Positions 1 through 64,000 of a stretch of 64,000 nucleotides of DNA are shown piece by piece. The position numbers were made by a program, and so were the translations under genes. Each line of letters starts with the position of its first letter. Within the stretch, counting starts at the first letter, position 1. This stretch comes from a virus: the IMG/VR virus record IMGVR_UViG_3300030737_000007, positions 1 through 64,000 of that record. One strand, written 5' to 3'. The notes beneath the pieces were generated by a model. The model worked only from the letters and a program-made list of their open reading frames with translations. It did not search any database and was not told the origin of the DNA.

Positions 1-1787
1 CCCACATTGGTCGTAGTGTCGATAGTGGAGTTACCTACCGTCGTGCCTGAAGTAGCAATAGGCACGACGCCGTTGGTAAGGCCAGACAGACCGCCACCCG
101 TGCAGCCGACATTCGTCACCACCGCAGTAGAGCCTGTATAGCAGAGTGTGCTGGTGCTGGGGGTGAGGTAGTTGAGTTCTAAACCTGTTGCAACGAAGGT
201 AGCTACCGTAACCGGGGCGGTATCGATCACGGTGCCCACATTCACCGCAATCGAAGAACTGACACCGCTACCTTCCGTGATCTGCTCCGTGATGGAGGCA
301 GATGTTTGGCTAACGTTTAGTGGATTTCCATTCGCGTCAACGTTAGCCCCGATGCTGAATATTCCGCTCGTATTTCCATGAAGACAGCTAGCCATGCTGT
401 TTACAGAGAAGACCGGCTCCGTGATGATGCACAGGCTGTTGTTAGGAAGGGTATAGCCGGAATTGTTGATCGAAAGCGCCTGCGACACGGCCACTGTTCC
501 AGGGTTTACGTTTCCGAAACCCAACACACTCAAAAACTGTGTTCCAGAAAAATCATCCACGTCAAAGATAGATGAGGTTTGTCCCGTAAACTCTCCGCTC
601 ACCACGAACGATGTTTGGTCGTTACCGTCTGTAGGATTCACGTACAGAGGGAGCGCAGAGGTGAGCACGCCTGAGTTGGTGATCCCGTTGTCGAGGGGTG
701 AATCGCCCAACGTCGTTGTGGATGCAGCCTGCGGAAGAAATCCTGTCGTCAGCGGCCCCACCGTCCCGCCACCTGCAACCCAGTTCCCTTCGTCATTGCA
801 GAACAGTCCGCTGGGTGTGCCATGAGGCGCGCAGTTGACGAGCTGCGTTCCCGCAGTATTCGACAGGCTGTTGAGGATTGGGCTGTTTCCGGTGATTACT
901 AGCCCGCCGCCTACCGTAAGCTTTCCGCTTACTTGTACCTGAGCCTCGAAAAGCGTATTGCTGCCGAATACCTGAGTCTGGGCCAGGCCGGGGTTGATCG
1001 CGTTGTTGAAACCAATCTGCGTGCCGGTGCTCACTGCCATAAGCTGGGGCCCAGTAGGGCTCTCGGCCAGCGAAAACACATTGCCCTCGATTGTGGACCC
1101 CATGACGTGCGAATTGGCCCCGTACCCATTCGTTCCGCGACGAAAGCTGAGCTGATTCAAGACGAGCGACGTTGGGGTTATCGAGTCCCAACAGATAGCC
1201 TCAACGATCGGAGCCGTCCAGCCGCATCCCGTCGAAGGCCAGCCGGTCGTAGATGACACAGGGATGGTTAGTGATGTGGAGGTAATGGCCGCCGTAGTCA
1301 CAAGATTTGTGACCGAGAAGGTCGGGTTGTTCTGGTCAAGATTTGCGCATGTCGGACCGGCACAATACGGTGGCAGGGCGCAGGACCCCCCTACCATGCA
1401 AGACACGCCGTTGATATCAATGACGCCCCCGCTACTGCCAGCAGAGTTGTTGCAGACATTCGGAACCACCAAACTGCCTCCGCCCGGCTTGGAGATGGTT
1501 TCCGTTACGCATTCGTTCAGAGGAATGTAGTACCCGTAGTTGCCGCTTATATCGGTAGTCACTAAAGACGACGCGATCGGAGAGGAAAGAAGCGGGTCGG
1601 AATAGATCGTGGCCGCCGCCCCTGTTGAAGTTAGAGTCACCGATACACGCGCGCCGGGCACGATTTGCGCGACGACGCCGTCATTCCCCCGCGCGATGAC
1701 TTGGGCGGTGCGATGGTATCCCGTCGTTGCTTGTCCGAATAATGGAAACGGCAAAAACAGCAAAAGTAATGTAAAGAGTAGCTTCAT
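1..1787 (-). CDS. Exported fibre-like protein, C-terminus outside window
   Basis: The frame is open from its ATG at 1787 to the left edge (about 595 residues visible). A Sec signal peptide (MKLLFTLLLLFLPFPLFGQA) is followed by a low-complexity Thr/Ser/Gly/Asn-rich body typical of beta-rich fibres. Residues ~20-100 closely match the start of the next gene upstream (both have YHR/FHR..Q-IARGN-GVVAQ and ATIYSDPLL), so the two are paralogues. The start overlaps the upstream stop as TAATG. Likely a surface or tail fibre. A signal peptide is unusual for a virion protein, so a secreted host-type protein is the alternative. Confidence 0.6.
   Translation of the reverse strand, partial: MKLLFTLLLLFLPFPLFGQATTGYHRTAQVIARGNDGVVAQIVPGARVSVTLTSTGAAATIYSDPLLSSPIASSLVTTDISGNYGYYIPLNECVTETISKPGGGSLVVPNVCNNSAGSSGGVIDINGVSCMVGGSCALPPYCAGPTCANLDQNNPTFSVTNLVTTAAITSTSLTIPVSSTTGWPSTGCGWTAPIVEAICWDSITPTSLVLNQLSFRRGTNGYGANSHVMGSTIEGNVFSLAESPTGPQLMAVSTGTQIGFNNAINPGLAQTQVFGSNTLFEAQVQVSGKLTVGGGLVITGNSPILNSLSNTAGTQLVNCAPHGTPSGLFCNDEGNWVAGGGTVGPLTTGFLPQAASTTTLGDSPLDNGITNSGVLTSALPLYVNPTDGNDQTSFVVSGEFTGQTSSIFDVDDFSGTQFLSVLGFGNVNPGTVAVSQALSINNSGYTLPNNSLCIITEPVFSVNSMASCLHGNTSGIFSIGANVDANGNPLNVSQTSASITEQITEGSGVSSSIAVNVGTVIDTAPVTVATFVATGLELNYLTPSTSTLCYTGSTAVVTNVGCTGGGLSGLTNGVVPIATSGTTVGNSTIDTTTNV
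1733..1747 (+). repeat. Dispersed 15 bp site (variant)
   Basis: GTCCGAATAATGGAA, inside the signal-peptide codons of the left-edge gene. Confidence 0.5.
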
Positions 1788-3157
1788 TAATTGCCCCTCG
1801 CCGACCACATGATGTAGATGGTGTTGGCCAGATTGGCCCCGCCACCGCCAACCAAAACGTTGGAGGCTGCGTGTGCTGTGAACCCTGTCGTGGCTATACT
1901 GTTATCCAGCACATTCACGCTGATGCTGTTGTTGCCCGAGCAAGCGCTTTGCGGGCATCCGTAAGCTGTCAGAATCGGAATGAGATTACTGGTGGTGGTA
2001 AACGGGAAGGGAAAGGTTACCGACTGGCTTGTTTGATTCGCTCCGGTAGGGATCGGACCCGCGCGGCCCCACTCCTCAATCGTCCCGTCTGCGCCAATTT
2101 CGTAGCATCCGTTTGCGTTACAGGTCCGCGAACTACCCGGTAAGCTGCAGTTCGAGCCGAGGGTGCAAGTCGTAGAGTTGTTGATCGTGAAGGAGGAATT
2201 CGCCAGAGACGAGTTCGGTATGGCAGAGGCCGTAACCGAAAGAATAGGCGCGGAAGTGGGGTTCGCCACGGACGGCGTAAGCCACGACGGCCATGAACCC
2301 GTGAGGAAGTCTGTGAGGGTTCCGGAACCTGTCGTGCAGACTCCATTGGTGGAGGTGCAGACAGGCGATCCTTGGATGTTCATAGGTACGCTAGCCGTGA
2401 TCACCACATCGGACATTGAGAGCGGGGTAACTCCGTCCGTGTTGTCGATGATGCTGAACAGCGACCCGGTGCCCGAGACCTGAAGGCTCCACGAGGTCGA
2501 ACCGGTATTGACGAGGTTCAGGCCCGTCTCAGAATGGCTGCTCTGGATAGTCTGGTCTTGGCCGAAGGTGTTCGCGTTGGATAGCAAGGGGAGGACCGAA
2601 CCGCTCGTTCCAATAGCCGTGGTGGCCGCCGCAGTAAACGCAACCCCGTTGGTCTTGAGGCAAGTGATCGCTCCACTCGCAACGAGCGTGCAATCCCCCG
2701 ATAGATTTTCGGGAGCGTACACAGATCCGGTCTGCCCCACGAGAATCTGACCAGCAGCAGGTGCCACGATGGTTCCAGTACCACCGTTCAAAGTTCCCAC
2801 CGGAAGGGCTAACCCAGCGTTACCGCAGATGTTGGCAACCGTGAGGGTACCGGAACTCGGGTAAGAGATGGTTTCCGTTACGCAGGTGTTGAGTGGCAGA
2901 TAGTAGTCGTAGTTACCTTGGTTATCGGTAGTCAGGATCGAACCCGGGATGGTCAGGGTCAGAAGAGGGTCGGAGTAAATTGTCGCGGCGATACCGGTTG
3001 CGGTGCTAGCGACGAAAATAGAGGATCCGGGTACGACTTGCGCTACAACTCCGGAGTTACCTCGCGCGATAATCTGATTGACGCGATGGAACCCGGCAGT
3101 CACTTGTGCGTGACACAAGGACGGGAGCAGCGCGAAAAGTAGGAGTAGCTTCTTCAT
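1787..3157 (-). CDS. Exported tail-fibre-like protein with gp53-like C-terminus
   Basis: 456 aa. A clear signal peptide (MKKLLLLFALLPSLCHAQ) precedes a repeat-rich body. The last ~100 residues (from about 345) resemble the C-terminal domain of phage gp53-type fibres: a conserved 'GADGTIEEWG' followed by a VTFPFPF beta segment and a final aromatic strand. That domain usually lies at the receptor-binding tip. Its N-terminal ~80 residues are shared with the downstream gene at 1-1787. Translationally coupled on both sides. Fibre role inferred from the C-terminal domain and context. Confidence 0.6.
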   Translation of the reverse strand: MKKLLLLFALLPSLCHAQVTAGFHRVNQIIARGNSGVVAQVVPGSSIFVASTATGIAATIYSDPLLTLTIPGSILTTDNQGNYDYYLPLNTCVTETISYPSSGTLTVANICGNAGLALPVGTLNGGTGTIVAPAAGQILVGQTGSVYAPENLSGDCTLVASGAITCLKTNGVAFTAAATTAIGTSGSVLPLLSNANTFGQDQTIQSSHSETGLNLVNTGSTSWSLQVSGTGSLFSIIDNTDGVTPLSMSDVVITASVPMNIQGSPVCTSTNGVCTTGSGTLTDFLTGSWPSWLTPSVANPTSAPILSVTASAIPNSSLANSSFTINNSTTCTLGSNCSLPGSSRTCNANGCYEIGADGTIEEWGRAGPIPTGANQTSQSVTFPFPFTTTSNLIPILTAYGCPQSACSGNNSISVNVLDNSIATTGFTAHAASNVLVGGGGANLANTIYIMWSARGN

Positions 3158-3429
3158 TGTTTTCCATTATCTGGACTGGTCGATTTGTCCACGCTCGCCG
3201 CGAGCTTGTTCGTTCCGTAGGGCATTAAACAAAACGTCCCCTGCCCCATAAGAATGGCGGCGGGGACCCAGAGGTCACTAATTTGTGGGTGCAGAACGCT
3301 CCAGTGCGCGAGCAGGAACCAGAGAGATGCGGTGTCCCAGCCCATGCAGAAGACAATACAGATGAGGGACGCAAACCGCCCGAAGCTGGCGTTTGAGGAG
3401 CTGCTGAGTACATCTCTAAAGAAACTCAT
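3154..3429 (-). CDS. Small membrane protein, possible holin
   Basis: 91 aa with two hydrophobic segments (about residues 17-42 and 52-70) separated by a short hydrophilic turn, then a polar tail. This matches the layout of small phage holins, but I recognise no specific family. The stop overlaps the next start by 4 bp and the start overlaps the upstream stop, so it belongs to the structural operon. An endolysin lies far upstream at 31 kb, so the holin role is an inference from topology. Confidence 0.45.
   Translation of the reverse strand: MSFFRDVLSSSSNASFGRFASLICIVFCMGWDTASLWFLLAHWSVLHPQISDLWVPAAILMGQGTFCLMPYGTNKLAASVDKSTSPDNGKQ
3162..3176 (-). repeat. Dispersed 15 bp site
   Basis: TTCCATTATCTGGAC at the junction of the 3154 and 1787 genes. 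Confidence 0.8.
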
Positions 3430-4136
3430 CGTGTTCCCTTCTGGACCATCTCGGTCTGGCGGAGCGAGTTTAATTTATCTTCGATCCATAAATTTTTCTG
3501 AGTCTGAGAAAGATTTTCCGAGGAGTCCACAAGCTGCTGCAAGAAGAGCTGCATGGTCGTCATGTAGCGAGGGTCGTTGGTGTACTCGTAGCCTTTGGCG
3601 TCAAATCCAGAGTTGTAAATGAAACTCAAGTAATCCGGAATAGGCTCCCAGGTTTGGTCAACAGAGGTGAACAAGGAAGCAGAATTCTGGTACTCAACCA
3701 CGATGTTGTACACTTGGTCGGGCGCGGGAAAGATGCGGAAGGTGATATTGCCTTCGCCGTCGTCGAACTGCGCCGAGATGCGAGCAGGCTGGTTAGTCTG
3801 AGCGTCTGCCCCAAAGATCAACCCTACCTGGAGCTCGTGGGTAAGATAACCATTTACGGGTTCGTACGCGACGGCCTTCTCGATCCACCCAAAAGTAGGC
3901 AAGTTGACTACGTAATCTGTCTGTCCGATGATGGTTACAAACGTGGGGTCCGTGAAAGTAGCCGCGGTGCGATTCCACCTCCAGGCGAACGGAGGCGACA
4001 GGATGAGTTGCTTCACCCAGTCGGCGTTGGAAAACGCGGGATCGTTCGCTGTGTTCTTTTGAAACAACAGCGGCTGTAGGCGCAGAAACTGCGACGTACG
4101 ATTGATCGTCCGCTGTAACTCAATAGTGGAGGCCAC
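3426..4136 (-). CDS. Head-tail connector-like structural protein
   Basis: 236 aa, soluble, no signal peptide. The sequence (N-terminal 'STIELQRTINRTSQFLRLQPL', internal 'FRIFPAPDQVYNIVVEYQNSA', C-terminal helix 'YMTTMQLFLQQLV') resembles head-tail adaptor proteins of podophage-like virions in length and composition. Position among virion genes supports a structural role. No catalytic motif is visible. Family assignment is tentative. Confidence 0.4.
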   Translation of the reverse strand: MASTIELQRTINRTSQFLRLQPLLFQKNTANDPAFSNADWVKQLILSPPFAWRWNRTAATFTDPTFVTIIGQTDYVVNLPTFGWIEKAVAYEPVNGYLTHELQVGLIFGADAQTNQPARISAQFDDGEGNITFRIFPAPDQVYNIVVEYQNSASLFTSVDQTWEPIPDYLSFIYNSGFDAKGYEYTNDPRYMTTMQLFLQQLVDSSENLSQTQKNLWIEDKLNSLRQTEMVQKGTR

Positions 4137-4137
4137 G

Positions 4138-4536
4138 TTACCTCGGAGGGATGATTGACTTGGGGAGGTTTTTTAGCAGGACCGCCGTCAGCTTTTGGGT
4201 CTGGTTCTCCAGCATGTTTTGGAAGAACGGGCGCGTCGTGTCGGAAAGGAAGGGTTCAGCGTGGTCGTGAAAAGGATCAACCAGGATGTGGCAAAGTTCG
4301 TGGGTGAGAATCAAGACCAAGTGGTCGATGTCACCCTTTTTGAAATCTTCCTCGCACATCTGGTACGTGGTGAGGTGCGCCTGCATATAGGTAGAGTCGA
4401 TACAGATGTCTGCGGCGCAACTACCTTTAGCGGCTGGGACATGTTCTATGGTGATGATCCACCCCGGAAGGTTGAGGTAATCAGCCATCCGCGTTACGAA
4501 GCTGGCGACCCAGCTCCCGTACGTCACCTTCTTCAT
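4138..4536 (-). CDS. HExxH zinc metallopeptidase-like protein
   Basis: 132 aa. Contains 'LILTHELCHILVDPFHDHAE' at about residues 76-95: an HExxH zinc motif (HELCH) with further His/Asp/Glu residues downstream that could supply the third ligand. This identifies a minimal zincin-type hydrolase or its inactive relative. Substrate unknown; in this place it may process virion or host envelope proteins. Followed by the 3426-4136 gene in the same operon. Confidence 0.6.
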   Translation of the reverse strand: MKKVTYGSWVASFVTRMADYLNLPGWIITIEHVPAAKGSCAADICIDSTYMQAHLTTYQMCEEDFKKGDIDHLVLILTHELCHILVDPFHDHAEPFLSDTTRPFFQNMLENQTQKLTAVLLKNLPKSIIPPR

Positions 4537-4550
4537 TTTGGCTCCGAGGA

Positions 4551-5138
4551 TTACTCGATGTCGTGGAGGTAGGACAGCTCGATCGCGGCCAGAGGATCCA
4601 TCACAGTACGGAAGCCCGATGCAGAATCTTTATTGAAGCTCTTCTTCTTGCGCCACTGGTAGAAGTCTGGGTCCGACTGCTTGAAGATTCGCTGGCAGAC
4701 AGTGCAGATACCGGTGGTCTGGCCTACGTCGCCGCGGTGCCAGATAATGGACGTGCGGCCCGCGATGTCTTTGGACTCGCTCAGCGGACTGCAACCGGCT
4801 ATGTGCTCGCAGTTGTCCTGGGCGAACTTGTTGTTGGCCTTGGTGCGCTTTTCCTGCTCGCGCTGCTGGTCCTTGAACTGCTTGTCGTTGGCTTCATTCG
4901 CCAGGTCGCGCGCAGATTTGAGGGCTTCTTTCGGTTCAGCCAGCTTGAGGATCGCATCGGTCTGAGCGGCGCTTGCGGCTGCGGCCTGCTTCTGAACCTC
5001 GATCAACTGCTGTTGCATACTGGCTACGAGCGTCAAAAGTTGCTCGGTAGACATTGCGGGCTGGACTGCTTCGACGGCCTTCGGGGTTTCGGGTGCTACA
5101 GATGCTGCGGAAGTTTCTTTGATGGTGGCATTCGCCAT
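4551..5138 (-). CDS. Coiled-coil protein with C-terminal CxxC
   Basis: 195 aa, not recognised. N-terminal Ala/Glu/Pro-rich segment, then a Gln/Ala-rich coiled coil (about residues 30-100), then a Cys/His region (C..HIAGC, 'ICTVCQRIF') that could bind zinc. A degenerate copy of the dispersed 15 bp site lies inside the coding sequence at 4738-4752. Probably a minor virion or assembly protein. Confidence 0.5.
   Translation of the reverse strand: MANATIKETSAASVAPETPKAVEAVQPAMSTEQLLTLVASMQQQLIEVQKQAAAASAAQTDAILKLAEPKEALKSARDLANEANDKQFKDQQREQEKRTKANNKFAQDNCEHIAGCSPLSESKDIAGRTSIIWHRGDVGQTTGICTVCQRIFKQSDPDFYQWRKKKSFNKDSASGFRTVMDPLAAIELSYLHDIE
4738..4752 (+). repeat. Dispersed 15 bp site (variant)
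   Basis: TGCCAGATAATGGAC, inside a leftward gene, opposite to its transcription. Confidence 0.6.
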
Positions 5139-5171
5139 AACGGGCTCCTAGTCCAATCCGGACTGACGGGG

Positions 5172-5846
5172 TTATATGATTTTGGTGCTGTTGCGGTGGT
5201 TATGAAGGTGCTTGTACCACAAAGAGCTTTCCCCGCCAGAGGGAGGACCAAACTCTTTGTTGCACTGCTGCTCGGTAAGGATGTTGTTTTCGATGAACCG
5301 GATTAGTACCGAGCGCCAACCCATTTCAGTGGTTCGGATCAGCACGTCGCGGGCCTCGTCGAACTCATACGAAGAGAACTCAGGCATCATGCCAAGGGTC
5401 ACGTAGCCTAGGTATTTGAAGGGATTGCCGCCCCATTCAGGCTTGTTGACGCCGTTCGTCACATACAACGCCAGATCAGTGACAATTCCACCCTGCGTGA
5501 CGTACAAACTCGGACAGATGTGATGGAGTTTCTGAAGGAACAGAGAAGCATCCATCGCCCGACCCCGACGATCTTTACGCATTTCTTCTTGATCAGGATG
5601 GCGCTGACGTTGGGTTCCGTGAGAGTTGAAGTTCATTTCCTTCAACCTGGATACATGCTCGGCGATACTGAGGCGGGGGGCTTCGAGGCACTTGAAACAC
5701 TGCGCGCCGTGGCCTGTCTTGCGAGAGGAATCTTTGGGGTAGAACTTGAAAGTCAACAGTCGCGCGCAAGACTGGCACTCGATTCCACGGATCTCGTTGT
5801 CTACGCCCGCCTCGTAGTCGATGATGTCAAACTCGTCTACGATCAT
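5172..5846 (-). CDS. Hypothetical protein with two CxxC pairs
   Basis: 224 aa, not recognised. Residues ~20-55 contain two CxxC pairs ('CQSC', 'CFKC'), a plausible zinc ribbon. The rest is mixed alpha/beta without known motif. Overlaps the upstream gene by 4 bp, so it is in the structural operon. Confidence 0.5.
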   Translation of the reverse strand: MIVDEFDIIDYEAGVDNEIRGIECQSCARLLTFKFYPKDSSRKTGHGAQCFKCLEAPRLSIAEHVSRLKEMNFNSHGTQRQRHPDQEEMRKDRRGRAMDASLFLQKLHHICPSLYVTQGGIVTDLALYVTNGVNKPEWGGNPFKYLGYVTLGMMPEFSSYEFDEARDVLIRTTEMGWRSVLIRFIENNILTEQQCNKEFGPPSGGESSLWYKHLHNHRNSTKII

Positions 5847-6097
5847 TCAGGCATCCAGATCTTGCTCTCTGGCGCGGCTTCTTCTTGGGGAAGAGCCTCA
5901 CTCAGCTTGGCGTCGATCGACTTGATGAAGTCGAGGACAATCTCACCGTCTTCCCCAGGCTCCGCGTTGACACCAGAAGCGCGCTCGATGATCAGAGACC
6001 CGTCTTCCTTCTTCAGGACAGCGACGATTACGTGGCCGACTACGGATTCAAAAACCAGCGGCTCGGCAAGTCCGTCTACGCGCACGGATACAGACAT
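5843..6097 (-). CDS. Hypothetical small acidic protein
   Basis: 84 aa, acidic, beta-strand-rich N-terminal half ('VSVRVDGLAEPLVFE') and helical C-terminal half. Its stop overlaps the next start by 4 bp. The 110 bp upstream gap holds a perfect copy of the dispersed site (6126-6140). Function unknown. Confidence 0.5.
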   Translation of the reverse strand: MSVSVRVDGLAEPLVFESVVGHVIVAVLKKEDGSLIIERASGVNAEPGEDGEIVLDFIKSIDAKLSEALPQEEAAPESKIWMPE

Positions 6098-6125
6098 GTG
6101 GCTCCTTGGCCCATTGCTCGGGCGA

Positions 6126-6140
6126 TTCCAGATAATGGAA
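6126..6140 (+). repeat. Dispersed 15 bp site
   Basis: Perfect TTCCAGATAATGGAA in an intergenic gap. Confidence 0.85.
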
Positions 6141-6209
6141 AGTGTGCCGGTTTTGGTCTATGGGAGACCGGCGGACCCGTTCAGATGCGACCGAAGTCGC
6201 TGAACATCT

Positions 6210-6890
6210 TTATACGCGATCCAGAACAAACTCCTGCACCGAAATCGTGCTGGAAGCGGCGTTTCCGAGCGTCACTGTGGCCGACAACGAGAGGAGGGCG
6301 GCAGTCACGCTGGCAACTGAGGTAAAGGCGGTCGGGGCGGTCCACTGTTTGGTGGCACCATACGCGATATTCGCGGTATACCAACCCGTGAAGATCTGGG
6401 AAGTGGGGTCCCACTGCGCCGTGGCTTCGATATAGAAGTTGAACGCTCCGCCAGCCGCCATGGCGAGACCAGCACCCGTGGTGCCGATTACGTTATTCGA
6501 GGCGGGGGTTGTGGACGTGCCCTGACGGAGGTTGAAGGTTACCGTCTGACCCGCATTCGCGCCCGCGTTGCCGATACCAGCGATACGGATTTTCATCAAG
6601 TGGGCGTTCCACGAGTTGACGCTGAACTGGTCGTTCGACTCTCCGCTGGGGAGGCCGTACACCATCGCCGAGCGTTCAGTGACCGCCTGGTTGGCGTTGG
6701 TATCCAACCCGCCAGTTGCGCCGTAGACCTGACCGCCCGTGGGGACGACGAGAAAGTAGGGGGTTGTGCCGGTGTCAGTGTTAACCACCAGTTGGGTTTC
6801 GGTAGTGGCTACGGCGACAGTTTGCACAGGAAAACTATTCCTGACGGTTCCGCTTAGACCAATTCCCGCGACGCTGCTTGTATTCGACAT
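6210..6890 (-). CDS. Virion surface/decoration-like protein
   Basis: 226 aa, very rich in Thr, Ala, Gly and Ser, low in charge, as in beta-sandwich decoration or fibre subunits. The C-terminal ~70 residues ('QWDPTSQIFTGWY' ... 'SSTISVQEFVLDRV') are recognisably related to those of the gene at 29284-29919 ('VWDSVTKILAY' ... 'TTSIVVTEFVINRL'), so the phage has a divergent pair. Decoration role is inference from composition and context. Confidence 0.5.
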   Translation of the reverse strand: MSNTSSVAGIGLSGTVRNSFPVQTVAVATTETQLVVNTDTGTTPYFLVVPTGGQVYGATGGLDTNANQAVTERSAMVYGLPSGESNDQFSVNSWNAHLMKIRIAGIGNAGANAGQTVTFNLRQGTSTTPASNNVIGTTGAGLAMAAGGAFNFYIEATAQWDPTSQIFTGWYTANIAYGATKQWTAPTAFTSVASVTAALLSLSATVTLGNAASSTISVQEFVLDRV

Positions 6891-6951
6891 TTGTTTATTC
6901 CTTTGAAGTTATTTTTGGGTTTGCTCTAAGCCCCTGACGCAGGCTAAGGAT

Positions 6952-7578
6952 TTATGAAACGGTGTCTGCACGATTTCCAGGTTGAACTCGGGCGGGTTTG
7001 AAGATAGGTTCGGCCCCGAGTTTGCCGTTGCTTAGGTACATAGCAACCGCCCCGCCTGGGTCAACCAAAATGCTTTTATGATCCTGATATAACGTCGAGC
7101 CTAGTTCGTGAATCACGGACGAATGGGCGACGATCAGAGGGGGTACTCCGCACTCCATGAACACGTCAACCGCTTCAAAGAAGCAGGGCTGAATTCGCGT
7201 TTTGAACTCGTTGAGTGACTCGCCGCCGGGGATCTGGGTGTCGGGGTCGTCCAAGTAGACTTGAAGATCCGCTTCCGACTCGGGAGTACGCTTCTGGCCA
7301 GAGAAGTCACCTACGTTCAGGGCGCGCAGGGATTCCGATTTGTGAATTGGAATTTGCTTCTCGCGCGCGATAATCCCAGCGGTCTCGGTAGCCCGAACCT
7401 TGTCGGAACTGAAAATGTGGGAGATGTCGATCGTGCTGAAGAGGTTAGCGATTATTTCAGCATCGCGGATACCTTCAGGAGCTAGAGGAGGGTTCAGGTT
7501 ACCTCTGAAACATCCAGATTGGTTGAGCGTTGTCGAACCGTGCCTGACGATGTAGGCCACGATGGTCTTGTCGGACAT
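6952..7578 (-). CDS. Histidine phosphatase (phosphoglycerate-mutase-like)
   Basis: 208 aa. N-terminal 'AYIVRHGSTTLNQ' carries the catalytic RHG motif of the histidine phosphatase superfamily; 'SSDKVRATETA' (about residue 58) supplies the second phosphate-pocket Arg, 'GESLNEFKTRI' the acidic region and 'LIVAHSSVIHEL' the second catalytic His. The complete active-site set indicates a working enzyme. Substrate cannot be told; small-phosphate or sugar-phosphate metabolism near the two sugar enzymes is possible. A likely auxiliary gene in a structural block. Confidence 0.8.
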   Translation of the reverse strand: MSDKTIVAYIVRHGSTTLNQSGCFRGNLNPPLAPEGIRDAEIIANLFSTIDISHIFSSDKVRATETAGIIAREKQIPIHKSESLRALNVGDFSGQKRTPESEADLQVYLDDPDTQIPGGESLNEFKTRIQPCFFEAVDVFMECGVPPLIVAHSSVIHELGSTLYQDHKSILVDPGGAVAMYLSNGKLGAEPIFKPARVQPGNRADTVS

Positions 7579-7589
7579 GGTGTTTCCCT

Positions 7590-7892
7590 TTAGCAGGATA
7601 GACCGATGTCACCCACGTAAAGGGTCTCAGTCGTAATACTCGCAATCAGCGCCCCGCCACCGGACACGGGCGATTCAAACTCAATTCCCTCCAGCTCGAT
7701 CTTCAGTTCCAGGAGGAACGGGGCGAACTCGGGGTGTTTCACCATCTCGGATTTTCGGTTCGCGAGAAGTTCCACGGCGAAGCGTCTGTAGTCGCGGGTG
7801 GCCGACTCGTTGCGGGCCAGGTCGCGGAGGACTCCGTCGGGAAGGTGCTGAAGATGATCCCAGCGGTCGTCCCATATATCTTTGTGTGCCAT
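7590..7892 (-). CDS. Hypothetical protein
   Basis: 100 aa from the chosen ATG at 7892 (MAHKDIWDDRWDHLQ). Longer in-frame starts at 7904 or 7931 exist, but the latter would run into tRNA-Thr. Helical, acidic and aromatic-rich N-terminus, beta-rich C-terminus. Not recognised. Confidence 0.4.
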   Translation of the reverse strand: MAHKDIWDDRWDHLQHLPDGVLRDLARNESATRDYRRFAVELLANRKSEMVKHPEFAPFLLELKIELEGIEFESPVSGGGALIASITTETLYVGDIGLSC

Positions 7893-7922
7893 GTCGTATT
7901 CCATTTCTCGGAAAAATTGTTT

Positions 7923-7997
7923 TGGAGCCAAGATTCAGACTTGAACTGAAAACCTAACCATTACGAGTGGTTTGCTCTACCGTTGAGCTATCTTGGC
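7923..7997 (-). tRNA. tRNA-Thr (CGU)
   Basis: Full cloverleaf on the minus strand: acceptor GCCAAGA/TCTTGGC, U8-A9, D arm GCTC..GAGC, anticodon stem AACCA/TGGTT around loop CTCGTAA (anticodon CGU, codon ACG), T arm TTCAG-TTCAAGT-CTGAA. A discriminator U and encoded CCA follow. No long variable arm. Confidence 0.9.
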
Positions 7998-8466
7998 GGA
8001 AGGGTCGGACGAATTTCCGTCGTCCTTCCTACTGGCGTTGTAGACCTAACGCGTTCGGGTCGCCCATTACTCCGGGTCCAGAGCATAGCTTGTTTTGTCT
8101 ACGGCTGGTGAATTTCTGGAGCAGCGGTTGGGACGTATGCTACGTTCGGGATAACCCGGTAGACATTGGGTCTGATTCCAACCGCCGCATGGTTTGGAGC
8201 GCCCTCTCGCGCGTGTCACACCACTGGTTACGACAAGGTGTCGAAGATCAGGCCGTCGCCCAATACCAATCTCCTAAAACGCAGGCCGCTGTTCCTAATC
8301 GGTTTTGGACAGACTTGCCCGGCGAGTTTCGTACAGCGGGGATACGGTTGGAGATCGTCCGCCCGTGCCCGCTGTTCTAATACCCACCAGCCTGAACAAT
8401 CTCCTCGCGCGCCGGGGGCTAACCAGCGGGCGGCTTGACCCCGAGGAGGAACAACGACCAGCCAAA

Positions 8467-8481
8467 TTCCATTTTCTGGAA
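8467..8481 (-). repeat. Dispersed 15 bp site (variant)
   Basis: TTCCATTTTCTGGAA next to tRNA-Leu. Confidence 0.6.
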
Positions 8482-8493
8482 TAAACTAATTGC

Positions 8494-8588
8494 CGCAGGG
8501 TGCGGATTTAGACCTCGCACGGCTTCCTAGGAGCCGACCCGCCGGTGTTGAAACCCGCGGTGCCTTTACTGATTCGTGCCAACCCTGC
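8494..8588 (-). tRNA. tRNA-Leu candidate (CAA), atypical T loop
   Basis: Minus strand: acceptor GCAGGGT/ACCCTGC, a loop containing TTCAACA (anticodon CAA, codon UUG), a long variable arm with stem CGGCT/AGCCG as in tRNA-Leu, then a T arm whose loop reads GUCUAAA instead of the usual UUCRANY, with one stem mismatch. CCA is not encoded. Size and variable arm support Leu; the T loop makes it doubtful whether it is functional. Confidence 0.5.
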
Positions 8589-8671
8589 CGCAATCAAACC
8601 CGGACTGGAGAAAGGAGGGTAAATCCAGCCCGGTAAACGGCACACCGAAGCGCGCCATTTAATCTCTATGA

Positions 8672-9535
8672 CTACTCGTCATCATCTGTACTATACCACT
8701 TATACTTCCCGGTGGCAAGCAGTTCACGAAACTTTTTGAAGCGGGAGATTGGGATGGCGACCATAGTAGTTTTTCCAACGGTGCCGACCAAAAACCCGCA
8801 TATCGCCCGCTGGCTCAGACAGACAATCGCCGACCCACTCGACCCGCCGTTAGTTCCCGGCAGTTGGAGCAGCATAGCGTTCGTCCAGTTGATGTTGTTG
8901 TCGTCATCCTGGATGGAGCGATCAACCTGAGCCCGGGACACCCGACCGAAGAAAGTCTGTTTGCCGAGACCCAAGGGGCTGGCCACGTTTACTACTTGTT
9001 CGGTGTCGTCTGTGGTATCGGTACCGATTGCCACTACGGGGAATTGTTTATCTGTGGTAACTTTGAAGATGCAGAAGTCGTCGCCCTTGGTCTGCATACC
9101 GCAGCCCTCGACCTTGGCTTCGAGGAAGTCCTTCACGTTCGGCTTATCCGAGCTGATAAAGAACAAACTCTTGTCCACTACGGCGCGGTGAGTTTCTTTG
9201 TCGTCGTTCGCGGCGCAGTGAGAGGCGGTGGCAAACTCGTAAACTCCCTTGTCGTGGGAAATTGCGGTCGCCGTGCAGAGCATCTTCATGGTGCCCATTG
9301 CGTCTTGGGAGAACAGGAGGACGGTGGCGGGGTACAGAGTCTTGGAGATGAAATCAGCTTCGGACTGGCGCACAACAGAGACCGTGACCGAGGGATTCAA
9401 GGATGGATTGAGGCTCGTAAACCAACCCGTGTCCGCCGTTGCCGATTTACAGCCGTTTTGCTCGGTGCAAGGTGTTTGGGCGCGAAGCGTTCCGCAGGTT
9501 AAAACCATTACCGCAACAGCCAAGAGCTTCTGCAT
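8672..9535 (-). CDS. Secreted trypsin-like serine protease
   Basis: 287 aa from ATG 9535, chosen because it opens a Sec signal peptide (MQKLLAVAVMVLTCGTLRAQ) just after GGGGAG. Catalytic triad of the chymotrypsin fold: His in 'FATASHCAAND', Asp in 'GDDFCIFKV', Ser in 'GTNGGSSGSAIVC' (GxSGS). Paired Cys suggest disulfides in an extracytoplasmic protein. Proteases of this kind are common bacterial secreted enzymes but unusual in a phage structural region; it may act in the periplasm during infection or lysogeny. A start at 9601 would bury the signal peptide. Confidence 0.8.
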   Translation of the reverse strand: MQKLLAVAVMVLTCGTLRAQTPCTEQNGCKSATADTGWFTSLNPSLNPSVTVSVVRQSEADFISKTLYPATVLLFSQDAMGTMKMLCTATAISHDKGVYEFATASHCAANDDKETHRAVVDKSLFFISSDKPNVKDFLEAKVEGCGMQTKGDDFCIFKVTTDKQFPVVAIGTDTTDDTEQVVNVASPLGLGKQTFFGRVSRAQVDRSIQDDDNNINWTNAMLLQLPGTNGGSSGSAIVCLSQRAICGFLVGTVGKTTMVAIPISRFKKFRELLATGKYKWYSTDDDE

Positions 9536-9543
9536 ACTCCCCC

Positions 9544-9888
9544 TTATTTGCTTGGTGTCGCCTTCGGAACTGCTACGAGACCTGCTGTTTTGTCGTCCCA
9601 CTGGTAGCCGGGGTGCTCAGCGACGATCGCGGCGACCGTAGTCTGGTACTCGGTCTGAAGTTTCTTCTGTTCAGTCTGAAGCTGCGCTAGCTGGGTCTGA
9701 AGCAGAGAGAACTTGAGCTGGATGTTCTCCAGTGTCAGCTTCTCGACATCAGTCGGCTGCAGGGCCGGAACGACCGCCAACTGCGGGGCTGGCTTAGCGG
9801 GAGGAGCAGGTTTGGTTTGCGCGAAGGCGGGCACGGTGAGTGCGGTCGCCAAGATGAGTCCGAAGATGCTGCTTGTTCTCTTCATCAT
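9544..9888 (-). CDS. Exported coiled-coil protein
   Basis: 114 aa. Signal peptide (MMKRTSSIFGLILATALTVPAFAQ), Pro/Lys/Ala linker, then a Leu/Gln-rich coiled coil (about residues 48-90). Located directly before the secreted protease in transcription order, so both probably act outside the cytoplasm. A spanin-like lysis role is conceivable but there is no lipobox or membrane anchor after cleavage. Confidence 0.55.
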   Translation of the reverse strand: MMKRTSSIFGLILATALTVPAFAQTKPAPPAKPAPQLAVVPALQPTDVEKLTLENIQLKFSLLQTQLAQLQTEQKKLQTEYQTTVAAIVAEHPGYQWDDKTAGLVAVPKATPSK

Positions 9889-9895
9889 TGAGTTT

Positions 9896-10042
9896 TTACC
9901 CTTTTACTTTTTTGAGGTTCTTGTTCTTACGTTTTGCTGCGGGGCTTGCGTTCCGAGTTGCGTTTGCGAGGATGGCTCCTGCCGACTTTTTCGAGACACC
10001 CTCGGATTTGGAAATCTTATTTTGAACTTCTTTGAATCCCAT
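9896..10042 (-). CDS. Small basic phage protein
   Basis: 48 aa (MGFKEVQNKISKSEGVSKKS...), strongly basic C-terminus. Excellent Shine-Dalgarno GGGAGGAG upstream. Resembles short 'K..I.KKEGVS...AGAILA..TRKASPAAKRKN' proteins found in many phage genomes, function unknown. Overlaps the 3' end of the 10017-10193 gene in another frame. Confidence 0.6.
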   Translation of the reverse strand: MGFKEVQNKISKSEGVSKKSAGAILANATRNASPAAKRKNKNLKKVKG

Positions 10043-10193
10043 ATTGCGCTCCTCCCATAAAGGGCCAGAAGAGTATACAAAACAAAGTGGTGTTGGCCCG
10101 CTTATCTGTAATGCCCTGCTCCTTGAAAGCCTTCAGGACGAAGTAAGACTTAACACATCCGGTGAAGACCCATGCGGCGACTACAGTGTCCAT
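10017..10193 (-). CDS. Small membrane protein
   Basis: 58 aa (MDTVVAAWVFTGCVKSYFVL...), with a hydrophobic N-terminal segment and a second one at residues ~37-46. GGAGG lies 4 bases before the ATG, and the dispersed site (10199-10213) lies just upstream of it. Not recognised. Confidence 0.5.
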   Translation of the reverse strand: MDTVVAAWVFTGCVKSYFVLKAFKEQGITDKRANTTLFCILFWPFMGGAQYGIQRSSK

Positions 10194-10198
10194 ACTCC

Positions 10199-10213
10199 CT
10201 CCAGATAATGGAA
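10199..10213 (+). repeat. Dispersed 15 bp site
   Basis: CTCCAGATAATGGAA, between tRNA-Asn and the 10193 start. Confidence 0.8.
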
Positions 10214-10215
10214 AT

Positions 10216-10291
10216 TGGCTGGGGAACTTGGGGTCGAACCAAGAACCGTTCGGTTAACAGCCGAATGCACTGCCAATTGTGCTATTCCCCA
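10216..10291 (-). tRNA. tRNA-Asn (GUU)
   Basis: Minus-strand cloverleaf: acceptor TGGGGAA/TTCCCCA, U8-A9, D arm GCAC..GTGC, anticodon stem TTCGG/CCGAA around CTGTTAA (anticodon GUU), T arm CTTGG-TTCGACC-CCAAG, discriminator G and encoded CCA. All invariant positions are present. Confidence 0.93.
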
Positions 10292-10528
10292 TCGCGTCCG
10301 AGCCTGCGGTGACTTACCCTTGCGGTGCGCCGCAGGCCTCAGAGTCAAATTTGATCCCTCGGACCGCTTCCCCGGAAGTGTGCAGGCTTTCCGCTGGAAG
10401 GAGGGAACCGTTTCGTATCCAAACCCTTGCACGGGTGTAAGGACATAGGAAGCTCGGCGTCTCATGAGAAGGTACTTGTGGGTTTCCCGACGTGTGCCGT
10501 GTGTGTCAATTTCGTTCAACTATGGAAC
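10292..10528 (-). other. Structured leader upstream of tRNA-Asn
   Basis: About 240 bp transcribed from the promoter at 10529-10557 before tRNA-Asn. Contains hairpins such as GCCTGCGG/CCGCAGGC and TTCC-AGC-GGAA but no canonical second tRNA that I can fold. The open frame across it has no codon-like character. Confidence 0.4.
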
Positions 10529-10557
10529 TATTCTATCATAGTCAGAAAAATGTGTCA
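10529..10557 (-). promoter_or_regulatory. Sigma70-like promoter for tRNA-Asn and downstream genes
   Basis: Minus strand TTGACA (10552-10557), 17 bp spacer, TAGAAT (10529-10534). A perfect dispersed 15 bp site (10561-10575) lies 3 bp upstream of the -35 box. Confidence 0.75.
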
Positions 10558-10560
10558 AAT

Positions 10561-10575
10561 TTCCATTATCTGGAA
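10561..10575 (-). repeat. Dispersed 15 bp site
   Basis: Perfect, just upstream of the -35 of the tRNA-Asn promoter. Confidence 0.85.
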
Positions 10576-11391
10576 TTAGGCACTAAGGTCTTCGGCAAGG
10601 AACTCGTTCACCAGTTTTCGCATCTCGCGCGCGATCCCTTGGTTCTTGTGGTAACGGGTGAACAGGTTGCTGTTCCGGATCGCGGGGTCTTGTCCGGGCC
10701 AAATCCGATTCATCCCTGCGGGGTTGTCAGTCGGGTTTCGGGTGAGTACGGGGTGCCAGACATGGAATACCGCGGACGGCAGAGTCTTATGCGGGGAGTA
10801 CAGCGTGTCCATCGCCAACATGGCCGCCTGGTCTTCGCCGCCCCAGCCTTTGAATCTCGGGTCCCAGCCGCCGACCGTGTAGTACGCTTCCCGGGGAAAG
10901 ATCTGAGCCATCGCTCCGTACCAGTGGCCAACGCGAGAAGCTGGAAGTCCTTGGCTGAGTCCGGTGTTGCTGAAGTCTTCAAGAGGCGGCGGACAGGACG
11001 GTAGCCTGGGGTTTGCTGGGTCTGAGGCCGTAACACTGTTAGAAGCCGCCTCGGTTAGGCGATACAACTGGCGGTACGGGACAAACCACAGCTTAGCTTG
11101 GTGTGATCGCGCCAGTCGGATTTCTTCGGCGGCGTGCAGCATAGACTCTTTGGCAAGGAAGATGTCCGCATCAAGTACCGCAAAGATATCTCCATTGGCC
11201 CGACTGGCTGCATCGTTGACTGCGGCAGACTTTGAGAACGGTACTGAACTCGGGTCGTCGCCCAATACAATCTCAGCTTCGGGCAGGGCGGCTTCCCAAT
11301 ACTTCTTGAGCCATTCCCAGTTACGGGCTCGGACACCGTTAGGATCGTCGAGGCGAAGCGGGACTAAAATGCTGATGCCCTCACCGGCCAT
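10576..11391 (-). CDS. Glycosyltransferase family 2-like
   Basis: 271 aa. N-terminal 'ISILVPLRLDD' Rossmann strand, 'VLDADIF' (DxD metal/UDP-sugar motif, about residue 74) and C-terminal 'GGWDPRFKGWGGEDQAAML', typical of the galactosyltransferase 7 C-terminal region in GT-A enzymes. Overlaps the upstream pyruvyltransferase gene by 11 bp. Likely sugar transfer to a cell-surface glycan or virion protein, for example superinfection exclusion; target unknown. Confidence 0.75.
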   Translation of the reverse strand: MAGEGISILVPLRLDDPNGVRARNWEWLKKYWEAALPEAEIVLGDDPSSVPFSKSAAVNDAASRANGDIFAVLDADIFLAKESMLHAAEEIRLARSHQAKLWFVPYRQLYRLTEAASNSVTASDPANPRLPSCPPPLEDFSNTGLSQGLPASRVGHWYGAMAQIFPREAYYTVGGWDPRFKGWGGEDQAAMLAMDTLYSPHKTLPSAVFHVWHPVLTRNPTDNPAGMNRIWPGQDPAIRNSNLFTRYHKNQGIAREMRKLVNEFLAEDLSA

Positions 11392-12124
11392 ATAAACTAC
11401 TCAATTCCCGGTAGGCGTCAAAAACTTCGAAGCGGCGTTCATTTACCCAGTTGCGGGATGGCTCTTGCATCTTACCCAGTTCAAGTGGGAGGTGAATCGA
11501 GGCCGCGTAGTCGTGGTACTTGAACAACCCACCCTCAACTTCCAGGGCGTCGCAGGGTTCGAGTTGCCGCGGAATGCCGCCAATCGCATCTGCGGAAATA
11601 ATCCCGTGGAGGGAGGAGGTAACCAGCGCGCGGCAAGAGGCGATATCGCGCAGGACGGACAACGGTTCGGCGCGGGGGCTGATCACCTTGCACGAGACCT
11701 TGTCAGTCTGGAATTTCTCGACCAGGAACTTATCCTTCCAATGCGGGAGGATGCCCAGGTCATACTTCTTTTCTTGCGGCTCGATCAGCTCATTGGCCAG
11801 CAGGCCGGGGTCGCCGAGAGCGAAGGTACCGGTGAATCGAGAGGCGGTCAGCGGGCCGCGGAGAGCTAAAATCTTGGCGGCGGACGGGTCGAACTTGAGT
11901 GGGTAGGATTCGCGGAGGATGCCGGAACCAACCACGTATCCGGACCAACCGGCGGGCAGGTATTCTAAAAGGGACCCGACTGATACGACTTCGGATTCTC
12001 CGTTCGGGGCGTGCTGACAATCCAGGTAGGCGAAACGCTTGAGGAGCAGAGGAGCGAGCCGGTCACCGAAGTTCGGGATGCCCGTCCACCAATGCGCCTT
12101 CACGGGCCGAACTTCCGATGTCAT
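11381..12124 (-). CDS. Polysaccharide pyruvyl transferase family protein
   Basis: 247 aa from ATG 12124. 'HWWTGIPNFGDRLAPLLL' at the N-terminus (the NxGD motif of the family), 'VSVGSLLEYLP', 'ALRGPLTASRF', 'ALGDPGLLANEL' and 'ALVTSSLHGIISADA' (SSLHG) follow the family's order. These enzymes add ketal-linked pyruvate to envelope sugars. Works in an operon with the glycosyltransferase. An in-frame extension to 12496 is rejected because it runs over two other genes. Confidence 0.8.
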   Translation of the reverse strand: MTSEVRPVKAHWWTGIPNFGDRLAPLLLKRFAYLDCQHAPNGESEVVSVGSLLEYLPAGWSGYVVGSGILRESYPLKFDPSAAKILALRGPLTASRFTGTFALGDPGLLANELIEPQEKKYDLGILPHWKDKFLVEKFQTDKVSCKVISPRAEPLSVLRDIASCRALVTSSLHGIISADAIGGIPRQLEPCDALEVEGGLFKYHDYAASIHLPLELGKMQEPSRNWVNERRFEVFDAYRELSSLYGR

Positions 12125-12147
12125 CCCGCCCCACCCCCTTGACCCGA

Positions 12148-12273
12148 TTAGCTTACGGCGGCGTTTACCGCTCTGTTTATGATGAGTTGCATCGCCGGAA
12201 ACTGGCGTATAGAAAAGTATTCGGGCGGGGCTAAGAAGCGTTTCGTGCCGTCGGCGAGGAGGAGGCGTTCCAT
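12148..12273 (-). CDS. Small ORF starting inside the dispersed site
   Basis: 41 aa (MERLLLADGTKRFLAPPEYF...). The ATG is the one within the site at 12268-12282, as for several rightward genes. No good Shine-Dalgarno is visible, and the upstream gene ends at 12282, so translation would depend on coupling. Fills the gap between two real genes. Confidence 0.35.
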   Translation of the reverse strand: MERLLLADGTKRFLAPPEYFSIRQFPAMQLIINRAVNAAVS

Positions 12274-12282
12274 TATCTGGAC
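12268..12282 (-). repeat. Dispersed 15 bp site
   Basis: TTCCATTATCTGGAC, containing the ATG of the 41-aa ORF. Confidence 0.8.
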
Positions 12283-12656
12283 TAGTTGATCGCGATGGTG
12301 TTAGGCGCGCCGCCTTGGAGAGTCCCAGTGCCGCTTGTCCAGGTAATTTCACCCCAGGGTTGAGCAGGAGGAAACCAAGGAGGAGTACTGGGGTAGTAGT
12401 AGGGATATTTGTCGATCCAAGGTACGCCGCGCCCACAATGAGGACAACGACCGCAGTGCGGGCAATCAGCGCTCTGATGTCCTTGGTATGGGGCACCAGA
12501 CTGCGTTTGTGCGACAGAGGCGGTACCTTGGCTGAGGTTACTAGCCGCCTGCTGCTTGGCAGCGTACTGTTCGAGCGTGTCTTTCGAAATAGCTTTACCC
12601 ACCGGCTCGTCGGTTGAGTGCATGTACTTTGAATATCCGTCGGGCGGGTACGCCAT
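12282..12656 (-). CDS. Hypothetical protein with CPHCGR zinc knuckles
   Basis: 124 aa. Two tandem CPHCGR units at about residues 65-75 form a compact zinc-binding site, followed by a Pro/Tyr/Trp-rich C-terminus. AGGAG lies upstream of the ATG. Not recognised; possible minor virion protein. Confidence 0.5.
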   Translation of the reverse strand: MAYPPDGYSKYMHSTDEPVGKAISKDTLEQYAAKQQAASNLSQGTASVAQTQSGAPYQGHQSADCPHCGRCPHCGRGVPWIDKYPYYYPSTPPWFPPAQPWGEITWTSGTGTLQGGAPNTIAIN

Positions 12657-12676
12657 TTTAGATTGCTCCTAAAATT

Positions 12677-13363
12677 TTACTGCGGGGATGCTTCGCGCTG
12701 GCGGCGGTTCTTTTGGGCTTCGCTTAGCTTGGCACGGTGTTCGGGCGACAGTTGACGACCTAACTTAGCTTGCCTCATTTTCTCAAGAGTCTCGGGAGAG
12801 AATTCTCGACCGAGCATCCGTTGCCTAATCTTTTCGCACGTTTCTTCGGAGTGCGGGCCTAGCTTTACGCCGCGCGTCCGAGCGCCTATTTTCTCTTTCG
12901 TTTCCTCGGTGTGCGTTCTTCCGAAGAAAGGATTCTTTTCTCCGACCAGCAACCCCGTCAGCGTTTCACTAATCTTCTGCCTTGTTTCGGGAGCAACTGC
13001 TCGACCGTAAGAAGGACTATCTGCTCCCTTGCGAGGATTCAGCCGATTGGGGTTCAAGTCACCGTAGGAGAAGCCTTCTCCGCCGTGGGTGCTGTTGTAT
13101 CCAAACTTGCGATCAGAGGATCGTAATTCTTTGATCCATTTCCGTTCCGCGTCGTCCAAATCATCTACGTTGTCTACTACTTCAAGGGTAGACAGAACGA
13201 AAGCTCCGGGGCCGTACTTGCGAATAGCGTGGCTAAAGTAGATGTTTTTGCCTTCTTCGGCCAGCTTGACGTGGGAACGCCAGCGGACGTGAGGCTCTTG
13301 AACGGTCTTTCCTACGTAGACTTTTCCGTTCACAGTGTTCGTAATGCAATAGATTACTGCCAT
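12677..13363 (-). CDS. GIY-YIG homing endonuclease (SegB-like)
   Basis: 228 aa. 'VIYCITNTVNGKVYVGKTVQEPHVRWRSH' gives the GIY-YIG core (Y..I...GKVYVGKT..., catalytic Arg in RWRSH); the catalytic Glu is probably in the following segment. The C-terminal half has four NUMOD3-like DNA-binding repeats ('SPETRQKISETLTG', 'HTEETKEKIG', 'HSEETCEKIR', 'SPETLEKMRQAKLG'). ATG 13363 chosen after AAGGTGAG. Sits just downstream of the MCP gene, where homing genes often insert. Confidence 0.85.
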   Translation of the reverse strand: MAVIYCITNTVNGKVYVGKTVQEPHVRWRSHVKLAEEGKNIYFSHAIRKYGPGAFVLSTLEVVDNVDDLDDAERKWIKELRSSDRKFGYNSTHGGEGFSYGDLNPNRLNPRKGADSPSYGRAVAPETRQKISETLTGLLVGEKNPFFGRTHTEETKEKIGARTRGVKLGPHSEETCEKIRQRMLGREFSPETLEKMRQAKLGRQLSPEHRAKLSEAQKNRRQREASPQ

Positions 13364-13449
13364 TTTTCTCACCTTCCCGTGAGTTTTGGTTGAGGAGGCC
13401 GTGGGGAAGCACAGCCCCCTCTTCCAAACTTTTGTAAATCTAATCCCTA

Positions 13450-13486
13450 TAGTTATTAGACGTTCAAATCAACGAAAAATCACAAC
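13450..13486 (+). repeat. 37 bp repeat, copy 1
   Basis: Begins TAGTTATTAGACGTTCAAAT and ends TCACAAC. The same start and end recur at 32765-32801 in the same orientation. Lies between the MCP stop and the GIY-YIG gene. Confidence 0.7.
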
Positions 13487-13502
13487 AGGTTTTAGATTTA
13501 TT

Positions 13503-16399
13503 TCACAACACTAGCTGGAGGAAGTCTGAGACTGCAACCGGCGTAGCGTCATGGTAGAACCAGGCGAATCTGTTACCTTTTCCATTATGTGGAAACGGGC
13601 AAGTCGTTTCTGTTCCGCTTGCCTCATACGGTTGTTATTCCCGTATGTCCAGACTATTGCATACCTTTGCGGGTCTTCTTCGCTTAGTCGTTCACGGTCC
13701 CGTGTGTAGGGTTCCGCCTCGTTGGCATCACAGCGTCCGAGTCAATCAGAAGAAGTTTTACCTGCGCCGATGATTTAACGCAGGGTGTTGGTATACCTTC
13801 ACGGCTGTTATCTGCTGTATTACCAGCAAGATGAGTCATTTCTGCTCACCTCTTATGGTTCCAATTCCCATAAGGTCGGACTATCGCATCACCCCGAGGG
13901 GTGTTCTATCGCTTAGTCTCTCACGGCCCCTTTCGGGTTCCGCCCTGTCAGCCATCTCAGCTTCCAAGTCAATCAGATAGAATTTTCTAACTACGGCTCT
14001 CACCGTAGCGACGCAAGTATGTCTACGTTGTAGCTGACCCACGAACTAAGCTACGTTTACCAACACAGTCGGAGGCTGGGTCTGCACACCACCGATTTGA
14101 CGCGCAGGATCCGAAACCGAACCCTGTTCTGGAGCAGACTGGATGAAGAGCTTCACGTTTGTTACTCACCGTTGCCGATGGGGCGGGTCATTTCTGCTCG
14201 CCTCTGTACGTCACCGCACAGGTCGGACTATGTCATCACCCTCTTGCGAGGGGCAAGGTATATAGTCTCTACACGTTCCCGGATGTTCTCGGGCTTCGCT
14301 CGGCGTTTTCTCCAAAGGAGACGTTCACCGAATTAGCCTTGTGTTCGAAAGCAATTACTCGCTTAAGCTACCATTTTCAAATAGTTCTTCGATCCGTCTT
14401 CAGGATTCTTGCCGAGGAACACGGAGAAAATCGCGTCATCGCCAAAAATGTAAGTGTTGTAGAATGTGTTACCTGAGATGGTAACAGTAGGTGCCGTGGT
14501 CGTCTGCTTGAACTTAACCCCGCCGAACTTGATGACATCTTCGTTCTTCGGGAGCTCGAACAGCATAGCGCGCATGGAATCGTCACGCTTGATAATGTCG
14601 GTCAGACCATTAAAGCTCGTGTCGTTCAATACGTCGCGCACGACGTTGGGGTGGATGATTCCGCCGAACGAGTTGTCCATGAGAGGACGAGCGTTGACGG
14701 ATGCCAGCGACTGGGCCGCAGAGCGAATGTTGTTCGCAGTGAGGTAGGAGCCGTTGGCGAGCTGGATGTTCACCAGGGAATCGACCGCAACAGCCGAGTC
14801 AGCGGTAAGCTGGACAAGGGAGTTGAGGGTGAGGGCCAGGCGATAGTTCAGTTCGTTTGCAAGGTTCTGCAACAGACCTGGGTCATCGATGGCCACGTCG
14901 AGTGCCAAGTCCGAGGAATTGATAAAATCAGCGTACTGGCCGATTGTAGCAACGATCTTCGAGCTGGACTCGCTGATGGGGGAGCCCACGGTCCCTTCCG
15001 CCGCCTGGTTCAAATTGGCTGCGAGGAGAGCGTAGGTGTAGACAGTTGTGTTTTGGAGATGCCCTTTCGGGTCACCGGGCTTTCGCCCCTCTTATGTCAC
15101 CATAAGGTCGCTCTGTACGTCGCCGCACAGCTCGGACTCTATCTTCATTTCCAGATAATGGAAATGTCCGGCGTATTAGCCTCTACGGGTTCTGGTTGCC
15201 CAGTCTTCCCTCGGTATTGTCTCAAAGAGAGTTCCACCGATATAGCCGGATTTTACTTCAGCACATTAATACTGAATCTGGTTTCCCTGCCGAAGAGGCA
15301 GAGGGCGCTGCTTGGTCATGCTCAAAAAGGGCGTTTGGGCCTTGAGATTGGGCACGGCCTCGCGTTCATCATTGTGTTTAGGCCGCCAGCATCTCTGATG
15401 GGGCGCTCTGCATATCGCTATGCAGTTCAGACTGTATCTTCAGTTTCTTCAAAGCAATTAGGCGAAGATAAAGTTCTTCCCGTTTGGGCGGGCAATGAAC
15501 CTTGTGGCCTAATCCAACGTATTCCATTCCAGCTAGGGCCTCGTCTCTCTTGACTACGAGATACGGAAGCGTGTGGAGGAGAAACTGCTCAATGTGGAGT
15601 TTGTTGAACAAAGACCACTGGAAACAATTCCTTTTTCCTTTACTTCGAACGTCGCCGCCGTACAGTTTCTTGCAAGAATCAAGCACGGTCTTGTCGTTGT
15701 TCGAGATGGTCACGATCAGATGGTAGCAGATAACACCCCGAGAGAGGGTTTTGTTCACTCGGATGCAACCTTCGCCATCAAAGAAACCAGCCATGTAGGA
15801 GGGTTCTGCTTTGAGGTAACTGCTGTTCGTCTCAGTCGTTACGGACCCGTGTTGCTTCATTTCCTTGAGTTTTTGGAGGTATCCATGTTTCTGGTCCTCG
15901 GACAGATTTTCTCTGTTCTCAATAAACTCAATCAGAACGTCAGCTTGTTCCCTTTTGTATCTCAAGTAGGGCAGAATAGCTTTAAGGAAAGCAACGGTAG
16001 AAGGGAAGGATTGCAGGTACCAAATGTACCAATCCTCGCCTGCCTTGTTGTTTACATTGCGGGTAAAGCTGCCCCCGAAATGTAGCACAGACCACTGCAT
16101 CAAAGCTCTTGATTTATTGCTCAAGTATACTTTGGGTTCGAAGTAGGTCTTGCTTCCTCGTTTGTGGGTGGCGATCCGGATGCAACCTTCTGCATCGAAA
16201 ATCCCAGCCATGTAGCTTTTGGTTTTCTCTTTCACGGTTTCCTCGGTATTGTCTATATCCTTATGCTACCACACCTAGTAGTAAAAGTCAACAGAGTTTC
16301 ACCGATTTAGAACAGTTTTACTTCACCAAGAATTTAGTGAATGGCCACCAAGTTCGGTAGCGCGCCAGATGTAACGATTGATGCAGGAGAGTAACTCAT
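13503..16399 (-). CDS. Major capsid protein (N4-gp56-like), six exons, five group I introns
   Basis: Joining exons 16399-16340, 15382-15268, 15042-14365, 14164-14048, 13822-13782 and 13595-13503 gives 1,104 bp, 368 codons with one terminal stop, a normal MCP size. Exon 1 ends 'GALPNLVAI'; exon 2 reads 'NLKAQTPFLSMTKQRPLPL', exon 3 'YTYALLAANLNQAAEGTVG' through 'DGSKNYLKMVA', exon 4 'VKLFIQSAPEQGSVSDPARQ', matching the order in N4-gp56-type capsid proteins. Each joint follows a T and each intron ends in G. Boundaries may be off by several bases; intron 2 has an alternative pair (ATT|CAT). Exon 5 (about 14 codons) is the least certain. Lies after the scaffold-like gene. Confidence 0.75.
13580..13594 (-). 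repeat. Dispersed 15 bp site (variant)
   Basis: TTCCATTATGTGGAA in MCP exon 6, right after intron 5. Confidence 0.65.
13596..13781 (-). ncRNA. Group I intron 5 of MCP gene
   Basis: About 186 nt, no ORF. Elements: CTGATTGACTCGGACGC, AACGACTAAGCGAAGAAG, GCAATAGTCTGGAC and GGCAAGCGGAACAGAAACGAC, each with a counterpart in intron 4. Confidence 0.7.
13823..14047 (-). ncRNA. Group I intron 4 of MCP gene
   Basis: About 225 nt, no ORF. Elements: GAGAGACTAAGCGATAG, a CACCCCTCGGGGTG hairpin, GCGATAGTCCGACC (P7 pairing GACTA/TAGTC) and GAGGTGAGCAGAAATGAC. Sister of intron 5 rather than of introns 1-3. Confidence 0.75.
14165..14364 (-). ncRNA. Group I intron 3 of MCP gene
   Basis: About 200 nt, no ORF. 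Elements: TTCGGTGAACGTCTCC, AGAGACTATATACC, GACATAGTCCGACCTG (P7 pairing GACTAT/ATAGTC), GTACAGAGGCGAGCAG. Related to introns 1 and 2. Confidence 0.8.
15043..15267 (-). ncRNA. Group I intron 2 of MCP gene
   Basis: About 225 nt, no ORF. Core elements in order: ATCGGTGGAACTC, GAGACAATACCGAGG, then AAGATAGAGTCCGAGCTG and GTACAGAGCGACC. Strongly similar to intron 1. The dispersed 15 bp site (15149-15163) sits in a loop between these elements. Confidence 0.8.
15149..15163 (+). repeat. Dispersed 15 bp site inside intron 2
   Basis: Perfect copy in the intron, opposite to transcription. Confidence 0.85.
15378..16235 (-). CDS. LAGLIDADG homing endonuclease inside MCP intron 1
   Basis: 285 aa, single-chain enzyme with two LAGLIDADG motifs: 'YMAGIFDAEGCIRI' (about residue 9) and 'YMAGFFDGEGCIRV' (about residue 148). 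Each is followed by a DNA-binding alpha/beta half. The acidic residue of each motif (D/E) is present, so it is probably active. The C-terminal codons overlap the P7-P9 part of the intron and the stop overlaps the start of exon 2. It would cleave intronless MCP genes and spread the intron. Confidence 0.9.
   Translation of the reverse strand: MKEKTKSYMAGIFDAEGCIRIATHKRGSKTYFEPKVYLSNKSRALMQWSVLHFGGSFTRNVNNKAGEDWYIWYLQSFPSTVAFLKAILPYLRYKREQADVLIEFIENRENLSEDQKHGYLQKLKEMKQHGSVTTETNSSYLKAEPSYMAGFFDGEGCIRVNKTLSRGVICYHLIVTISNNDKTVLDSCKKLYGGDVRSKGKRNCFQWSLFNKLHIEQFLLHTLPYLVVKRDEALAGMEYVGLGHKVHCPPKREELYLRLIALKKLKIQSELHSDMQSAPSEMLAA
15383..16339 (-). ncRNA. Group I intron 1 of MCP gene (with LAGLIDADG ORF)
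   Basis: 5' core AATCGGTGAAACTC ... GACAATACCGAGG (P3-P4-P6 type) near 16310-16245. The 3' core AAGATACAGTCTGAACTGC (P7-P9 part) is found near 15430, inside the end of the LAGLIDADG gene. A pairing ATTCAC/GTGAA at the 5' junction resembles the one in intron 2 (ATTCAG/CTGAA). About 957 nt. Confidence 0.75.
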
Positions 16400-16420
16400 G
16401 TTGGGTTGTCTTTCGTGGTA

Positions 16421-17530
16421 TTACTGTGAGCGCCGATTCAGGGCCCGGATCCGACGGGTGCCCGCCAACAAGTTGGCGATTTCCGTATCGGACAGGGATT
16501 CTAAATCCTCGACTGAGGGCGGCCTTGGGGCTTCCGGAGGCGGGACGGGTGATACGTCACTTCTCTGGATGCCTAGACCCGCTCTCGGGCGCGTCTCCGT
16601 TCGAACAATCCGTTCATCGGGGCGCGGCGCAGGTGCCGGTTCGTTGGGTTGAACCGCTACCGGCGGAGTTGGTTTGGGGGCCTTCGGGGCCTTGGCGAGT
16701 AAGTCATCGCTCGCTAGGTCCTGGAAGGCTTCCTCAAGATTTTCGACTGTCCAGACGCCGCCGGTGTAAAGTTCACCGATGTCTGCGCCCGGTTTGCCGA
16801 GTTTGTATTTTGCCAGCCACTGGATCAGCAGGGTCTCGTTCTTGCCTACTGGGTAGTAGGTGTCTGCGTTGCGGGCCAGGAATTCTTTTGCGACGGCTTC
16901 GGTTCCGAGATTCGCGTCCGCGTTCGCGCCTTTTTGGGCAAGCTGGACTAGTGTGGCCATCGAAACGCCGTACTGCTTTTGGAACAAAGTGTCGAACGCG
17001 AGGCCGGGGTCCGACTCCAACTGGGCCTTGATCTCGAAGATCTCGTCCGCAGTCAGGTTGCGAACCTGGGGCATGGCCGCCGCAGGGGCCGGGGCCGTCT
17101 TGGGTACTCCGCCCAACTTGACCTGCCGGTTGAGTTCGCGGATCTTCTGGGTCGCCTTCAGCTTGGCCGAGAGGACGTTGGTCATGAGCTCGTTCTTGTT
17201 CTTGCCCTTGAATACCTCGGCGTTCGCGCCGTTGCCCGGGTCGAGGGACGCCTTCCACCAGCCTTTGTCTTTCTCCAGCGTGATGGTAGCCCCGTCGCCG
17301 ATATCGATTACTTCGGGTCCTTCGGGTTCTAGCTCTACGATCGGCTCGGTGGGCTGGCGGATTACGCCGCCTTCCGCGATGACGACTTCCGGGTTGAGAC
17401 TCGGGTGGGCGTCGAGGTGCATCGGCTCGTCCGGGTCGATCATGTCTTCAGGACGGGTTGCAAAATCTACGAGGGGCGCGCCGAAGTTATCGGCTTCGAG
17501 CCAAGGGTCTACAACTGGGGTATTGGGCAT
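16421..17530 (-). CDS. Scaffold-like protein
   Basis: 369 aa, acidic N-terminal third (D/E/P-rich), Lys-rich helical middle (about residues 100-150), helical segment to ~260, then a Pro-rich linker and a basic C-terminus ('RRIRALNRRSQ'). Acidic, helical, low-complexity composition and position between portal and MCP are those of capsid scaffolding proteins. GTP/ATP or protease motifs are absent. Confidence 0.6.
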   Translation of the reverse strand: MPNTPVVDPWLEADNFGAPLVDFATRPEDMIDPDEPMHLDAHPSLNPEVVIAEGGVIRQPTEPIVELEPEGPEVIDIGDGATITLEKDKGWWKASLDPGNGANAEVFKGKNKNELMTNVLSAKLKATQKIRELNRQVKLGGVPKTAPAPAAAMPQVRNLTADEIFEIKAQLESDPGLAFDTLFQKQYGVSMATLVQLAQKGANADANLGTEAVAKEFLARNADTYYPVGKNETLLIQWLAKYKLGKPGADIGELYTGGVWTVENLEEAFQDLASDDLLAKAPKAPKPTPPVAVQPNEPAPAPRPDERIVRTETRPRAGLGIQRSDVSPVPPPEAPRPPSVEDLESLSDTEIANLLAGTRRIRALNRRSQ

Positions 17531-17629
17531 GTACGGTGTCCTTTGCTGAAATCCTCAGCTACGGGTGATTTGTGTTGCGATTTTGAGAACGATCATTGCG
17601 GTTTTGAGAACAGATTCTCAATTTGAGAA

Positions 17630-17658
17630 TTCCATTATCTGGAAATCTGTGGTACAAT
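17630..17658 (+). promoter_or_regulatory. Promoter of rightward gene 17676, with composite operator
   Basis: TGTGGTACAATT carries the -10 TACAAT (17653-17658); a weak -35 TTCCAT (17630-17635), 17 bp upstream, is the first part of a perfect dispersed site (17630-17644). The second palindrome TTCTCAATTTGAGAA (17615-17629) abuts it, and two more half-sites TTTTGAGAAC lie at 17581 and 17602. Confidence 0.65.
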
Positions 17659-17675
17659 TAAAGCTCGGAGGAAAC

Positions 17676-17906
17676 ATGAAACTTCAACGAGTAGAACCGG
17701 CAGTTGTCAGCGAGTATGTAAAACTGTCTTCGGTAAACTTTGGGCTATTTGCAGAGGATCGTGCGGGCGAAATTTACGCCTACGTGGGTACCTGCTGGAC
17801 CAATTCGCAAGGCATTCCGATGAATAGCTTCGACCATTGGGTTCGAGTACTTCCAGAAGGAACTCAATTTATAATTACTTCCCAGAAAATCGGCGGAGGA
17901 TGCTAG
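17676..17906 (+). CDS. Hypothetical protein, lone rightward gene
   Basis: 76 aa (MKLQRVEPAVVSEYVKLSSV...), good GGAGG 6 bases before the ATG. No known motif. It runs against the surrounding structural genes and has its own promoter with operator sites, as in 'moron' genes expressed from a prophage. Its TAG overlaps the opposing gene's stop within CTAG. Confidence 0.6.
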   Translation: MKLQRVEPAVVSEYVKLSSVNFGLFAEDRAGEIYAYVGTCWTNSQGIPMNSFDHWVRVLPEGTQFIITSQKIGGGC

Positions 17907-18250
17907 CCCTGCTGCTCCATCGCCTTCGCCACGTCCAGATGTTCCCGCGCCCCGAACAGAAACTCCTTGACTTCATCTGAGGGGTTAGCGGCGGCGTCGA
18001 TCGCCTTGGCTATGTCCTGCTTGAAGTGGGCCACGAGCGTATCCAGGGCGGCGGCGGCTGCGTGCGCGGTCGGAACTGTGGTGTCGCCCGGGGCTAATGC
18101 GATGAGGTCGTCTTTGGCGGCGTCCCGGTAGTCTTCCAGTGTTTGGATCACCGTCTCCCATGCGGGGGTGTTTACGACGACCCGGAGCTGGCGGCCTTTG
18201 TCGTAGAGTGCGAGGTCTATTTCCAGCGCGTCGATTTCGGTGTCGGTCAC
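17903..18250 (-). CDS. Hypothetical structural-operon protein
   Basis: 115 aa, helical, acidic; 'TPAWETVIQTLEDYRDAAKDDLIAL' is reminiscent of small head-associated proteins found between portal and scaffold genes. Overlaps the upstream gene by 4 bp. Function not known. Confidence 0.5.
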   Translation of the reverse strand: MTDTEIDALEIDLALYDKGRQLRVVVNTPAWETVIQTLEDYRDAAKDDLIALAPGDTTVPTAHAAAAALDTLVAHFKQDIAKAIDAAANPSDEVKEFLFGAREHLDVAKAMEQQG

Positions 18251-18441
18251 TTGCGGGCCTCGAACTGGGCGTCGTAGTCTACGTAGCCGGGCTGGGCTGG
18301 AACGCGGATCGGGCCGAGATTGCCTGCGCGACCTTTGAGGCGGGCGGCGTCGTTGATCAGCTTGCGGAGGTCTTCGTCGGACAGGGTGTCGTACTCGCTG
18401 GGGCCTTGTTGGGAAAGTCTATCTGGGTTGGGGGTGTTCAT
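18247..18441 (-). CDS. Hypothetical small protein
   Basis: 64 aa from ATG 18441, preceded by GGAGA at 5 bases. Polar, 'SEYDTLSDEDLRKLINDAARL' helix followed by a Tyr/Pro-rich tail. Lies between portal and the 115 aa gene. Confidence 0.5.
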   Translation of the reverse strand: MNTPNPDRLSQQGPSEYDTLSDEDLRKLINDAARLKGRAGNLGPIRVPAQPGYVDYDAQFEARK

Positions 18442-18475
18442 TCTGTCTCCTTCAATCAATCCGATTGAACGGGTT

Positions 18476-18490
18476 TTCCATTATCTGGAC
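18476..18490 (-). repeat. Dispersed 15 bp site
   Basis: TTCCATTATCTGGAC between portal stop and the next gene. Confidence 0.8.
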
Positions 18491-20559
18491 TAAACGTCTG
18501 AGCCAAATCCGGTTTGGGCGGAGGGTTCTCCTGTTAATTCAAGGGGTTCCACAGATTTCTTAAAGCCTTCCCTTAATACATCCCGGGCTGCTCTTGCGAT
18601 ATTGCTGCTGTCGTCCCTTTGCTCAGCCGCGGCATCTTTCTGCGCCTGAAGCTGTGCTTGGGCCTGCGCCTTTTGTTGAATCTGCCCACCCTGCGATTGC
18701 TGTTGTTGCCGCTGAAGATCTTGCGGGGTCATGTCCACGATCACGTCGTTCAGGTTCTTGAAGTCGGCGGCCTCAAACCACATGTGGACCACCTCCATCA
18801 CGTTGACCTTCTTGCCTTCGATCGAGAGCGAGGAGATGACTTCGGGGTTGGACAGGAACTGAGATAGCATCGGGAGCGCTTGGGCCATGTTGCGGCGCGT
18901 CTGCATCTTGGACCCAGCGAGGATGGAGAACTTCACTCGGGCGTTCAGGATGTCGATCACGTCGCCGCCGGACTGCACGTACTCGTGCTTCAGCTCTTCC
19001 GACATGATGAAGTTCAACTGCGACTCGGGTAGCATCTCCCGGTTCATTTGCTGCATGTCGTAGAGCAGCGGCACGATGACCTGGTCGGCCAGATTGTCGA
19101 TGAACTCCGAGATGCCCGATGACGCGCCCTGCGCAAGAGCCTGAGCTCCGGCAGAACTGCGCGCGAGATTGGAGTGGCCCGAGGAACCTGCGTTGCCGCC
19201 CATGATCGGGTTGTTGCCCGAGACGGTGTCGGCGCGGCCCTGCGACATCGCCATAAGTTCCCCGGCTTCGGGGATGGCGGGCAGGCGCTGAAGCGGCTCA
19301 AGGTCGCCCTTGGTATCCACCTCGATGATCTTGCCGGGGCAGATGCGGATTGACTGAGTTGGGATGCTCTTGCCGCGGACGCGGACGAGCGGGGTGTTCA
19401 GGTTCAACGAGGCGTTGTCCAGCAGCAGGTTGGTGATGCCGGTCATCAGGCGCTGCTCGGAGCCGATCGTGCGCCCGAGGCCGAGCGACCAGTACCCGCC
19501 GGGGATATTCCACCAGCCGATAGAGTAGAACGGGATCTTGCCGTAGACGTTCTTGCCGTTGTAGATGACCAGTTTCTTCTGGAGCACCACGATGTACGTG
19601 CCGTTGTCCCACCGCTCCAGTACCTCTAGGGGTTTCTGGAAGGGGTCGGCGGTCGTGGTATCCCAGCGGGCTTCTGCACGGGCTTCCCAGAGCGGGTTGC
19701 GCCCGCCGATTTCCCCGATAGCCGGATCAGCCGTCTCTGCGGGCGGCATGAACAGCATCATGAGGTTTTCGCGGGACGGGATATCGTATCCCTCGCGGTC
19801 CCGCAGCTTGTCGAGGTCTTCCCACGTCATGTAGCGGCGGCGGACGACGTACTTGGCCTTGCGGATGTCCGGAACACGTAGCCCGGGGTCTACCAGGACT
19901 TCGCGGAGGTCTACGATGTGCTCGAACGTGGGCCGGTCGATTACTTCTTCGATGATCTCTTCTTCGAGTTCACCATCGGAGATGCGGGTGTCAGGCGCGC
20001 CGGGGATTCCGGACGGAATTACGACGGAGGGGTTCTTCCGCTTGACTATTTTGCGCTCTTGGGTGAACTTTTCCCAGCCCCATTGGAACATGGAGGTGCC
20101 AAACAGCAGGCAATTGAAGATTCCGAGCTTCAGTTCGGCCCGGAAATCCATGTCGTCGAGCTGGTAAGCAAGCAAAGCGGAGGTCGCGCGCGCCAGTTGG
20201 GCGGTCGTTCCGGGCCGTTCCTGCACCATAAACGGCGGGTTTTCGTAAAATAACCCGGACATTACCTGCGGAACTATGCCATTTACAGCCGTTGCGACCG
20301 TGAAAAAGCTGATCGAAGCGGCCTCAGATTGGGTTCCGGGCCAGTATCTGGGCTGAAAAGGGGACTGGTAGAGGGTCTGTGCGGCTACCCAGCCGAGGCA
20401 AAATTGCCTACTCAACTCAGCTTTCTCAGCGCGTTCCGCGTCTTGAAGACATAATTTGAGGGCTGGATTTTCTTCCCACACGCCCTCGGACAAAAAGCCC
20501 CGTGCTTCGGCAGGTGTTACCTGCTCATAAACGTTATATGGGGCTTCCGGCAAGTTCAT
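18490..20559 (-). CDS. Portal protein
   Basis: 689 aa. Long portal of podophage-like type: N-terminal 'ARGFLSEGVWEENP', a core with 'FEHIVDLREVLVDPG', 'YWSLGLGRTIGSEQRLMTGITNLLLDNASLN' (central alpha-helix and stem region), 'SQGRADTVSGNNPIMGGNAG', and a Gln/Ala-rich C-terminus (residues ~610-650). It would form the dodecameric DNA channel at the capsid vertex. Gene order terminase-portal-scaffold-MCP supports this. The dispersed site 18476-18490 marks its 3' end. Confidence 0.8.
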   Translation of the reverse strand: MNLPEAPYNVYEQVTPAEARGFLSEGVWEENPALKLCLQDAERAEKAELSRQFCLGWVAAQTLYQSPFQPRYWPGTQSEAASISFFTVATAVNGIVPQVMSGLFYENPPFMVQERPGTTAQLARATSALLAYQLDDMDFRAELKLGIFNCLLFGTSMFQWGWEKFTQERKIVKRKNPSVVIPSGIPGAPDTRISDGELEEEIIEEVIDRPTFEHIVDLREVLVDPGLRVPDIRKAKYVVRRRYMTWEDLDKLRDREGYDIPSRENLMMLFMPPAETADPAIGEIGGRNPLWEARAEARWDTTTADPFQKPLEVLERWDNGTYIVVLQKKLVIYNGKNVYGKIPFYSIGWWNIPGGYWSLGLGRTIGSEQRLMTGITNLLLDNASLNLNTPLVRVRGKSIPTQSIRICPGKIIEVDTKGDLEPLQRLPAIPEAGELMAMSQGRADTVSGNNPIMGGNAGSSGHSNLARSSAGAQALAQGASSGISEFIDNLADQVIVPLLYDMQQMNREMLPESQLNFIMSEELKHEYVQSGGDVIDILNARVKFSILAGSKMQTRRNMAQALPMLSQFLSNPEVISSLSIEGKKVNVMEVVHMWFEAADFKNLNDVIVDMTPQDLQRQQQQSQGGQIQQKAQAQAQLQAQKDAAAEQRDDSSNIARAARDVLREGFKKSVEPLELTGEPSAQTGFGSDV

Positions 20560-21481
20560 TTTTGTTCCTCGGGGCGAATTTGGACGGTCTTAGAGCCGTT
20601 CCAACGCTCTTTAATCGGTTGCGAACCGTAGCAGATGTGCAGCCGAGAGCCTGTCCAACTTCCTTCGTGGACATTCCGGACTGATAAAGTTCGAGCATCC
20701 TGTTGGTGTTTAGGCGCTCTTGAGGTAGATTATTGGAGGGTCGGAGAGCGATGGAGAGGCCGTCTAGCCTTCCTTTGACGCACCCCATTGAGCATCCCAG
20801 AGTATCCGCAACTTCCTGAAGCGTAAGTCCGCTTTGGTAAAGGCGCACCAAGCGGACGCTATCTACGTCCGAGCGGTATAATGGGTTTGATTCGCCGCCA
20901 ATAGACCGTTTGTTGACCAAACATTCGGGGCGAATTTTATACCCGTGCCTGTGCCGACCCTGCCCGACTAGAACACCAGCCTTCTTCATGCGCAGGGTTA
21001 CCAACTCGGTCGAGCAATTGAACTTGGCGGCGATCTCTTTGCGCGTCAGCATCTCATCAACGTAGAGATGTCGAATCTCTTCGGTCGAAATATCAGCCCG
21101 ATAGTGGCTATGTCGAGTAGGATCCGCGGCCAGCGTAGCTTTGAGAGTCTTGGCCCGAGCCTTCCGCATGTGCGGACTGATGCCGGTCCACCCGTCTCCT
21201 CCCCAAGTGCAGACATACCCGTGCTTGGAGATGTGCGCGCCGAAGAGGAGAATCCAGATGCGTTCCTGGTAGTCAGCCTCGGCTTTCGTCTCAACGGTGA
21301 GAAACGGCTCGCAGGTAAAGTTCTCGACGCCGTATTTCCGCATAGCCTTGTAGAGGGGCTGTTGTTCGCCCTTCCGTAGGTCTTTGAGGTGGTTTCTCCA
21401 CCGATGCGGGACGCCGCATTTGGTCTGGCCAACGTAGAGTTTGTCGTTGACGTGGTTCTGAATCAGATATATGGTGTACAT
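20534..21481 (-). CDS. GIY-YIG homing endonuclease with HTH repeats
   Basis: 315 aa. N-terminal GIY-YIG domain ('YTIYLIQNHVNDKLYVGQT', Arg in 'HRWRNHL', Glu near 'VENFTCEPF'). Residues ~135-310 hold at least three helix-turn-helix units ('TRKEIAAKFNCSTELV', 'TLQEVADTLGCSMGCV', 'STKEVGQALGCTSATV') for DNA recognition. Stands alone between terminase and portal, overlapping the portal start by 26 bp, with its own promoter. Its homing target may be the junction it occupies. Confidence 0.88.
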   Translation of the reverse strand: MYTIYLIQNHVNDKLYVGQTKCGVPHRWRNHLKDLRKGEQQPLYKAMRKYGVENFTCEPFLTVETKAEADYQERIWILLFGAHISKHGYVCTWGGDGWTGISPHMRKARAKTLKATLAADPTRHSHYRADISTEEIRHLYVDEMLTRKEIAAKFNCSTELVTLRMKKAGVLVGQGRHRHGYKIRPECLVNKRSIGGESNPLYRSDVDSVRLVRLYQSGLTLQEVADTLGCSMGCVKGRLDGLSIALRPSNNLPQERLNTNRMLELYQSGMSTKEVGQALGCTSATVRNRLKSVGTALRPSKFAPRNKNELAGSPI

Positions 21482-21492
21482 TGGATGAGACT

Positions 21493-21521
21493 ATTATAGC
21501 ATAATAATGAGCCGTAAACAA
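21493..21521 (-). promoter_or_regulatory. Promoter of the GIY-YIG gene at 20534-21481
   Basis: Minus strand TTGTTT (21516-21521), 17 bp, perfect TATAAT (21493-21498), 11 bases before the ATG. Confidence 0.6.
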
Positions 21522-21568
21522 CCCTTTAAGGGCTTTTAGGTGTCATTTATGACTCATTATCACCGGTC

Positions 21569-21910
21569 TCAATAAGTTTGCTTGTCTGCCGTGGGCGACA
21601 TCGCACCGCTGGAAAGATCCACGCTGCCCGGGATCGATACCGCGGTGCTCTTCATACCACCTTCGCCGCCGTTCACGCTGACCTTGAAGTTCTCAGAGAT
21701 CACGCGGGAGCGATCGGACGGAACCGGCATACCCGGGCCGCCATCTTCAGTGTGGCGGGGGCCATCCTGGTTGGTGTTCTGGGGGACGAGCTTGCCTGCG
21801 CCCGAGGACATGCCAGCCGCGCCCGAAGGCCCGACAGCGGGGAAGTCAGTTGCTTTGCAATCGCGCGGATTTTCGAGGTTGCCGCTGAGTTTGATGAGAG
21901 AGTCAGACAT
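21569..21910 (-). CDS. Hypothetical Gly/Ser-rich protein
   Basis: 113 aa, Gly/Ser/Pro-rich and polar; no motif recognised. Between the terminase-side genes and portal; possibly a minor head protein. Confidence 0.45.
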   Translation of the reverse strand: MSDSLIKLSGNLENPRDCKATDFPAVGPSGAAGMSSGAGKLVPQNTNQDGPRHTEDGGPGMPVPSDRSRVISENFKVSVNGGEGGMKSTAVSIPGSVDLSSGAMSPTADKQTY

Positions 21911-21913
21911 AGG

Positions 21914-22228
21914 TTATCCTTTGGATAGGCCCGCGAGCGAGCCGGTAGAGATAGATGAAGGGGACCCGGAACCAAAACTCAGTTGCGGAAAACTTGGGCC
22001 CGGCGGAGGGGCTACGTAGCCGTTGGGCCGGTCGATTCGTACGTGGGGTTGGAAGCTGATCCCGAAGAGTTCGTACATACCCGTGGCGGGGGCGTCAGAC
22101 TGGCGGGGCATGTCGGAGATGAATTTCTGTCCGGACGGGGGCCGCCACTGGGAGGGAGTCGAGGCGTCGGCCTTGTGCTCGGATAAGACGGTGCCGTCGT
22201 CGTCTACGATCTTGACTTCTATGCGCAT
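21914..22228 (-). CDS. Hypothetical protein
   Basis: 104 aa from ATG 22228 (MRIEVKIVDDDGTVLSEHKAD). Beta-rich N-terminus, Pro/Gly/Ser-rich C-terminus. Divergent from the rightward gene at 22247: only 18 bp separate the two starts, and the rightward promoter's -35 and -10 lie around this start. No Shine-Dalgarno is visible. Confidence 0.5.
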   Translation of the reverse strand: MRIEVKIVDDDGTVLSEHKADASTPSQWRPPSGQKFISDMPRQSDAPATGMYELFGISFQPHVRIDRPNGYVAPPPGPSFPQLSFGSGSPSSISTGSLAGLSKG

Positions 22229-22240
22229 GTGTGGTAGAAT
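22212..22240 (+). promoter_or_regulatory. Promoter of rightward island 22.2-23.4 kb
   Basis: TTGACT (22212-22217), 17 bp, TAGAAT (22235-22240) within TGTGGTAGAATT. A degenerate dispersed site (22241-22255) directly follows and covers the predicted transcription start. Confidence 0.75.
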
Positions 22241-22246
22241 TTCCAG

Positions 22247-22420
22247 ATGATGAACGAAGACGATTTTAAGAAGACGTACATCGCCACATTTCTCGCGGCG
22301 TACGCTGCTAAACAATACGACTTCAACTGCCAGACGGGGTGGGAGAAAGATTTTCCGCCAATCGAAGATTCTCAGACTCTCGCCCAGGATGCGTGGAATA
22401 AGCTACAGGAGCGATCATGA
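22247..22420 (+). CDS. Hypothetical protein, probably leaderless mRNA
   Basis: 57 aa (MMNEDDFKKTYIATFLAAYA...). The ATG lies 6 bases after the -10 hexamer, so the transcript should begin at or next to the start codon; there is no Shine-Dalgarno. Stop overlaps the next start. First gene of a five-gene rightward island. Not recognised. Confidence 0.55.
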   Translation: MMNEDDFKKTYIATFLAAYAAKQYDFNCQTGWEKDFPPIEDSQTLAQDAWNKLQERS

Positions 22421-22686
22421 ATATTAGATGCCGTCTTTTCGGTTGCTGGATAAGCGACGAGCCTGAAGACCACGGGTGTTGTGGCCGATGCGGGATTTGG
22501 GTATATGACGCCGACTTCCGCCAAGCTGGGGTACCTTTGGTCGAATGGTGGCGATCAGTTCGCTCGAAATGGAAGCGCCGTTCAAACTATCGGCACCATC
22601 TCTGTGGTGTTTGTAACAAGCCAATGTACCTGACCGAAGAGAGCTGTTGCTCGTCCGAGTGCTATGACAAATGGTTCCCGTTCTAG
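22417..22686 (+). CDS. Cys-rich zinc-finger-like protein
   Basis: 89 aa with two clusters: 'CRLFGC...HGCCGRCG' and 'HLCGVCNKPMYLTEESCCSSEC'. The second looks like a zinc ribbon (CxxC...C). ATGA overlap with the preceding gene. Function unknown. Confidence 0.55.
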   Translation: MNIRCRLFGCWISDEPEDHGCCGRCGIWVYDADFRQAGVPLVEWWRSVRSKWKRRSNYRHHLCGVCNKPMYLTEESCCSSECYDKWFPF

Positions 22687-22690
22687 GAGA

Positions 22691-22705
22691 TTCCAGATAA
22701 TGGAA
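22691..22705 (+). repeat. Dispersed 15 bp site over start codon
   Basis: Perfect; contains the ATG of the 136-aa gene. Confidence 0.85.
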
Positions 22706-23110
22706 ACAGAGAACAGCAAGAACGAACGATGTTGGCGTTGCGGCGGGAGCGGATTCCGTTCGTTTACGGAAACTATGAGCAGCCCGGGCCATCCGTGTCC
22801 AGCCTGTAACAAGAAAACTCTCATGGAACGGTTGGCTGAGATTGCCCCCAAGCGCGAGGAAAAGGTATGGGGCGAACAGAAACTAACAGCGTTTCGCTAC
22901 GAACCCATTCTTCTTCACGCCCAACTCTTCGCCAACTGGGTGGCGGAAGACTTACCCAAGAACCAAGGAGAGTTACGAGACTTACTATGGGTTTTCGGCA
23001 CGCAATTATCGGGAGATATGGAGAAGCGAATGAACCATGCAATGAACTTGGCGAATGATATGGTGAATCTCCGAGTTCCTGCGATAATCTTTGAGGGAGA
23101 AAAGAAATGA
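22700..23110 (+). CDS. Zinc-knuckle protein whose start lies in the dispersed site
   Basis: 136 aa (METENSKNERCWRCGGSGF...). CxxC...CxxC (CWRCGGSG ... CPACNKK) is a DnaJ-type zinc knuckle; the rest is helical. The ATG is inside a perfect site (22691-22705), with AGGAG exactly 10 bases upstream of the ATG. Not assigned to a family. Confidence 0.55.
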   Translation: METENSKNERCWRCGGSGFRSFTETMSSPGHPCPACNKKTLMERLAEIAPKREEKVWGEQKLTAFRYEPILLHAQLFANWVAEDLPKNQGELRDLLWVFGTQLSGDMEKRMNHAMNLANDMVNLRVPAIIFEGEKK

Positions 23111-23262
23111 AGGACGAACGAGATTTTGATTTCCGCATTGACATGCGAACGGCTAGAAAGTTGAAGGCTGCGCTGCACAAAGGCACGTTCGATAAGCTAA
23201 CAAAGGCTGAGGCGAACGCCCTCGAAGATTTAGTATGCGAACTGCTAATGCAAGTCGAATAG
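23107..23262 (+). CDS. Hypothetical small protein
   Basis: 51 aa (MKDERDFDFRIDMRTARKLK...), helical, charged. ATGA overlap with the upstream gene indicates coupling. Confidence 0.45.
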   Translation: MKDERDFDFRIDMRTARKLKAALHKGTFDKLTKAEANALEDLVCELLMQVE

Positions 23263-23271
23263 GAGACGGAA

Positions 23272-23418
23272 ATGAAGAAACTACGCAGCAAGTGCTGTCA
23301 ACGGAGCATGTGGGACGATGAACGGTACTGTCCACGCTGCGGTTGGGAATGTTACGTAGAATACATTCCAGATTCCTTAGCCACGGACAAAACTTCAGCC
23401 AAAAATCCCACTCCCTAA
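23272..23418 (+). CDS. Cys-rich small protein
   Basis: 48 aa with 'KCCQRSMWDDERYCPRCGWEC', a short zinc ribbon. Shine-Dalgarno GGAGACGGAA. Its 3' end overlaps the convergent terminase gene by 24 bp. Confidence 0.45.
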   Translation: MKKLRSKCCQRSMWDDERYCPRCGWECYVEYIPDSLATDKTSAKNPTP

Positions 23419-25449
23419 GATGTTGTCCATCCCGCTGGGGGCCGAATACGCGAAGTCCTCTTGCGGGGAGAAATCATCCGGAGGTGGTTGGTAGGGGTCA
23501 AACACTACCGTGTTTCCCTCGGCGTCCGTCCGAAGCAGAATGCCAGAGCGTGGGTCAAAAGAACCCTCTTCGAAAACTTCGTTCCACCCCATGCGGTCGA
23601 TGAAGCTGAACATCTCGGTGTTGTTCTCGATGATAGCCTGCGTTGCGCGCGGGGCGTACCGGGTTTGGTAGCCTAAATTGTCCGGTATGTCATCGTGGTG
23701 ATGGTCATACATGCACTTCTCGAACTCGTTGTAGACAATCTCGATCTTGTTGTTCGGGGCCGGGTTGGCCTCCATGCAGTAGTTCGCGAACTTTAGGCGG
23801 CCTTCGGTGATCCACGGGTGGAGCGACCCCATGCGTAACTTCTTGGCGTCCTTCTGCTGCTCGGGGGTGAACCAGTCGATCCCGGCGCAGATGCCGATGA
23901 CGTACGGGTCTTGTGTCCGGAACGCCGCGGACATGATGGAGTCCTTGAGGTAGGTCGCGCCCTGAGCATTCTCGATCGCTACTACGAACGGGTGCTCTTC
24001 CTGGATCATCCGGATAATGGAAGCCACGATCTGGTGGGGCAGCAGCCGATCGCGGAAGATCTTGCGGACGTAGCCGGTGGTCTGCTTCTGGCCGTTGCGC
24101 CGCCCGTCGGGGTCTACCTGCTCTTCTTCGCCCCAGACAATCGAGGTGCCGACTGTGAAGTCGCTGCCCTTCTTCTGGCTGGAGGCCAAGTCCCATACCT
24201 GGGAGCAAGGCCCGACGCGGGGCAGGCTGGTGAACGGAACGGTGGCCTTGAGCAGCATGGCCCGGTCGAAACCGATCTGCGAGGCATTGCGGGGGTTCTG
24301 GTTGCGCTGGCCCTCGAAGGACTTCTCATCCTTGGCGAGATCCACCATGCACCAGTTGAAGCTCATTTTGTGGGGCATCAGGAGGATGCACCCGTCTGGG
24401 CCCGCTTCGTGGTACGTGACCGGCTTGCCTTCGCGCTCCAGAGCCTCTGCTACTTCGGGCTTGATCTGGATGGCCTTGCCGATAAGAATGTTCGAATTCG
24501 TGGACTTGTTTTCCATGAACTCCCAGCCAACACCCTTGGTAATCTGGATGTCGCCCAGGTTCTTGGAGAGCAGGACGCCGTAGTGGTCCTCGTCGGCGTA
24601 CCGGGTGCCGATGTAGTCGATGTAGTAGCCGCCCAACGCCAGCAGCTTCTCGGCCAGGAACAGCGCGCGCGAAATCTTCTCGCACAGCAGGGCGGTCTCA
24701 GAGTTGGTGTCGGACACCGCGTCGTCGGCCTTGATCAGTTCGTAACGCCAGCCAGCCTTGTTCTTGCCTACCGAGGAGGCGTAGACCGTGGGTTCCTTGC
24801 GGCCCGTCTTCTTGGCGGCGTACACCGGGCAGGTGAAGGTGTTCATCGCCCCGGCTTTGCCTTCTTCTACGCAGAACTCCGGCCAGAAGAGATTCATCAG
24901 CGACGGCTCTTCTTTGATGTAGAAGTGGCCCTTGATCTCTCCGACGAAGCCTTCTGCCAGGCTCTTCTCGGCGGTCAGGTAGAGGATGCGGATGGCGGGG
25001 AAGCAGAGGATCCACTGAACAGTGTCGATGTGGTCGAATGTGCTTTTTGCGCCGCCGCGGGGCCATAGCAACAACCGAGTCTTGACTTCAGACTGTTGGT
25101 TGAGGGGCTTGGACGGGTCTTTCTGGGTAAAGAGTTTGGGGAAGGCCCCGTAGTACTCTTCGTCGAAGATGTTTTCCTCGAAGGGGAGGAGGCCATTGTC
25201 TGAGATCGGGTTCGTGCCCCAGGTGAAGTACCGGGCCATCCACATCAAGTCGGTCTGGCAGCGACGGCGAACTTCTATACCAAGCCGCGACGCCCGGATG
25301 TGCTCAATCCCAAGGGAGGCTACGTTGATCAGATCTTCCCGCACTGAGAGCAGGTAGGTGTAGAGTTCTTCGTTCGGGATTTTGCTGTCGCCGCCGTGCT
25401 CTTGGCATAGGAGGTCGAAGCGATCTTGATTGTCGGGGACTTCGGGCAT
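23395..25449 (-). CDS. Terminase large subunit
   Basis: 684 aa. ATPase: Walker A-like 'LLLWPRGGAKSTFDH' (about residues 127-141) and an acidic Walker B region 'YELIKADDAVSD'. Nuclease: RNase H-like 'VWDLASSQKKGSDFTVGTS' with the first Asp, 'PFVVAIENAQGATYLKD' (Glu) and a C-terminal Asp-rich 'YDHHHDDIPD'. Packages DNA through the portal. A one-mismatch copy of the dispersed site lies inside at 24008-24022. First large head gene in the leftward operon. Confidence 0.88.
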   Translation of the reverse strand: MPEVPDNQDRFDLLCQEHGGDSKIPNEELYTYLLSVREDLINVASLGIEHIRASRLGIEVRRRCQTDLMWMARYFTWGTNPISDNGLLPFEENIFDEEYYGAFPKLFTQKDPSKPLNQQSEVKTRLLLWPRGGAKSTFDHIDTVQWILCFPAIRILYLTAEKSLAEGFVGEIKGHFYIKEEPSLMNLFWPEFCVEEGKAGAMNTFTCPVYAAKKTGRKEPTVYASSVGKNKAGWRYELIKADDAVSDTNSETALLCEKISRALFLAEKLLALGGYYIDYIGTRYADEDHYGVLLSKNLGDIQITKGVGWEFMENKSTNSNILIGKAIQIKPEVAEALEREGKPVTYHEAGPDGCILLMPHKMSFNWCMVDLAKDEKSFEGQRNQNPRNASQIGFDRAMLLKATVPFTSLPRVGPCSQVWDLASSQKKGSDFTVGTSIVWGEEEQVDPDGRRNGQKQTTGYVRKIFRDRLLPHQIVASIIRMIQEEHPFVVAIENAQGATYLKDSIMSAAFRTQDPYVIGICAGIDWFTPEQQKDAKKLRMGSLHPWITEGRLKFANYCMEANPAPNNKIEIVYNEFEKCMYDHHHDDIPDNLGYQTRYAPRATQAIIENNTEMFSFIDRMGWNEVFEEGSFDPRSGILLRTDAEGNTVVFDPYQPPPDDFSPQEDFAYSAPSGMDNILGSGIFG
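24008..24022 (+). repeat. Dispersed 15 bp site (variant)
   Basis: ATCCGGATAATGGAA inside the terminase gene. Confidence 0.65.
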
Positions 25450-25452
25450 TGT

Positions 25453-25638
25453 TTAGCAGAATCCGTCGGCTTCGATTGGCTCCCGGGTATTCTTTTTGAA
25501 CCACTCTACGAGGACGCCTGCGGGGGTTCGTGCAGCAGTCAGAGAATACCGGCGGAAGGTACAGGAGGTTTCAGTCTCTTCGGGGCGGTAGTCGAGGATG
25601 CCTAGCATACTTTCGATATCGCGCTTTGAAATTTTCAC
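25453..25638 (-). CDS. Hypothetical small protein before terminase
   Basis: 61 aa from GTG 25638 (KISKRDIESMLGILDYRPEE...), with AAAGGA upstream. Ends 3 bp before the terminase start, so it is coupled. Too small and unlike typical small terminases for that call. Confidence 0.45.
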   Translation of the reverse strand: MKISKRDIESMLGILDYRPEETETSCTFRRYSLTAARTPAGVLVEWFKKNTREPIEADGFC

Positions 25639-25646
25639 GGGGTCCT

Positions 25647-25675
25647 TTCCATTATCTGGACAAGTGTGGTACAAT
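25647..25675 (+). promoter_or_regulatory. Promoter of rightward island 25.7-26.3 kb
   Basis: TTCCAT (25647-25652, first part of a dispersed site), 17 bp, TACAAT (25670-25675) within TGTGGTACAATT, as at 17.6 kb. Confidence 0.6.
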
Positions 25676-25681
25676 TACGGG

Positions 25682-25873
25682 ATGAGCGAATACGGGATGA
25701 GCGAAAAAGATACTAGTTGCGCGACCTGTGGCGGGAAAAAGACGGACCATCCGTACGGAGAAAGTCGAGGAGTTTGCAAGTTATACAAGAGCAAGGAACC
25801 TTCCCTCCGCTCCGATCCACCGATCGTTGTGGAGATCACGCACTACTCGGGCGGGACGGGCGATCCGCAGTGA
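25682..25873 (+). CDS. Cys-containing small protein, probably leaderless
   Basis: 63 aa (MSEYGMSEKDTSCATCGGKK...). Single CxxC...C knuckle. The ATG is 6 bases after the -10 box. A 15 bp tandem duplication (TACGGGATGAGCGAA) makes two nested starts. GTGA overlap to the next gene. Confidence 0.5.
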   Translation: MSEYGMSEKDTSCATCGGKKTDHPYGESRGVCKLYKSKEPSLRSDPPIVVEITHYSGGTGDPQ

Positions 25874-26160
25874 GTGTCTACGTAGACGACATGCAAGCGG
25901 GCTATGGGCGGATGATCATGTGCCACATGAGCGCCGATACCACTGAAGAGCTGTTGGCAATGGTGGACGCGATCGGAGTCCGCAGAAAGTGGATTCAGTA
26001 TCCCGGGACGTACAAGGAACACTTCGACGTGTGCCTAGCTAAGCGATCTAAGGCAGTTGAACTGGGTGCGGTCGAGGTGACTTCCCGAGAACTGGTCAAA
26101 CGGCAGATAGCGAAACGCCAACACGGAGATTACGGTACCAAAGTGGAGGCAAAAACATGA
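25870..26160 (+). CDS. DUF4031-like protein
   Basis: 96 aa from GTG 25870. 'VSVYVDDMQAGYGRMIMCHM' followed by 'TTEELLAMVDAIGVRRKWIQ' and 'HFDVCLAKRSKAVELGAVEV' is the full pattern of DUF4031, a small protein seen in phages and actinobacteria; function unknown. Overlaps both neighbours by 4 bp. Confidence 0.7.
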   Translation: MSVYVDDMQAGYGRMIMCHMSADTTEELLAMVDAIGVRRKWIQYPGTYKEHFDVCLAKRSKAVELGAVEVTSRELVKRQIAKRQHGDYGTKVEAKT

Positions 26161-26279
26161 GCGGAATACGTCGAGACAAGTGCAAGAAGTGCCGTAAGCT
26201 ATTTTGCCACTACGGACTCTGCAAACTCAAGAAGTGCAGGCGTTGTCGGAAACCTAGTATTCAGGCTCATTCGAAATGA
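26157..26279 (+). CDS. Cys-rich basic peptide
   Basis: 40 aa (MSGIRRDKCKKCRKLFCHYG...), CxxC, CxxxxxC and a final CRRC: a compact zinc-binding basic peptide that could bind nucleic acid. Convergent overlap with the 26254-26520 gene. Confidence 0.45.
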   Translation: MSGIRRDKCKKCRKLFCHYGLCKLKKCRRCRKPSIQAHSK

Positions 26280-26520
26280 CCATGATGTTCTCGACGATCC
26301 AGCACTTGGCCTGCGGGTACTCGATCCAAGCGACGGGAGAGTGTTCTGACCGCGCCTCACCGTTGAACTTAGCCAGGCCGATGCCTTCTATGATCAGCTC
26401 GGCTACTTTGACTTCGTTGGTCGGGTCACCGTCGTCTACGCTCCACACATTGGGGAAGTCGTTTCGGTGGTTGAAGTAGAGCCGGAGGTATGTGTGGGTT
26501 TTGTTGAACTCAAGCGGCAT
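26254..26520 (-). CDS. Hypothetical protein
   Basis: 88 aa, beta-rich ('THTYLRLYFNHRNDFPNVWSVDDGD'), not recognised. Part of the leftward operon. Confidence 0.45.
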   Translation of the reverse strand: MPLEFNKTHTYLRLYFNHRNDFPNVWSVDDGDPTNEVKVAELIIEGIGLAKFNGEARSEHSPVAWIEYPQAKCWIVENIMVISNEPEY

Positions 26521-26692
26521 GATTTTCCGTCTGGAGATCCTTGAGGATCAGGTCGGCGTAAGCGACTTCGTTGTCCCGTTCCGCGGCCAGAGTGTGGTGT
26601 CCGGCTTCGTGTAGGTTGCGGGCAGCGATGGCTGATATCCGCCGGGTGCTCGATACGTAAAACTGGATCCGTTCAAGAATCTCTGGGTTCAT
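26510..26692 (-). CDS. Hypothetical helical protein
   Basis: 60 aa, all-helical, acidic. Overlaps both neighbours. No motif. Confidence 0.4.
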   Translation of the reverse strand: MNPEILERIQFYVSSTRRISAIAARNLHEAGHHTLAAERDNEVAYADLILKDLQTENHAA

Positions 26693-27003
26693 TTGTTGAG
26701 GACCTGCTTGGGGTTCAGAGCTTCGGTTTCAGTTTGAGTCGTGCCGAGGTGCTTGATGCCCCACTTGACCAGAGAGTACGGCCACATTAAGAAGGTAGGA
26801 CCGGAGCGTGGATCGAGTTGATCGTCGGGAACAGGAACGTGGATATCAACTACACTCGACTCAAACTTTCCTACGGGTGCGGCGGAAAAGGTGACGCTGC
26901 CGTTGTCCCACCGGGTCAACGTGAACGACATAGGCGGATCGAACCCGTCTGAGTGTATTGAAACCGAATGTTTCTCTGAAGACCGTTGCCATTTATCACT
27001 CAT
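26689..27003 (-). CDS. Hypothetical protein
   Basis: 104 aa from ATG 27003 (MSDKWQRSSEKHSVSIH...). Beta-rich, one aromatic segment 'FLMWPYSLVKWGIKHLG' near the C-terminus. Not recognised. Confidence 0.4.
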   Translation of the reverse strand: MSDKWQRSSEKHSVSIHSDGFDPPMSFTLTRWDNGSVTFSAAPVGKFESSVVDIHVPVPDDQLDPRSGPTFLMWPYSLVKWGIKHLGTTQTETEALNPKQVLNK

Positions 27004-27004
27004 A

Positions 27005-27721
27005 TTAGTGGGCCAGCAAAGCTCCTGCGATAGTGGCTGATGGTAAGAAGAAGGGCTCGACCACATAGTAGGCCCGCACAAACGGGTTCTTCGAGGGGTT
27101 GAGGTACCGGTACGTAGCCTTGGTTTCTACTTTGTCGGCGGTGTCCAGCATGTGGTTGCCCGTGGCGACCGTGGTGCCGAGCTCGCTGGTGACTACCTGC
27201 ACGTTGCCCAGCGTTTGGCTGATCGCGGGGTTGGTGATCAGGGTGTCGAAGTCAGTGATGGACTTCTGGAGGGCAGTCTGCGCCGGTACAAACCCTTTGA
27301 TCACGGTATCGGTGTCGAGTACTGCAACATCCAATCCGTTTAGCGATCGCGTGGTTCCCGCCGTCACCGTCTGAAGACTCTGGCTTACCGTTCCCTCAGT
27401 CTGTGTCAGCCCGTCTAATGCGGTGTTGACGTGACCGGGGATCGTGCCGAGACTGTCCATCGTGGCTCCGACTTTTTTTCCTATCGCCTGCTCTTGAATC
27501 TGGGTTGTGACTATGGCGTCACCTACCTTGGTGGTAGTCTTACCCAAATTTGCCAGCAGGCCGCAGGGGCCGGGAGCGCACGGTTGGTTGACCGTGGTTA
27601 GAGCCGTGTTCACCTCGCCCACGATCCCGAATCCCTTGTAGAGCAGGACACACAACATAACCCCGGCCACGATATACGTAACCAAGGCTAAGTCGCGGAG
27701 GATGGAGCGAACCTTTTCCAT
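27005..27721 (-). CDS. Membrane-anchored coiled-coil protein
   Basis: 238 aa. One N-terminal membrane segment (residues ~12-32), a long Thr/Val/Leu-rich helical region and a second hydrophobic stretch near the C-terminus. Layout resembles envelope-associated or tail proteins (MCE/MotB-like spacing), but no family is clear. The ATG is inside a perfect dispersed site (27716-27730), without a visible Shine-Dalgarno. Confidence 0.5.
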   Translation of the reverse strand: MEKVRSILRDLALVTYIVAGVMLCVLLYKGFGIVGEVNTALTTVNQPCAPGPCGLLANLGKTTTKVGDAIVTTQIQEQAIGKKVGATMDSLGTIPGHVNTALDGLTQTEGTVSQSLQTVTAGTTRSLNGLDVAVLDTDTVIKGFVPAQTALQKSITDFDTLITNPAISQTLGNVQVVTSELGTTVATGNHMLDTADKVETKATYRYLNPSKNPFVRAYYVVEPFFLPSATIAGALLAH

Positions 27722-27730
27722 TATCTGGAA
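27716..27730 (-). repeat. Dispersed 15 bp site over start codon
   Basis: Perfect; contains the ATG of the 238-aa membrane gene. Confidence 0.85.
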
Positions 27731-28255
27731 TTAAGCAGCAGGAGCAGGAGTCGGAGCGGTAACCGGGAAGGAGGCAACTAGGTTGTTGAGGGTATTGACC
27801 GCCAACGTCAACGCAGCCACACTCTTCGGATCAGTGATGTTGGCCGCAGCTTCGAGTTGACTTACATCTGAAGCGACACCAGCCAGCAGGCTCTTACCCG
27901 TGGGGGTAGGACCGACCGTCTTGACCAAGGTATTCACAGCCAGAAGTTCCTGCTGCGCCTTGGAGACGATGTTGCCAACGAGGGTGGCCGCCGGGCCATT
28001 ACCGTCGATCGTGAATACCGTTTCGAGCGAGATGCCGACGATGTTTACGCCGACGCTCAGAACGTTATAGAAGGCGGGCTCTTTGCCCCACCAGGATTCC
28101 AAGACTTTCTCTACCTTGGAGATGTCGCTTTCAAGTGCGGTGATAAAGCTCATTGAGGTGTCCTTGGGTGTAACTGTGGGTGCTGCTACCTGGGGAAGAG
28201 GCTGAGATACGGGAGTAACTGAAACGGTAGGTTTGGACCTGGAGAACCAGCCCAT
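27731..28255 (-). CDS. Hypothetical helical protein
   Basis: 174 aa: Pro/Val-rich N-terminus, then hydrophobic helical repeats ('VGNIVSKAQQELLAVNTLVKT') and an Ala/Pro tail. Start overlaps the upstream stop. Possibly paired with the membrane protein that follows. Confidence 0.45.
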   Translation of the reverse strand: MGWFSRSKPTVSVTPVSQPLPQVAAPTVTPKDTSMSFITALESDISKVEKVLESWWGKEPAFYNVLSVGVNIVGISLETVFTIDGNGPAATLVGNIVSKAQQELLAVNTLVKTVGPTPTGKSLLAGVASDVSQLEAAANITDPKSVAALTLAVNTLNNLVASFPVTAPTPAPAA

Positions 28256-28569
28256 TACATTCCTGCCGGTGCGCCGCCAGCAGCCGGGGGAGGAGCGGCA
28301 GCTTGCGCGGCGGCTGGATCCGGGGCGGCGGGAGCAGGAGGCTGGTCACCCATCGAATCGCTCATGTGCTGATTAAGGCTTTGCATGTCGGGGATCACGT
28401 GTTCTTCCGGCTCTTGCATCTGGCCGTCTGCGTCCGGCTTGTGGTGGTGGGTTGCTACAAACCCGCCCGAATGCCCGCGGCGTACGTGGATCGAATGGGG
28501 CTTGCCGCCAGACTTTGACTTGTGGCCGCCGCTGAGGGCTGACTTCGCTCGTGAGTGTTCTTTTGCCAT
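28255..28569 (-). CDS. Basic His-rich phage protein
   Basis: 104 aa: basic Lys/Ser/Gly N-terminus, 'PHSIHVRRGHSGGFVATHHHKPD' and a Pro/Ala-rich tail. This 'IHVRR...GG..A.HHHK.D' pattern occurs in small proteins of other phages of unknown role. Probably a virion-associated protein. Confidence 0.5.
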   Translation of the reverse strand: MAKEHSRAKSALSGGHKSKSGGKPHSIHVRRGHSGGFVATHHHKPDADGQMQEPEEHVIPDMQSLNQHMSDSMGDQPPAPAAPDPAAAQAAAPPPAAGGAPAGM

Positions 28570-28573
28570 AATG

Positions 28574-28669
28574 TTATTTCCTGACCACTAGTTTTTTGGA
28601 CCCCGAAACCGGGACCTTGACTTTAACTTTTACCTTGACGACGACGCCTTTTTTCTTCTGATCAGGCAT
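28574..28669 (-). CDS. 31-aa basic peptide
   Basis: MPDQKKKGVVVKVKVKVKVP... alternates Val and Lys, giving an amphipathic beta strand. Starts by TAATG overlap with the upstream gene. Short, so coding status is only likely. Confidence 0.4.
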   Translation of the reverse strand: MPDQKKKGVVVKVKVKVKVPVSGSKKLVVRK

Positions 28670-29004
28670 TAGACCGTCCACCAGAGGAACAAGCGCGTTC
28701 CCGTCGCAGTAAGTCCAGTAACGGCGAAGTCCCGCCAGGTCAGGTAGTCACCTGAATCCGGGTTGTCTACGTATAGGATGGTGTTCGCCGCGGACGAACC
28801 GGGCACAACCATCGGGGGGAACAGCGTAGAGCTATCAGACGGAGCCGTGATCGTAACGGTGCCCGCGGTCGAAGCCCCACCGGGCCCGACGGCCAGCGTC
28901 AGCTTTTGGACACGGATGCCTTGGAGTCGTTCACCTGACGTAGTACGATACGAAGTAATATCCGTATCAATAATTAGGGGTAAACTGTTGAGAGAATTGG
29001 CCAT
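28669..29004 (-). CDS. Hypothetical beta-rich virion-like protein
   Basis: 111 aa, Thr/Ser/Gly/Pro-rich, ends 'GTRLFLWWTV'. Composition is that of small capsid or tail proteins. No motif. Confidence 0.45.
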   Translation of the reverse strand: MANSLNSLPLIIDTDITSYRTTSGERLQGIRVQKLTLAVGPGGASTAGTVTITAPSDSSTLFPPMVVPGSSAANTILYVDNPDSGDYLTWRDFAVTGLTATGTRLFLWWTV

Positions 29005-29232
29005 TTAGTTCTCCGGAAAGTATTTGCCGAGCACTCCGGACAACCGGTTGGCTACAGCCTTGTAATGAATTTTGATTCTCGGGTCGTCCGTAATCCGCTC
29101 GACCTCCCTGCAATCCTCTGCGTACTCCTCCAGTTCAAACCGGATAGCTTCGAGGGTCAGGTACTGGCCGATCGCCAGGATAATCAGGAACGCGAGCCCA
29201 ACGCCGAACACGGCAACTAGCAGGAATTCCAT
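29005..29232 (-). CDS. Small membrane-anchored protein
   Basis: 75 aa. N-terminal transmembrane helix (residues ~4-24), then a charged helical cytoplasmic or periplasmic tail. Near the lysis gene; could be a holin or spanin-type partner, not provable. Confidence 0.45.
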   Translation of the reverse strand: MEFLLVAVFGVGLAFLIILAIGQYLTLEAIRFELEEYAEDCREVERITDDPRIKIHYKAVANRLSGVLGKYFPEN

Positions 29233-29283
29233 TGGGACTCCTCGGGGGTGTTTCCACCCCCTAAGGTTCTGATTCTAAATGGA

Positions 29284-29919
29284 TTAGAGCCGGTTAATGA
29301 CGAATTCCGTGACCACGATCGAGGTCGTAGCAGCGGAAGCGATCGTGAACGAGGGGATGAAGTTCAGATCCGTCAGCCCAACCGCCGTAGCGTTCGCCGT
29401 GGTGCCCGCTGCCACCGAGGCTCCGTTGAGGTAGGCCGTGGAGGTCGTGTAGGCGAGGATCTTCGTAACCGAATCCCAAACGAACTGCGCCTTCAGCCAG
29501 TAGTTGATCGATTGCGAGGCCGTCAGACCAGCGGTACCGGTACCCGTAACAAGCAGGGTGCAGCCAGTGCCGAGCGTGCCGAGAGTATAGCCACCCGCTG
29601 TGCCCGCGCCAGAGCCCGCCGAAAACGAGGAGTTCTTAGCGTTATACAGGCTAACCTGGAAATTGGTGGTGGCCGTCGAGGTTACCTTGAGGGCGAGCGA
29701 GACTTCGAACGGGTGTCCGTCGAACACGCTGCCCGCGATGTCGGCGGGAATGCCAACGAAAAGACCCGTGGGCAAAGAGCTGGTGGACAACGGGAACTCG
29801 GGGGAAGGGAGCCCCGGATAAACTCCGGAAGCGGAAGGAGCGAGGAGCGGGGTATTGGAAGTGACCGCAACCGTCTGCGGGAAATTCTGGATACCGAACG
29901 AGGAGTCTTGACGTGCCAT
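29284..29919 (-). CDS. Virion surface/decoration-like protein (paralogue)
   Basis: 211 aa from ATG 29919 (MARQDSSFGIQNFPQTVAV) after AAAGGAAA. Ser/Thr/Ala/Gly-rich; the C-terminal half matches the gene at 6210-6890 in layout ('VWDSVTKILAY', 'TTSIVVTEFVINRL'). A longer frame to 29994 is ignored because it lacks a ribosome site. Confidence 0.5.
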   Translation of the reverse strand: MARQDSSFGIQNFPQTVAVTSNTPLLAPSASGVYPGLPSPEFPLSTSSLPTGLFVGIPADIAGSVFDGHPFEVSLALKVTSTATTNFQVSLYNAKNSSFSAGSGAGTAGGYTLGTLGTGCTLLVTGTGTAGLTASQSINYWLKAQFVWDSVTKILAYTTSTAYLNGASVAAGTTANATAVGLTDLNFIPSFTIASAATTSIVVTEFVINRL

Positions 29920-29987
29920 GATTTGTTGTTTCCTTTGAGGGGTGAGTTGTGTTGCGTCAGGGGCGTAAACCGACCCCACAAATACTG

Positions 29988-30332
29988 CTACCACAGACCG
30001 TTGAACGCGCCTTTAGCAGCTAAATCTTTCATCCGGTTCTGAAAAAGACGACCGTGTTCCCGACCTGTCTTGACCTTATCCCATTGTTCGACGTGGACAA
30101 GTTCGTGGATTACAGTCATGATCGTGACGGACCGGTATCGACGAAGAGCCCAGTCTAGTTCTATCAGGAACTTGCGTTTTCCTTTTGGGACAGTTCCCAG
30201 AACCGATCGGGTCCGCGCCATTATGTGCGAACTCGGAAATCCTTTTCGAACCCACTTGATCTTCACGTTCTTAAGCCTGCCGCGGAAATACCGACTGTTG
30301 GCTAGGTGATAAATCTGTTCGAGCTGCGTCAC
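29988..30332 (-). CDS. SprT-like zinc metallopeptidase, copy 2
   Basis: 114 aa from GTG 30332 (GTGA overlap with the upstream copy). 'VTIMTVIHELVHVEQWDKVKTGREHGRLFQNRM' holds HExxH and a downstream His, as in SprT/Spartan folds; 'NSRYFRGRLKNVKIKW' matches the family's N-terminal 'N..yF.g.L....i.w'. Duplicate of the neighbour at ~30% visible similarity. Confidence 0.75.
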   Translation of the reverse strand: MTQLEQIYHLANSRYFRGRLKNVKIKWVRKGFPSSHIMARTRSVLGTVPKGKRKFLIELDWALRRYRSVTIMTVIHELVHVEQWDKVKTGREHGRLFQNRMKDLAAKGAFNGLW

Positions 30333-30661
30333 CAAAGATCCTTGAGCGCCCCCAGGTTGGCGAGCCGTTTCATTTCGTCCTGGAATATCTTTCCATGCCC
30401 ACACCGTACCCGGGCCGGAGCGTTCCGGAGTTTACAGTGCGCCATCTCGTGAACCAAAAGCAAGAGAGAGTAGTTGTCCAGTTTCAGACGTTTGATCAGA
30501 GGGTGAATATGGATTCGGTAGGTTCCGTCTTCGTACGAGATAAACTCCGCGGCGTGCCCAGACGAAACATCAGCGTACCCTACGAATATATCGGGCAACG
30601 AGTTTCCGAAGTACTTTCGGTTGAAAACCCTGTATTGCTGCTTAAGCTCCCGGTTGGTCAC
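30329..30661 (-). CDS. SprT-like zinc metallopeptidase, copy 1
   Basis: 110 aa. 'YRVFNRKYFGNSLPDIFVGY' N-terminus and 'LLLLVHEMAHCKLRNAPARVRCGHGKIFQDEM' with HEMAH zinc motif and GHG ligand. SprT-like phage proteins may act on DNA-protein adducts or on the envelope; here they follow the endolysin. Confidence 0.75.
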   Translation of the reverse strand: MTNRELKQQYRVFNRKYFGNSLPDIFVGYADVSSGHAAEFISYEDGTYRIHIHPLIKRLKLDNYSLLLLVHEMAHCKLRNAPARVRCGHGKIFQDEMKRLANLGALKDLW

Positions 30662-31109
30662 TGTTCCAAAGCCCCACCTCGAATTGTCTTCGTCTAGTAA
30701 GGCCGTCCAGAACTACCAACTCCCCGTTGACCCGGGCTTTATTGTACTCCAGGATCTTGAGGGGAACTTCTACATACCCGCCTTGGTTGAGTCCAGTTTC
30801 GGAAATAACGTGCTGGAGGGTACCGGCACCCAGGTTGAAGGTAAAGCTGGAGAGTGCGTCGAACTTATTCTGCGTCAGCGGCACTCGGACAAACTCGTTG
30901 ATGTACCGCTCGGATACGTGGACAAGGTCTGCTGCGAAGAGCGAGAGAGCCTGCTGGATCGTAATCGGCTTTTCCGTACCGTTTAGCGGACCGAGGTGAA
31001 GGAGATGACCCACCCCCACCGTTGCGTTTCCGGAAGCGTCGTTGTATGGAACCAGTTTGCAGCTCTCGAAGGAGAAGATACGGGCCGCGGTCTGGGAGGA
31101 GGTTGTCAT
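30642..31109 (-). CDS. Endolysin, GH24 (T4-lysozyme-like)
   Basis: 155 aa. 'FSFESCKLVPYNDASGNATVGVGHLLH' carries the catalytic Glu, Asp and Thr of GH24 muramidases at normal spacing, with 'LTQNKFDALSSFTFNLGAG' and 'LDGLTRRRQFEVGLW' confirming the fold. No signal peptide, so release needs a holin. First gene of the leftward arm after the non-coding region at 31.1-31.6 kb. Confidence 0.9.
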   Translation of the reverse strand: MTTSSQTAARIFSFESCKLVPYNDASGNATVGVGHLLHLGPLNGTEKPITIQQALSLFAADLVHVSERYINEFVRVPLTQNKFDALSSFTFNLGAGTLQHVISETGLNQGGYVEVPLKILEYNKARVNGELVVLDGLTRRRQFEVGLWNSDQPGA

Positions 31110-31484
31110 GGGTGGTACGACTGGGGTCCGTTTACAATTTGGAAACCGGAAATAAAATGACTTTGGTAATTTAAATAAATTACTTTAGTATTTATGAAAG
31201 GAAAAGACCCTCGGGGTGACCAGGTCACGTAGCGGTACCGGCGGCGGCCAAGGGGGTAAGGCCCGCCCCAGCCGAAACTGATTTTAGGGTCCCCTACTCT
31301 AGCCAGCCAGCGACTCGATCTAACTCACTCAGTCTAAACGAGTTAGCACGCTGTAACATGACTGGCTTTCGACTCTGATACACTGTTGCGAGTCGGGCAT
31401 CTAGTGTATTCAGCGACTCACCAAAGGGAAATTGACACAATCGCGTCACAATACCGCGTCAAGTGATTGATTCTAAAGGCTGTT

Positions 31485-31504
31485 GACTAATCGTAGGATT
31501 AGTC
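31485..31504. repeat. Perfect inverted repeat
   Basis: GACTAATC-GTAG-GATTAGTC, 8 bp arms with a 4 bp loop and no T-run: operator-like rather than terminator. Confidence 0.6.
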
Positions 31505-31517
31505 TCGATGTCGTGTT

Positions 31518-31532
31518 GTCCATTATTCGGAT
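31518..31532 (-). repeat. Dispersed 15 bp site (variant)
   Basis: GTCCATTATTCGGAT in the 31.1-31.6 kb non-coding region. Confidence 0.55.
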
Positions 31533-31595
31533 ATTTTCGCGGTAAAAACACACTGAAAAGTTCCACGTAACCTATTCGTCGGGCGTGTTCAGCAA

Positions 31596-31784
31596 TTAGG
31601 CGTGTTCGCGGTACGTGAACGGCTGGAGCAGCGTGTCGCCAGTGTAGAACGGAGAGAACGGGAACATCTCCGCTAGTTTATGCCTTGCTTCGCTTACACA
31701 CGAGTCGCATACTTCTATTGTCTTTCCCCGTTCGATCTCTACCAGCTTATAGGCTATGTCATGCTTAGGGCATTGGGCGAGCAT
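31596..31784 (-). CDS. Hypothetical protein with Cys pairs
   Basis: 62 aa from ATG 31784 (MLAQCPKHDIAYKLVEIERG) after AAAGGA. 'CPKH' and 'CDSC' form a possible zinc site. Not recognised. Confidence 0.45.
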   Translation of the reverse strand: MLAQCPKHDIAYKLVEIERGKTIEVCDSCVSEARHKLAEMFPFSPFYTGDTLLQPFTYREHA

Positions 31785-31802
31785 TGTATCCTTTGGGCGC
31801 GA

Positions 31803-31817
31803 GTCCATTATCCGGAC
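31803..31817 (-). repeat. Dispersed 15 bp site
   Basis: GTCCATTATCCGGAC upstream of the 62-aa gene. Confidence 0.7.
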
Positions 31818-31976
31818 AAGGTTTCAGTAATCAGGTCGGTTTCAGCATTCGGTGAACCAAGGCAGACGGGTGAAACTAACTCCCATCGCTCAACTTGAAT
31901 GCTCTATCTCTACCCTTGGACTGTCTTACACTCTCTACAGTCTTATTACATCCGTTGCGGGCAAGCTGTTTCGTAC

Positions 31977-32180
31977 TTAGCAGGCTGGTCCGTATTCTCG
32001 GAACGTTGGGCGCGCCTCAATCTTTAGTCGAAACGCCAGCGATTCACTAGGCATGTACTCTGTGACGTTGTTCGCTTGCATCCAGCGCGCGAGCTCATCT
32101 AGGCTGTTGCAGTCTTGTGCGCGTTCAGGCAGTTTGCGCGCGTCTAGCACGATAACCCTATGTCCAGACCGTCGCCGCAT
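31977..32180 (-). CDS. Hypothetical protein
   Basis: 67 aa, basic N-terminus, helical middle ('CNSLDELARWMQANNV'). No motif or clear ribosome site. Overlaps the 32144-32299 ORF. Confidence 0.3.
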   Translation of the reverse strand: MRRRSGHRVIVLDARKLPERAQDCNSLDELARWMQANNVTEYMPSESLAFRLKIEARPTFREYGPAC

Positions 32181-32299
32181 CTGTCCAGCCTATAGCGAAT
32201 CTCTTTGATCCATTCCGCATACCATTGCTCTATCGCGCGGTCAAGTTTGCATCTCTTGAGCGTTGCGCCGTGCCGGTATTTGTCCCTGTTGCGCGCCAT
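32144..32299 (-). CDS. Small basic ORF
   Basis: 51 aa (MARNRDKYRHGATLKRCKLD...), basic and helical. Starts just left of the site at 32304-32318. No good Shine-Dalgarno, so tentative. Confidence 0.3.
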   Translation of the reverse strand: MARNRDKYRHGATLKRCKLDRAIEQWYAEWIKEIRYRLDRCGDGLDIGLSC

Positions 32300-32303
32300 A
32301 GTT

Positions 32304-32318
32304 GTCCGGATAATGGAA
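32304..32318 (+). repeat. Dispersed 15 bp site
   Basis: GTCCGGATAATGGAA, next to the 32299 start. Confidence 0.7.
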
Positions 32319-32345
32319 AATCGTGCTACGTGTCGCTTGTTTACC

Positions 32346-32537
32346 CTATGCCCTTGTACCTAACACGCTGTTTGGGAGTGTTGCGCGCGGTTTACGCTTC
32401 GCCCTGGGGCGCGGCTTTATCTTGCGTATCTGCGTGAGTTGCGCGCTCGCCGTTAGCTTTTGATCCATGCTCGCATTGGGGTCCTCACAGATGCGGATCA
32501 AGACTTGCTCTAATCTTTGGGCGATAGTCTTTGGCAT
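32346..32537 (-). CDS. Hypothetical helical basic protein
   Basis: 63 aa: helix 'AQRLEQVLIRICEDPNASMDQKLTASAQLTQIRK' followed by an Arg/Lys/Pro tail. The helical part is reminiscent of small terminase or HTH-like proteins, without proof. Confidence 0.35.
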   Translation of the reverse strand: MPKTIAQRLEQVLIRICEDPNASMDQKLTASAQLTQIRKIKPRPRAKRKPRATLPNSVLGTRA

Positions 32538-32566
32538 GGGTTAGCGGTTGGGCTTGGCGTGCGGTT

Positions 32567-32581
32567 TTCCATTATCTGGAA
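32567..32581 (-). repeat. Dispersed 15 bp site
   Basis: Perfect, upstream of the 32537 start. Confidence 0.85.
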
Positions 32582-32657
32582 AGTGGTTCTAAGCGGTTCC
32601 CTAAGTCAAGTATATAATCATTACTATACTTGCTTTAGAACCATCAACATAAGGTTT

Positions 32658-32738
32658 GGGGCAGAGTGTTTCCCAGTGGTTAGGGCGCTAGCGCTTTGAG
32701 CGTTGAAAGCCATAGAGGATAGGCGCGCATTCTGCCCC
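32658..32738 (+). ncRNA. tRNA-like structured RNA candidate
   Basis: Ends pair over 12 bp (GGGGCAGAGTGT with GCGCATTCTGCCCC, one bulge). Inside, TAGCG-CTTTGAG-CGTTG would be an anticodon arm with UUG (Gln) and AGTGGTTA resembles a D loop, but there is no T arm. Either a degenerate tRNA or another small RNA. Confidence 0.25.
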
Positions 32739-32764
32739 GTCCGTAAACCGTAAAAAGGTCTACA

Positions 32765-32801
32765 TAGTTATTAGACGTTCAAATGAGACGAAAATCACAA
32801 C
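32765..32801 (+). repeat. 37 bp repeat, copy 2
   Basis: First 20 bases and last 11 are identical to 13450-13486. Lies 26 bp beyond the stop of the third GIY-YIG gene. Confidence 0.7.
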
Positions 32802-32826
32802 CCATCCGAAAAATAATTGAAAATAA

Positions 32827-33240
32827 TTACTTTTGGGCTTGACGTTTGGCCTGATACTCGTCTAACATGTACCGCCTATCCGCTGGCATTTCCCACCTGT
32901 TGAGGACGATAAACCCGAACTTGCCCATTCGATTGAGCGGCGGCTTATGCGTATGAATGAGATACGCCTCTGTCCACATCCTGGTTAGATCGTTCGGGAT
33001 CTCGATACACGACACATGCGTCACTCCGTTGTCTATAAATTCCTGCATTCGGTTGTGGTACAGCAGCCTGTGTCGCGGCTGGACCGATGTTCCAACATAT
33101 AGCAGCCGGTTTGCCGCCCAAACTGTGTATACAGCGGGCCGTTTCGGAGCGGTACGGGCCGCCGCAAACCATTCATTCTCTTTGGGCGTGCCTGTCTTAT
33201 ATGGATAATTGGGTGGGAGCTGAAAATCGTCTGAATACAT
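32827..33240 (-). CDS. GIY-YIG-type nuclease
   Basis: 137 aa. 'PAVYTVWAANRLLYVGTSVQPRHRLLYHNR' is a compact GIY-YIG core (Tyr, YVGTS, catalytic Arg); Glu in 'MWTEAYLIHTHKPPLN' is the metal ligand. No extra DNA-binding domain. Probably a free-standing homing or exclusion nuclease. Own promoter at 33247-33275 with the -10 only 6 bases before the ATG. Confidence 0.7.
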   Translation of the reverse strand: MYSDDFQLPPNYPYKTGTPKENEWFAAARTAPKRPAVYTVWAANRLLYVGTSVQPRHRLLYHNRMQEFIDNGVTHVSCIEIPNDLTRMWTEAYLIHTHKPPLNRMGKFGFIVLNRWEMPADRRYMLDEYQAKRQAQK

Positions 33241-33246
33241 GCTCCC

Positions 33247-33275
33247 ATTATATCACATGCAATTTATTTCAGAAA
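33247..33275 (-). promoter_or_regulatory. Leftward promoter of the divergent region
   Basis: Minus strand TTTCTG (33270-33275), 17 bp, perfect TATAAT (33247-33252). The ATG of the GIY-YIG gene follows after 6 bases, so the mRNA is probably leaderless. Confidence 0.6.
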
Positions 33276-33280
33276 AACAC

Positions 33281-33309
33281 TTGACAATTTATTCGGTGGG
33301 GAATAATGT
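33281..33309 (+). promoter_or_regulatory. Rightward (early?) promoter
   Basis: TTGACA (33281-33286), 17 bp, TAATGT (33304-33309). First promoter of the rightward arm; divergent from the promoter above. Confidence 0.65.
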
Positions 33310-33346
33310 GAGTTTGTTGGTTCAAAGCAAACGGAGGAAACACCCC

Positions 33347-33511
33347 ATGAAAGACGCACAACAGGCTTTCGAGGAAGCGATCGCAGCCGGTAGACTGTCA
33401 CTCAACCCAGCCGCCACCAACTATGTCGGGCATTACATGTACATGGGCCCGAACGCAGCCGGAACACTCGACACGTTCAAACATCGTCTTACCCGGCAGT
33501 ACATCGCCTAA
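33347..33511 (+). CDS. Hypothetical small protein, first gene of rightward arm
   Basis: 54 aa (MKDAQQAFEEAIAAGRLSLN...). GGAGG precedes the ATG by about 9 bases. Tyr/Met/Gly-rich C-terminal half. Not recognised. Confidence 0.5.
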   Translation: MKDAQQAFEEAIAAGRLSLNPAATNYVGHYMYMGPNAAGTLDTFKHRLTRQYIA

Positions 33512-33543
33512 CCGAAACGTCTTTACAACCTGGGAGGTAGAAA

Positions 33544-33717
33544 GTGCAAACCCTAAAGAAACTAACACTTACACACGTATTGCTCGCCGTCATTGCTGTG
33601 ATGCTCGGCCTAACCTATCACCGGCTGTTTCTCATGGATCAAGACATAGAGAACAACGTAGAGTTTTCACAACAGATTGCAACAGCGTTCGGCGCGCTTC
33701 CGAGCTCGGCGCGCTAG
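33544..33717 (+). CDS. Small single-pass membrane protein
   Basis: 57 aa from GTG (preceded by GGGAGG). One transmembrane helix ('THVLLAVIAVMLGLTYHRLFLM', residues ~9-28) and a short polar tail. Followed directly by the composite operator at 33718-33747. Confidence 0.5.
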   Translation: MQTLKKLTLTHVLLAVIAVMLGLTYHRLFLMDQDIENNVEFSQQIATAFGALPSSAR

Positions 33718-33747
33718 TTCTCAGTTTGAGAATTCCAGATAATGGAC
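33718..33747 (+). promoter_or_regulatory. Composite operator: second palindrome plus 15 bp site
   Basis: TTCTCAGTTTGAGAA (33718-33732) directly followed by TTCCAGATAATGGAC (33733-33747), the same order as at 17615-17644. Confidence 0.75.
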
Positions 33748-33786
33748 ATAACCGCGCGGCGCGTATCGTCGCAGAATGAGGAACTT

Positions 33787-33969
33787 ATGGAAGATCCAAG
33801 GGACGAAATTTACCGCGAAATGGCTCGGGAAGAGTACGGCTCCGACGAATGCGAGATAGATGATAACGCAGTGGTCAGCTACGGCGAGGATGGGGCGTTC
33901 GTCGCGGCTTGGGTTTGGGTTCGCTACCCCGAGAAAAGCGAAACAGAGGACGAAGACGAAGCCGCCTGA
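33787..33969 (+). CDS. Hypothetical acidic protein
   Basis: 60 aa from ATG 33787 (MEDPRDEIYREMAREEYG...), chosen because GAGGAA lies 5 bases upstream; an in-frame ATG at 33742 lies within the dispersed site. Very acidic C-terminus. Not recognised. Confidence 0.45.
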   Translation: MEDPRDEIYREMAREEYGSDECEIDDNAVVSYGEDGAFVAAWVWVRYPEKSETEDEDEAA

Positions 33970-34023
33970 TGAGCCGGTGAGATCCCGGCGAAACGCTCGA
34001 ACCTGGGCGTAGCGGTACGCAAC

Positions 34024-34052
34024 TTGACAACCTAACCCCTAGCCTGTAGTAT
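34024..34052 (+). promoter_or_regulatory. Sigma70-like promoter
   Basis: TTGACA (34024-34029), 17 bp, TAGTAT (34047-34052), ahead of the 32-aa membrane peptide gene. Confidence 0.7.
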
Positions 34053-34077
34053 GGTCTAAATCTGAAAGTGAGGCGCG

Positions 34078-34176
34078 ATGCCTAAGCTAACCCCAACTGA
34101 GCGCGGATACATGAAGACGGAGTTTATCGAGTTCGTTTGTCTTATGGCGCTCTTGATATTCATTCTTTGGATCTGA
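34078..34176 (+). CDS. 32-aa membrane peptide
   Basis: MPKLTPTERGYMKTEFIEFV then a hydrophobic C-terminal helix. GAGG lies 4 bases upstream, promoter at 34024-34052. Too short for database-type assignment; plausible because of promoter and ribosome site. Confidence 0.45.
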   Translation: MPKLTPTERGYMKTEFIEFVCLMALLIFILWI

Positions 34177-34182
34177 ACCGAG

Positions 34183-34262
34183 ACCCGGCGGTATCCGGGT
34201 TAGCTCCCCTACAACCTGGCCGCCAAGTGGCGGGGAGCGGGCAACGGGTTTATCCCGGCTAA
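34183..34262 (+). ncRNA. Structured leader RNA candidate
   Basis: Hairpin ACCCGG-cggtat-CCGGGT (34183-34200) then GCTCCCC...GGGGAGC (34203-34238), which shares bases with an alternative stem CCGCC-aagt-GGCGG. A third hairpin GGG-tttat-CCC follows. Similar two-hairpin layouts precede genes at 34078 and 35456. Confidence 0.35.
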
Positions 34263-34285
34263 TAGGTTGAGAAAGAGAGGGTTAC

Positions 34286-34543
34286 ATGAGAAAATATCCT
34301 GAACACGAAAAACAAGCGAAGGTGCTCGACCAGAGTCAAACAATTGGCTCGTTCCTAGATAACGGCGGTCTGGGTGATGGTGTAGTTTTAGCCAAATGGG
34401 ACGAACGTCCGGGGAGGGATAATCTGTACCCCATCCACATGGATATCAACAAAATACTCGCCGCTTATTTTGAGATCGACCTCAACAAGATCGAAAAGGA
34501 AAAGCAGCAGATGCTGAAAGATCTCCGAACGGCTGCCGCATGA
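34286..34543 (+). CDS. Hypothetical protein
   Basis: 85 aa (MRKYPEHEKQAKVLDQSQTI...). 'SQTIGSFLDNGGL' and a helical C-terminus; not recognised. Preceded by a structured leader; coupled to the next gene (ATGA). Confidence 0.45.
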   Translation: MRKYPEHEKQAKVLDQSQTIGSFLDNGGLGDGVVLAKWDERPGRDNLYPIHMDINKILAAYFEIDLNKIEKEKQQMLKDLRTAAA

Positions 34544-34716
34544 AACGCCATGATCTAATGCGCTACACCTACGGCGATATCTCTTACCTGGTAATAGTCC
34601 AGCGGGCAACGCTCGACGAGTTCGGGACTGTACTAGTCAAGCGGGATGACGACGGGCACTATTTCTTCGCCACGCCCGAACGGTTGGAGGCTGTAATTGC
34701 TGATCCCAGCGTTTAG
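34540..34716 (+). CDS. Hypothetical small protein
   Basis: 58 aa (MKRHDLMRYTYGDISYLVIV...). Beta-rich, acidic. ATGA overlap. Confidence 0.45.
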   Translation: MKRHDLMRYTYGDISYLVIVQRATLDEFGTVLVKRDDDGHYFFATPERLEAVIADPSV

Positions 34717-34897
34717 CCGCTCCCCCAGCCGTTTACCACCAAAGGCCGCGACCAGGTTTAGGGCCGCGATTCTACCCGCTGGACGCAAAACAGTAAGCCG
34801 CACGGCGCGAACGGATTGGACCTGTGTAGCCTGTATGAAGGGTAAACACGGGTGCGTAAGTCGCAAATGTAACTGTGTCCGGTGTAATCTAGCTTGA
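34697..34897 (+). CDS. Doubtful ORF ending in a Cys cluster
   Basis: 66 aa. Only the last 25 residues (CVACMKGKHGC..., then CNCVRC) look protein-like; the first half is Arg/Pro/Ala-rich as in out-of-frame GC-rich DNA, and it overlaps the previous gene. A shorter Cys-rich peptide may start at an internal codon. Confidence 0.25.
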   Translation: MLIPAFSRSPSRLPPKAATRFRAAILPAGRKTVSRTARTDWTCVACMKGKHGCVSRKCNCVRCNLA

Positions 34898-34921
34898 CGG
34901 GCACGAAACCGCAGCGTAGTA

Positions 34922-34936
34922 TTCCATTATTTGGAA
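34922..34936 (-). repeat. Dispersed 15 bp site
   Basis: TTCCATTATTTGGAA before the 34949 gene. Confidence 0.7.
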
Positions 34937-34948
34937 AGAGAGGGCCAA

Positions 34949-35167
34949 ATGACTAAGAAGGACGCCGTAGCAACAGCAGTCAAGCGAGTAGACGAGACTG
35001 GGTTTACCTTCCTCGTTTTGCGCCGAGGATATGGCTATCGAGCGCAAATCTCTTCCTACCCAGTTGCGCGAGGCTGGAAGATCGCCGAACAGATTGGTGT
35101 CGGCAACGTACAGAACTTCCGCGATGACCTACAGGAATTCAACCCGATTTGTGATGTCGTTTCTTAG
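34949..35167 (+). CDS. Hypothetical protein
   Basis: 72 aa from ATG 34949 (MTKKDAVATAVKRVDETGFT...), with GAGAGGG upstream. A dispersed site (34922-34936) immediately precedes the ribosome site. Alpha/beta, not recognised. Confidence 0.5.
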   Translation: MTKKDAVATAVKRVDETGFTFLVLRRGYGYRAQISSYPVARGWKIAEQIGVGNVQNFRDDLQEFNPICDVVS

Positions 35168-35176
35168 GAGGAACCG

Positions 35177-35365
35177 ATGCCGAGATACAAAGTAGCTTTA
35201 GAAGTCGAGATCGAAGCCGAAAGCGCAGAGGCCGCGTTTGCTTACGTCCGGTCTTACGCCACGATCACAGACGAGTACGCGGCCCAACACGGTACGCAAT
35301 CGCAGTTTGAGTTCTATGTGTTGCCGCCAGAAGAGCTGGCCGAGGGAGAATTGGTAATTCAGTAA
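35177..35365 (+). CDS. Hypothetical protein
   Basis: 62 aa (MPRYKVALEVEIEAESAEAA...). The 'V.LEV.IEA.SAEAA...V' pattern is a ferredoxin-like alpha/beta fold common in small phage proteins. GGAGG upstream. Confidence 0.5.
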   Translation: MPRYKVALEVEIEAESAEAAFAYVRSYATITDEYAAQHGTQSQFEFYVLPPEELAEGELVIQ

Positions 35366-35373
35366 CACGCCCG

Positions 35374-35424
35374 CCCGAGCGTATCGGGTAGTCCGCCACA
35401 AACCAGCCTCCACGCGGCGCGGAC
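35374..35424 (+). ncRNA. Structured leader candidate
   Basis: Hairpin CCCGA-gcgta-TCGGG (35374-35388) followed by GTCCGC...GCGGAC (35391-35424) with ACAAACCAGCC in the loop; same two-hairpin layout as 34183-34238. Confidence 0.3.
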
Positions 35425-35455
35425 GGGTAAAGCTAATGGGCGAAAGGGAGTGTTT

Positions 35456-35692
35456 ATGCAATGCAAGATATGCAACACCAGGACGGAAGCGCCTTACGCT
35501 GTAGCGACGAGAGTCAACAGCAAGGAGCTTTCCATCAAAAGGTATAACCGCACGGCGCAGCCGGTCAAAGGCTCGGTGTTACTATGTGGCGTGCGTTGCT
35601 CGGGCTCGGCGCTTGAACGGTTCCTACAGTCGGGCTCTCTTGAAATGCCAAACCAGCAAGGGAGGATTCCAGATAATGGACGAACAATTTGA
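35456..35692 (+). CDS. Small zinc-binding protein
   Basis: 78 aa from ATG 35456 (MQCKICNTRTEAPYAVATRV...). 'CKIC' and 'CGVRCSGSAL' make a zinc ribbon. The 3' end runs through the dispersed site and overlaps the next gene. Confidence 0.5.
   Translation: MQCKICNTRTEAPYAVATRVNSKELSIKRYNRTAQPVKGSVLLCGVRCSGSALERFLQSGSLEMPNQQGRIPDNGRTI
35667..35681 (+). repeat. Dispersed 15 bp site over start codon
   Basis: TTCCAGATAATGGAC with the ATG of the 64-aa gene. Confidence 0.8.
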
Positions 35693-35870
35693 CCCCGAGA
35701 AAGTAGATCGCTGGGAGCCCCAATGGGACTATGACTTCGCGGGCATGGGAATAGACCCCGATGGCGGTTTCGTAGCCGTAGAAGATTACGACAAACTCCT
35801 ACAAGTCCACATCCAGACTCTAATCGACTTCAACGCCTGCACCCTAAAGCTCGCCGCAATGAAAGGATGA
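35676..35870 (+). CDS. Hypothetical acidic protein starting in the dispersed site
   Basis: 64 aa (MDEQFDPEKVDRWEPQWDYD...). The ATG is in the site 35667-35681; GGAGG lies exactly 10 bases before the ATG. 'MGIDPDGGFVAVEDYDKLL' is shared in style with 39675 ('KTDYDKLLE'). Not recognised. Confidence 0.55.
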   Translation: MDEQFDPEKVDRWEPQWDYDFAGMGIDPDGGFVAVEDYDKLLQVHIQTLIDFNACTLKLAAMKG

Positions 35871-35871
35871 C

Positions 35872-36105
35872 ATGACCGACCTAGCCGAACGCAGCACACG
35901 CAACCGCTTCGGGACCTCCGAGGTACTGTTCACCAAGGGCAAGAACCGGAAGATAATTGTCGAGGCCCGCCCGCGGTGTGCTATCATAAAGTTCTCAGGG
36001 TTACACGCAGAGTATGAGGTTCCGTGGAGCGCGATCGCGAGCCTGGCAGTAAAGGCAGACGTGGCGGCTAAGCGGGCGGCGAAGAAAGCGAAGGTGGCGG
36101 CGTGA
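35872..36105 (+). CDS. Hypothetical protein
   Basis: 77 aa; beta-rich core ('KIIVEARPRCAIIKFSG', 'YEVPWSAIASLAV') and a Lys/Ala tail. GTGA overlap with the next gene. Confidence 0.5.
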   Translation: MTDLAERSTRNRFGTSEVLFTKGKNRKIIVEARPRCAIIKFSGLHAEYEVPWSAIASLAVKADVAAKRAAKKAKVAA

Positions 36106-36290
36106 TTGAAGTAACAACCAGCAAACAGTGGGCTTGGTGCAAAACCTGTGACGGCCTGATTGTGCGGGAGTCAGCAGATCGCATTTGGAGCCACGCCCGA
36201 TCAAACAACCATTGCCACAATTTGGTCGTAGAGCCTTTCATTTCAGCCACTGAGATAGAAATGGCTTCCTTGCTCCGAAATTCCAGATAA
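36102..36290 (+). CDS. Zinc-finger-like protein
   Basis: 62 aa from GTG 36102. 'WCKTCDGLIVRESADRIWSHARSNNHCHN' is a Cx2C...H...H finger. Its TAA stop lies inside the dispersed site at 36281-36295. Confidence 0.5.
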   Translation: MIEVTTSKQWAWCKTCDGLIVRESADRIWSHARSNNHCHNLVVEPFISATEIEMASLLRNSR

Positions 36291-36295
36291 TGGAA
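36281..36295 (+). repeat. Dispersed 15 bp site
   Basis: Perfect, between convergent stops at 36290 and 36297. Confidence 0.85.
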
Positions 36296-36296
36296 A

Positions 36297-36482
36297 TCAA
36301 CCCGCCGCAACAGCAGACTGAACCACAACACTAGGAAATATCACCAAGTTGGACTTCGGGGTCGCCTCTAACAAGGCGGCCCCTGTTGTTGCTACCCAGT
36401 CCTCGATGGCTTGCTCTATAATGGTTTCGACCGACAGTCCGGTCCGCACGGCGTAATCCTCGACAAGTTCTAGGTAGGTCAT
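36297..36482 (-). CDS. Ribbon-helix-helix-like small protein
   Basis: 61 aa from ATG 36482 (MTYLELVEDYAVRTGLSVET...). 'TGLSVETIIEQAIEDWV' resembles the second helix of RHH regulators. It is the only leftward gene in this part of the right arm, is divergent from the gene at 36638 and ends 1 bp from a perfect dispersed site. A candidate repressor or control protein; not proven. Confidence 0.45.
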   Translation of the reverse strand: MTYLELVEDYAVRTGLSVETIIEQAIEDWVATTGAALLEATPKSNLVIFPSVVVQSAVAAG

Positions 36483-36637
36483 AGTGAGCAATATAGCTCA
36501 TGCCCATCCGACATAGCAAGCATAAATCTGTGGAAATCAAATAATTCTGTAAAATTGTTTCCATTTCCGTACAACTGTGCCGCTATGCGGTGTATCATAC
36601 AGACATCCGCCCTACTAGGGCATACAGGAGATTTACA

Positions 36638-37312
36638 ATGGCGAAGCAAGCAATCCACACACCAGACCTCGCCGAGCTGCAATCGTTAGAGGGCTGGGCC
36701 CAACTAGATCCAGATGAGCGAGAGACAATCGTAACCAAGGCTGAGGACTTGGCCCGAGCACTTCACCAGGAGGGCCAATCCAAACTCAGCATCGGCTCCC
36801 ACTTGGTGGTGATCCGTGGTATACTCCACCCTAAGAAGATGTGGACTGGGTTCCTCCGGAAGAGTTTCCACATGAGCGTGGCTACGGCGTTCCGGTATAT
36901 CGCCGAGCATGAGACAGTTTCGAAGGCGCTGCCCGCCAACGTGATGAGCATTGCCATGAGCCGCGGGTATAAGATCAAGCCCCAGGCGATCGCGAAGAAC
37001 CCACCGCCCAAGACGACGGATACGAAAGAGATTGTCCATTATCTGGACAAACTGGTCCGTATCCCAAAGTCGAAGGTGATCGTGGTCGAGGCGCTGGACA
37101 CCGACCTGATGCTGAAGGAATGCCTGAACTTCTGCAAGACTCGGTTCGCGCGCGTGCCAAGTGGCCGCGCGAAGACTAACTTCACCCGGGCGCTGCTGGG
37201 TATGCTGCTCACCACTTTTGGAATGTCAGACCAGACGCTTGCTCCCGTAGCCGTCCCCGCTTTCTTTGCGGCAAAGCGGGGACGCCCGCTTGGGTCGCGT
37301 AAGGCTGCCTGA
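36638..37312 (+). CDS. Putative DNA-binding regulator
   Basis: 224 aa. CAGGAG precedes the ATG. Helical; the segment 'MSVATAFRYIAEHETVSKAL' (about residues 78-97) looks like a recognition helix-turn-helix, and the C-terminus is basic ('AAKRGRPLGSRKAA', AT-hook-like GRP). Located beside the integrase and behind a divergent intergenic region, the usual place for a phage regulator. It carries a site copy (37034-37048) in its own coding sequence. Function inferred. Confidence 0.45.
   Translation: MAKQAIHTPDLAELQSLEGWAQLDPDERETIVTKAEDLARALHQEGQSKLSIGSHLVVIRGILHPKKMWTGFLRKSFHMSVATAFRYIAEHETVSKALPANVMSIAMSRGYKIKPQAIAKNPPPKTTDTKEIVHYLDKLVRIPKSKVIVVEALDTDLMLKECLNFCKTRFARVPSGRAKTNFTRALLGMLLTTFGMSDQTLAPVAVPAFFAAKRGRPLGSRKAA
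37034..37048 (-). repeat. Dispersed 15 bp site
   Basis: GTCCATTATCTGGAC inside the putative regulator gene. Confidence 0.75.
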
Positions 37313-37341
37313 CTGAGGGGGCTGGGGTTCGCCTCAGCCCT

Positions 37342-37356
37342 TTCTCAATTTGAGAA
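37342..37356. repeat. Second palindrome
   Basis: TTCTCAATTTGAGAA upstream of the 37372 promoter. Confidence 0.8.
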
Positions 37357-37371
37357 TTGTGGAAATAAGAG

Positions 37372-37399
37372 TTGACTTTTTGCGGGGCGGTGGTATTCT
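37372..37399 (+). promoter_or_regulatory. Promoter upstream of integrase operon
   Basis: TTGACT (37372-37377), 16 bp, TATTCT (37394-37399) in GGTGGTATTCT. The second palindrome (37342-37356) lies 15 bp upstream of the -35. Confidence 0.6.
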
Positions 37400-37406
37400 A
37401 TGAGGC

Positions 37407-37628
37407 ATGGGAGCCTTTGATCTCTACGGACAGTACTACGAGAATGCCCGCGACGCTCACAACGCCGAAGATGCGCAGTGCGCAGCGATTGACGCTCAGG
37501 TTGCGGCGGAACGGGTGAACCAGTCAGAGTCGTATCTCTACAGTTTGTTGGAAGGCCAGCACTGGGAGATTGTACAACTGACTGAGCGTGTTGCCGCCTT
37601 AGAAGCGAAACTATCGGAGACCAAATGA
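37407..37628 (+). CDS. Coiled-coil protein
   Basis: 73 aa (MGAFDLYGQYYENARDAHNA...), ends in a clear heptad helix ('IVQLTERVAALEAKLSE'). The ATG lies 7 bases after the -10 box, so the mRNA may be leaderless. ATGA overlap to the next gene. Confidence 0.5.
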   Translation: MGAFDLYGQYYENARDAHNAEDAQCAAIDAQVAAERVNQSESYLYSLLEGQHWEIVQLTERVAALEAKLSETK

Positions 37629-37816
37629 GCCTATACAGCCAAGCACGGGCCTGTGGCGTCAACCCCGACGCGGATGCGGATCCAGAGGATTATGATCGGT
37701 ACGCACATCACTATGTCTGCAACGCTTGCGCCGCAACCGAAGACTTTGCCCAGTATCGCGCCAACTATGTCTGCCCGTGGTGCGGCGAGGGAGTAATGGA
37801 GCTAGACACGCTATGA
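37625..37816 (+). CDS. Zinc-ribbon protein
   Basis: 63 aa. 'YVCNACAATEDFAQYRANYVCPWCGEG' is a CxxC-14-CxxC zinc ribbon, with an acidic N-terminal half. ATGA overlap on the 3' side. Confidence 0.55.
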   Translation: MSLYSQARACGVNPDADADPEDYDRYAHHYVCNACAATEDFAQYRANYVCPWCGEGVMELDTL

Positions 37817-37995
37817 CGCCCCGACAGAAAACCATGAATGAGATTTGCGACATTCTCCACGAGCAGGTCAAGGCCGACGGCATGGGTATGGACCGAGAGA
37901 GGTTCATAAAACAGCACCGACGCTTGAACCACAAGTGGTTACTGGTTGCGCTAGAGAACTTGAAGAACCCGATCAAAGATGAGGTTTCCGGATAA
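37813..37995 (+). CDS. Hypothetical helical protein
   Basis: 60 aa (MTPRQKTMNEICDILHEQVK...). All helical and basic. The stop TAA is inside the dispersed site and overlaps the integrase ATG (TAATG). Confidence 0.5.
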   Translation: MTPRQKTMNEICDILHEQVKADGMGMDRERFIKQHRRLNHKWLLVALENLKNPIKDEVSG

Positions 37996-38000
37996 TGGAA
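37986..38000 (+). repeat. Dispersed 15 bp site over integrase start
   Basis: TTCCGGATAATGGAA with the integrase ATG. Confidence 0.8.
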
Positions 38001-39131
38001 AACGTCCTCAAGCGCGGCAACCAGTACCACTACTCAGCCACAGTCGGCAACGGCAGAAGGCTCCGGGCCTCGCTCGGCACGTCATGTCCGAAGTCGGCCA
38101 AGCGCCTAGCCCACCGTATCGGTCTAGCCATAGCCTCGGGGCCGGACAGTGAGTTGTGGCCTACCTTACGCCTCACCCTGCCCACCCAGAGTTACCGCAC
38201 CATAGCCACGGGTATGAGCGTAACCGCGCCGCCCGACTTGGCAGAGTTCGAATCCCTGTTCAAAGAGAAGCTGGACCGGCGGGAGAAGTTGGGCGAGATC
38301 ACGGCCTCGACTCACAGTCTGTACGAGGCCGCCGCCGACAGCTTTTTCAACTGGCTAATCGGCCAGAAGATCGGCCAGATCTCAGAGGTAACCCCCTCAC
38401 TGGTAGAAAAGTACCAGGTCTGGCGCAAGGAAAGAGTGTCCGAGCGGCCCCAGTCTAAAAACGGGCGCTCCCTGCTGACGGACAACACGGTGCTGGCCGC
38501 TATCTTCGAACTCGCCCAGGAGGAAAGGCTGATCCAGAAGTCTCCGTTCAAAGGCCGATTCAGAGCGTACGGTGCGCCCAAGGGTGCTGAGCCGTTTACA
38601 CCGGAGGAGATGGCAAAGCTGGAGGCTGCGACCACAGACGGCGATCGCCTCGCATTCAAGATCTTCAAGTGGACAGGTATGCGTGGGTCAGATGTTGCTG
38701 ATCTTACTTGGGCGGCGCTTGACCACATCGGCAGGACACTGCGTTGGGAGACCCGGAAGCGCGGCGTTTGGGTTACCATCCCGATATCCGAAGCTCTTGC
38801 TGATCAGTTGGGTGCGCGTTGGTACAACTCAACTGTAGTAGTGGAGGACAAGGTGCTTTCTGGCATGACGCGCCCGAAGCTATACCGCATGATCAAAGAA
38901 CTTGGCATCCGGGCTGGCGTGCCCAACTGTCATCCCCACAGATTTCGTGACACTTTAGCCGTGACATTACTTGAGCGAGGTGCTACAATTTACGACGTAG
39001 CCAAAATGCTGGGCGACTCCGTTACGACCGTAGAGAAACACTATGCACCGTTTACCGGTCGATTGCAGGAACGGGTCCGCGGGATTTTAGATTCCAGCCG
39101 GGAGTTTATGGAATTCCGGACCACGGGATAG
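37995..39131 (+). CDS. int: Tyrosine recombinase / phage integrase
   Basis: 378 aa. N-terminal SAM-like core-binding domain (residues ~75-185) and C-terminal catalytic domain: Arg I in 'FKWTGMRGSDVADLTW', 'HPHRFRDTLAVTLLERG' (HxxR) and the nucleophile Tyr in 'TTVEKHYAPFTGR'. Catalyses integration, and its presence implies a temperate life style. The ATG is in the dispersed site 37986-38000, with GAGG exactly 10 bases before it, so the site may control its translation or transcription. attP could not be located. Confidence 0.9.
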   Translation: MENVLKRGNQYHYSATVGNGRRLRASLGTSCPKSAKRLAHRIGLAIASGPDSELWPTLRLTLPTQSYRTIATGMSVTAPPDLAEFESLFKEKLDRREKLGEITASTHSLYEAAADSFFNWLIGQKIGQISEVTPSLVEKYQVWRKERVSERPQSKNGRSLLTDNTVLAAIFELAQEERLIQKSPFKGRFRAYGAPKGAEPFTPEEMAKLEAATTDGDRLAFKIFKWTGMRGSDVADLTWAALDHIGRTLRWETRKRGVWVTIPISEALADQLGARWYNSTVVVEDKVLSGMTRPKLYRMIKELGIRAGVPNCHPHRFRDTLAVTLLERGATIYDVAKMLGDSVTTVEKHYAPFTGRLQERVRGILDSSREFMEFRTTG

Positions 39132-39210
39132 TCGTACCTGCAATTTCTGTTGGAGCGCATCGACCGCCTCACCAGTAGCAAGCCCTGAGTAGCCCTTGGA
39201 GGAGAGAGAG

Positions 39211-39408
39211 ATGGCAAAGCAATACGTAGTTTCAGAGGAAGAGTTCATGTCTCTCATTGAGAGCCTAGAACTCCACGCCCTGCGTAAGAACAACTTCATC
39301 CGCGACGACATGGGCAAGCCGCCAACGTTTGAAGAGATTCATCGCACGTATCACTACGTGGTTGTTCGATGGGTTCAGGCTATGGGCTTCGGCGGAGTCA
39401 GAAGGTAG
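39211..39408 (+). CDS. Hypothetical protein, leader family A
   Basis: 65 aa (MAKQYVVSEEEFMSLIESLE...). GGAGGAGAGAGAG precedes the ATG; leader contains CTGAGTAGCCC. Not recognised. Confidence 0.5.
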   Translation: MAKQYVVSEEEFMSLIESLELHALRKNNFIRDDMGKPPTFEEIHRTYHYVVVRWVQAMGFGGVRR

Positions 39409-39450
39409 CAGGCTCTGAGTAGCCCCTTAGAAGAGAGGAAAGAGAGAGAG

Positions 39451-39651
39451 ATGAAAGATAAGCGACCGTTCGCGCCGAAGAGATTGTGGATTCTGATGCA
39501 CAGAGTATGTGGTGGCACCCAATGGGCGGCGTCGATGGACTATGCATTTCCTTGGACCACGAAAGCAGCAGCGATGAGGAAGATCAAGTCGCTCGGAGAA
39601 AAGGGAAAGAACTACAGGGCGTTCAGATTCGATTGCTCCACTACTGAGTAG
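39451..39651 (+). CDS. Hypothetical protein, leader family A
   Basis: 66 aa, basic and Trp-rich (MKDKRPFAPKRLWILMHRVC...). Leader is a near copy of the one at 39174. Confidence 0.5.
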   Translation: MKDKRPFAPKRLWILMHRVCGGTQWAASMDYAFPWTTKAAAMRKIKSLGEKGKNYRAFRFDCSTTE

Positions 39652-39674
39652 CCCCAGAAGAGAGGAAGAGAGAT

Positions 39675-39881
39675 ATGGCGTTCAAGGTTTTTCACAGGCG
39701 CAAAAGCGCGAGCCGGGCCGCTTTCACCATCCGCCAAATCATAAAGAATGTGGAGATTTGGCATCGCATGGAAGCCGGAAGATGTGTAGGAGATTTTGTG
39801 CCAAAGACCGACTATGACAAGTTGTTGGAAACATGCCGCAGTTTACTGGAAGTCAACGAAGCTTTACGCGACGCTGAGTAG
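39675..39881 (+). CDS. Hypothetical protein, leader family A
   Basis: 68 aa, basic N-terminus and helical C-terminus ('TDYDKLLETCRSLLEVNEAL'). Leader and stop share CTGAGTAGCCCC. Confidence 0.5.
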   Translation: MAFKVFHRRKSASRAAFTIRQIIKNVEIWHRMEAGRCVGDFVPKTDYDKLLETCRSLLEVNEALRDAE

Positions 39882-39911
39882 CCCTTACCCCAGCACCAGA
39901 AGGAGAGAGAG

Positions 39912-40094
39912 ATGAAATATCCGAAGCGCAAAGTCCTGTCGATGAGATTCTATCGCGTCCGATGCAAGCTTGGTTACGGCTCAGTGATGATGCAGTTGGA
40001 GTGTGGTCACGCGCAGGGCAGGAAGCAGAGCGAGGCCAAGAATGTCGTCGCAGGAGTATCCACCGTCACATGCAAGCAATGTGACCCCCTGTAG
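39912..40094 (+). CDS. Hypothetical basic protein, leader family A
   Basis: 60 aa with 'LECGHAQGRKQ' and a C-terminal CKQC: a possible zinc site. AAGGAGAGAGAG leader. Confidence 0.5.
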   Translation: MKYPKRKVLSMRFYRVRCKLGYGSVMMQLECGHAQGRKQSEAKNVVAGVSTVTCKQCDPL

Positions 40095-40133
40095 CAAAGA
40101 ACTGATGCGCTGCTGCGAAACGAGGAGATACCG

Positions 40134-40271
40134 ATGAGTCAGGAAGAAGGGATGAAACTGGCGTTCTGCTGCCGCTGTGGAATGCCGATGCTGCGCTCCG
40201 GTGACGAACCACTACACCACGTTAGGCTTCTACACGGACTTTTGTGTTGGCTGAACTATTCAAGAGACTGA
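40134..40271 (+). CDS. Small Cys-rich protein, leader family B
   Basis: 45 aa (MSQEEGMKLAFCCRCGMPML...). CCRC motif. CGAGGAG upstream. The stop is inside the next copy of the ACTGATGCGCTGCTGCG leader. Confidence 0.45.
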   Translation: MSQEEGMKLAFCCRCGMPMLRSGDEPLHHVRLLHGLLCWLNYSRD

Positions 40272-40301
40272 TGCGCTGCTGCGCTGAAATGAGGAAATGA
40301 A

Positions 40302-40499
40302 ATGAGCGAAGCGAGAGAGCCAATGATTGGAACTGGCCCATGTTATGCGCCTCGGCAGTGCTGCTTTTGCGGAGCCGTCCACGAGAAGGGTGCCGTGATG
40401 GGCTATGCGGGAGAGATTCAATGCGGAGTCTGCGGCAAGGGTGGCAACGGAGAACCTGACGAGCCGGGGATGTTTTACAAGCGCGTAGGGATGGCCTAA
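40302..40499 (+). CDS. Zinc-ribbon protein, leader family B
   Basis: 65 aa: 'CCFCGAVHEKGAVMGYAGEIQCGVCGKG' is a CxxC...CxxC ribbon. TAAATG junction to the next gene. Confidence 0.5.
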   Translation: MSEAREPMIGTGPCYAPRQCCFCGAVHEKGAVMGYAGEIQCGVCGKGGNGEPDEPGMFYKRVGMA

Positions 40500-40673
40500 A
40501 TGAGCAACCTTAGCGAAATGGATGAACCCTGCAAGTGCGGCCATCCTCGACATGTCCACGTAATTCGCATGATAAACACCAAGTGTGACTTTGGCTGCGC
40601 ACACGGCTTATGGAGCGACAAGGAATGTCCATGCGTGAAGTTCGTTTCCGTCGCACCACCTGAAGCAAAGTAG
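40500..40673 (+). CDS. Cys/His-rich protein
   Basis: 57 aa (MSNLSEMDEPCKCGHPRHVH...). 'CKCGHPRH', 'CDFGC' and 'CPCVKF' suggest a two-zinc knuckle. Confidence 0.5.
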   Translation: MSNLSEMDEPCKCGHPRHVHVIRMINTKCDFGCAHGLWSDKECPCVKFVSVAPPEAK

Positions 40674-40698
40674 TCCCACCACACCATAAGGAGCCACC

Positions 40699-40893
40699 AT
40701 GACACCGAAACAGCGCAAGATTTGGAGTGATCGGATGATTCAGAAAGAAATTCGAATGCTCAACTTCTACCGAGCTCCTCTCGCGAATAATGATCCTCCT
40801 GATGGATCATTTCTCATGGGCGCATTCTTGCAGGGATGGGATTCTGCGATGCGGGCCTCGCGGAAAAACCCCAAATCAAAGCCAACGAAGTAG
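40699..40893 (+). CDS. Hypothetical basic protein, leader family C
   Basis: 64 aa (MTPKQRKIWSDRMIQKEIRM...). Leader CACACCATAAGGAGC at 40680-40694. Not recognised. Confidence 0.45.
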   Translation: MTPKQRKIWSDRMIQKEIRMLNFYRAPLANNDPPDGSFLMGAFLQGWDSAMRASRKNPKSKPTK

Positions 40894-40913
40894 CCACACC
40901 ATAAGGAGCAGAG

Positions 40914-41636
40914 ATGGACGACAGAGATTTTGCAGACATGGAAACCGAGGACTTCGAGCGCGAACAGGACGATTTACGCGCCAAGCTCCCAGCAGATGCT
41001 AGCCTCTCAGAGCCGCAGGAGATTCTTGGAGAGTGCGATTACAGACTCGAAGGGCCGCACAAGAAAACTCCCGAGTGTAAGAACTGGAAGGCAGCCCCAA
41101 CAGCAGCAGGGAGCGAGGAGCCGACGTCTCAGCCACGGTGCAGGAATTGCGGCCAGTTCAAAGCCATGCACGAAGGATGGAGATGGTGCGTTGGCGATCC
41201 GTGGGAGGATCATAAGAAATTCTTCATCCCCGGCGACGAACCCGAGGCCACGCAGGACTCTCCGAATAAGCCCCTAGACACACAAGAACTGCCGCCGCTG
41301 GGAATGACAATCATCACCCGAGAAGATGTAAGGCGAGCGCTGGGAATCCGTGAGCGCCAGTTACGCGAAGCCCGGGCTCGGCTCTCCCAGCTTGAGAAAG
41401 AGAACCAGTGGATCAGCGTGGAGCAGGAGTTGCCTACCGAGCGCGAGCAGGTAATGATCTCCACCGCTATCGCAGGAATAATGCTGTCCTCATGGTTTTG
41501 CTGGTTTCCAGAGAAGGGTGACCCGCCTTTATGGCACAACGTTCTTCGGGAATTTGGAGAAGTTACCCACTGGCGTCCTCTTCCATCCCCTCCCAGGGAG
41601 GCACTAAGCTCCGGGTCCGAAAGGAATTCCAGATAA
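40914..41636 (+). CDS. Protein with C-terminal DUF551 domain
   Basis: 240 aa. N-terminal acidic region, a Cys/His cluster ('CRNCGQFKAMHEGWRWC', about residues 75-91), a coiled coil (135-165), then DUF551: 'NQWISVEQELPTEREQVMIS' ... 'VTHWRPLPSPP'. DUF551 is common in phage and prophage proteins; function unknown. The modular structure suggests fusion of three small domains. Its stop lies in the dispersed site. Confidence 0.65.
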   Translation: MDDRDFADMETEDFEREQDDLRAKLPADASLSEPQEILGECDYRLEGPHKKTPECKNWKAAPTAAGSEEPTSQPRCRNCGQFKAMHEGWRWCVGDPWEDHKKFFIPGDEPEATQDSPNKPLDTQELPPLGMTIITREDVRRALGIRERQLREARARLSQLEKENQWISVEQELPTEREQVMISTAIAGIMLSSWFCWFPEKGDPPLWHNVLREFGEVTHWRPLPSPPREALSSGSERNSR

Positions 41637-41641
41637 TGGAA
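41627..41641 (+). repeat. Dispersed 15 bp site over start codon
   Basis: Perfect, with stop and start (TAATG) of two genes. Confidence 0.85.
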
Positions 41642-41812
41642 ACCCATGACCTGATAAACGAAGTAGTCAACCAGGCGAACATGATCGATAAAGGTATGAC
41701 CAAGATGCGGGCCAAATACTCTTTCTCAGGCACGCCGCCGGAAGGACTGAACGAAAAGTTCGCCGCGGACGCAAAAGAGTTTATGCAGTGGCACAAAATT
41801 GGTATAAGATAA
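41636..41812 (+). CDS. Hypothetical protein starting in the dispersed site
   Basis: 58 aa (METHDLINEVVNQANMIDKG...). The ATG overlaps the previous stop (TAATG) and is in site 41627-41641; AAAGGA ends 10 bases before the ATG. Helical. Confidence 0.5.
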   Translation: METHDLINEVVNQANMIDKGMTKMRAKYSFSGTPPEGLNEKFAADAKEFMQWHKIGIR

Positions 41813-41825
41813 GAAAGAGGACAAA

Positions 41826-42032
41826 ATGAGATTGGGCGCAGAACCGAGCATAACTGTAAACGGTGTAGTTCTATCACAGGCCGAAGCCATGACGTTGCGG
41901 GTGGCGCTAGGTTCATTCGTTATTTCCCTCCTCTCGGAGGGATTGGGTGAAGATGAAACTGGTCTCGCCATTTCACAGGGATACAAACGTTGCGCCGATA
42001 GCATTCATAAACTTATGTGGAGGAAACCATGA
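41826..42032 (+). CDS. Hypothetical protein
   Basis: 68 aa (MRLGAEPSITVNGVVLSQAE...). 'ITVNGVVLSQAEAMTLRVAL' is typical of small phage proteins of unknown role. AGAGGAC upstream. Confidence 0.5.
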   Translation: MRLGAEPSITVNGVVLSQAEAMTLRVALGSFVISLLSEGLGEDETGLAISQGYKRCADSIHKLMWRKP

Positions 42033-42259
42033 ACCGTCAAGAATTCGACAACGCACTTTACATCAAACCCAGTGGCCGCGAAGACCGCGAGGCCCGAGAA
42101 AAGTCTAACACCCGCCGGTTCTGGTTTCTGTGCGTTCCGGGCGGTGCGCTGGCCGCGTTTATCGTGGCGCTGGTATCCGGCTCGGGCGGGGTATTCTTCT
42201 GGGCCTGGCTGGTGTTTACCTTTCTGATTTACGGGCTTAGTATTCCGGAGGGGAAATGA
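42029..42259 (+). CDS. Membrane protein with two transmembrane helices
   Basis: 76 aa from ATG 42029 (ATGA overlap). Charged N-terminus (residues 1-28), then helices at ~31-48 and ~52-70. Possible exclusion or antiholin-like protein; unproven. Confidence 0.5.
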   Translation: MNRQEFDNALYIKPSGREDREAREKSNTRRFWFLCVPGGALAAFIVALVSGSGGVFFWAWLVFTFLIYGLSIPEGK

Positions 42260-42870
42260 ATTCTCAAGTTGAGAAACCAGTGGTGATGTTCGATAGCCCC
42301 GAAGCTGCCACGTATCGGACGGACATAAAGGGTTGGGTCTCGCGGGGCGGCTTGTTCTATGGGGACAACCCAGGATCGGAGCGTGGCGCGCGCTGGAGCG
42401 GCTGTACACACCAGACTTGCGAATGCGGGGCCGTTCACGAAAAGAGCCGCAGCATTTGCTGGGCCTGCGTTTCCAAACAGAGGGACGAGAAGTACAACGC
42501 CCTTCCTATGGTGGAGTGGGATGAAGCCACACCTATCTGCACGTTCGACGACGACAAGTTCTTCTTTGACGAGTCCTCCCTGCTGGACTGGATGGGTGAA
42601 CTCAAGTGGGAGGCGGAGCAACGGGGCGAAGGGCTACCGTGCGTTCAGCTTGTGCTCTGTACACCTCACCGGCTCGGGTATATCGACGAGGACCAGTGGG
42701 CCGACGACTTAGCTGAGGACGGAGAACTCCCCGCCGAGGTACAGGAAAAGCTGGACGAATTAAACGAGGCCATCAAGCGCGCGCCGGTGGTATCGTGGTG
42801 GGCTGGGGCGACCCGGATCGACGTGGAGAAGCTGTGGGAGCAGGTCGCGGCTGAGGAAGTTTCCGGATAA
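42256..42870 (+). CDS. Hypothetical protein with Cys cluster
   Basis: 204 aa. 'CTHQTCECGAVHEKSRSICWAC' (about residues 50-71) binds zinc; a large acidic C-terminal domain follows. The second palindrome TTCTCAAGTTGAGAA begins 5 bases after the start. TAATG junction into the polymerase gene suggests a partnership with replication. Confidence 0.5.
   Translation: MNSQVEKPVVMFDSPEAATYRTDIKGWVSRGGLFYGDNPGSERGARWSGCTHQTCECGAVHEKSRSICWACVSKQRDEKYNALPMVEWDEATPICTFDDDKFFFDESSLLDWMGELKWEAEQRGEGLPCVQLVLCTPHRLGYIDEDQWADDLAEDGELPAEVQEKLDELNEAIKRAPVVSWWAGATRIDVEKLWEQVAAEEVSG
42261..42275. repeat. Second palindrome
   Basis: TTCTCAAGTTGAGAA at codons 2-7 of the 204-aa gene. Confidence 0.7.
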
Positions 42871-42875
42871 TGGAA
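42861..42875 (+). repeat. Dispersed 15 bp site over polymerase start
   Basis: TTCCGGATAATGGAA with the polymerase ATG. Confidence 0.8.
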
Positions 42876-45005
42876 ACGGACTTTTACCTCGACTGGGAAG
42901 TAAAATCTGTTGTGGCCCTAGATGTTCACGGGCTCGACAGGTACGCTAAGGATCCTTCGACGGCGATCCTGATGGGGGCGTACGCCGAGGGAGATCACGC
43001 ACCCAAACTCTGGCAGCCTCACCTCGAACCCAAGATGCCCGCCGAGCTGCGTGAGGCGCTTGAAGACCCGATGGTCGCTATCCACGCATGGCACAGCGCC
43101 TTTGAAAGGGTGATTTCCAAGAATGTGCTGAAGATCGACAAGCCCATCCCTGAGTGGAGATGTTCGATGTCCGCAGCGCGTTATTTGAGCTTGCCGGGAA
43201 GCCTGGACGACGCAGGCAAGATTCTGGGTCTGCGTGAAGACCAAGCCAAGATGAAGATCGGCGACAAGTTGATTCGGAAGTTTTGTATCCCGGAAGACCT
43301 TGGCGGAGAAACTACACTTTTCGGAATGAGCGAGCCCACTTTCCGATCCTGGGCGACGGACCCCGCCGAATGGGAATTATTTTGCGATTACTGCAAGCAG
43401 GATGTAGTTGCGGAGCGCGCCATCCTCAAAAAGATCCGCAAGTTCCCGTTGCCCGACTTCGAATGGGACACGTATTATCTCAACGAAATGGTCAATGCTA
43501 CTGGGTGGCCAGTGGACATGCGTCTCGTGACCGGGGCGCGTGAGATTGTCGTGCGGGAATTAGAACGCCTCGGTACCCGACTGCACGAACTCACAAAATT
43601 AGACAATTCTAACTCCGTGGAACAGTTACTACCCTGGTTAAGGGATCGTGGGTACAACTTCTCGTCGCTGAATAAAACCCTCGTCGCGCGCGCGCTCGAA
43701 GACACCCAACTGTCCGAGGACGCCCGAGAGGTTCTGATCCTGCGCGGCCAGACTTCCAAGTCATCGGTACGGAAGTACACCAACATCGCGGACATGGTGA
43801 GCTTGGACGGGCGGCTGCGGCACCAGTACACTTACTACGGCGCGGCGAGAACTGGGCGGAATGCTGCGCACGGTGTTAACGTCGGAAATCTCCCAAAACC
43901 AGTCAAGTCAGTCGAAAAGCACCTGGAGCGAGCGATCGAACTGGTGCGCGCCGGAGACTACGAGGGAGTCAAGCGAGAGTTTGACAAGCCTCTGGACGTG
44001 ATTACCTCGACCGTCCGTGCGTCCTTTCGAGCGGAGGACGGGAGTAAGTTTATCGTTTCGGATCTCACGTCAATCGAGAACGTAGCGATCATGTTCCTGT
44101 CTCGGTGCGTCTCGGGGCTAAAGGTGTTTGAGGAGAAGCGTGATCCCTACCTGGACTTCGCCGTCCACTTCTTCAAACAGAGTTACGCCGACCTCTACGC
44201 CGAGTACAAGGCGGGGGACAAGTCGAAGCGTACGCTGTGTAAACCAGCCTCCCTCGGATCTGGCTTTGGCTTGGGCGCGGGCGAAGAGTTCCTAGACGCA
44301 GACGGTAACAAACAGTGGAGCGGTCTCCTGAAATATGCCCGAGACATGGGAGTAATCATGACCCAGGAAGAGGCCACCAAAGCCATCGCTGTGTTCCGGA
44401 AAGTTTATCCCGAGGTGCCGCAGATCTGGAAGGACCTAGAGCGCGCCGCCGTCCGGGCCATACGAAACCCCGGATCATTGGTAGGCGTGGGCGTGCCTCA
44501 GTCGGACAAAGATCGTGAGTGGTATCTATCTAGAGGGCGCGCCGTAGACTTAGAGCCGTTCCTATCCTTCCGGTGCCACGGTAAGAAGATACTGGAATTG
44601 ATCCTGCCATCTGGGCGATCGCTGCATTACATTGACCCTCGCGTCGAAGAGGAACCAGCGGTTTGGGAAGGCAGATCGTACACCCGCCAGAAAATCATGT
44701 ACTACGGCAAGCAACAGAACACGTCCGCTTGGGGTTTGGTTCCCACATTCGGCGGCAAGTTGCTGGAAAACAGTGCCCAGAGCTGGGCCCGAGACATCCT
44801 CATGGAGGGCATGAAGAACGCTGCTGCGATGGGATTCGAAGTTGTCGGATCGACGTATGACGAGATCATCGCGCTGGTGCCTAATGATTCCCCCCTTGGG
44901 GTGGACCAGTTATGCGAGTGCATGACGCGGAAACCCTCGTGGATGCCCGATGGCATACCTCTTGGCGCGGCTGGTTTTGAGACACAAGAATACCGAAAAG
45001 ATTAG
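42870..45005 (+). CDS. DNA polymerase, family A
   Basis: 711 aa. N-terminal 3'-5' exonuclease: 'FYLDWEVKSVVALDVHGL' (DxE metal ligands) and 'CDYCKQDVVAERAIL' (YxxxD). Polymerase: motif A 'FIVSDLTSIENVAIM', motif B 'RTLCKPASLGSGFGLGAG', motif C 'GSTYDEIIALVP' (YDE in place of HDE). A full proofreading phage replicase. GAGGA precedes the dispersed site 42861-42875 in which the ATG lies. Confidence 0.9.
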   Translation: METDFYLDWEVKSVVALDVHGLDRYAKDPSTAILMGAYAEGDHAPKLWQPHLEPKMPAELREALEDPMVAIHAWHSAFERVISKNVLKIDKPIPEWRCSMSAARYLSLPGSLDDAGKILGLREDQAKMKIGDKLIRKFCIPEDLGGETTLFGMSEPTFRSWATDPAEWELFCDYCKQDVVAERAILKKIRKFPLPDFEWDTYYLNEMVNATGWPVDMRLVTGAREIVVRELERLGTRLHELTKLDNSNSVEQLLPWLRDRGYNFSSLNKTLVARALEDTQLSEDAREVLILRGQTSKSSVRKYTNIADMVSLDGRLRHQYTYYGAARTGRNAAHGVNVGNLPKPVKSVEKHLERAIELVRAGDYEGVKREFDKPLDVITSTVRASFRAEDGSKFIVSDLTSIENVAIMFLSRCVSGLKVFEEKRDPYLDFAVHFFKQSYADLYAEYKAGDKSKRTLCKPASLGSGFGLGAGEEFLDADGNKQWSGLLKYARDMGVIMTQEEATKAIAVFRKVYPEVPQIWKDLERAAVRAIRNPGSLVGVGVPQSDKDREWYLSRGRAVDLEPFLSFRCHGKKILELILPSGRSLHYIDPRVEEEPAVWEGRSYTRQKIMYYGKQQNTSAWGLVPTFGGKLLENSAQSWARDILMEGMKNAAAMGFEVVGSTYDEIIALVPNDSPLGVDQLCECMTRKPSWMPDGIPLGAAGFETQEYRKD

Positions 45006-45034
45006 TTGACATTTACGTCCCCGCGTGTGCTATA
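45006..45034 (+). promoter_or_regulatory. Promoter candidate after polymerase gene
   Basis: TTGACA (45006-45011), 17 bp, GCTATA or TATATT at 45029-45036. Upstream of the 88-aa gene and the hexamer repeat. Confidence 0.5.
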
Positions 45035-45122
45035 TTCAATTCAACACAAACGTACTGGAGACAGGGACTCAGCGCTTGACCGTCATCTCCCTGTATTTTT
45101 CCGGACCCAAAGGAGAAACACC

Positions 45123-45389
45123 ATGAAGCAAATTGTGAGCGTAGTAGAAGTAGACGGCGAGGGCCTAGAAGCCCTCCTTAACCAAGATGTCCTGCTGTTC
45201 GGACTCAACTATATCTATGCCGGGAAATTAGTCGGCGTGAACACAACTTTTGTCAAACTAGAAAACGCGAAGATCGTGTACGAGACCGGTTCGTTTACTG
45301 ATAAGGGATACAAAGACGCACAGCCGCTGCCCGGCGCTTCGTGGTATGTCCAGACCTCCGCCATTGAGTCTTTCGGCCTCGGAAAGTAG
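45123..45389 (+). CDS. Hypothetical protein
   Basis: 88 aa (MKQIVSVVEVDGEGLEALLN...), AAAGGAG upstream. Beta-rich; 'GKLVGVNTTFVKLENAKIVYETG' looks like an SH3-like or Sm-like barrel. It is the last gene before the hexamer repeat. Confidence 0.55.
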   Translation: MKQIVSVVEVDGEGLEALLNQDVLLFGLNYIYAGKLVGVNTTFVKLENAKIVYETGSFTDKGYKDAQPLPGASWYVQTSAIESFGLGK

Positions 45390-45395
45390 GCGGCT

Positions 45396-45623
45396 ATGGC
45401 CCGTTCAAGCAAACAAAAATACCGCTCTTTATGGTCGCGGTCGGGGTCGCGGTCGGGGTCGGGGTCGTGGTCGGGGTCGTGGTCGGGGTCGGGGTCGTGG
45501 TCGGGGTCGTGGTCGGGGTCGCGGTCGCGGTCGCGGTCGGGGTCGCGGTCGGGGTCGTGGTCGCGGTCGCGGTCGCGGTCGTGGTCGTGGTCGCGGTCGG
45601 GGTCGGGGTCGTGGTCGCTATAA
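45396..45623 (+). CDS. Possible Ser/Arg/Gly/Trp repeat protein
   Basis: 75 aa in one of three open frames over the hexamer repeat: MARSSKQKYRSLW then (S-R/G/W)n. Weak ribosome site. In the alternative frame, starting upstream and running to 45783, the repeat reads (Gly-Arg)31 and the variable base is always synonymous (CGN). Which frame, if any, is translated is unclear. Confidence 0.3.
   Translation: MARSSKQKYRSLWSRSGSRSGSGSWSGSWSGSGSWSGSWSGSRSRSRSGSRSGSWSRSRSRSWSWSRSGSGSWSL
45432..45617 (+). repeat. 31-copy hexamer tandem repeat NGGTCG
   Basis: Thirty-one uninterrupted units NGGTCG, N being C, G or T but never A; the other five bases are invariant. Purine-run GGGG words make G-quadruplexes possible. 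It lies between DNA polymerase and the clamp loader. Confidence 0.95.
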
Positions 45624-45661
45624 CTTAACTCTAACTGCCCGCCGGGAGCAATATCCCGGTT

Positions 45662-45676
45662 TTCCAGATAATGGAA
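45662..45676 (+). repeat. Dispersed 15 bp site
   Basis: Perfect, after the hexamer repeat. Confidence 0.85.
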
Positions 45677-45687
45677 AGAGGTCGCAC

Positions 45688-45783
45688 ATGACGATCGAAG
45701 AAGCCACAGAAGAACTCCTTGACTTGGTGTACGACCCGCCGATCTTCCACTCCGATCCGTACGTCCAACGAAAATCAGTATAG
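45688..45783 (+). CDS. 31-aa protein ending at an in-frame amber codon
   Basis: MTIEEATEELLDLVYDPPIF..., AGAGG 6 bases before the ATG. TAG at 45781 is followed in the same frame by TSIADILEGYEPALPPVCPEC and the next ORF, so this is probably the first half of a ~109-aa protein cut by a nonsense codon (or read through). Confidence 0.5.
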   Translation: MTIEEATEELLDLVYDPPIFHSDPYVQRKSV

Positions 45784-45822
45784 ACTTCTATAGCGGACAT
45801 CCTGGAAGGGTACGAGCCTGCT

Positions 45823-46014
45823 TTGCCGCCGGTTTGCCCCGAGTGTTCGCACAAGGACAGAGAGCATGACCGACTCGTAGATGAGAATACTGATATGGCG
45901 GGCGACATAGAGGATTTGGAACGCAAACTCGGGAGACTTCTAGAACAAAACGAGACCTTGCAAGACCGCAACATCTGTCTGAGCGCGCGATTGCGGGAGC
46001 TAGAAGGCGAATGA
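45823..46014 (+). CDS. Coiled-coil protein with CxxC, continuation after amber codon
   Basis: 63 aa from TTG 45823; the frame is open back to the TAG at 45781. 'PPVCPECSHKDREHDRL' zinc-type start, then a coiled coil ('DIEDLERKLGRLLEQNETLQ'). ATGA overlap with the next gene. No own ATG and only GGAAGGGT as ribosome site. Confidence 0.45.
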   Translation: MPPVCPECSHKDREHDRLVDENTDMAGDIEDLERKLGRLLEQNETLQDRNICLSARLRELEGE

Positions 46015-46151
46015 CTTACTGGGGCCGAGTAACCGTTGCCGTGCTGTTCTTCTTTGCCGGAGTTGCCTTCCTCGGTGTGGGCAGTGTTAGTTTTTGGTGT
46101 TTTGCTGGGGCCGCAGTCGCTGTATTCTGGCCCAGAGGGAAGTATGACTGA
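46011..46151 (+). CDS. Small membrane protein
   Basis: 46 aa, two hydrophobic helices (residues ~7-22 and ~24-40) and a short basic tail. ATGA overlap. Confidence 0.5.
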   Translation: MTYWGRVTVAVLFFFAGVAFLGVGSVSFWCFAGAAVAVFWPRGKYD

Positions 46152-46323
46152 ACTTGAAGAGATGCGGGCCCGAGTGATAAAACTTGAGGCCCGGGTAGCA
46201 AGGCTCAAAAAGCGGCTGCTCAAGAAGAAGAAATACGAAGCGGGGTATTTGCAGGCTACGTCGGCTACCCCACAGTTGAGAGATTTGATTGACCAGAAAG
46301 ATCGGGCCGTGCTCGAAGATTGA
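46144..46323 (+). CDS. Basic coiled-coil protein
   Basis: 59 aa (MTELEEMRARVIKLEARVAR...), Lys/Arg-rich heptads, then polar tail. Overlaps the membrane gene by 8 bp. Together these could be a membrane-associated pair. Confidence 0.5.
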   Translation: MTELEEMRARVIKLEARVARLKKRLLKKKKYEAGYLQATSATPQLRDLIDQKDRAVLED

Positions 46324-46338
46324 TTCCAGATAATGGAA
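46324..46338 (+). repeat. Dispersed 15 bp site
   Basis: Perfect, just before the ribosome site of 46349. Confidence 0.85.
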
Positions 46339-46348
46339 AAGGAGAGGT

Positions 46349-46546
46349 ATGGACAAGTCTCGCAGTTCTGTAAGCGTGTTTATCGGGTGGATGGCGGCTA
46401 TTATAATGGACGGGGTTGCCCCCAAAGCCAGTATTTGGGTGATTATCGGGTTTAGTTTTGCCGCCTACTCGGCAGCGGCGGTCATTGAGCACTTCCGTCA
46501 CGAAAAGGAACTGAACAAACTTCGCTGGCCCAAGGCGCTAGACTAA
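46349..46546 (+). CDS. Two-helix membrane protein
   Basis: 65 aa; hydrophobic helices at ~9-25 and ~29-46, charged C-terminus. Shine-Dalgarno GGAGAGG follows the dispersed site 46324-46338. TAATG to the next gene. Confidence 0.5.
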   Translation: MDKSRSSVSVFIGWMAAIIMDGVAPKASIWVIIGFSFAAYSAAAVIEHFRHEKELNKLRWPKALD

Positions 46547-46731
46547 TGGCTAACATCCTACAAGCAACCGAGTGGCTGAAGCAGCACAAGCGCGTCCGGC
46601 GCGCCAGCATGGGCGAGAAGGGTCACTTCGGTCTTACGCCGTCCGGGTTCGTCGTGTTCTCCGAGCCGGACTTCACCGCCACACTGCATATCAATGACCT
46701 GCTGGCGGAAGATTGGGAAGTAGATGAGTAG
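46546..46731 (+). CDS. Hypothetical protein
   Basis: 61 aa (MANILQATEWLKQHKRVRRA...). 'ATEWLKQHKRVRRASMG' followed by beta strands and 'INDLLAEDWEV': a pattern seen in small phage DUF2829-like proteins ('A..DLLA.DW.V'). Overlaps the clamp-loader start. Confidence 0.55.
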   Translation: MANILQATEWLKQHKRVRRASMGEKGHFGLTPSGFVVFSEPDFTATLHINDLLAEDWEVDE

Positions 46732-47671
46732 CTTAGCTGAAATCCTCCGCCCGCAAAAACTCGACGACCTGCTGGGAAACTCTGGGATCAAAAAAGTTGT
46801 ACAATCCTGGATCGACACGGACAACTTCCCTCGGTGTCAGCTCTACACCGGCCCGGTCGGCACGGGGAAGAGTTCTCTTGCGGCGATCGTGGCGCGCGCT
46901 TGCCAAGGGAAGGGTGACTTCGAAGGCGCGGACATCCGTTCTATCAACGCCGGGGCCGTCGGGAAGGTAGACGACATGCGGGAACTAGCCGCCGAGTCCG
47001 CCAGCCGCCCGTTCCTTGGCCGCTATAGAGTGTTCATTCTAGAAGAGTTTCAGAGGTGTACGGACGCCGCACAGGACGCGATCCTTGTGCCTATGGAGAA
47101 TAACCCTTGGACAGTGTGGCTCCTTACAAGTTCTGAACCCGCCAAGATCTTGGCTTCGATCAAGTCCAGGTGTTCGGCGGCTACGTTCGAGCTGAAGCCC
47201 CTGAACCGAGGAGAGATTGCAGACTTAGTGTTGCGCGCCGCCCCCTCGGTTGCCTCTGGGACAGGCGTAGGCGTCGGAGATTTCCTCAGCAGCAAGGGCA
47301 TCACATCTCCCCGGGAAATTCTGGGTGTTCTCGATCAGCACCTGTCCGGACTGCCCCTCGAAGAGTGTATACACGGATCCGAGCACGAGCCCCTCTACTC
47401 CGCCGTAGCCTCAGCCGTGCTGTCCGGAAACTGGACAAAGACCGCCGGGCTGCTGGCCCAGATCCCTACCGCAGACTACCGAGGTATGGTGGCTATGGTA
47501 TCGGCGTACCTGGCGGGGGCACTGCTGAAGGAGCCGGTTGGAGCGCGCGCAGACGGATTGGCGGCCTGCCTGGTCGGGCTCGGGTCGAACCAGTTTGCGG
47601 ATGGCGTAGCGTACGCGGCGGCTAAGGGTCTACTTTACAAATGTGCAAAGATTTTAGGAGGCGGCAAATGA
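46724..47671 (+). CDS. Clamp loader AAA+ subunit
   Basis: 315 aa. 'LRPQKLDDLLGNSGIKKVVQSW' N-terminus, Walker A 'LYTGPVGTGKSSLAAIV' (about residues 41-57), Walker B 'RVFILEEFQRC', sensor 1 'VWLLTSSEP' and SRC box 'SIKSRCSAATFELKPL' are the order of DnaX/RFC clamp loaders. Loads the sliding clamp at 61.1 kb for the polymerase at 42.9 kb. Confidence 0.88.
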   Translation: MSSLAEILRPQKLDDLLGNSGIKKVVQSWIDTDNFPRCQLYTGPVGTGKSSLAAIVARACQGKGDFEGADIRSINAGAVGKVDDMRELAAESASRPFLGRYRVFILEEFQRCTDAAQDAILVPMENNPWTVWLLTSSEPAKILASIKSRCSAATFELKPLNRGEIADLVLRAAPSVASGTGVGVGDFLSSKGITSPREILGVLDQHLSGLPLEECIHGSEHEPLYSAVASAVLSGNWTKTAGLLAQIPTADYRGMVAMVSAYLAGALLKEPVGARADGLAACLVGLGSNQFADGVAYAAAKGLLYKCAKILGGGK

Positions 47672-48009
47672 GCAGTGAACTCACAAACCTGTTGCAAGAA
47701 ACTTTAGAAACCCTGCGAGATAACGGCAAGACCTCCTCCGACGTGATTTGGGTCGGCAGTGGAGACGGCACAAAAGCCATTACCTGGGACCTGTTTGCCG
47801 AATTCGCCAACGTCGGATATGACTCAGGGTGCGGTGGTCATGAGATAAATGGCGGCTTGGTCGTGGTCGGAGACGACTGGTGGCTTGAACGCGGTGAGTA
47901 CGACGGTTCGGAGTGGTGGGATTTCAAAGAGCGTCCCCGCCTCCAAGAAAATCCCCTCCCGTTTAACAACGTTCTGCTGCGGGGCTATCAGGATGCTTGG
48001 ACAATTTAG
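47668..48009 (+). CDS. Hypothetical protein
   Basis: 113 aa from ATG 47668 (ATGA overlap). Helical N-terminus, then beta-rich Trp/Gly/Asp-rich domain ('WLERGEYDGSEWWDFKERP') found in several phage early proteins. Function unknown. Confidence 0.55.
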   Translation: MSSELTNLLQETLETLRDNGKTSSDVIWVGSGDGTKAITWDLFAEFANVGYDSGCGGHEINGGLVVVGDDWWLERGEYDGSEWWDFKERPRLQENPLPFNNVLLRGYQDAWTI

Positions 48010-48011
48010 CT

Positions 48012-48039
48012 TTCCATTAGCTGGAATTTGTGGTAAAAT
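48012..48039 (+). promoter_or_regulatory. Internal promoter with two operator types
   Basis: TTCCAT (48012-48017, in a one-mismatch dispersed site), 16 bp, TAAAAT (48034-48039) in TGTGGTAAAATT; the second palindrome (48044-48058) follows at the start point. Confidence 0.6.
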
Positions 48040-48067
48040 TGAATTCTCAAATTGAGAAAGAGGACGT

Positions 48068-48382
48068 ATGACTACAGAGGAGCTTTCTGAATTCTACGAT
48101 GAACACAAAGACGAATTTCTCCACTTCGAGCGCGTCGAAGACAAGATAACCAACCGCCCGGATCTTCACGCTTTTCTCCGGCTTGATAAACTATTACCCA
48201 ACGCAGACCCCGTGGGGCGAGGTGCGGACGATATTGTTAGCGGAGCCGACCATGACGTTATTTACATCGGAATAGATGTCGAGGAACTCTTGGCCGTAGC
48301 CACTGATGACCAACTTATCGAACTTTACCGCTGCGGAATCTTCTACAGCGAAGACAACGATGCCCTCATTTCATTCGTCTAA
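48068..48382 (+). CDS. Hypothetical acidic protein
   Basis: 104 aa (MTTEELSEFYDEHKDEFLHF...). Acidic throughout; could mimic DNA, but no family is recognised. AGAGGA before the ATG. First gene after the internal promoter, before the annealase. Confidence 0.5.
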   Translation: MTTEELSEFYDEHKDEFLHFERVEDKITNRPDLHAFLRLDKLLPNADPVGRGADDIVSGADHDVIYIGIDVEELLAVATDDQLIELYRCGIFYSEDNDALISFV

Positions 48383-48391
48383 AGGAGTAAC

Positions 48392-49573
48392 ATGGAATTT
48401 ACTGACCAAGAACTAGCTGCAATACGTGCCGAGCAATGTAAGGGTGCGTCCGACAACCAATTTACGCTGTTCATCAGCGAGTGCAAGAGTCGTGCGCTAC
48501 GTCCGGGTAGCCATATCCTATTTCAGCTCAGGAAGGCGAAGGAATACGATCCTGTCACCGGCGCGTACATCTCCTTCATGAAACCTTTCTACATCACCAC
48601 GATCAGCGCGCTGTTGCTGATTGCTGAACGGACAGGTAAGTATGATGGGGCCTCCGCACCCGAGTACATCTACCTCGACGACGCCGGGGAGCCGACGGTC
48701 CTCTCCGAAATCCCCCTGCCCGACAAAGAGAAGAAGTCTTTGCCCCGGGAGCCGTGGGCTGTTCGGGTCAAGGTGCGCCGTAAGGACTTCTCCGAGCCCA
48801 TCTCCAGCATTGTCCGGTTCGAATCGGTCGCCGGTACTCGCCGGGTTGAAGGCGGGGGCGTAGCGCTCACCGAGATGTGGCAGAAGAGGGGGCCCGAGCA
48901 AAACGCCAAGTGCTCCCTGGCCGCGGCGATACGCATTTGTTTCCCGGAAGAGGCTGGTCAACTGTTCATTGCAGAGGAATTGAAGAACGAACCAGAAGAT
49001 GCACCAACACCATCTCAAGCCCTTACCCCCGCACCCTCCGCCCCGATCGTCCCCAAGGTAGACCAAACGCCCGCAACCTCAACCGATGCCCCGCGACCCG
49101 GCGAAGAGAAGCCGATCCCAACACTAGTGGAGCTGATCCTGGATAAGCCCGCCGCCCCCGAACCCGAGAGGAAGAAACCAGGCCGCCCGAAGAAAGAGCC
49201 GGTTCCAGATAACGGAAACCCCGGTGAGCTTGGGATCACAGACGAGGACATCGCCCTCGCAGGCCCCTCGACCACCGAGACTCCCGAAGAGCGTGCGGCG
49301 GCCCTAGCAGACGCCCACGCATTTGTAGAAGAGGTATCGGTCGTAGCAACTGACCCGTTACCAACCAAAGAGCAGAAGGATGCCTTCGTAGCCCATGTCC
49401 GAGAAATAGTAGCGGCGGGGGTTGACAACAAGCTGTTGGGAGCGTATATTTGCGGCAGAGTAAATAAGCAAAAGTCCAGTGAGCTAACCGTAGGCGAATG
49501 GAAGTCAGCGTTTGAGATTCTGAACTCCGCCAAAGCGGCTGGGACGCTCAAGGAAGTGGTGAAGCCGGTATGA
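48392..49573 (+). CDS. RecT/Bet-type ssDNA annealing protein
   Basis: 393 aa. Residues ~1-195 have the RecT/Bet order: 'FTLFISECKSRALRPGSHILFQLRK', 'PFYITTISALLLIAERTGKYDG' and 'WQKRGPEQNAKCSLAAAIRICFP'. The C-terminal half is a Pro/Ala/Glu-rich extension, longer than usual, with a site copy at 49203-49217. Anneals ssDNA in recombination-dependent replication; the Cas4-like nuclease at 54.8 kb may be its exonuclease partner. Confidence 0.8.
   Translation: MEFTDQELAAIRAEQCKGASDNQFTLFISECKSRALRPGSHILFQLRKAKEYDPVTGAYISFMKPFYITTISALLLIAERTGKYDGASAPEYIYLDDAGEPTVLSEIPLPDKEKKSLPREPWAVRVKVRRKDFSEPISSIVRFESVAGTRRVEGGGVALTEMWQKRGPEQNAKCSLAAAIRICFPEEAGQLFIAEELKNEPEDAPTPSQALTPAPSAPIVPKVDQTPATSTDAPRPGEEKPIPTLVELILDKPAAPEPERKKPGRPKKEPVPDNGNPGELGITDEDIALAGPSTTETPEERAAALADAHAFVEEVSVVATDPLPTKEQKDAFVAHVREIVAAGVDNKLLGAYICGRVNKQKSSELTVGEWKSAFEILNSAKAAGTLKEVVKPV
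49203..49217 (+). repeat. Dispersed 15 bp site (variant)
   Basis: TTCCAGATAACGGAA inside the annealase gene. Confidence 0.65.
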
Positions 49574-50205
49574 TTGACCACCGCGAGGCGTACTACGAAC
49601 TTACCCGCAGTATGAATTCATCAAGGTGTAGTCACCCTGCTATCGCCATACAGGTTTGCCAGACCTACGTTGATTGGCAATCCCGCAGCTACGGTTATTT
49701 TGTTACCTGTGACGCCTGCCACCAAACTGGTAAAACTTGTAGCGATCCGGATTCCGCGAAATACAGCTTCTATCAGGACGAGTTTATCCGTACCCTCGGT
49801 TCCGTCTTCAAAAACCCCGAGAAGTTAGTAAAAACCGAACCCGAAGTAGACTACGTAGACATCTACCGTCAAGTCGGCGAGAACTACGTCCTTCAAACTC
49901 AGTACCTGACTTTCGAAGAAATTGCGAGGAAATACCCTATGGCAATTCTGCCCAACCCTACCCCCTACTGGATCATCGTGTCAGATGAGGGACACGCCGC
50001 GATCCCCGCCAAGCACCTCACAAAAGAAGCCGCAGACGCCGAAGCTAAGCGCCTGACCGCCGCCAAACCTGGTGCTACGTTTACCGTGTTCGAGGCTAAG
50101 TACAGCCTGAAGACACCGAAGGCCGAGGCGGTGAAGACGACGTACGAACCGAAGGCGACACATTTCTACGATCCTTATCCGTGGGTGTATCCCATCGGGC
50201 GGTAA
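49570..50205 (+). CDS. Hypothetical protein
   Basis: 211 aa. Cys-containing N-terminal part ('CDACHQTGKTC') and a C-terminal domain 'YWIIVSDEGHAAIPAKHLTKEAADAEAKRLTA' typical of DUF-type small alpha/beta modules. ATGA overlap with the annealase gene. Confidence 0.5.
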   Translation: MIDHREAYYELTRSMNSSRCSHPAIAIQVCQTYVDWQSRSYGYFVTCDACHQTGKTCSDPDSAKYSFYQDEFIRTLGSVFKNPEKLVKTEPEVDYVDIYRQVGENYVLQTQYLTFEEIARKYPMAILPNPTPYWIIVSDEGHAAIPAKHLTKEAADAEAKRLTAAKPGATFTVFEAKYSLKTPKAEAVKTTYEPKATHFYDPYPWVYPIGR

Positions 50206-50215
50206 CCGCTGTAAA

Positions 50216-50230
50216 TTCCATTATCTGGAA
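50216..50230 (-). repeat. Dispersed 15 bp site
   Basis: Perfect, upstream of ssb. Confidence 0.85.
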
Positions 50231-50238
50231 AGGGAAAC

Positions 50239-50682
50239 ATGTCAAAAGGTTTTAGTTTTGTAGTGGTCGGTGGCGGCCTTGGTCGCGACCCCGAGATCCG
50301 CTCTACCCAAGGGGGCAAGAGAGTTGCCTCGTTCAGCGTCGCGGTAGAAGAAGGGTACGGGGAGCGCCAATCCACGGCTTGGTATGACTGTATCGCATGG
50401 GAACCCCTCGCCGACTTCGTAGAGAAGCACCTCAAGAAGGGCAAGCAGGTCATCGTGTCCGGCAGCCTCCAAACCAGGTCATGGGACGACAAGTCCACGG
50501 GGGCCAAGCGCACCAAGACCGAGATCGTAGCCAAGGACATCAAGTTCGGGGATGACGGTAAGTCGGGCGGCTCTGGCCAACCAGCTAGGGCAGCCGCAGC
50601 CCCACCTGCCCGCCGTGAAACGCCCCAACCAGAGCGTCGGGAAGCGGCTGATCCGTTCGGCGACGAGGAAGAAGCCTTTTAG
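50239..50682 (+). CDS. ssb: Single-stranded DNA-binding protein
   Basis: 147 aa. OB fold: 'FVVVGGGLGRDPEIRSTQGGKRVASFSVAV', 'TAWYDCIAWEPLADFVEKHLKKGKQVIVSGSL', then a Pro/Arg linker and an acidic tip 'DPFGDEEEAF' that replaces the usual DDIPF. Binds ssDNA and recruits partners. A dispersed site (50216-50230) is 8 bases upstream of the start. Confidence 0.9.
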   Translation: MSKGFSFVVVGGGLGRDPEIRSTQGGKRVASFSVAVEEGYGERQSTAWYDCIAWEPLADFVEKHLKKGKQVIVSGSLQTRSWDDKSTGAKRTKTEIVAKDIKFGDDGKSGGSGQPARAAAAPPARRETPQPERREAADPFGDEEEAF

Positions 50683-50690
50683 GAGCTACC

Positions 50691-50927
50691 GTGAAGATTT
50701 CAGTCACCCAGCATCACATTGACTCAGGGGTTCGGGGAAGTTGTACCTCGGACCCTATTGCTTTGGCCCTCAAGGATCTAGGTTATGAGCGGCCCTGGAT
50801 CGGCGTGCATTACATCCGGTTGGACAAGGTAGACGTACACATGCCGTCCGAGGTGTACGAGTTCTTGAAGAGATTCGACAATGGTTTACCGCCGCTCGAT
50901 CCGTTCGAGTTTTCGCTGGAGTTCTGA
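50691..50927 (+). CDS. Hypothetical protein
   Basis: 78 aa from GTG (TAGGAG upstream): 'MKISVTQHHIDSGVRGSCTSDPIALAL...'. The 'I..GV...C..CP.A.A' theme is common in short phage proteins. TGATG junction to the helicase. Confidence 0.55.
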   Translation: MKISVTQHHIDSGVRGSCTSDPIALALKDLGYERPWIGVHYIRLDKVDVHMPSEVYEFLKRFDNGLPPLDPFEFSLEF

Positions 50928-51949
50928 TGCCCGCTAAGAAGCAAGCCCCCAAGCCGATCGCTCTCAACGAAGAGCAGCAGGCCGTGGTGTACGCGCGCGC
51001 TGGATTCTATCAAATTCTTGCCGGGCCGGGAGCTGGTAAGAGCCAATGTGTGACAACCCGGTTCGTCCAGTTGCTAAACGAAGGAGTCTCTCCGGACGAC
51101 ATTGCCTCCATGTCCTTCACTAGTACAGCGGCCAAGAACCTCAAGGACAGGGTCGAGGCTCAAGTAGGGAAGCTAACCACCACACGTAAAGCAGGCGCTA
51201 CCACCTTTCATGGGCTGGGACTTGCCTTCGCGGTAGAGGAGCGCGAACACTTTGGATACGAACTCGCCGAATTTCCGTTATGCCCTGAGCCTCTGGCAAA
51301 TAAGCTATCCGCTATTGCCGGAAAACGATTCGAAGCTGATCCCCGCTCACTGCGCGCCTACATCAGCCTTAGAAAACGGGAACGGGTTCGTGCTTCTGCG
51401 GCTGTCTCTAGAGCTGAGGCTCGCCTCGACGCCCCGGAGCTGAAGAACGCACTTGCCTACCGTCAGTACGAGAAGTCTTTGAAAGAGAACGGGGTGCTCG
51501 ATTTTGACTCCCTCATCCTAGAGATGGTCGAGATTCTGGAGAAGAAGCCCGAGGTCCGCAAGCGCTGGACACGCGGCTGGATTATGGTGGACGAGGCGCA
51601 GGACTGCGCGAAGATAGAATGGGATCTGATCAAGCTGATCTCGGGCAGGTCGGTTATGGCGGTTGGGGATATTTCGCAGGGTCTCTACGCGTTCAGAGGA
51701 AGTGATCCAGCGCTATTCGCCCACATGTCCGAGATGTTCCCGGGAACTAAAACGCTGTTCCTGGCCCGCAATTACAGAAGTTCACCACAGATCGTAGACT
51801 TCATCCGGCCTTACGCTACGTCGGCTGAACTGGCAGAGAAGTTCCATACGTCGAATCCTGCGGGCCCCCTGCCAGTTGTGAAGGGGTTCGCAAGTAGTGC
51901 TCAAGAAGTAGAATGGATAATCGCTCAGATAAAGGAAACAATAAAGTGA
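50927..51949 (+). CDS. UvrD/PcrA-type helicase, N-terminal part
   Basis: 340 aa. Helicase superfamily 1 motifs: I 'AGPGAGKSQ', Ia 'MSFTSTAAKNLKDRV', 'TFHGLGLAF', II 'IMVDEAQDCAKIEWDL', III 'VMAVGDISQGLYAFRGSD', IV 'FLARNYRSSPQIVDF'. It stops after 'EVEWIIAQIKETIK', just before the motif IVa region, which is encoded by the separate gene at 52701. Together the two parts make one complete helicase, so they probably associate as a split enzyme. Confidence 0.88.
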   Translation: MPAKKQAPKPIALNEEQQAVVYARAGFYQILAGPGAGKSQCVTTRFVQLLNEGVSPDDIASMSFTSTAAKNLKDRVEAQVGKLTTTRKAGATTFHGLGLAFAVEEREHFGYELAEFPLCPEPLANKLSAIAGKRFEADPRSLRAYISLRKRERVRASAAVSRAEARLDAPELKNALAYRQYEKSLKENGVLDFDSLILEMVEILEKKPEVRKRWTRGWIMVDEAQDCAKIEWDLIKLISGRSVMAVGDISQGLYAFRGSDPALFAHMSEMFPGTKTLFLARNYRSSPQIVDFIRPYATSAELAEKFHTSNPAGPLPVVKGFASSAQEVEWIIAQIKETIK

Positions 51950-52704
51950 GTAGGAGAGGACAGGCCCGAAATATCCCAATGTTGGGAAAGAAATTTGGGA
52001 AGCTGACAGTTTTAGAGCGGGCAAATGGGCTGAGAAACGGGCGTTATTGGCGTTGTGAATGCGAGTGCGGGCATAGTAAGGTGGTGTTTGGTAACGAACT
52101 GCGGCGAGGAAGTACTTGGCATTGTGGGTGCTCCAACAAAGCAGTTATCGACTTGGTGGGAAGAAGATACAACAGGTTGCTTGTCTTGGGGAGGGATCTT
52201 GAGAAAGAAAGGGAGAGCAAGAAGAGAAAGGTATGGTGGAAATGCGCTTGTGACTGTGGGAACCTTAAAACCATATGCAGTTCTGATTTGACTTGGAAGC
52301 ACATTCAAAGTTGTGGATGTTTTCTAAGAGACACCCGGGGACAGTCCACCTTGAAGCACGGTTTGGCTAGAGTGGGCGCAAAAACATTAGAGTACACAAT
52401 GTGGGCGCACGCCAAGAAGCGAGCCAGAGATCGGAATATTCCTTTTGACATCAAGCCGGAAGACATTGTCATTCCCGATAAATGTCCTATATTCGGGACA
52501 CCGCTGAGGTCCAGCAAAGGCAACGGAGGCAAGATGACTTCAAACAGTCCTTCTCTTGACAGAACCATTGGTGAGCTTGGCTATGTCAAAAGCAATATTA
52601 GCGTTATCAGCCGAAGAGCTAACACTATAAAGAATGACGCCTCTTCAGAAGAACTAAGGGCTATCGCCAATTACATCGATAAGCAGACCAAAGAGGCCGC
52701 GTGA
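51946..52704 (+). CDS. HNH-family homing endonuclease splitting the helicase
   Basis: 252 aa from GTG 51946 (the ORF also has an ATG at 51913). Two zinc-ribbon repeats ('WRCECECGHSKVVFGNELRR' and 'WKCACDCGNLKTICSSDLTW') for DNA binding, then an HNH-like domain ('DKCPIFGTPL', 'SPSLDRTIGELGYVKSNISV', 'RRANTIKNDAS'). GTGA stop/start overlaps at both ends fuse it into the helicase operon. Base composition is more A-rich than neighbours, a sign of recent arrival. Confidence 0.85.
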   Translation: MSRRGQARNIPMLGKKFGKLTVLERANGLRNGRYWRCECECGHSKVVFGNELRRGSTWHCGCSNKAVIDLVGRRYNRLLVLGRDLEKERESKKRKVWWKCACDCGNLKTICSSDLTWKHIQSCGCFLRDTRGQSTLKHGLARVGAKTLEYTMWAHAKKRARDRNIPFDIKPEDIVIPDKCPIFGTPLRSSKGNGGKMTSNSPSLDRTIGELGYVKSNISVISRRANTIKNDASSEELRAIANYIDKQTKEAA

Positions 52705-53534
52705 CAGAAAAGCAAACAATTAGCATCCTAGCCAGAACCAATCGCGCGCTACTTCCTTTTGAGCAAGCGCTGTCGGCCGCCAACATACCCTTTTATTACG
52801 TGAATAAGAGTGGATTTTTCAACCAGACGGAGATACAACTAACTCTTGCCTACCTCGGGGCCTCCCTCTTTCCCGCGAATTACCTCATCTCTGGTATGCT
52901 TCGGGGCGATCTGCACCCGACCAAATTTCTCCCGCGTACTCGAATCTCCGCGAAGCTAAAGGAGTTGAAAGCCGAAGATGAAGACGCCTCCTACTGGGCA
53001 ATCCTTACTAAGGAACCGCAGCGCCTGGTCGAGCCCCGCAATTTGGAAGCTGTCCGTAATTTCACGCAGTTTGTGCATAGCCTGTCCCGCTACCGCGACC
53101 TGTCTGCCGCCGACGCCCTTAAACAACTCTTCGGCGCTCTCCGGATAGGAGACCACTTCTCAGAGATGGAGTACGCAGACTCGGACCCACTGGAGAACCT
53201 GGCGGCTCTATCCAAGATGGCAAGCAAGTACGGTTCAATCAAAGAGTTTTTGGATTTCTGCCGGAGGGTCGCCGCAGCGTCTAAGAAAAAGACCGGCGTG
53301 GCCTTATCGACCTGTCATAGTTTCAAAGGAATGGAAGCCGATACGGTGTACCTCGTACAGTGCTCGGAGGGTATAATCCCGCACAGCAAAGCGACTGATC
53401 TAGACGGGGAGCGTAATGTGTTTTTCGTAGGCTGCTCTAGACCTCGCCGCGAACTTGTGATAAGTTATTCAGGAACCCCCAGTGTGTTCCTTGCGCCGTT
53501 TATAAAGAAGGAGAAAGCTGATGTTCAAGCCTAG
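52701..53534 (+). CDS. UvrD/PcrA-type helicase, C-terminal part
   Basis: 277 aa from GTG 52701. Begins 'TEKQTISILARTNRALLPFEQAL' (motif IVa), continues with V 'GVALSTCHSFKGMEADTVYLVQ' and VI 'ERNVFFVGCSRPRRELVIS'. Lacks all ATP-binding motifs, which are in the upstream gene. Confidence 0.85.
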   Translation: MTEKQTISILARTNRALLPFEQALSAANIPFYYVNKSGFFNQTEIQLTLAYLGASLFPANYLISGMLRGDLHPTKFLPRTRISAKLKELKAEDEDASYWAILTKEPQRLVEPRNLEAVRNFTQFVHSLSRYRDLSAADALKQLFGALRIGDHFSEMEYADSDPLENLAALSKMASKYGSIKEFLDFCRRVAAASKKKTGVALSTCHSFKGMEADTVYLVQCSEGIIPHSKATDLDGERNVFFVGCSRPRRELVISYSGTPSVFLAPFIKKEKADVQA

Positions 53535-54018
53535 AGATGTGGTGCGGTACCGGTCCTCAGACACTTGGTGCCGACACGGGATCGCGGTAATCCACGGAGG
53601 TCCAGAGTGGGGTTACGCTCAAGACACTTACTGGGGCGTTACCGACAACTACTCAGATTACGGGTGGATTCGCGAGCAAGACTTGGTAGAGTCGGTGCTT
53701 ATCGGAAACCTGGATGAGTTCGAGCCGTCCCAGTACAAGGAGTGCCGGGACTTCCGCGAAGAAGATCAGTTCTACATTCCGATCGGCGGCGGTTCGGCTC
53801 AAATTTGGTACCGAAAAGGCGCGGAGCCGCAACCCGAACTCGTCTGGAAGAGACTGGTGTACGAAGTCGAGAAGGCCGAGAGCGCGATTCAGTCCGCTAA
53901 TTGGAAACGGGAATGGGCCGTCAAAGAGTTGAATCAGCATATCGCCAAACACGGAATTCCAGATAATGGAATGGAGGACATCGGTGAGGCCCTACTTCAT
54001 CCGTCTGTTTCTGCCTAA
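53521..54018 (+). CDS. Hypothetical protein
   Basis: 165 aa (MFKPRDVVRYRSSDTWCRHG...). SH3-like N-terminal strands and a helical C-terminus. Contains a perfect dispersed site in frame (53957-53971, read as 'IPDNGM'). Confidence 0.5.
   Translation: MFKPRDVVRYRSSDTWCRHGIAVIHGGPEWGYAQDTYWGVTDNYSDYGWIREQDLVESVLIGNLDEFEPSQYKECRDFREEDQFYIPIGGGSAQIWYRKGAEPQPELVWKRLVYEVEKAESAIQSANWKREWAVKELNQHIAKHGIPDNGMEDIGEALLHPSVSA
53957..53971 (+). repeat. Dispersed 15 bp site
   Basis: Perfect, inside the 165-aa gene and upstream of GTG 53984. Confidence 0.85.
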
Positions 54019-54322
54019 CTTCGCTTTTGCGAACCCCGAAGACATCCACAAGTTCCCGCCCGACGCGCAGATTCGATTTGACCCTGAGCGCACGGGAAAC
54101 GGAACTTCCCTTTTTGAGCACCCCACCGACAGCACGCATTACAACTACTACTGCATCTCGTGTTATGCCGCCGGTGGTTATAAAGATGCCTGTTTTAAGA
54201 CTTCCGCCCGAGCAGCTAAGTACAAGCTAGACGGCCCCACTCTGGATCAGCAGCAAGAAATGAAAGAGCACGGCGAGCAACACTCCATCATCTACCAATG
54301 GGCGAAAGGAATACTCAAATGA
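53984..54322 (+). CDS. Hypothetical protein
   Basis: 112 aa from GTG 53984 (VRPYFIRLFLPNFAFANPED...), with GGAGG 6 bases upstream; an upstream ATG (53966) is inside the dispersed site. Contains 'YYCISCYAAGGYKDACF', Cys-rich. Overlaps the previous gene. Confidence 0.45.
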   Translation: MRPYFIRLFLPNFAFANPEDIHKFPPDAQIRFDPERTGNGTSLFEHPTDSTHYNYYCISCYAAGGYKDACFKTSARAAKYKLDGPTLDQQQEMKEHGEQHSIIYQWAKGILK

Positions 54323-54471
54323 AGGGTTATTGGGAACACAGAGCTAAACTACTGAAGCTGATGGGGCGTGAGCTGTCCGTGAACGAATTGGAGTTCGTGA
54401 TCTGCATGTACTTCCTCGGTAAGAAGCCGAAGGCGGTCTACGACGTACTCAGAGAGTGGGAGGGTCGGTGA
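54319..54471 (+). CDS. Hypothetical helical protein
   Basis: 50 aa (MKGYWEHRAKLLKLMGRELS...). Basic amphipathic helices. Overlaps both neighbours by 4 bp. Confidence 0.45.
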   Translation: MKGYWEHRAKLLKLMGRELSVNELEFVICMYFLGKKPKAVYDVLREWEGR

Positions 54472-54782
54472 GCGACATCAAGTGGTACTCATACGAATGG
54501 GAACGCCCGCAGCAGGATCTACCGGTAATCATGCGCCGTCGGAACTACGGAAGCGACGAAACTCTCTGGGAAATGATCATGATTTCGGAGGAACTGCCTG
54601 ATTGGTTCAACGTAAGCGGCCTCGAATGGCGGCCTACTGGAATCTTCACAGAGTTCGGCGGCACGATAACCCGAAATCACCAAGGATGGCAGCAAGCTAA
54701 CTGTGTCGGCCTTGGGTCGAGCAGTTTTATGAGTGCCTTACTGGGGTCAGCGGCTTCCCAAGGAATAGGGGAGTGGCTGTGA
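54468..54782 (+). CDS. Hypothetical protein
   Basis: 104 aa from GTG 54468. Trp/Tyr-rich N-terminus ('IKWYSYEWERPQQDLPVIMR') with similarity in style to DUF551-like folds, Ser/Gly-rich C-terminus. GTGA overlaps on both sides. Confidence 0.45.
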   Translation: MSDIKWYSYEWERPQQDLPVIMRRRNYGSDETLWEMIMISEELPDWFNVSGLEWRPTGIFTEFGGTITRNHQGWQQANCVGLGSSSFMSALLGSAASQGIGEWL

Positions 54783-55924
54783 GCTTCCTCTACAAGAACG
54801 CCTCCGGGCGCGAGATCCAGCACGGGTCAAATTCTTCCCTGTCCACATACCGGACATGCCGCCGTAAGTTCAAACTAAACCGAGTGGACGGCTGGAAACA
54901 GAAGGGCCACAAAGCCAGCCTTGAGTATGGCAAGGCTGTAGAAGACGCGATCATGTACTACCATGCCAACGGCCTCAAGAAGGGCGACTGCCTCGAAGAG
55001 TTCCAGCGGATATGGCTCAAGTGGGCCGACCAAGACCTTTCCTACACCGACCAAGAGGGTGACTTTTTCCAGCTTATGGGTATGGGTAAGGAGATGGCGC
55101 GGCTGTACGAGGCCCGACTTCCGAGCCTACCGATCCGCAACCCCAAATTTCAGTTGCAGTACTTGAAGAAAGTCTTTGAGGGCACCGAGCTCGCCGACCT
55201 GGAGTTCATGGGGTACGTGGACATGCTGTCTACCCTCGAAGACGGCAGCCGCCTGATCATCGACATCAAAACGGCGAAGTCCGGCCTCGACCTAACCCCG
55301 AACATGCTATCCATGGACCCCCAGCTCCGAGAGTACGCCTGGCTGTCCGGAATCCGGGATGTGGCGTTCCTGTGGTTCGTCAAGTCCAAAGCCGGGGTCA
55401 AGAAGGGCGACACCGTAAGCCTGCTGGACGAGGGTGGGGCCGAGATGACCGCCTTCAAATACCAGAAGGACGAAGAGACTCAAGAAGAGAAGGTGCTGCT
55501 CGGGCACCCGATCGCTGTCCAGATACTGGACGACCAACTATCCGAGATCAAGGGCAAAGGCTCTACCAAGTTACAAGAAGCCTTCGTCGAGAATTGGGTG
55601 GAATTGGGTATAATCAGGTGGGTTCCGCGCGACCAGATTGTTAAAGTCCGGCTCCAGTTTGTCCGTGCTACAATACCCGCAGAGATTATCCCAGAAGTCG
55701 GCAACCGTGTCGGGCATTTGATGGTGCAGATGAGGCAGTCGGCCCTAGACAACGACTATCCGCAGGACGGCGGCGTGCGATTCCCGAACCAGATCTGCAC
55801 ATGGTGTGAATTTCGGGGCTGCTGCCTGAAAGACCAAGGCTTGCGGGACGCCCTGCTTGTCCAGATCGCCCCCGCAGCAAACGAACCAGACTGGTTAGAT
55901 GACTTAGAAGAGGAGGCAGCGTGA
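54779..55924 (+). CDS. Cas4/RecB-like PD-(D/E)XK nuclease
   Basis: 381 aa from GTG 54779. 'NSSLSTYRTCRRKFKLNRVDG' N-terminus with a first Cys, 'EYGKAVEDAIMYY' (RecB motif I Glu/His region), 'FMGYVDMLSTLEDGSRLIIDIKTAKSG' (GxxD...DxK catalytic core, about residues 145-170) and a C-terminal 'CTWCEFRGCC' suited to an Fe-S cluster. Likely 5'-3' or end-resecting exonuclease for the annealase. Confidence 0.8.
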   Translation: MSFLYKNASGREIQHGSNSSLSTYRTCRRKFKLNRVDGWKQKGHKASLEYGKAVEDAIMYYHANGLKKGDCLEEFQRIWLKWADQDLSYTDQEGDFFQLMGMGKEMARLYEARLPSLPIRNPKFQLQYLKKVFEGTELADLEFMGYVDMLSTLEDGSRLIIDIKTAKSGLDLTPNMLSMDPQLREYAWLSGIRDVAFLWFVKSKAGVKKGDTVSLLDEGGAEMTAFKYQKDEETQEEKVLLGHPIAVQILDDQLSEIKGKGSTKLQEAFVENWVELGIIRWVPRDQIVKVRLQFVRATIPAEIIPEVGNRVGHLMVQMRQSALDNDYPQDGGVRFPNQICTWCEFRGCCLKDQGLRDALLVQIAPAANEPDWLDDLEEEAA

Positions 55925-56175
55925 AATCAGTTGATTACTTATACGACATTCTCAAGAAACATCCGGACGAAGGGTGGTATATCGGCAAGAAGCGGTACAC
56001 CATCGGAACCTCAAGGATCGATGGAAAGTGGAAAGAGGCCGTATGCCTCTGCTGGCGCGATCGGGTTGGCGTGATTAGCGAATTCTACGACACCCCCGAG
56101 GAGGCTTGGGAAGTCTTTCTCGCAGCCAATTACCCGAAGGTCTTGGAGCAGTGGAAAGAGAAGGAGGCAGCGTGA
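55921..56175 (+). CDS. Hypothetical protein
   Basis: 84 aa from GTG: 'KSVDYLYDILKKHPDEGWYI...', alpha/beta. GTGA overlaps with both neighbours. Not recognised. Confidence 0.5.
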   Translation: MKSVDYLYDILKKHPDEGWYIGKKRYTIGTSRIDGKWKEAVCLCWRDRVGVISEFYDTPEEAWEVFLAANYPKVLEQWKEKEAA

Positions 56176-56603
56176 GTCTAACCCCAAAGAAACGAGCCGA
56201 GCTGTTCAATATGTTCAAGGGGAAGTGTGCTTACTGTGGCTGCGATCTCCCCGCAAAAGGATGGCACGCCGACCACATAGAGCCTATCATCCGAGGAGGC
56301 AAGTTTGTGCCGGTCGAAAATCACGGGTACACCTCCTACAAATACGTCCAGAACGGAAAGTGCGAGAGGCCCGAGAACAACCGAGACGATAACTACTACC
56401 CCTCCTGCCGGTCATGCAATATCAACAAGAGCTCCTGCGGCTTAGAGCTGTGGCGTAAGTGCTTGGAGCGGGTGGTTGAGGGGATGCGGCGCGACCACGC
56501 TTCTTTCAGACACGCCGAGAGGTTTGGGTTGGTCAAGGAAGCGGAGACCAAGGTAGTGTTCTATTTCGAGAAATTCCAGAAAGTGGAAAGTGAGGTAGCA
56601 TGA
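56172..56603 (+). CDS. HNH endonuclease
   Basis: 143 aa from GTG 56172. 'GKCAYCGCDLPAKGWHADHIEPI' gives the first zinc Cys pair and HxDH (H-A-D-H), and 'YYPSCRSCNINKSSCGLELW' the second Cys pair plus the final Asn. A complete small HNH nuclease, possibly homing or a packaging/recombination nuclease. Confidence 0.85.
   Translation: MSLTPKKRAELFNMFKGKCAYCGCDLPAKGWHADHIEPIIRGGKFVPVENHGYTSYKYVQNGKCERPENNRDDNYYPSCRSCNINKSSCGLELWRKCLERVVEGMRRDHASFRHAERFGLVKEAETKVVFYFEKFQKVESEVA
56574..56588 (+). repeat. Dispersed 15 bp site (degenerate)
   Basis: TTCCAGAAAGTGGAA at the end of the HNH gene. Confidence 0.45.
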
Positions 56604-56794
56604 GTGAAGTATACGTATTAGTGAAGCAGGTTCCTGGTCGCCCGAACGGTGAGGTGACCTTGCATGGTGCAACAAGCGACGAGATAGTGTCTGATACTTG
56701 GTCGGCGGCGGGTCCTGATAATGTGTCTTTTCTGGTCGATACCGATTACGCGCCCGGATTTGATCCCTGCCAGTGGGAAGAGGTGGAAGAGTGA
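56600..56794 (+). CDS. Hypothetical protein
   Basis: 64 aa (MSEVYVLVKQVPGRPNGEVT...), acidic, beta-rich. ATGA overlap. Confidence 0.45.
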   Translation: MSEVYVLVKQVPGRPNGEVTLHGATSDEIVSDTWSAAGPDNVSFLVDTDYAPGFDPCQWEEVEE

Positions 56795-56991
56795 GCACAA
56801 TCCTGCGTAATGCAGTTCGGTGTAAGAAGTGTCTAGCCGTGCTAGAGTCTAAGCACCGGCATGACTTCGTCCAGTGCCCCTGCGGCGTATTCGTAGATGG
56901 CGGGCGCGACTACCTGCGCGGCGGCTGGCCCGGCGGCGAGTACGAAGACTGGGTCGAGGAGTTGCACGAGTTCGCCAATGACGAAGTTTAG
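56791..56991 (+). CDS. Zinc-ribbon protein (DUF7695-like)
   Basis: 66 aa from GTG 56791. 'AVRCKKCLAVLESKHRHDFVQCPCGVFVDGG' is a CxxC...CxC ribbon with the 'DGGRDYLR' follow-up found in a small phage family. Function unknown. Confidence 0.6.
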   Translation: MSTILRNAVRCKKCLAVLESKHRHDFVQCPCGVFVDGGRDYLRGGWPGGEYEDWVEELHEFANDEV

Positions 56992-56993
56992 CT

Positions 56994-57008
56994 TTCCATT
57001 ATCTGGAA
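56994..57008 (-). repeat. Dispersed 15 bp site
   Basis: Perfect, before the initiator-like gene. Confidence 0.85.
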
Positions 57009-57021
57009 TTTAGGGGTAGCC

Positions 57022-58149
57022 GTGCCGAAAAGAGTCGTGGATGGGGACGCTGTATGGCGCTCCAAGAAGCTGAAACTGATGCACCCGCAGTTCCGGGCCG
57101 AGTACGCCAACCTGGTCCCGCTCGCGGAGGCTAACGGAGTGTTTGAAGTGGACGCGGACAGGATCTGGTCGGATGTCTACTCATACAACCGCGACGAAAT
57201 CTCGGTCGAAACGGTCGAAGAAATCCTCGCTAACCTAGAAGAAGTCGGTCTCCTGCGTGTCTGGGAAGAGGATCGCAAGGTCTGGGGGTATTGGGAAGGT
57301 ATCCACAAGTCTGGTCGGCTGCCAAAAGCCTCGGAACTGTCGAAATATAAGAACTTACCTCCGAACCCACCGCCGGAAAAGAGTATCAGCGGAGACTCAG
57401 CGGAGACCTCGCTGACCCTCGGCCCTAGGTTTGGTATTGGTTTGGATAGGATTGGTAATGGTTTAGATGCGGAACCGCAAGACCAAAATGAAACAATTTC
57501 TGAAGACGAGGACACGGACATGAAGCTCAAGAAAGAAATTCAGGTAGTGTGCATGAGGTACGGAGCCAACGCCGGGGGGTTCAACGAGACCTGGGAACAG
57601 ATGTCCGCTTTGGAGCAGGCCCATTCTCGCGGAGCAGTTGTCCGCAGCTTTACCGAGTTCCTGGACGAGAACCAAGGGGATGACTTCCCCCGGGGGGCTG
57701 TTTCTGCGTACCTGAGGGGCGCTGCGAGGCGTTTGTCCTCTGGAACGTCCTCAGCATCGGTCGCGGCCAAGGACCCGCAGGTGAAGGCACTGGAGGCCGA
57801 ATTGATCTACTTGTCCGACGATCGGGTAACCTTTCAGGCCGGGCACAAGATCGTTCTGGAGGAATTGCTTCGGGAACATAGCCCCGAGGAGGTTATCTCA
57901 GCTTTCAAGACGTTCATTGAGAACAAAGACCTGAATGACCCTAAGGTGCTGAACTTCGCTGCCAAGAACTTCGTGGACGCTGCAAACGGTCTGATACTCT
58001 CTGCGCGCCGCCGCAACCAAGAACGGGATCGCGACTCCGCCGCCCGAGAATCAGCTAAGCTCCGCCTCCAAGAAGAAGCAGAAGCCGAGCGGGCCGCCGC
58101 GGAAGTCGCCAAGCAGGCTGAGGAAGCGTTGTTCGATCCCCTCGCGTAA
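57022..58149 (+). CDS. Replication-initiator-like protein
   Basis: 375 aa from GTG 57022. N-terminal winged helix-like 'MHPQFRAEYANLVPLAEANGVFEVDADRIW', then a Pro/Gly-rich linker (about 100-150) and a helical C-terminus ending in Arg/Glu-rich coiled coil. This resembles phage replisome-organiser proteins (DnaD/O type), and it precedes the primase-helicase. A dispersed site (56994-57008) is 13 bp upstream of the start. Confidence 0.55.
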   Translation: MPKRVVDGDAVWRSKKLKLMHPQFRAEYANLVPLAEANGVFEVDADRIWSDVYSYNRDEISVETVEEILANLEEVGLLRVWEEDRKVWGYWEGIHKSGRLPKASELSKYKNLPPNPPPEKSISGDSAETSLTLGPRFGIGLDRIGNGLDAEPQDQNETISEDEDTDMKLKKEIQVVCMRYGANAGGFNETWEQMSALEQAHSRGAVVRSFTEFLDENQGDDFPRGAVSAYLRGAARRLSSGTSSASVAAKDPQVKALEAELIYLSDDRVTFQAGHKIVLEELLREHSPEEVISAFKTFIENKDLNDPKVLNFAAKNFVDAANGLILSARRRNQERDRDSAARESAKLRLQEEAEAERAAAEVAKQAEEALFDPLA

Positions 58150-58156
58150 CACCTAT

Positions 58157-58185
58157 TTGCGTGACACCTGAAAGTGTGGTACACT
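58157..58185 (+). promoter_or_regulatory. Promoter upstream of primase operon
   Basis: TTGCGT (58157-58162), 17 bp, TACACT (58180-58185) in TGTGGTACACTC, followed by the site 58188-58202, which covers the start point. Confidence 0.65.
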
Positions 58186-58187
58186 CC

Positions 58188-58202
58188 GTCCAGATAATGG
58201 AA
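58188..58202 (+). repeat. Dispersed 15 bp site
   Basis: GTCCAGATAATGGAA just downstream of the 58157 promoter. Confidence 0.8.
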
Positions 58203-58217
58203 AACCGAAAGGCCCCG

Positions 58218-58379
58218 ATGAAAATTCAGTATGTTGAACCAATCCACGACCTGGCGACCCCGCGCAAGTGCTCGGTCTGCCTTGAACCTGCCACTAGCTT
58301 CGGGTTTACCGCCAACCATCGTGGCGCGGTCAACCCTTCCTCGAAGACACCACTCTGCCCGGCCCACTCGGAACTCTAA
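58218..58379 (+). CDS. Small Cys/His protein
   Basis: 53 aa from ATG 58218 (MKIQYVEPIHDLATPRKCSV), AAAGG 6 bases before; an in-frame ATG at 58197 lies in the dispersed site. 'CSVCLEPATSFGFTANHRGAVN' + 'CPAH' is a zinc finger. TAATG to the next gene. Confidence 0.5.
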   Translation: MKIQYVEPIHDLATPRKCSVCLEPATSFGFTANHRGAVNPSSKTPLCPAHSEL

Positions 58380-58573
58380 TGGAAAACACATGGGGTAAAA
58401 CAGCCTACTTAGGCCCGCGGGTAGATCAGAAGGTCTGGATCTACTACAAGCGGGAAGTGCTAGAAGCCGTGTACCTCGGGCACGGAAATTACTACCTTCA
58501 GTTTGCGCAGCGCGGCGTAGCGTTCGAGGGCCGCTGGATGCCCCGAGAGATACCAGCACCACCAGTGGAGTAG
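58379..58573 (+). CDS. Hypothetical protein
   Basis: 64 aa (MENTWGKTAYLGPRVDQKVW...). Beta-barrel-like; TAATG overlap. Not recognised. Confidence 0.45.
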   Translation: MENTWGKTAYLGPRVDQKVWIYYKREVLEAVYLGHGNYYLQFAQRGVAFEGRWMPREIPAPPVE

Positions 58574-58575
58574 CC

Positions 58576-58890
58576 TTGACCATCACAGAGTTCAGAGACA
58601 AGCACCAGTCCACGATGGAAGAGAGTACCTGGATAGCCGGGTGCTATCTCGAAGAAGTAGAAGGACTTAGGTTCGGGATCGACTTCGTAACCGGGGATGC
58701 TCTGGAATTGGCCGCCTCCGCGCTGACCCGGACAATGACCAACAAATTCCGGGACGAGCAGGCGAACAAAGCTATTCTGGCTGACGTGCAATCCGAAATG
58801 CTGGCGCTATCCGCGCCGAAGCCGAACAGATTTGAAGATGATGACTGGGAAGAGCGCTGGCCGCACGGAGACGAGACTGACGATGTCTGA
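58576..58890 (+). CDS. Hypothetical acidic protein
   Basis: 104 aa from TTG 58576 (TITEFRDKHQSTMEESTWIA...). Helical, ends in an acidic 'DDDWEERW'. Overlaps the primase start by 8 bp. Confidence 0.45.
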   Translation: MTITEFRDKHQSTMEESTWIAGCYLEEVEGLRFGIDFVTGDALELAASALTRTMTNKFRDEQANKAILADVQSEMLALSAPKPNRFEDDDWEERWPHGDETDDV

Positions 58891-60751
58891 TGACCTTGAT
58901 GCAATTAAGGGGAACCCCGCGGTAATTCGGGTGTACAACTCAATTCTCAAATTGAGATCTTTGGGCGGGGGAAAGTATCAGGGACTTTGCCCGCTACCAG
59001 GACATAGCGAGAAGTCCCCGTCCTTTACCGTTTACCCCGACATGCGCGCGCACTGCTTCGGATGCAACCAGGATTTCAACATATTTACGCTGTTGCAGGC
59101 CGTCGAGGGTATTGATTTCAAGCAGGCTCTGGAGAAGGTGAAGAAAGAGATTGGCGGGTGGGAAGAGGCCAAGGAGACTACCGAACGGGCTTTCAAGCCG
59201 ATCGCCCCGACCAAAGTGTTTAAGACAATACCGCTCAGTAACTTTCAGAAGCTAGAGGAGGCTTTGGAGTATAGTGTTCCTGCTCGGGAATGGCTACTCA
59301 AGGAGCGTGGCCTAATCTACGAGGCAGTAAAGCGACTCCACGTTGGGTTTGTCCAGTCCATAGGCAATTTGGCTGGACAAGACGGGGCGGACATCGCCGA
59401 TAAGGGTTGGATCGCCTTTCCGTGTATCGAGGGTGACAAGGTAATCTCAATCAAATACCGTTCCATTATTCGGAAAAAGCCGGGTGGATTCGCACGCCAG
59501 CCGGGAATGGCGACCGCTCTCTGGAACTCCGAGACGATCGATGTATTCGAACCTGTCTACCTGACGGAAGGCGAGTTCGACTCCGCCGCGCTAGAGGCTG
59601 CGGGATTCCATGCGGTCAGCGTCCCCTCTGCCGGGGTGAAACTAACCCCAGAGCAGAAGGACCAACTGATGAAGGCGGCGTACGTAGTGCTGTCCGGAGA
59701 CAACGACCCCACTGGCTCGGGGTACATGAAGAAGCTTTGGGGTGAGCTGAATGAGCGGTGCTACCTACTAACATGGCCGGACGGCTGCAAGGATGCGAAC
59801 CAGGCGCTGAAGGAGAACTGCAAGGGTGACATAGATAAGTTCCGCGAAATGGTAGACAGTCTCACGTCTAAAGCGAAATCAACCCCGGTCCCAGATGTCT
59901 ACGCTATTCAGGAAATCATGAAGAATAGCGAGGATACCAGCCTTGCCGACCGGGCTGATCGCCTGCGGTTCCCGTGGTCCAACGTGGATAAGATGACCAT
60001 CCTGTTACCCGGGTCCGTGCTGGGGCTCACCTCGACGAACACGTCTATGGGTAAGACCCCCTTCGCGATCCAAGGAACTTTATTTGGGGCTAGGAAATAT
60101 CAGGAAGTTGTGGTAAACTGGCAGTGCGAATTAAGTCCAGCGGAAATTTCAGTGATCGTAGCGGCACAGGTGCTCCACAAGAACCGTAATTTCCTGGGCA
60201 AAGAAGACTTGAAACAAGCAGCAGAGCAACTCGACGGAGTAGCCTACTACGTCGGTAATAACCCAGTCATCACGAACATCATGGAAGTGCTTGATATCAT
60301 GGAGGCCGCAATACGTCGCTTAGGGGCCACGGTCGCAGTGCTTGATAATCTGCATTTTTATACAACAGGCATCGACGACGAGAACCGAGTCCAGACCGCG
60401 GCGATCAAGAGGATTAAGCAGATAGCAGGGACGTATGGCTGTAAATGGATTGTGGTCGGACAGCCTCGTAAGGCCTCTGCGCAGTCCAAAGGTAAAAAGA
60501 CCCACATTACCGACGCCAAAGGTTCTGGGTCATTCGGCGATACATGCGACAGCTTCATGGCGATCCACCGTGAAGTCGCGAAGCGGGACGGCGATGAAGA
60601 GTTGAGCGATATTTACGAGGACAAGGTATTAGTAGAAATGCTGAAGACGCGATCAAAGGGTACAGGTAAGTCCAGCGGGTTCTTGACCTTTTTTGGAGAG
60701 TTCGCAGAGTTTGTTCAGTTGGATACGCATCACGAGGAGGAACCGGAATAA
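58883..60751 (+). CDS. Primase-helicase fusion (T7 gp4-like layout)
   Basis: 622 aa from ATG 58883. Zinc domain 'CPLPGHSEKSPSFTVYPDMR...CFGC' (residues ~30-57), TOPRIM primase ('VYLTEGEFDSAALEAAGFHAV', 'VVLSGDNDPTGSGY'), then a RecA-like DnaB-family helicase: 'LGLTSTNTSMGKTPF' (Walker A), 'VAVLDNLHFY' (Walker B), 'GSGSFGDTCDSF'. Unwinds DNA and makes primers for the family A polymerase. It contains one copy of each palindrome (58944, 59461). Confidence 0.9.
   Translation: MSDDLDAIKGNPAVIRVYNSILKLRSLGGGKYQGLCPLPGHSEKSPSFTVYPDMRAHCFGCNQDFNIFTLLQAVEGIDFKQALEKVKKEIGGWEEAKETTERAFKPIAPTKVFKTIPLSNFQKLEEALEYSVPAREWLLKERGLIYEAVKRLHVGFVQSIGNLAGQDGADIADKGWIAFPCIEGDKVISIKYRSIIRKKPGGFARQPGMATALWNSETIDVFEPVYLTEGEFDSAALEAAGFHAVSVPSAGVKLTPEQKDQLMKAAYVVLSGDNDPTGSGYMKKLWGELNERCYLLTWPDGCKDANQALKENCKGDIDKFREMVDSLTSKAKSTPVPDVYAIQEIMKNSEDTSLADRADRLRFPWSNVDKMTILLPGSVLGLTSTNTSMGKTPFAIQGTLFGARKYQEVVVNWQCELSPAEISVIVAAQVLHKNRNFLGKEDLKQAAEQLDGVAYYVGNNPVITNIMEVLDIMEAAIRRLGATVAVLDNLHFYTTGIDDENRVQTAAIKRIKQIAGTYGCKWIVVGQPRKASAQSKGKKTHITDAKGSGSFGDTCDSFMAIHREVAKRDGDEELSDIYEDKVLVEMLKTRSKGTGKSSGFLTFFGEFAEFVQLDTHHEEEPE
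58944..58958. repeat. Second palindrome
   Basis: TTCTCAAATTGAGAT near the start of the primase gene. Confidence 0.65.
59461..59475 (-). repeat. Dispersed 15 bp site (variant)
   Basis: TTCCATTATTCGGAA inside the primase gene. Confidence 0.6.
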
Positions 60752-60888
60752 TGGAAACTATCACTTACGCCCTAACCTGCAAAACAGAAGAAGACACGCA
60801 ACAAGTAGGTCTTCTTATCGACTACCTTTACGAGATGGACCGGCGCGCGGCGATTTTACTCGTCGAGAAATACGGGGTGAAGTCGTGA
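60751..60888 (+). CDS. Hypothetical small protein
   Basis: 45 aa (METITYALTCKTEEDTQQVG...). TAATG overlap with the primase; GGAGG lies 10 bases before the ATG with a degenerate dispersed site between, as in the other site-start genes. Confidence 0.5.
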   Translation: METITYALTCKTEEDTQQVGLLIDYLYEMDRRAAILLVEKYGVKS

Positions 60889-61064
60889 AAGTAGTCTTCC
60901 TCGCGGTCCCGTTCATTGTGTTTTTCTTCGCCGCTTTCTATTTCGCCAGCGTCCTCCCTTCGGCGTGGTGGTCCTTCCCTGCGTCCTTCCTCTGCGCGAT
61001 ATTTGACTTTTTCTTCTTCATCGCGGCGTTTGGCGAACTGATGTCCAGGATTACCAACCGATGA
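60885..61064 (+). CDS. Small membrane protein
   Basis: 59 aa from GTG 60885 (GTGA overlap). Two strongly hydrophobic segments with many Phe (residues ~4-24 and ~28-48). Unknown role beside replication genes; ATGA overlap into the clamp gene. Confidence 0.5.
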   Translation: MKVVFLAVPFIVFFFAAFYFASVLPSAWWSFPASFLCAIFDFFFFIAAFGELMSRITNR

Positions 61065-62137
61065 TCATCTCCTCCACAGACCTGAAGCGCGACCTCAAGA
61101 AACTCTCGGGCGTTCGCGCAGAGCAGTACGTCTTCGGCCCCCACGGAGTCTCCGCGCAGGACTCGGACGTGTGGGTCGTGGTCGCCTCCCCGCTATCCGA
61201 ACTCGGGAGTTTCAGTTTGCTCGGTAAGAAACTGACCCAGGTAGCGAACAGGATGTCCGGGCAAGTCGAGATCACCCGCACCGAGCAGTCTCTGGTCCTG
61301 AAGTCAGCCAAGGCGCGAATCGAGCTCGAAGTCAAAGACGCCCGCCCGCAGGCTTTCCCCAAGGCGAATGAGAACGGTCTCACCTTCACGGGTGACGCCG
61401 CGGTCAAGTTCAAAAAGTCGCTGGCCCTGTCCGCCGCCTCAGTAGATTCCCAGAAGTCCAAGTGGTGCGGAGACGTGGTCCACTTCGAGAGCCTGGCAAT
61501 GGGGATCGAGGACGAGTTCGCGCCCGGGTACCGACTGGTCGGAACCGACGAGAAGGTACTAACGGTAGTGTCCGAGCCGGGCGGGAGTTTCCCTCAGTTC
61601 TCGCACCTGCTCAGTCTGGCGGCCTGCGGGTTTGTCCAGATAATGGAAAACTCGATCACGTTCCGCGAAGCGGGCACATGCACCTTGATCCAGTCCCCCG
61701 GCCTTGACGTGTACGCCTCCAAACCCCTCAAGGTGTACCAGCCGATCGAGCGGATTTTAGCCGTCACGCCGGTCCTGAAATTCTATTTCAAACCCGAAGA
61801 GTGGTTGGCCGCATACCGGACAGTAGAGCCTCTGCTGGAAGAAGACGACGGCGCGCGCCCAGTGACTTTACATTTCTCGGACGGCGTGGTACAATTCTCT
61901 ACATCAGGAACAGGAACAAACGGTTTAGACGAGTCAGTTTATGAGCAAGTTGAACCCGACCCTCTATTTGATCCGCAAGAGATTACTTTGGTGGTGAACG
62001 CAGATCACTTGTCCGGGTTTTTGTCTAAGGTGACCGGCGAGGCTACACTAGCGTTCACGGCAATGAACAAGCCATTGAAGTACGAGTCGGGCGGGTTACA
62101 GACTCTGACGTTTCTTAGAAAGGGGAGTAAGAAATAA
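61061..62137 (+). CDS. Sliding clamp (DnaN-like)
   Basis: 358 aa, the usual length. 'MIISSTDLKRDLKKLSGVRA' begins the first clamp repeat; three repeated beta-alpha-beta modules with 'VEITRTEQSLVLKSAKARIELE', 'RLVGTDEKVLTVVS' and 'LTFLRKGSKK' at the end. Low identity to bacterial DnaN, supported by the clamp loader in the same genome. A perfect-core dispersed site lies in frame at 61634-61648. TAATG to the next gene. Confidence 0.75.
   Translation: MIISSTDLKRDLKKLSGVRAEQYVFGPHGVSAQDSDVWVVVASPLSELGSFSLLGKKLTQVANRMSGQVEITRTEQSLVLKSAKARIELEVKDARPQAFPKANENGLTFTGDAAVKFKKSLALSAASVDSQKSKWCGDVVHFESLAMGIEDEFAPGYRLVGTDEKVLTVVSEPGGSFPQFSHLLSLAACGFVQIMENSITFREAGTCTLIQSPGLDVYASKPLKVYQPIERILAVTPVLKFYFKPEEWLAAYRTVEPLLEEDDGARPVTLHFSDGVVQFSTSGTGTNGLDESVYEQVEPDPLFDPQEITLVVNADHLSGFLSKVTGEATLAFTAMNKPLKYESGGLQTLTFLRKGSKK
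61634..61648 (+). repeat. Dispersed 15 bp site
   Basis: GTCCAGATAATGGAA inside the clamp gene. Confidence 0.75.
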
Positions 62138-63387
62138 TGCCGATTGCCGCGCACAGCGTTTCAGAAATTTTAGGGATCGGAAGCCTTCTAACTCTTGTCG
62201 GAGGAAGTTTATTCGCGTGGGCTAAAGGGCTACCAGTTCAGGTTACTAACTTCGTGTTGAACAAGTTTACGGTTGGGGTTACGATAAGAGATACAGATCC
62301 CTTGTTTCCGAGCGTACTTTTGTTGTCGCAAAAGCAAGAAAATATGAAAAGTTGCCGTCGGCTATTGGTTGAGTCTGAGCAGTTAAATTCAGACGCGTGG
62401 ACTGCGGCTTCCCTTAGTTTGGCCAGAAATACCAAAGGAAGGATACTGTTTACAAGGGCACCCGGTAAACACGTTTTTCGCTACAAAGATCAATGGGTAT
62501 TCTTTACTAGAATCGTAGACGATAAGAAGACGGGGATCGGGCGCAATGTCGAGCAAATTTTCATGAGGACGATCGGAAGAAATAGGTCGTTGTTAGAGGC
62601 CTTGTTCGCAGAAGCTAAATCCGAAGTAGATAAAACTAGATCAAACAGTCTGAATATACGCGTCTCGAACGGGGAAGGTCAGTGGTCGTACATCGCTGGA
62701 TGCGGAAAGAGATCTCTGGATTCTGTGGTTCTTAGGGGCGAATTTCTAGAGAAAATAAAGAGAGATATAGAGGTTTTTATCGCCAATGAAGATTTTTATC
62801 GGTCCACTGGGACTCCCTACCACCGTGGATATCTGCTAGAAGGACCTCCCGGTAGCGGCAAGTCTTCCTTAGTTCAGGCACTAGCTACTCACTTCGACAA
62901 GAGCCTGTTTGTCCTGTGCCTAAATGAAATACACAGTGATGCGAAGTTACGACAATTAGTGGGCGCTGTTCCTGAAGATAGTTTTCTGCTGATCGAAGAT
63001 GTGGACGCTTCTGCTTCTACGGTTTCACGCAAAAAAGATGATAGTTCGGAAGACAACGAAGACAGGATATTCACCAGGGGGCCGTCGTTAGCTGGGTTCT
63101 TGAACGTTTTAGACGGAATTTTTGCCAAGAATAAGTTGCTCGTGTTTATGACGACGAACTACCCAGACCAACTCGACGCGGCCCTCGTCCGCCCAGGAAG
63201 AATTGACATGCGTATTCGGCTTGATAACGCCGTTCCAGAGCAGGCGGCGCGGTTGTATCAAAAATTCTTTCCGACTGCTTCCATCGGAGAAGCAAATGTT
63301 TTTGCAGAACAAACAGAAGGTAATAACGTTTCGATGGCGTCACTTCAAGAACAACTCATCAAAAAAGTTCTCGGAGGTGTAGTGTAG
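62137..63387 (+). CDS. BCS1-like AAA+ ATPase
   Basis: 416 aa. N-terminal membrane segment (residues ~8-28), a BCS1-N-like region, then AAA+: Walker A 'LLEGPPGSGKSSLVQALA' (about 233-250), Walker B 'SFLLIEDVDASAST', sensor 'VFMTTNYPDQLDAALVRPGRID' with two Arg fingers. BCS1-type ATPases move folded proteins across membranes in mitochondria; bacterial and phage homologues are rare and of unknown job. Codon use is more A/T-rich than neighbours, suggesting recent acquisition. Overlaps the next gene's GTG by 1 bp. Confidence 0.8.
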   Translation: MPIAAHSVSEILGIGSLLTLVGGSLFAWAKGLPVQVTNFVLNKFTVGVTIRDTDPLFPSVLLLSQKQENMKSCRRLLVESEQLNSDAWTAASLSLARNTKGRILFTRAPGKHVFRYKDQWVFFTRIVDDKKTGIGRNVEQIFMRTIGRNRSLLEALFAEAKSEVDKTRSNSLNIRVSNGEGQWSYIAGCGKRSLDSVVLRGEFLEKIKRDIEVFIANEDFYRSTGTPYHRGYLLEGPPGSGKSSLVQALATHFDKSLFVLCLNEIHSDAKLRQLVGAVPEDSFLLIEDVDASASTVSRKKDDSSEDNEDRIFTRGPSLAGFLNVLDGIFAKNKLLVFMTTNYPDQLDAALVRPGRIDMRIRLDNAVPEQAARLYQKFFPTASIGEANVFAEQTEGNNVSMASLQEQLIKKVLGGVV

Positions 63388-64000
63388 TGGCTATACGCGA
63401 AGAAATCGACGACCTCCTAGAGCAGATCAACTCCCACCAGATCCGGCTATCCCACAGCTACGCCCGGCTCGGGGGTATGCTCTCCGAGGTAGAGAAGTCC
63501 AAAGAGTGGGTGAACTGGGGCTTCGAGAGTTTCCCGCGCTACATGGCGTACGTGGGGGAGAAAATTGACCGGCGGAAGTCCCAGATGTACGCGGTGCTGT
63601 CCGTCGCAACCGACCTGCTGCCGTACCTGACCGAAGAGAAACTGGAAGCGATCGGGATCACCAAGGCACACGAGCTCCGGCGGTTTGTGAACACCTCGGG
63701 GCTGCGACCAGACGTGTTGCTACACGGAGGCGATGTCCAGCTAATGGAATTCGCCGCGGACCCCAAGGTAACGGCGGCCCAGCTCAGGGTGGAAGTGAAC
63801 AAACTACTCCACCAGGATGAAGACCCCCAAGGTCTCTGGTACGACCTCAAGGGCTGCTACTTCACGGTAGAAGAGAAGAAGACATGGGAGCGGGCGGTCG
63901 AGCTGGGCAAGCAGATGGCCGAGGTAGCAAGCAGTACCTCGGAACACGGACAACTCAAGGCTGCGCTGCTGCTGATGGCGCAGGAAGTAATTGGAAGCTG
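63387..64000 (+). CDS. Putative DNA-binding protein, C-terminus outside window
   Basis: At least 204 aa from GTG 63387. Helical: 'WVNWGFESFPRYMAYVGEKIDRRKSQMYAVLSV' resembles the DNA-binding region of DUF3102/ParB-like phage proteins, also seen faintly in the gene at 36638. A variant dispersed site lies at 63736-63750. Runs off the right edge. Confidence 0.5.
   Translation, partial: MAIREEIDDLLEQINSHQIRLSHSYARLGGMLSEVEKSKEWVNWGFESFPRYMAYVGEKIDRRKSQMYAVLSVATDLLPYLTEEKLEAIGITKAHELRRFVNTSGLRPDVLLHGGDVQLMEFAADPKVTAAQLRVEVNKLLHQDEDPQGLWYDLKGCYFTVEEKKTWERAVELGKQMAEVASSTSEHGQLKAALLLMAQEVIGS
63736..63750 (+). repeat. Dispersed 15 bp site (variant)
   Basis: GTCCAGCTAATGGAA in the right-edge gene. 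Confidence 0.55.

Follow-up and report, generated by a model that had tools for sequence, protein, structure and literature searches.

The two helicase ORFs and the gene between them

The window analyzed here is a stretch of 64,000 nucleotides, positions 1 to 64,000 of the IMG/VR virus record IMGVR_UViG_3300030737_000007, and the source record, a contig of 91,894 bases, carries terminase, portal, and capsid genes that identify it as the genome of a tailed phage. In a replication and recombination region that also contains genes for SSB, a RecT-like protein, a PD-(D/E)XK nuclease, a primase-helicase, and polymerase A, two ORFs on the plus strand encode a UvrD/PcrA-type helicase, which is complete between them. 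The upstream ORF, hereafter the N part (50927..51949, 340 aa), comprises domains 1A and 1B and the first part of 2A, with motifs I, Ia, II, III, and IV, while the downstream ORF, the C part (52701..53534, plus strand, 277 aa, with a GTG start), supplies the rest of 2A and domain 2B, with motifs IVa, V, and VI. The N part matched the Pfam family UvrD-helicase PF00580 (6.7e-44) over profile positions 1-270 of 271 and the PHROGs family phrog_1967, DNA helicase (9.3e-49), and the C part matched Pfam UvrD_C (8e-25) and the same phrog_1967 (1.3e-25). The elements expected of an SF1A helicase, i.e., Walker A GxGK(S/T), DExQD, GDxxQ, the Arg of motif IV, motif V, and the Arg of motif VI, are all present but distributed over two chains. 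A search for a second UvrD N-domain found none in the 91.9 kb record of the window or in 8 other records with the same split.

The space between the two parts is occupied by an HNH endonuclease gene (51946..52704, plus strand, 252 aa), whose product matched phrog_3322, endonuclease (6.9e-35), and phrog_374, HNH endonuclease (8.2e-31), in PHROGs. Pfam and NCBIfam gave no match for this protein, and its assignment depends on PHROGs. Two zinc-knuckle-like repeats (W.C.C.CG...CGC) precede the HNH domain (CP..G...SPSLDR...GY...N...RAN..K), and the protein could be aligned with gp45 of Roseobacter phage CRP-7 and with S-SKS1; both the profile match and the conserved CP..G, SPSLD[RK], GY, N, AN..K motif required for membership in phrog_3322 are met. 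The GC content of the gene is 47.8%, against 54.7% in the surrounding 21 kb. At the first junction (51931..51949, plus strand), a Shine-Dalgarno AAGGA lies inside the end of the N part and is followed by GTGA, in which the GTG start of the HNH gene overlaps the TGA stop of the N part; at the second (52688..52704, plus strand), a Shine-Dalgarno-like AAAGAGG is followed by another GTGA, in which the GTG start of the C part overlaps the TGA stop of the HNH gene. The GTGA overlaps, at 51946-51949 and 52701-52704, are spaced 755 nt apart, and the 751 nt from the N part stop to the C part start are entirely HNH coding sequence. An alternative HNH start exists at ATG 51913, but GTG 51946 is favored because the AAGGA precedes it and because a decayed homolog in a related virus (L230, described below) likewise opens with GTG right after the N part stop.

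The two parts were modeled separately with AlphaFold2, giving a mean pLDDT of 91.7 for each, and the predicted models were compared with PcrA and UvrD by VIA-align. The N part model aligned to residues 4-345 of PcrA (3pjr, Z 30.6) and 2-342 of UvrD (2is4), and the C part model to residues 343-639 of UvrD (3lfu, Z 21.4) and 348-645 of PcrA (3pjr). The two models tile both reference structures consecutively, without gap or overlap, and the 1A-1B-2A-2B fold criterion is met. The cut falls inside the RecA-like domain 2A, in a surface loop that follows the final helix of the N part (324-339), the one after motif IV, and precedes the opening strand of the C part (7-11), which is that of motif IVa. 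Sequence comparison with PcrA puts the break at the same point, at about residues 344-350. Read consecutively, the two chains share their fold, motifs, and domain order with PcrA, UvrD, and Rep; each of the latter is a single polypeptide in the examples compared, whereas two ORFs, cut inside domain 2A, are found in all 12 members of the group described below. The initial annotation, made from the sequence alone, had placed motifs I-IV in one gene and IVa-VI in the other with nothing missing, and had described the 755 bp between the halves as exactly one HNH gene with GTGA overlaps on both sides; the former claim held according to Pfam and the structural tiling, and the latter was confirmed by the junction coordinates.

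Distribution and maintenance of the split

A second record matches the window at 100% identity over the 14.6 kb compared, and a split in the same loop was found in eleven further IMG/VR virus lineages (L097, L226, L227, L228, L229, L230, which comprises four records, L234, L235, L236/L098, L245, and L254), whose N and C parts are 51-64% and 48-68% identical to those of the window, respectively. Because of the near-identical second record and the eleven other lineages, an assembly error private to one contig can be ruled out. Misassembly and a recent chance break were both considered and rejected, since neither would yield the same split in eleven further lineages. When the N or C part was used as a single query against viral contigs, only the near-identical copy of the window was recovered, and the relatives were reached through alignments. 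Among cultured phages, tblastn gave only matches of about 30%; bacterial genomes, when scanned, yielded only 22-41% matches to the C part, and none of these was close to the split clade. To our knowledge, no member of this clade has been cultured.

The intact genes that the initial annotation proposed to look for in relatives do exist. Nearly all of the viral UvrD-type genes fetched by family alignment (about 80) are single ORFs, and ten relatives (L017, L018, L100-L104, L106, L107, and L111), among which the nearest are 35-41% identical in the N part, read through the same joint via a short loop. In a maximum-likelihood tree of ten split members and 16 intact homologs, from which L245 and L254 were left out because they were found later, the split genes group in a single clade, supported at 100/100, that is placed within the intact single-ORF homologs. 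This shows a single origin of the split genes, and the simplest reading of the tree is that the helicase was most probably broken once, with the break then being inherited.

Both halves have remained under purifying selection. Over all pairs, the uncorrected pN/pS has medians of 0.35 for the N part and 0.43 for the C part and maxima of 0.44 and 0.53, respectively, although the values are approximate, synonymous sites being mostly saturated. At the key positions of motifs I, II, III, IV, IVa, V, and VI, all ten compared members that cover them carry the same residues, except for minor substitutions such as S/T at 39, Y/F at 254, T/V at C13, and V/T at C243. One might suppose that the gene is dead, with its halves decaying or yielding no functional enzyme, and broken helicase genes do occur: L085, which was examined as another potential split and rejected, apparently carries a frameshift in this part of the gene. 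Both halves nevertheless keep open frames and unchanged catalytic residues and are under purifying selection in 10-12 lineages differing by up to half of their residues, which makes this supposition very unlikely.

It might also be proposed that the halves no longer belong to one enzyme and now act as separate proteins, e.g., an ATPase (N part) and a regulator or DNA-binding protein (C part). Each half would be free to evolve alone, and the distances between members in the N half are uncorrelated with those in the C half. The ATP site of SF1 helicases is, as a rule, dependent on residues of motifs V and VI; here, those residues are found only in the C half, where they are invariant in the clade. 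Moreover, blocks inside each half are equally uncorrelated, and mosaic recombination therefore accounts for the missing correlation. We consider this proposal hardly tenable. For the same reason, coevolution of the halves was dropped as evidence of contact, because a lack of correlation that extends into the halves reflects general mosaicism and is uninformative.

Start of the C part, introns, and inteins

Translation of the C part has its own signals. In 11 of the 12 C parts, an ATG or GTG just ahead of motif IVa is accompanied by a Shine-Dalgarno-like stretch, the exception being L097, without a clear one, while such a combination occurs at only 6% of random in-frame codons of the same genes. 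The initial annotation had named two outcomes that would refute its reading, namely, a C part that is not produced at all or RNA splicing that joins the halves. The former is countered, in silico, by these start signals, and the latter found no in silico support, as follows.

In the splicing hypothesis, the interval would consist of one or more introns whose removal restores one continuous helicase mRNA. Precedents can be found: in phage ICP1, essential genes that contain variable endonuclease inserts are restored by splicing (PMC10448857), the probable capsid gene of the window itself has two group I introns, and the gene for CRP-7 gp45, the nearest cultured relative of the window HNH protein, is carried by a group I intron within a reductase gene. 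Rfam models, however, gave no intron match at this locus in any of the ten split members scanned, even at permissive thresholds, while the positive controls worked, scoring 79 bits in CRP-7 and 51-53 bits at other places in the window. Nor is there room for a ribozyme, because the 751 nt of the window are all HNH coding sequence and the shortest interval, about 384 nt in L227, is filled by two small genes. Taken with the separate starts of the C parts, these findings make splicing of the mRNA very unlikely.

The other route to a single chain would be a split intein that rejoins the halves as protein, as in a "fractured gene." Fractured phage genes with split inteins exist, one of them linked to the gp41 DNA helicase (PMC12468823), and intact relatives of the present helicase carry inteins. 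In L115 (3102-5615), a related helicase of 838 aa contains, near motif IV, an insert recognized by Pfam as Intein_splicing (1.9e-9), and L018 (3998-6640, the same gene as L099) has an intein-like insert after Gln251 of motif III, which corresponds to the annotated intein site of Bacillus phage SPO1 gp34.33. Like the window helicase, the SPO1 protein is a UvrD-type phage enzyme into which a mobile element has inserted, but its intein is annotated as spliced out, and the site at motif III differs from that of the split. This helicase family has been invaded by mobile elements repeatedly. In the split genes, however, the N part extends only about 3-12 residues past the conserved helix and the C part begins 4-9 residues before the motif IVa strand, and these ends are too short to hold intein halves of tens of residues. 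A split intein is therefore all but excluded, unless an intein half is supplied in trans from elsewhere. The absence of a recognizable intron or split intein at the locus is thus a firm result within the scope of these searches.

Origin of the split and relation to known systems

The interval between the halves spans about 380 to 2257 nt across the members, and its content varies. L230 contains, directly after the N part stop, a shortened and frame-broken HNH gene that is 65% identical to the window HNH in the HNH domain; L097 contains a GIY-YIG enzyme and small genes; L235 contains an HNH gene unrelated to that of the window; and L226, L227, L228, L229, L234, L236, and L254 contain small ORFs only. 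The interval of L245 was not read gene by gene. Among the relatives, endonuclease genes or their relics were found between the halves only in L097, L230, and L235. The initial annotation had held that the HNH gene split the helicase, and this claim held only in part: the split exists in at least 12 lineages, most of which have other genes in between, and the HNH gene as splitter is a best guess. Which element split the gene first is uncertain, because the HNH family of the window was not detected between the halves in 10 of the 12 members, including the one with the GIY-YIG gene and the one with the other HNH gene.

Several of the small genes between the halves (in L226, L228, L229, L230, L234, L235, L236, and L097) end in ...KESE or KESR and share the ribosome-binding stretch AAGGAGTCC(A/G).ATAATG. 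A very small membrane protein, with a D-rich DW motif at its C terminus, recurs in the same intervals, and the region looks like one of cassette-type shuffling. A repeat of the form GGAGTCC...ATAATG lies between small genes in several relatives and is absent from the window at the helicase locus. In L234, the N part is immediately preceded by a gene for a GIY-YIG plus helix-turn-helix endonuclease (239-1330).

Two origins can be considered. One possibility is that an HNH-family homing endonuclease was the original splitter, an inference that we favor with moderate confidence because the L230 relic lies at the same spot and because HNH genes of the window's family are situated directly behind the intact helicase genes of L104 (5915-6448) and L107 (about 1610-2152). 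The latter arrangement is what would be expected of a free-standing homing endonuclease that targets a neighboring gene. Another possibility, which concerns the origin only, is that a block of small phage genes, at a spot of gene shuffling, made the split and that endonuclease genes arrived later. Most members do carry small cassette-like genes between the halves, several of them with the shared AAGGAGTCC-type ribosome-binding stretch. Against this, the HNH relic of L230, which branches early in the split clade, mirrors the layout of the window right after the N part stop, and intact helicase genes have free-standing HNH genes of the window's family next to them; we accordingly rate a small-gene origin as the weaker of the two, without dismissing it.

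Under the HNH-first reading, a single UvrD/PcrA-type helicase gene would have been broken once, in the common ancestor of the phage clade, at the surface loop between the post-motif-IV helix and the motif IVa strand. The splitter would most likely have been a homing endonuclease gene of the HNH family that the window still carries; as a free-standing gene adjoining or targeting the helicase, it would have moved into the helicase gene. Its insertion would have brought a stop, a Shine-Dalgarno sequence, and a start, and the halves would have come to be translated as separate chains, with translation in the window presumably coupled through the GTGA overlaps. The two chains are supposed to fold against each other across domain 2A to compose one ATP-driven helicase. 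Later, the insert would have decayed or been lost or replaced in most descendants, while the halves stayed separate. We think it likely that the present enzyme is such a two-chain helicase, arising from one HNH-type split and reassembling in trans, although assembly, helicase activity, and the HNH gene as first splitter are all inferred, in the absence of biochemical data and of a two-chain model. A bolder reading, to which we incline by a modest margin, is that the clade has permanently adopted a two-chain UvrD-type helicase cut in the RecA-like domain 2A, that the split has outlived its mobile element, and that the joint now serves as an exchange spot for endonuclease and small genes. Separate supply of the chains could conceivably control the timing or the amount of helicase formed.

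The closest precedents are phage enzymes encoded in pieces. NrdA of Aeromonas phage Aeh1, split by mobE, keeps its activity, and gp43A and gp43B of phage 25 co-purify as an active polymerase; reassembly has been reported or inferred for these two and for T4 gp39/gp60 with mobA (PMC2988022). As with Aeh1 NrdA/mobE, the gene of an essential-type enzyme is expressed here as two independently translated chains around a free-standing HNH gene, without an intron (PMC2988022), and three of the features that define the Aeh1 type are present, i.e., a continuous gene in relatives, an endonuclease gene in the gap of the window without an intron or intein, and selection on both pieces. The present case differs in that the enzyme is an SF1A helicase, the HNH protein comes from another family (phrog_3322), activity has been reported for Aeh1 but is only inferred here, and the split is common to a divergent clade, most members of which now have other genes in place of the insert. 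The topoisomerase of T4 (genes 39/60, with mobA) and the DNA polymerase of phage 25 (gp43A/43B, with a seg-like gene) are likewise replication enzymes made as two chains with an adjacent endonuclease gene (PMC2988022), though neither is a UvrD-type helicase. Among the fractured phage genes, Dassa et al. (2009) reportedly described a helicase gene in two pieces with an endonuclease gene between them, and the link to the replicative helicase gp41 is documented (PMC12468823). There, however, each piece bears half of a split intein, and protein splicing yields a single chain, whereas the split UvrD-type genes lack intein halves, and gp41 is a DnaB-type helicase and not a member of SF1A.

The initial annotation had drawn a parallel with the splitting of phage ribonucleotide reductase and topoisomerase genes, and that parallel is supported by the intact relatives, the clade-wide conservation, the separate C part start, and the failure to find an intron or split intein. 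Its view that the halves reassemble remains an inference by analogy, without biochemical evidence. Its impression that a split helicase had not been described agrees with our search, in which no report of a split UvrD-type helicase was found in the open literature, the split-intein gp41 case being known; most subscription papers lay outside the search, so such absence is unproven.

Reductase, topoisomerase, and polymerase have been known as phage enzymes split by homing endonucleases, and for a free-standing UvrD-type helicase of two chains we found no such report. The clade offers a natural series, from intact genes through a split with a whole HNH gene and a split with a decayed one to a split with other cargo, and this series illustrates how a parasitic insertion can turn into a fixed protein architecture. 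A ready-made split point in a RecA-like domain would be useful for studies of motor coupling in SF1 enzymes and for engineered conditional helicases. Annotation pipelines, on the other hand, will overlook two-chain helicases or label them truncated.

Introns, a ribozyme, and an unusual helicase were also observed in the window and its relatives. Two group I introns (Rfam RF00028, 50.9 and 53 bits) lie on the minus strand of the window at 14204-14392 and 15113-15280, flanking an ORF of 216 aa (14366-15013) with a weak match to a major head protein, with an HNH gene (15381-16235) beside them; the capsid gene of the window appears to consist of several exons. An HDV-like ribozyme (RF02682, HDV-F-prausnitzii) was found on the plus strand at 34203-34271 with 45 bits, barely over the 44-bit cut-off. 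In Roseobacter phage CRP-7 (L240), the B12-dependent ribonucleotide reductase at 1127-3745, annotated as two genes, is interrupted by the group I intron that scored 79 bits, and the HNH protein carried by this intron is related to that of the window. Finally, L071 (3944-4978, the same as L262) encodes a UvrD-type helicase of 345 aa that keeps the core motifs while most of 1B and 2B is missing, and it represents a minimal SF1A helicase.
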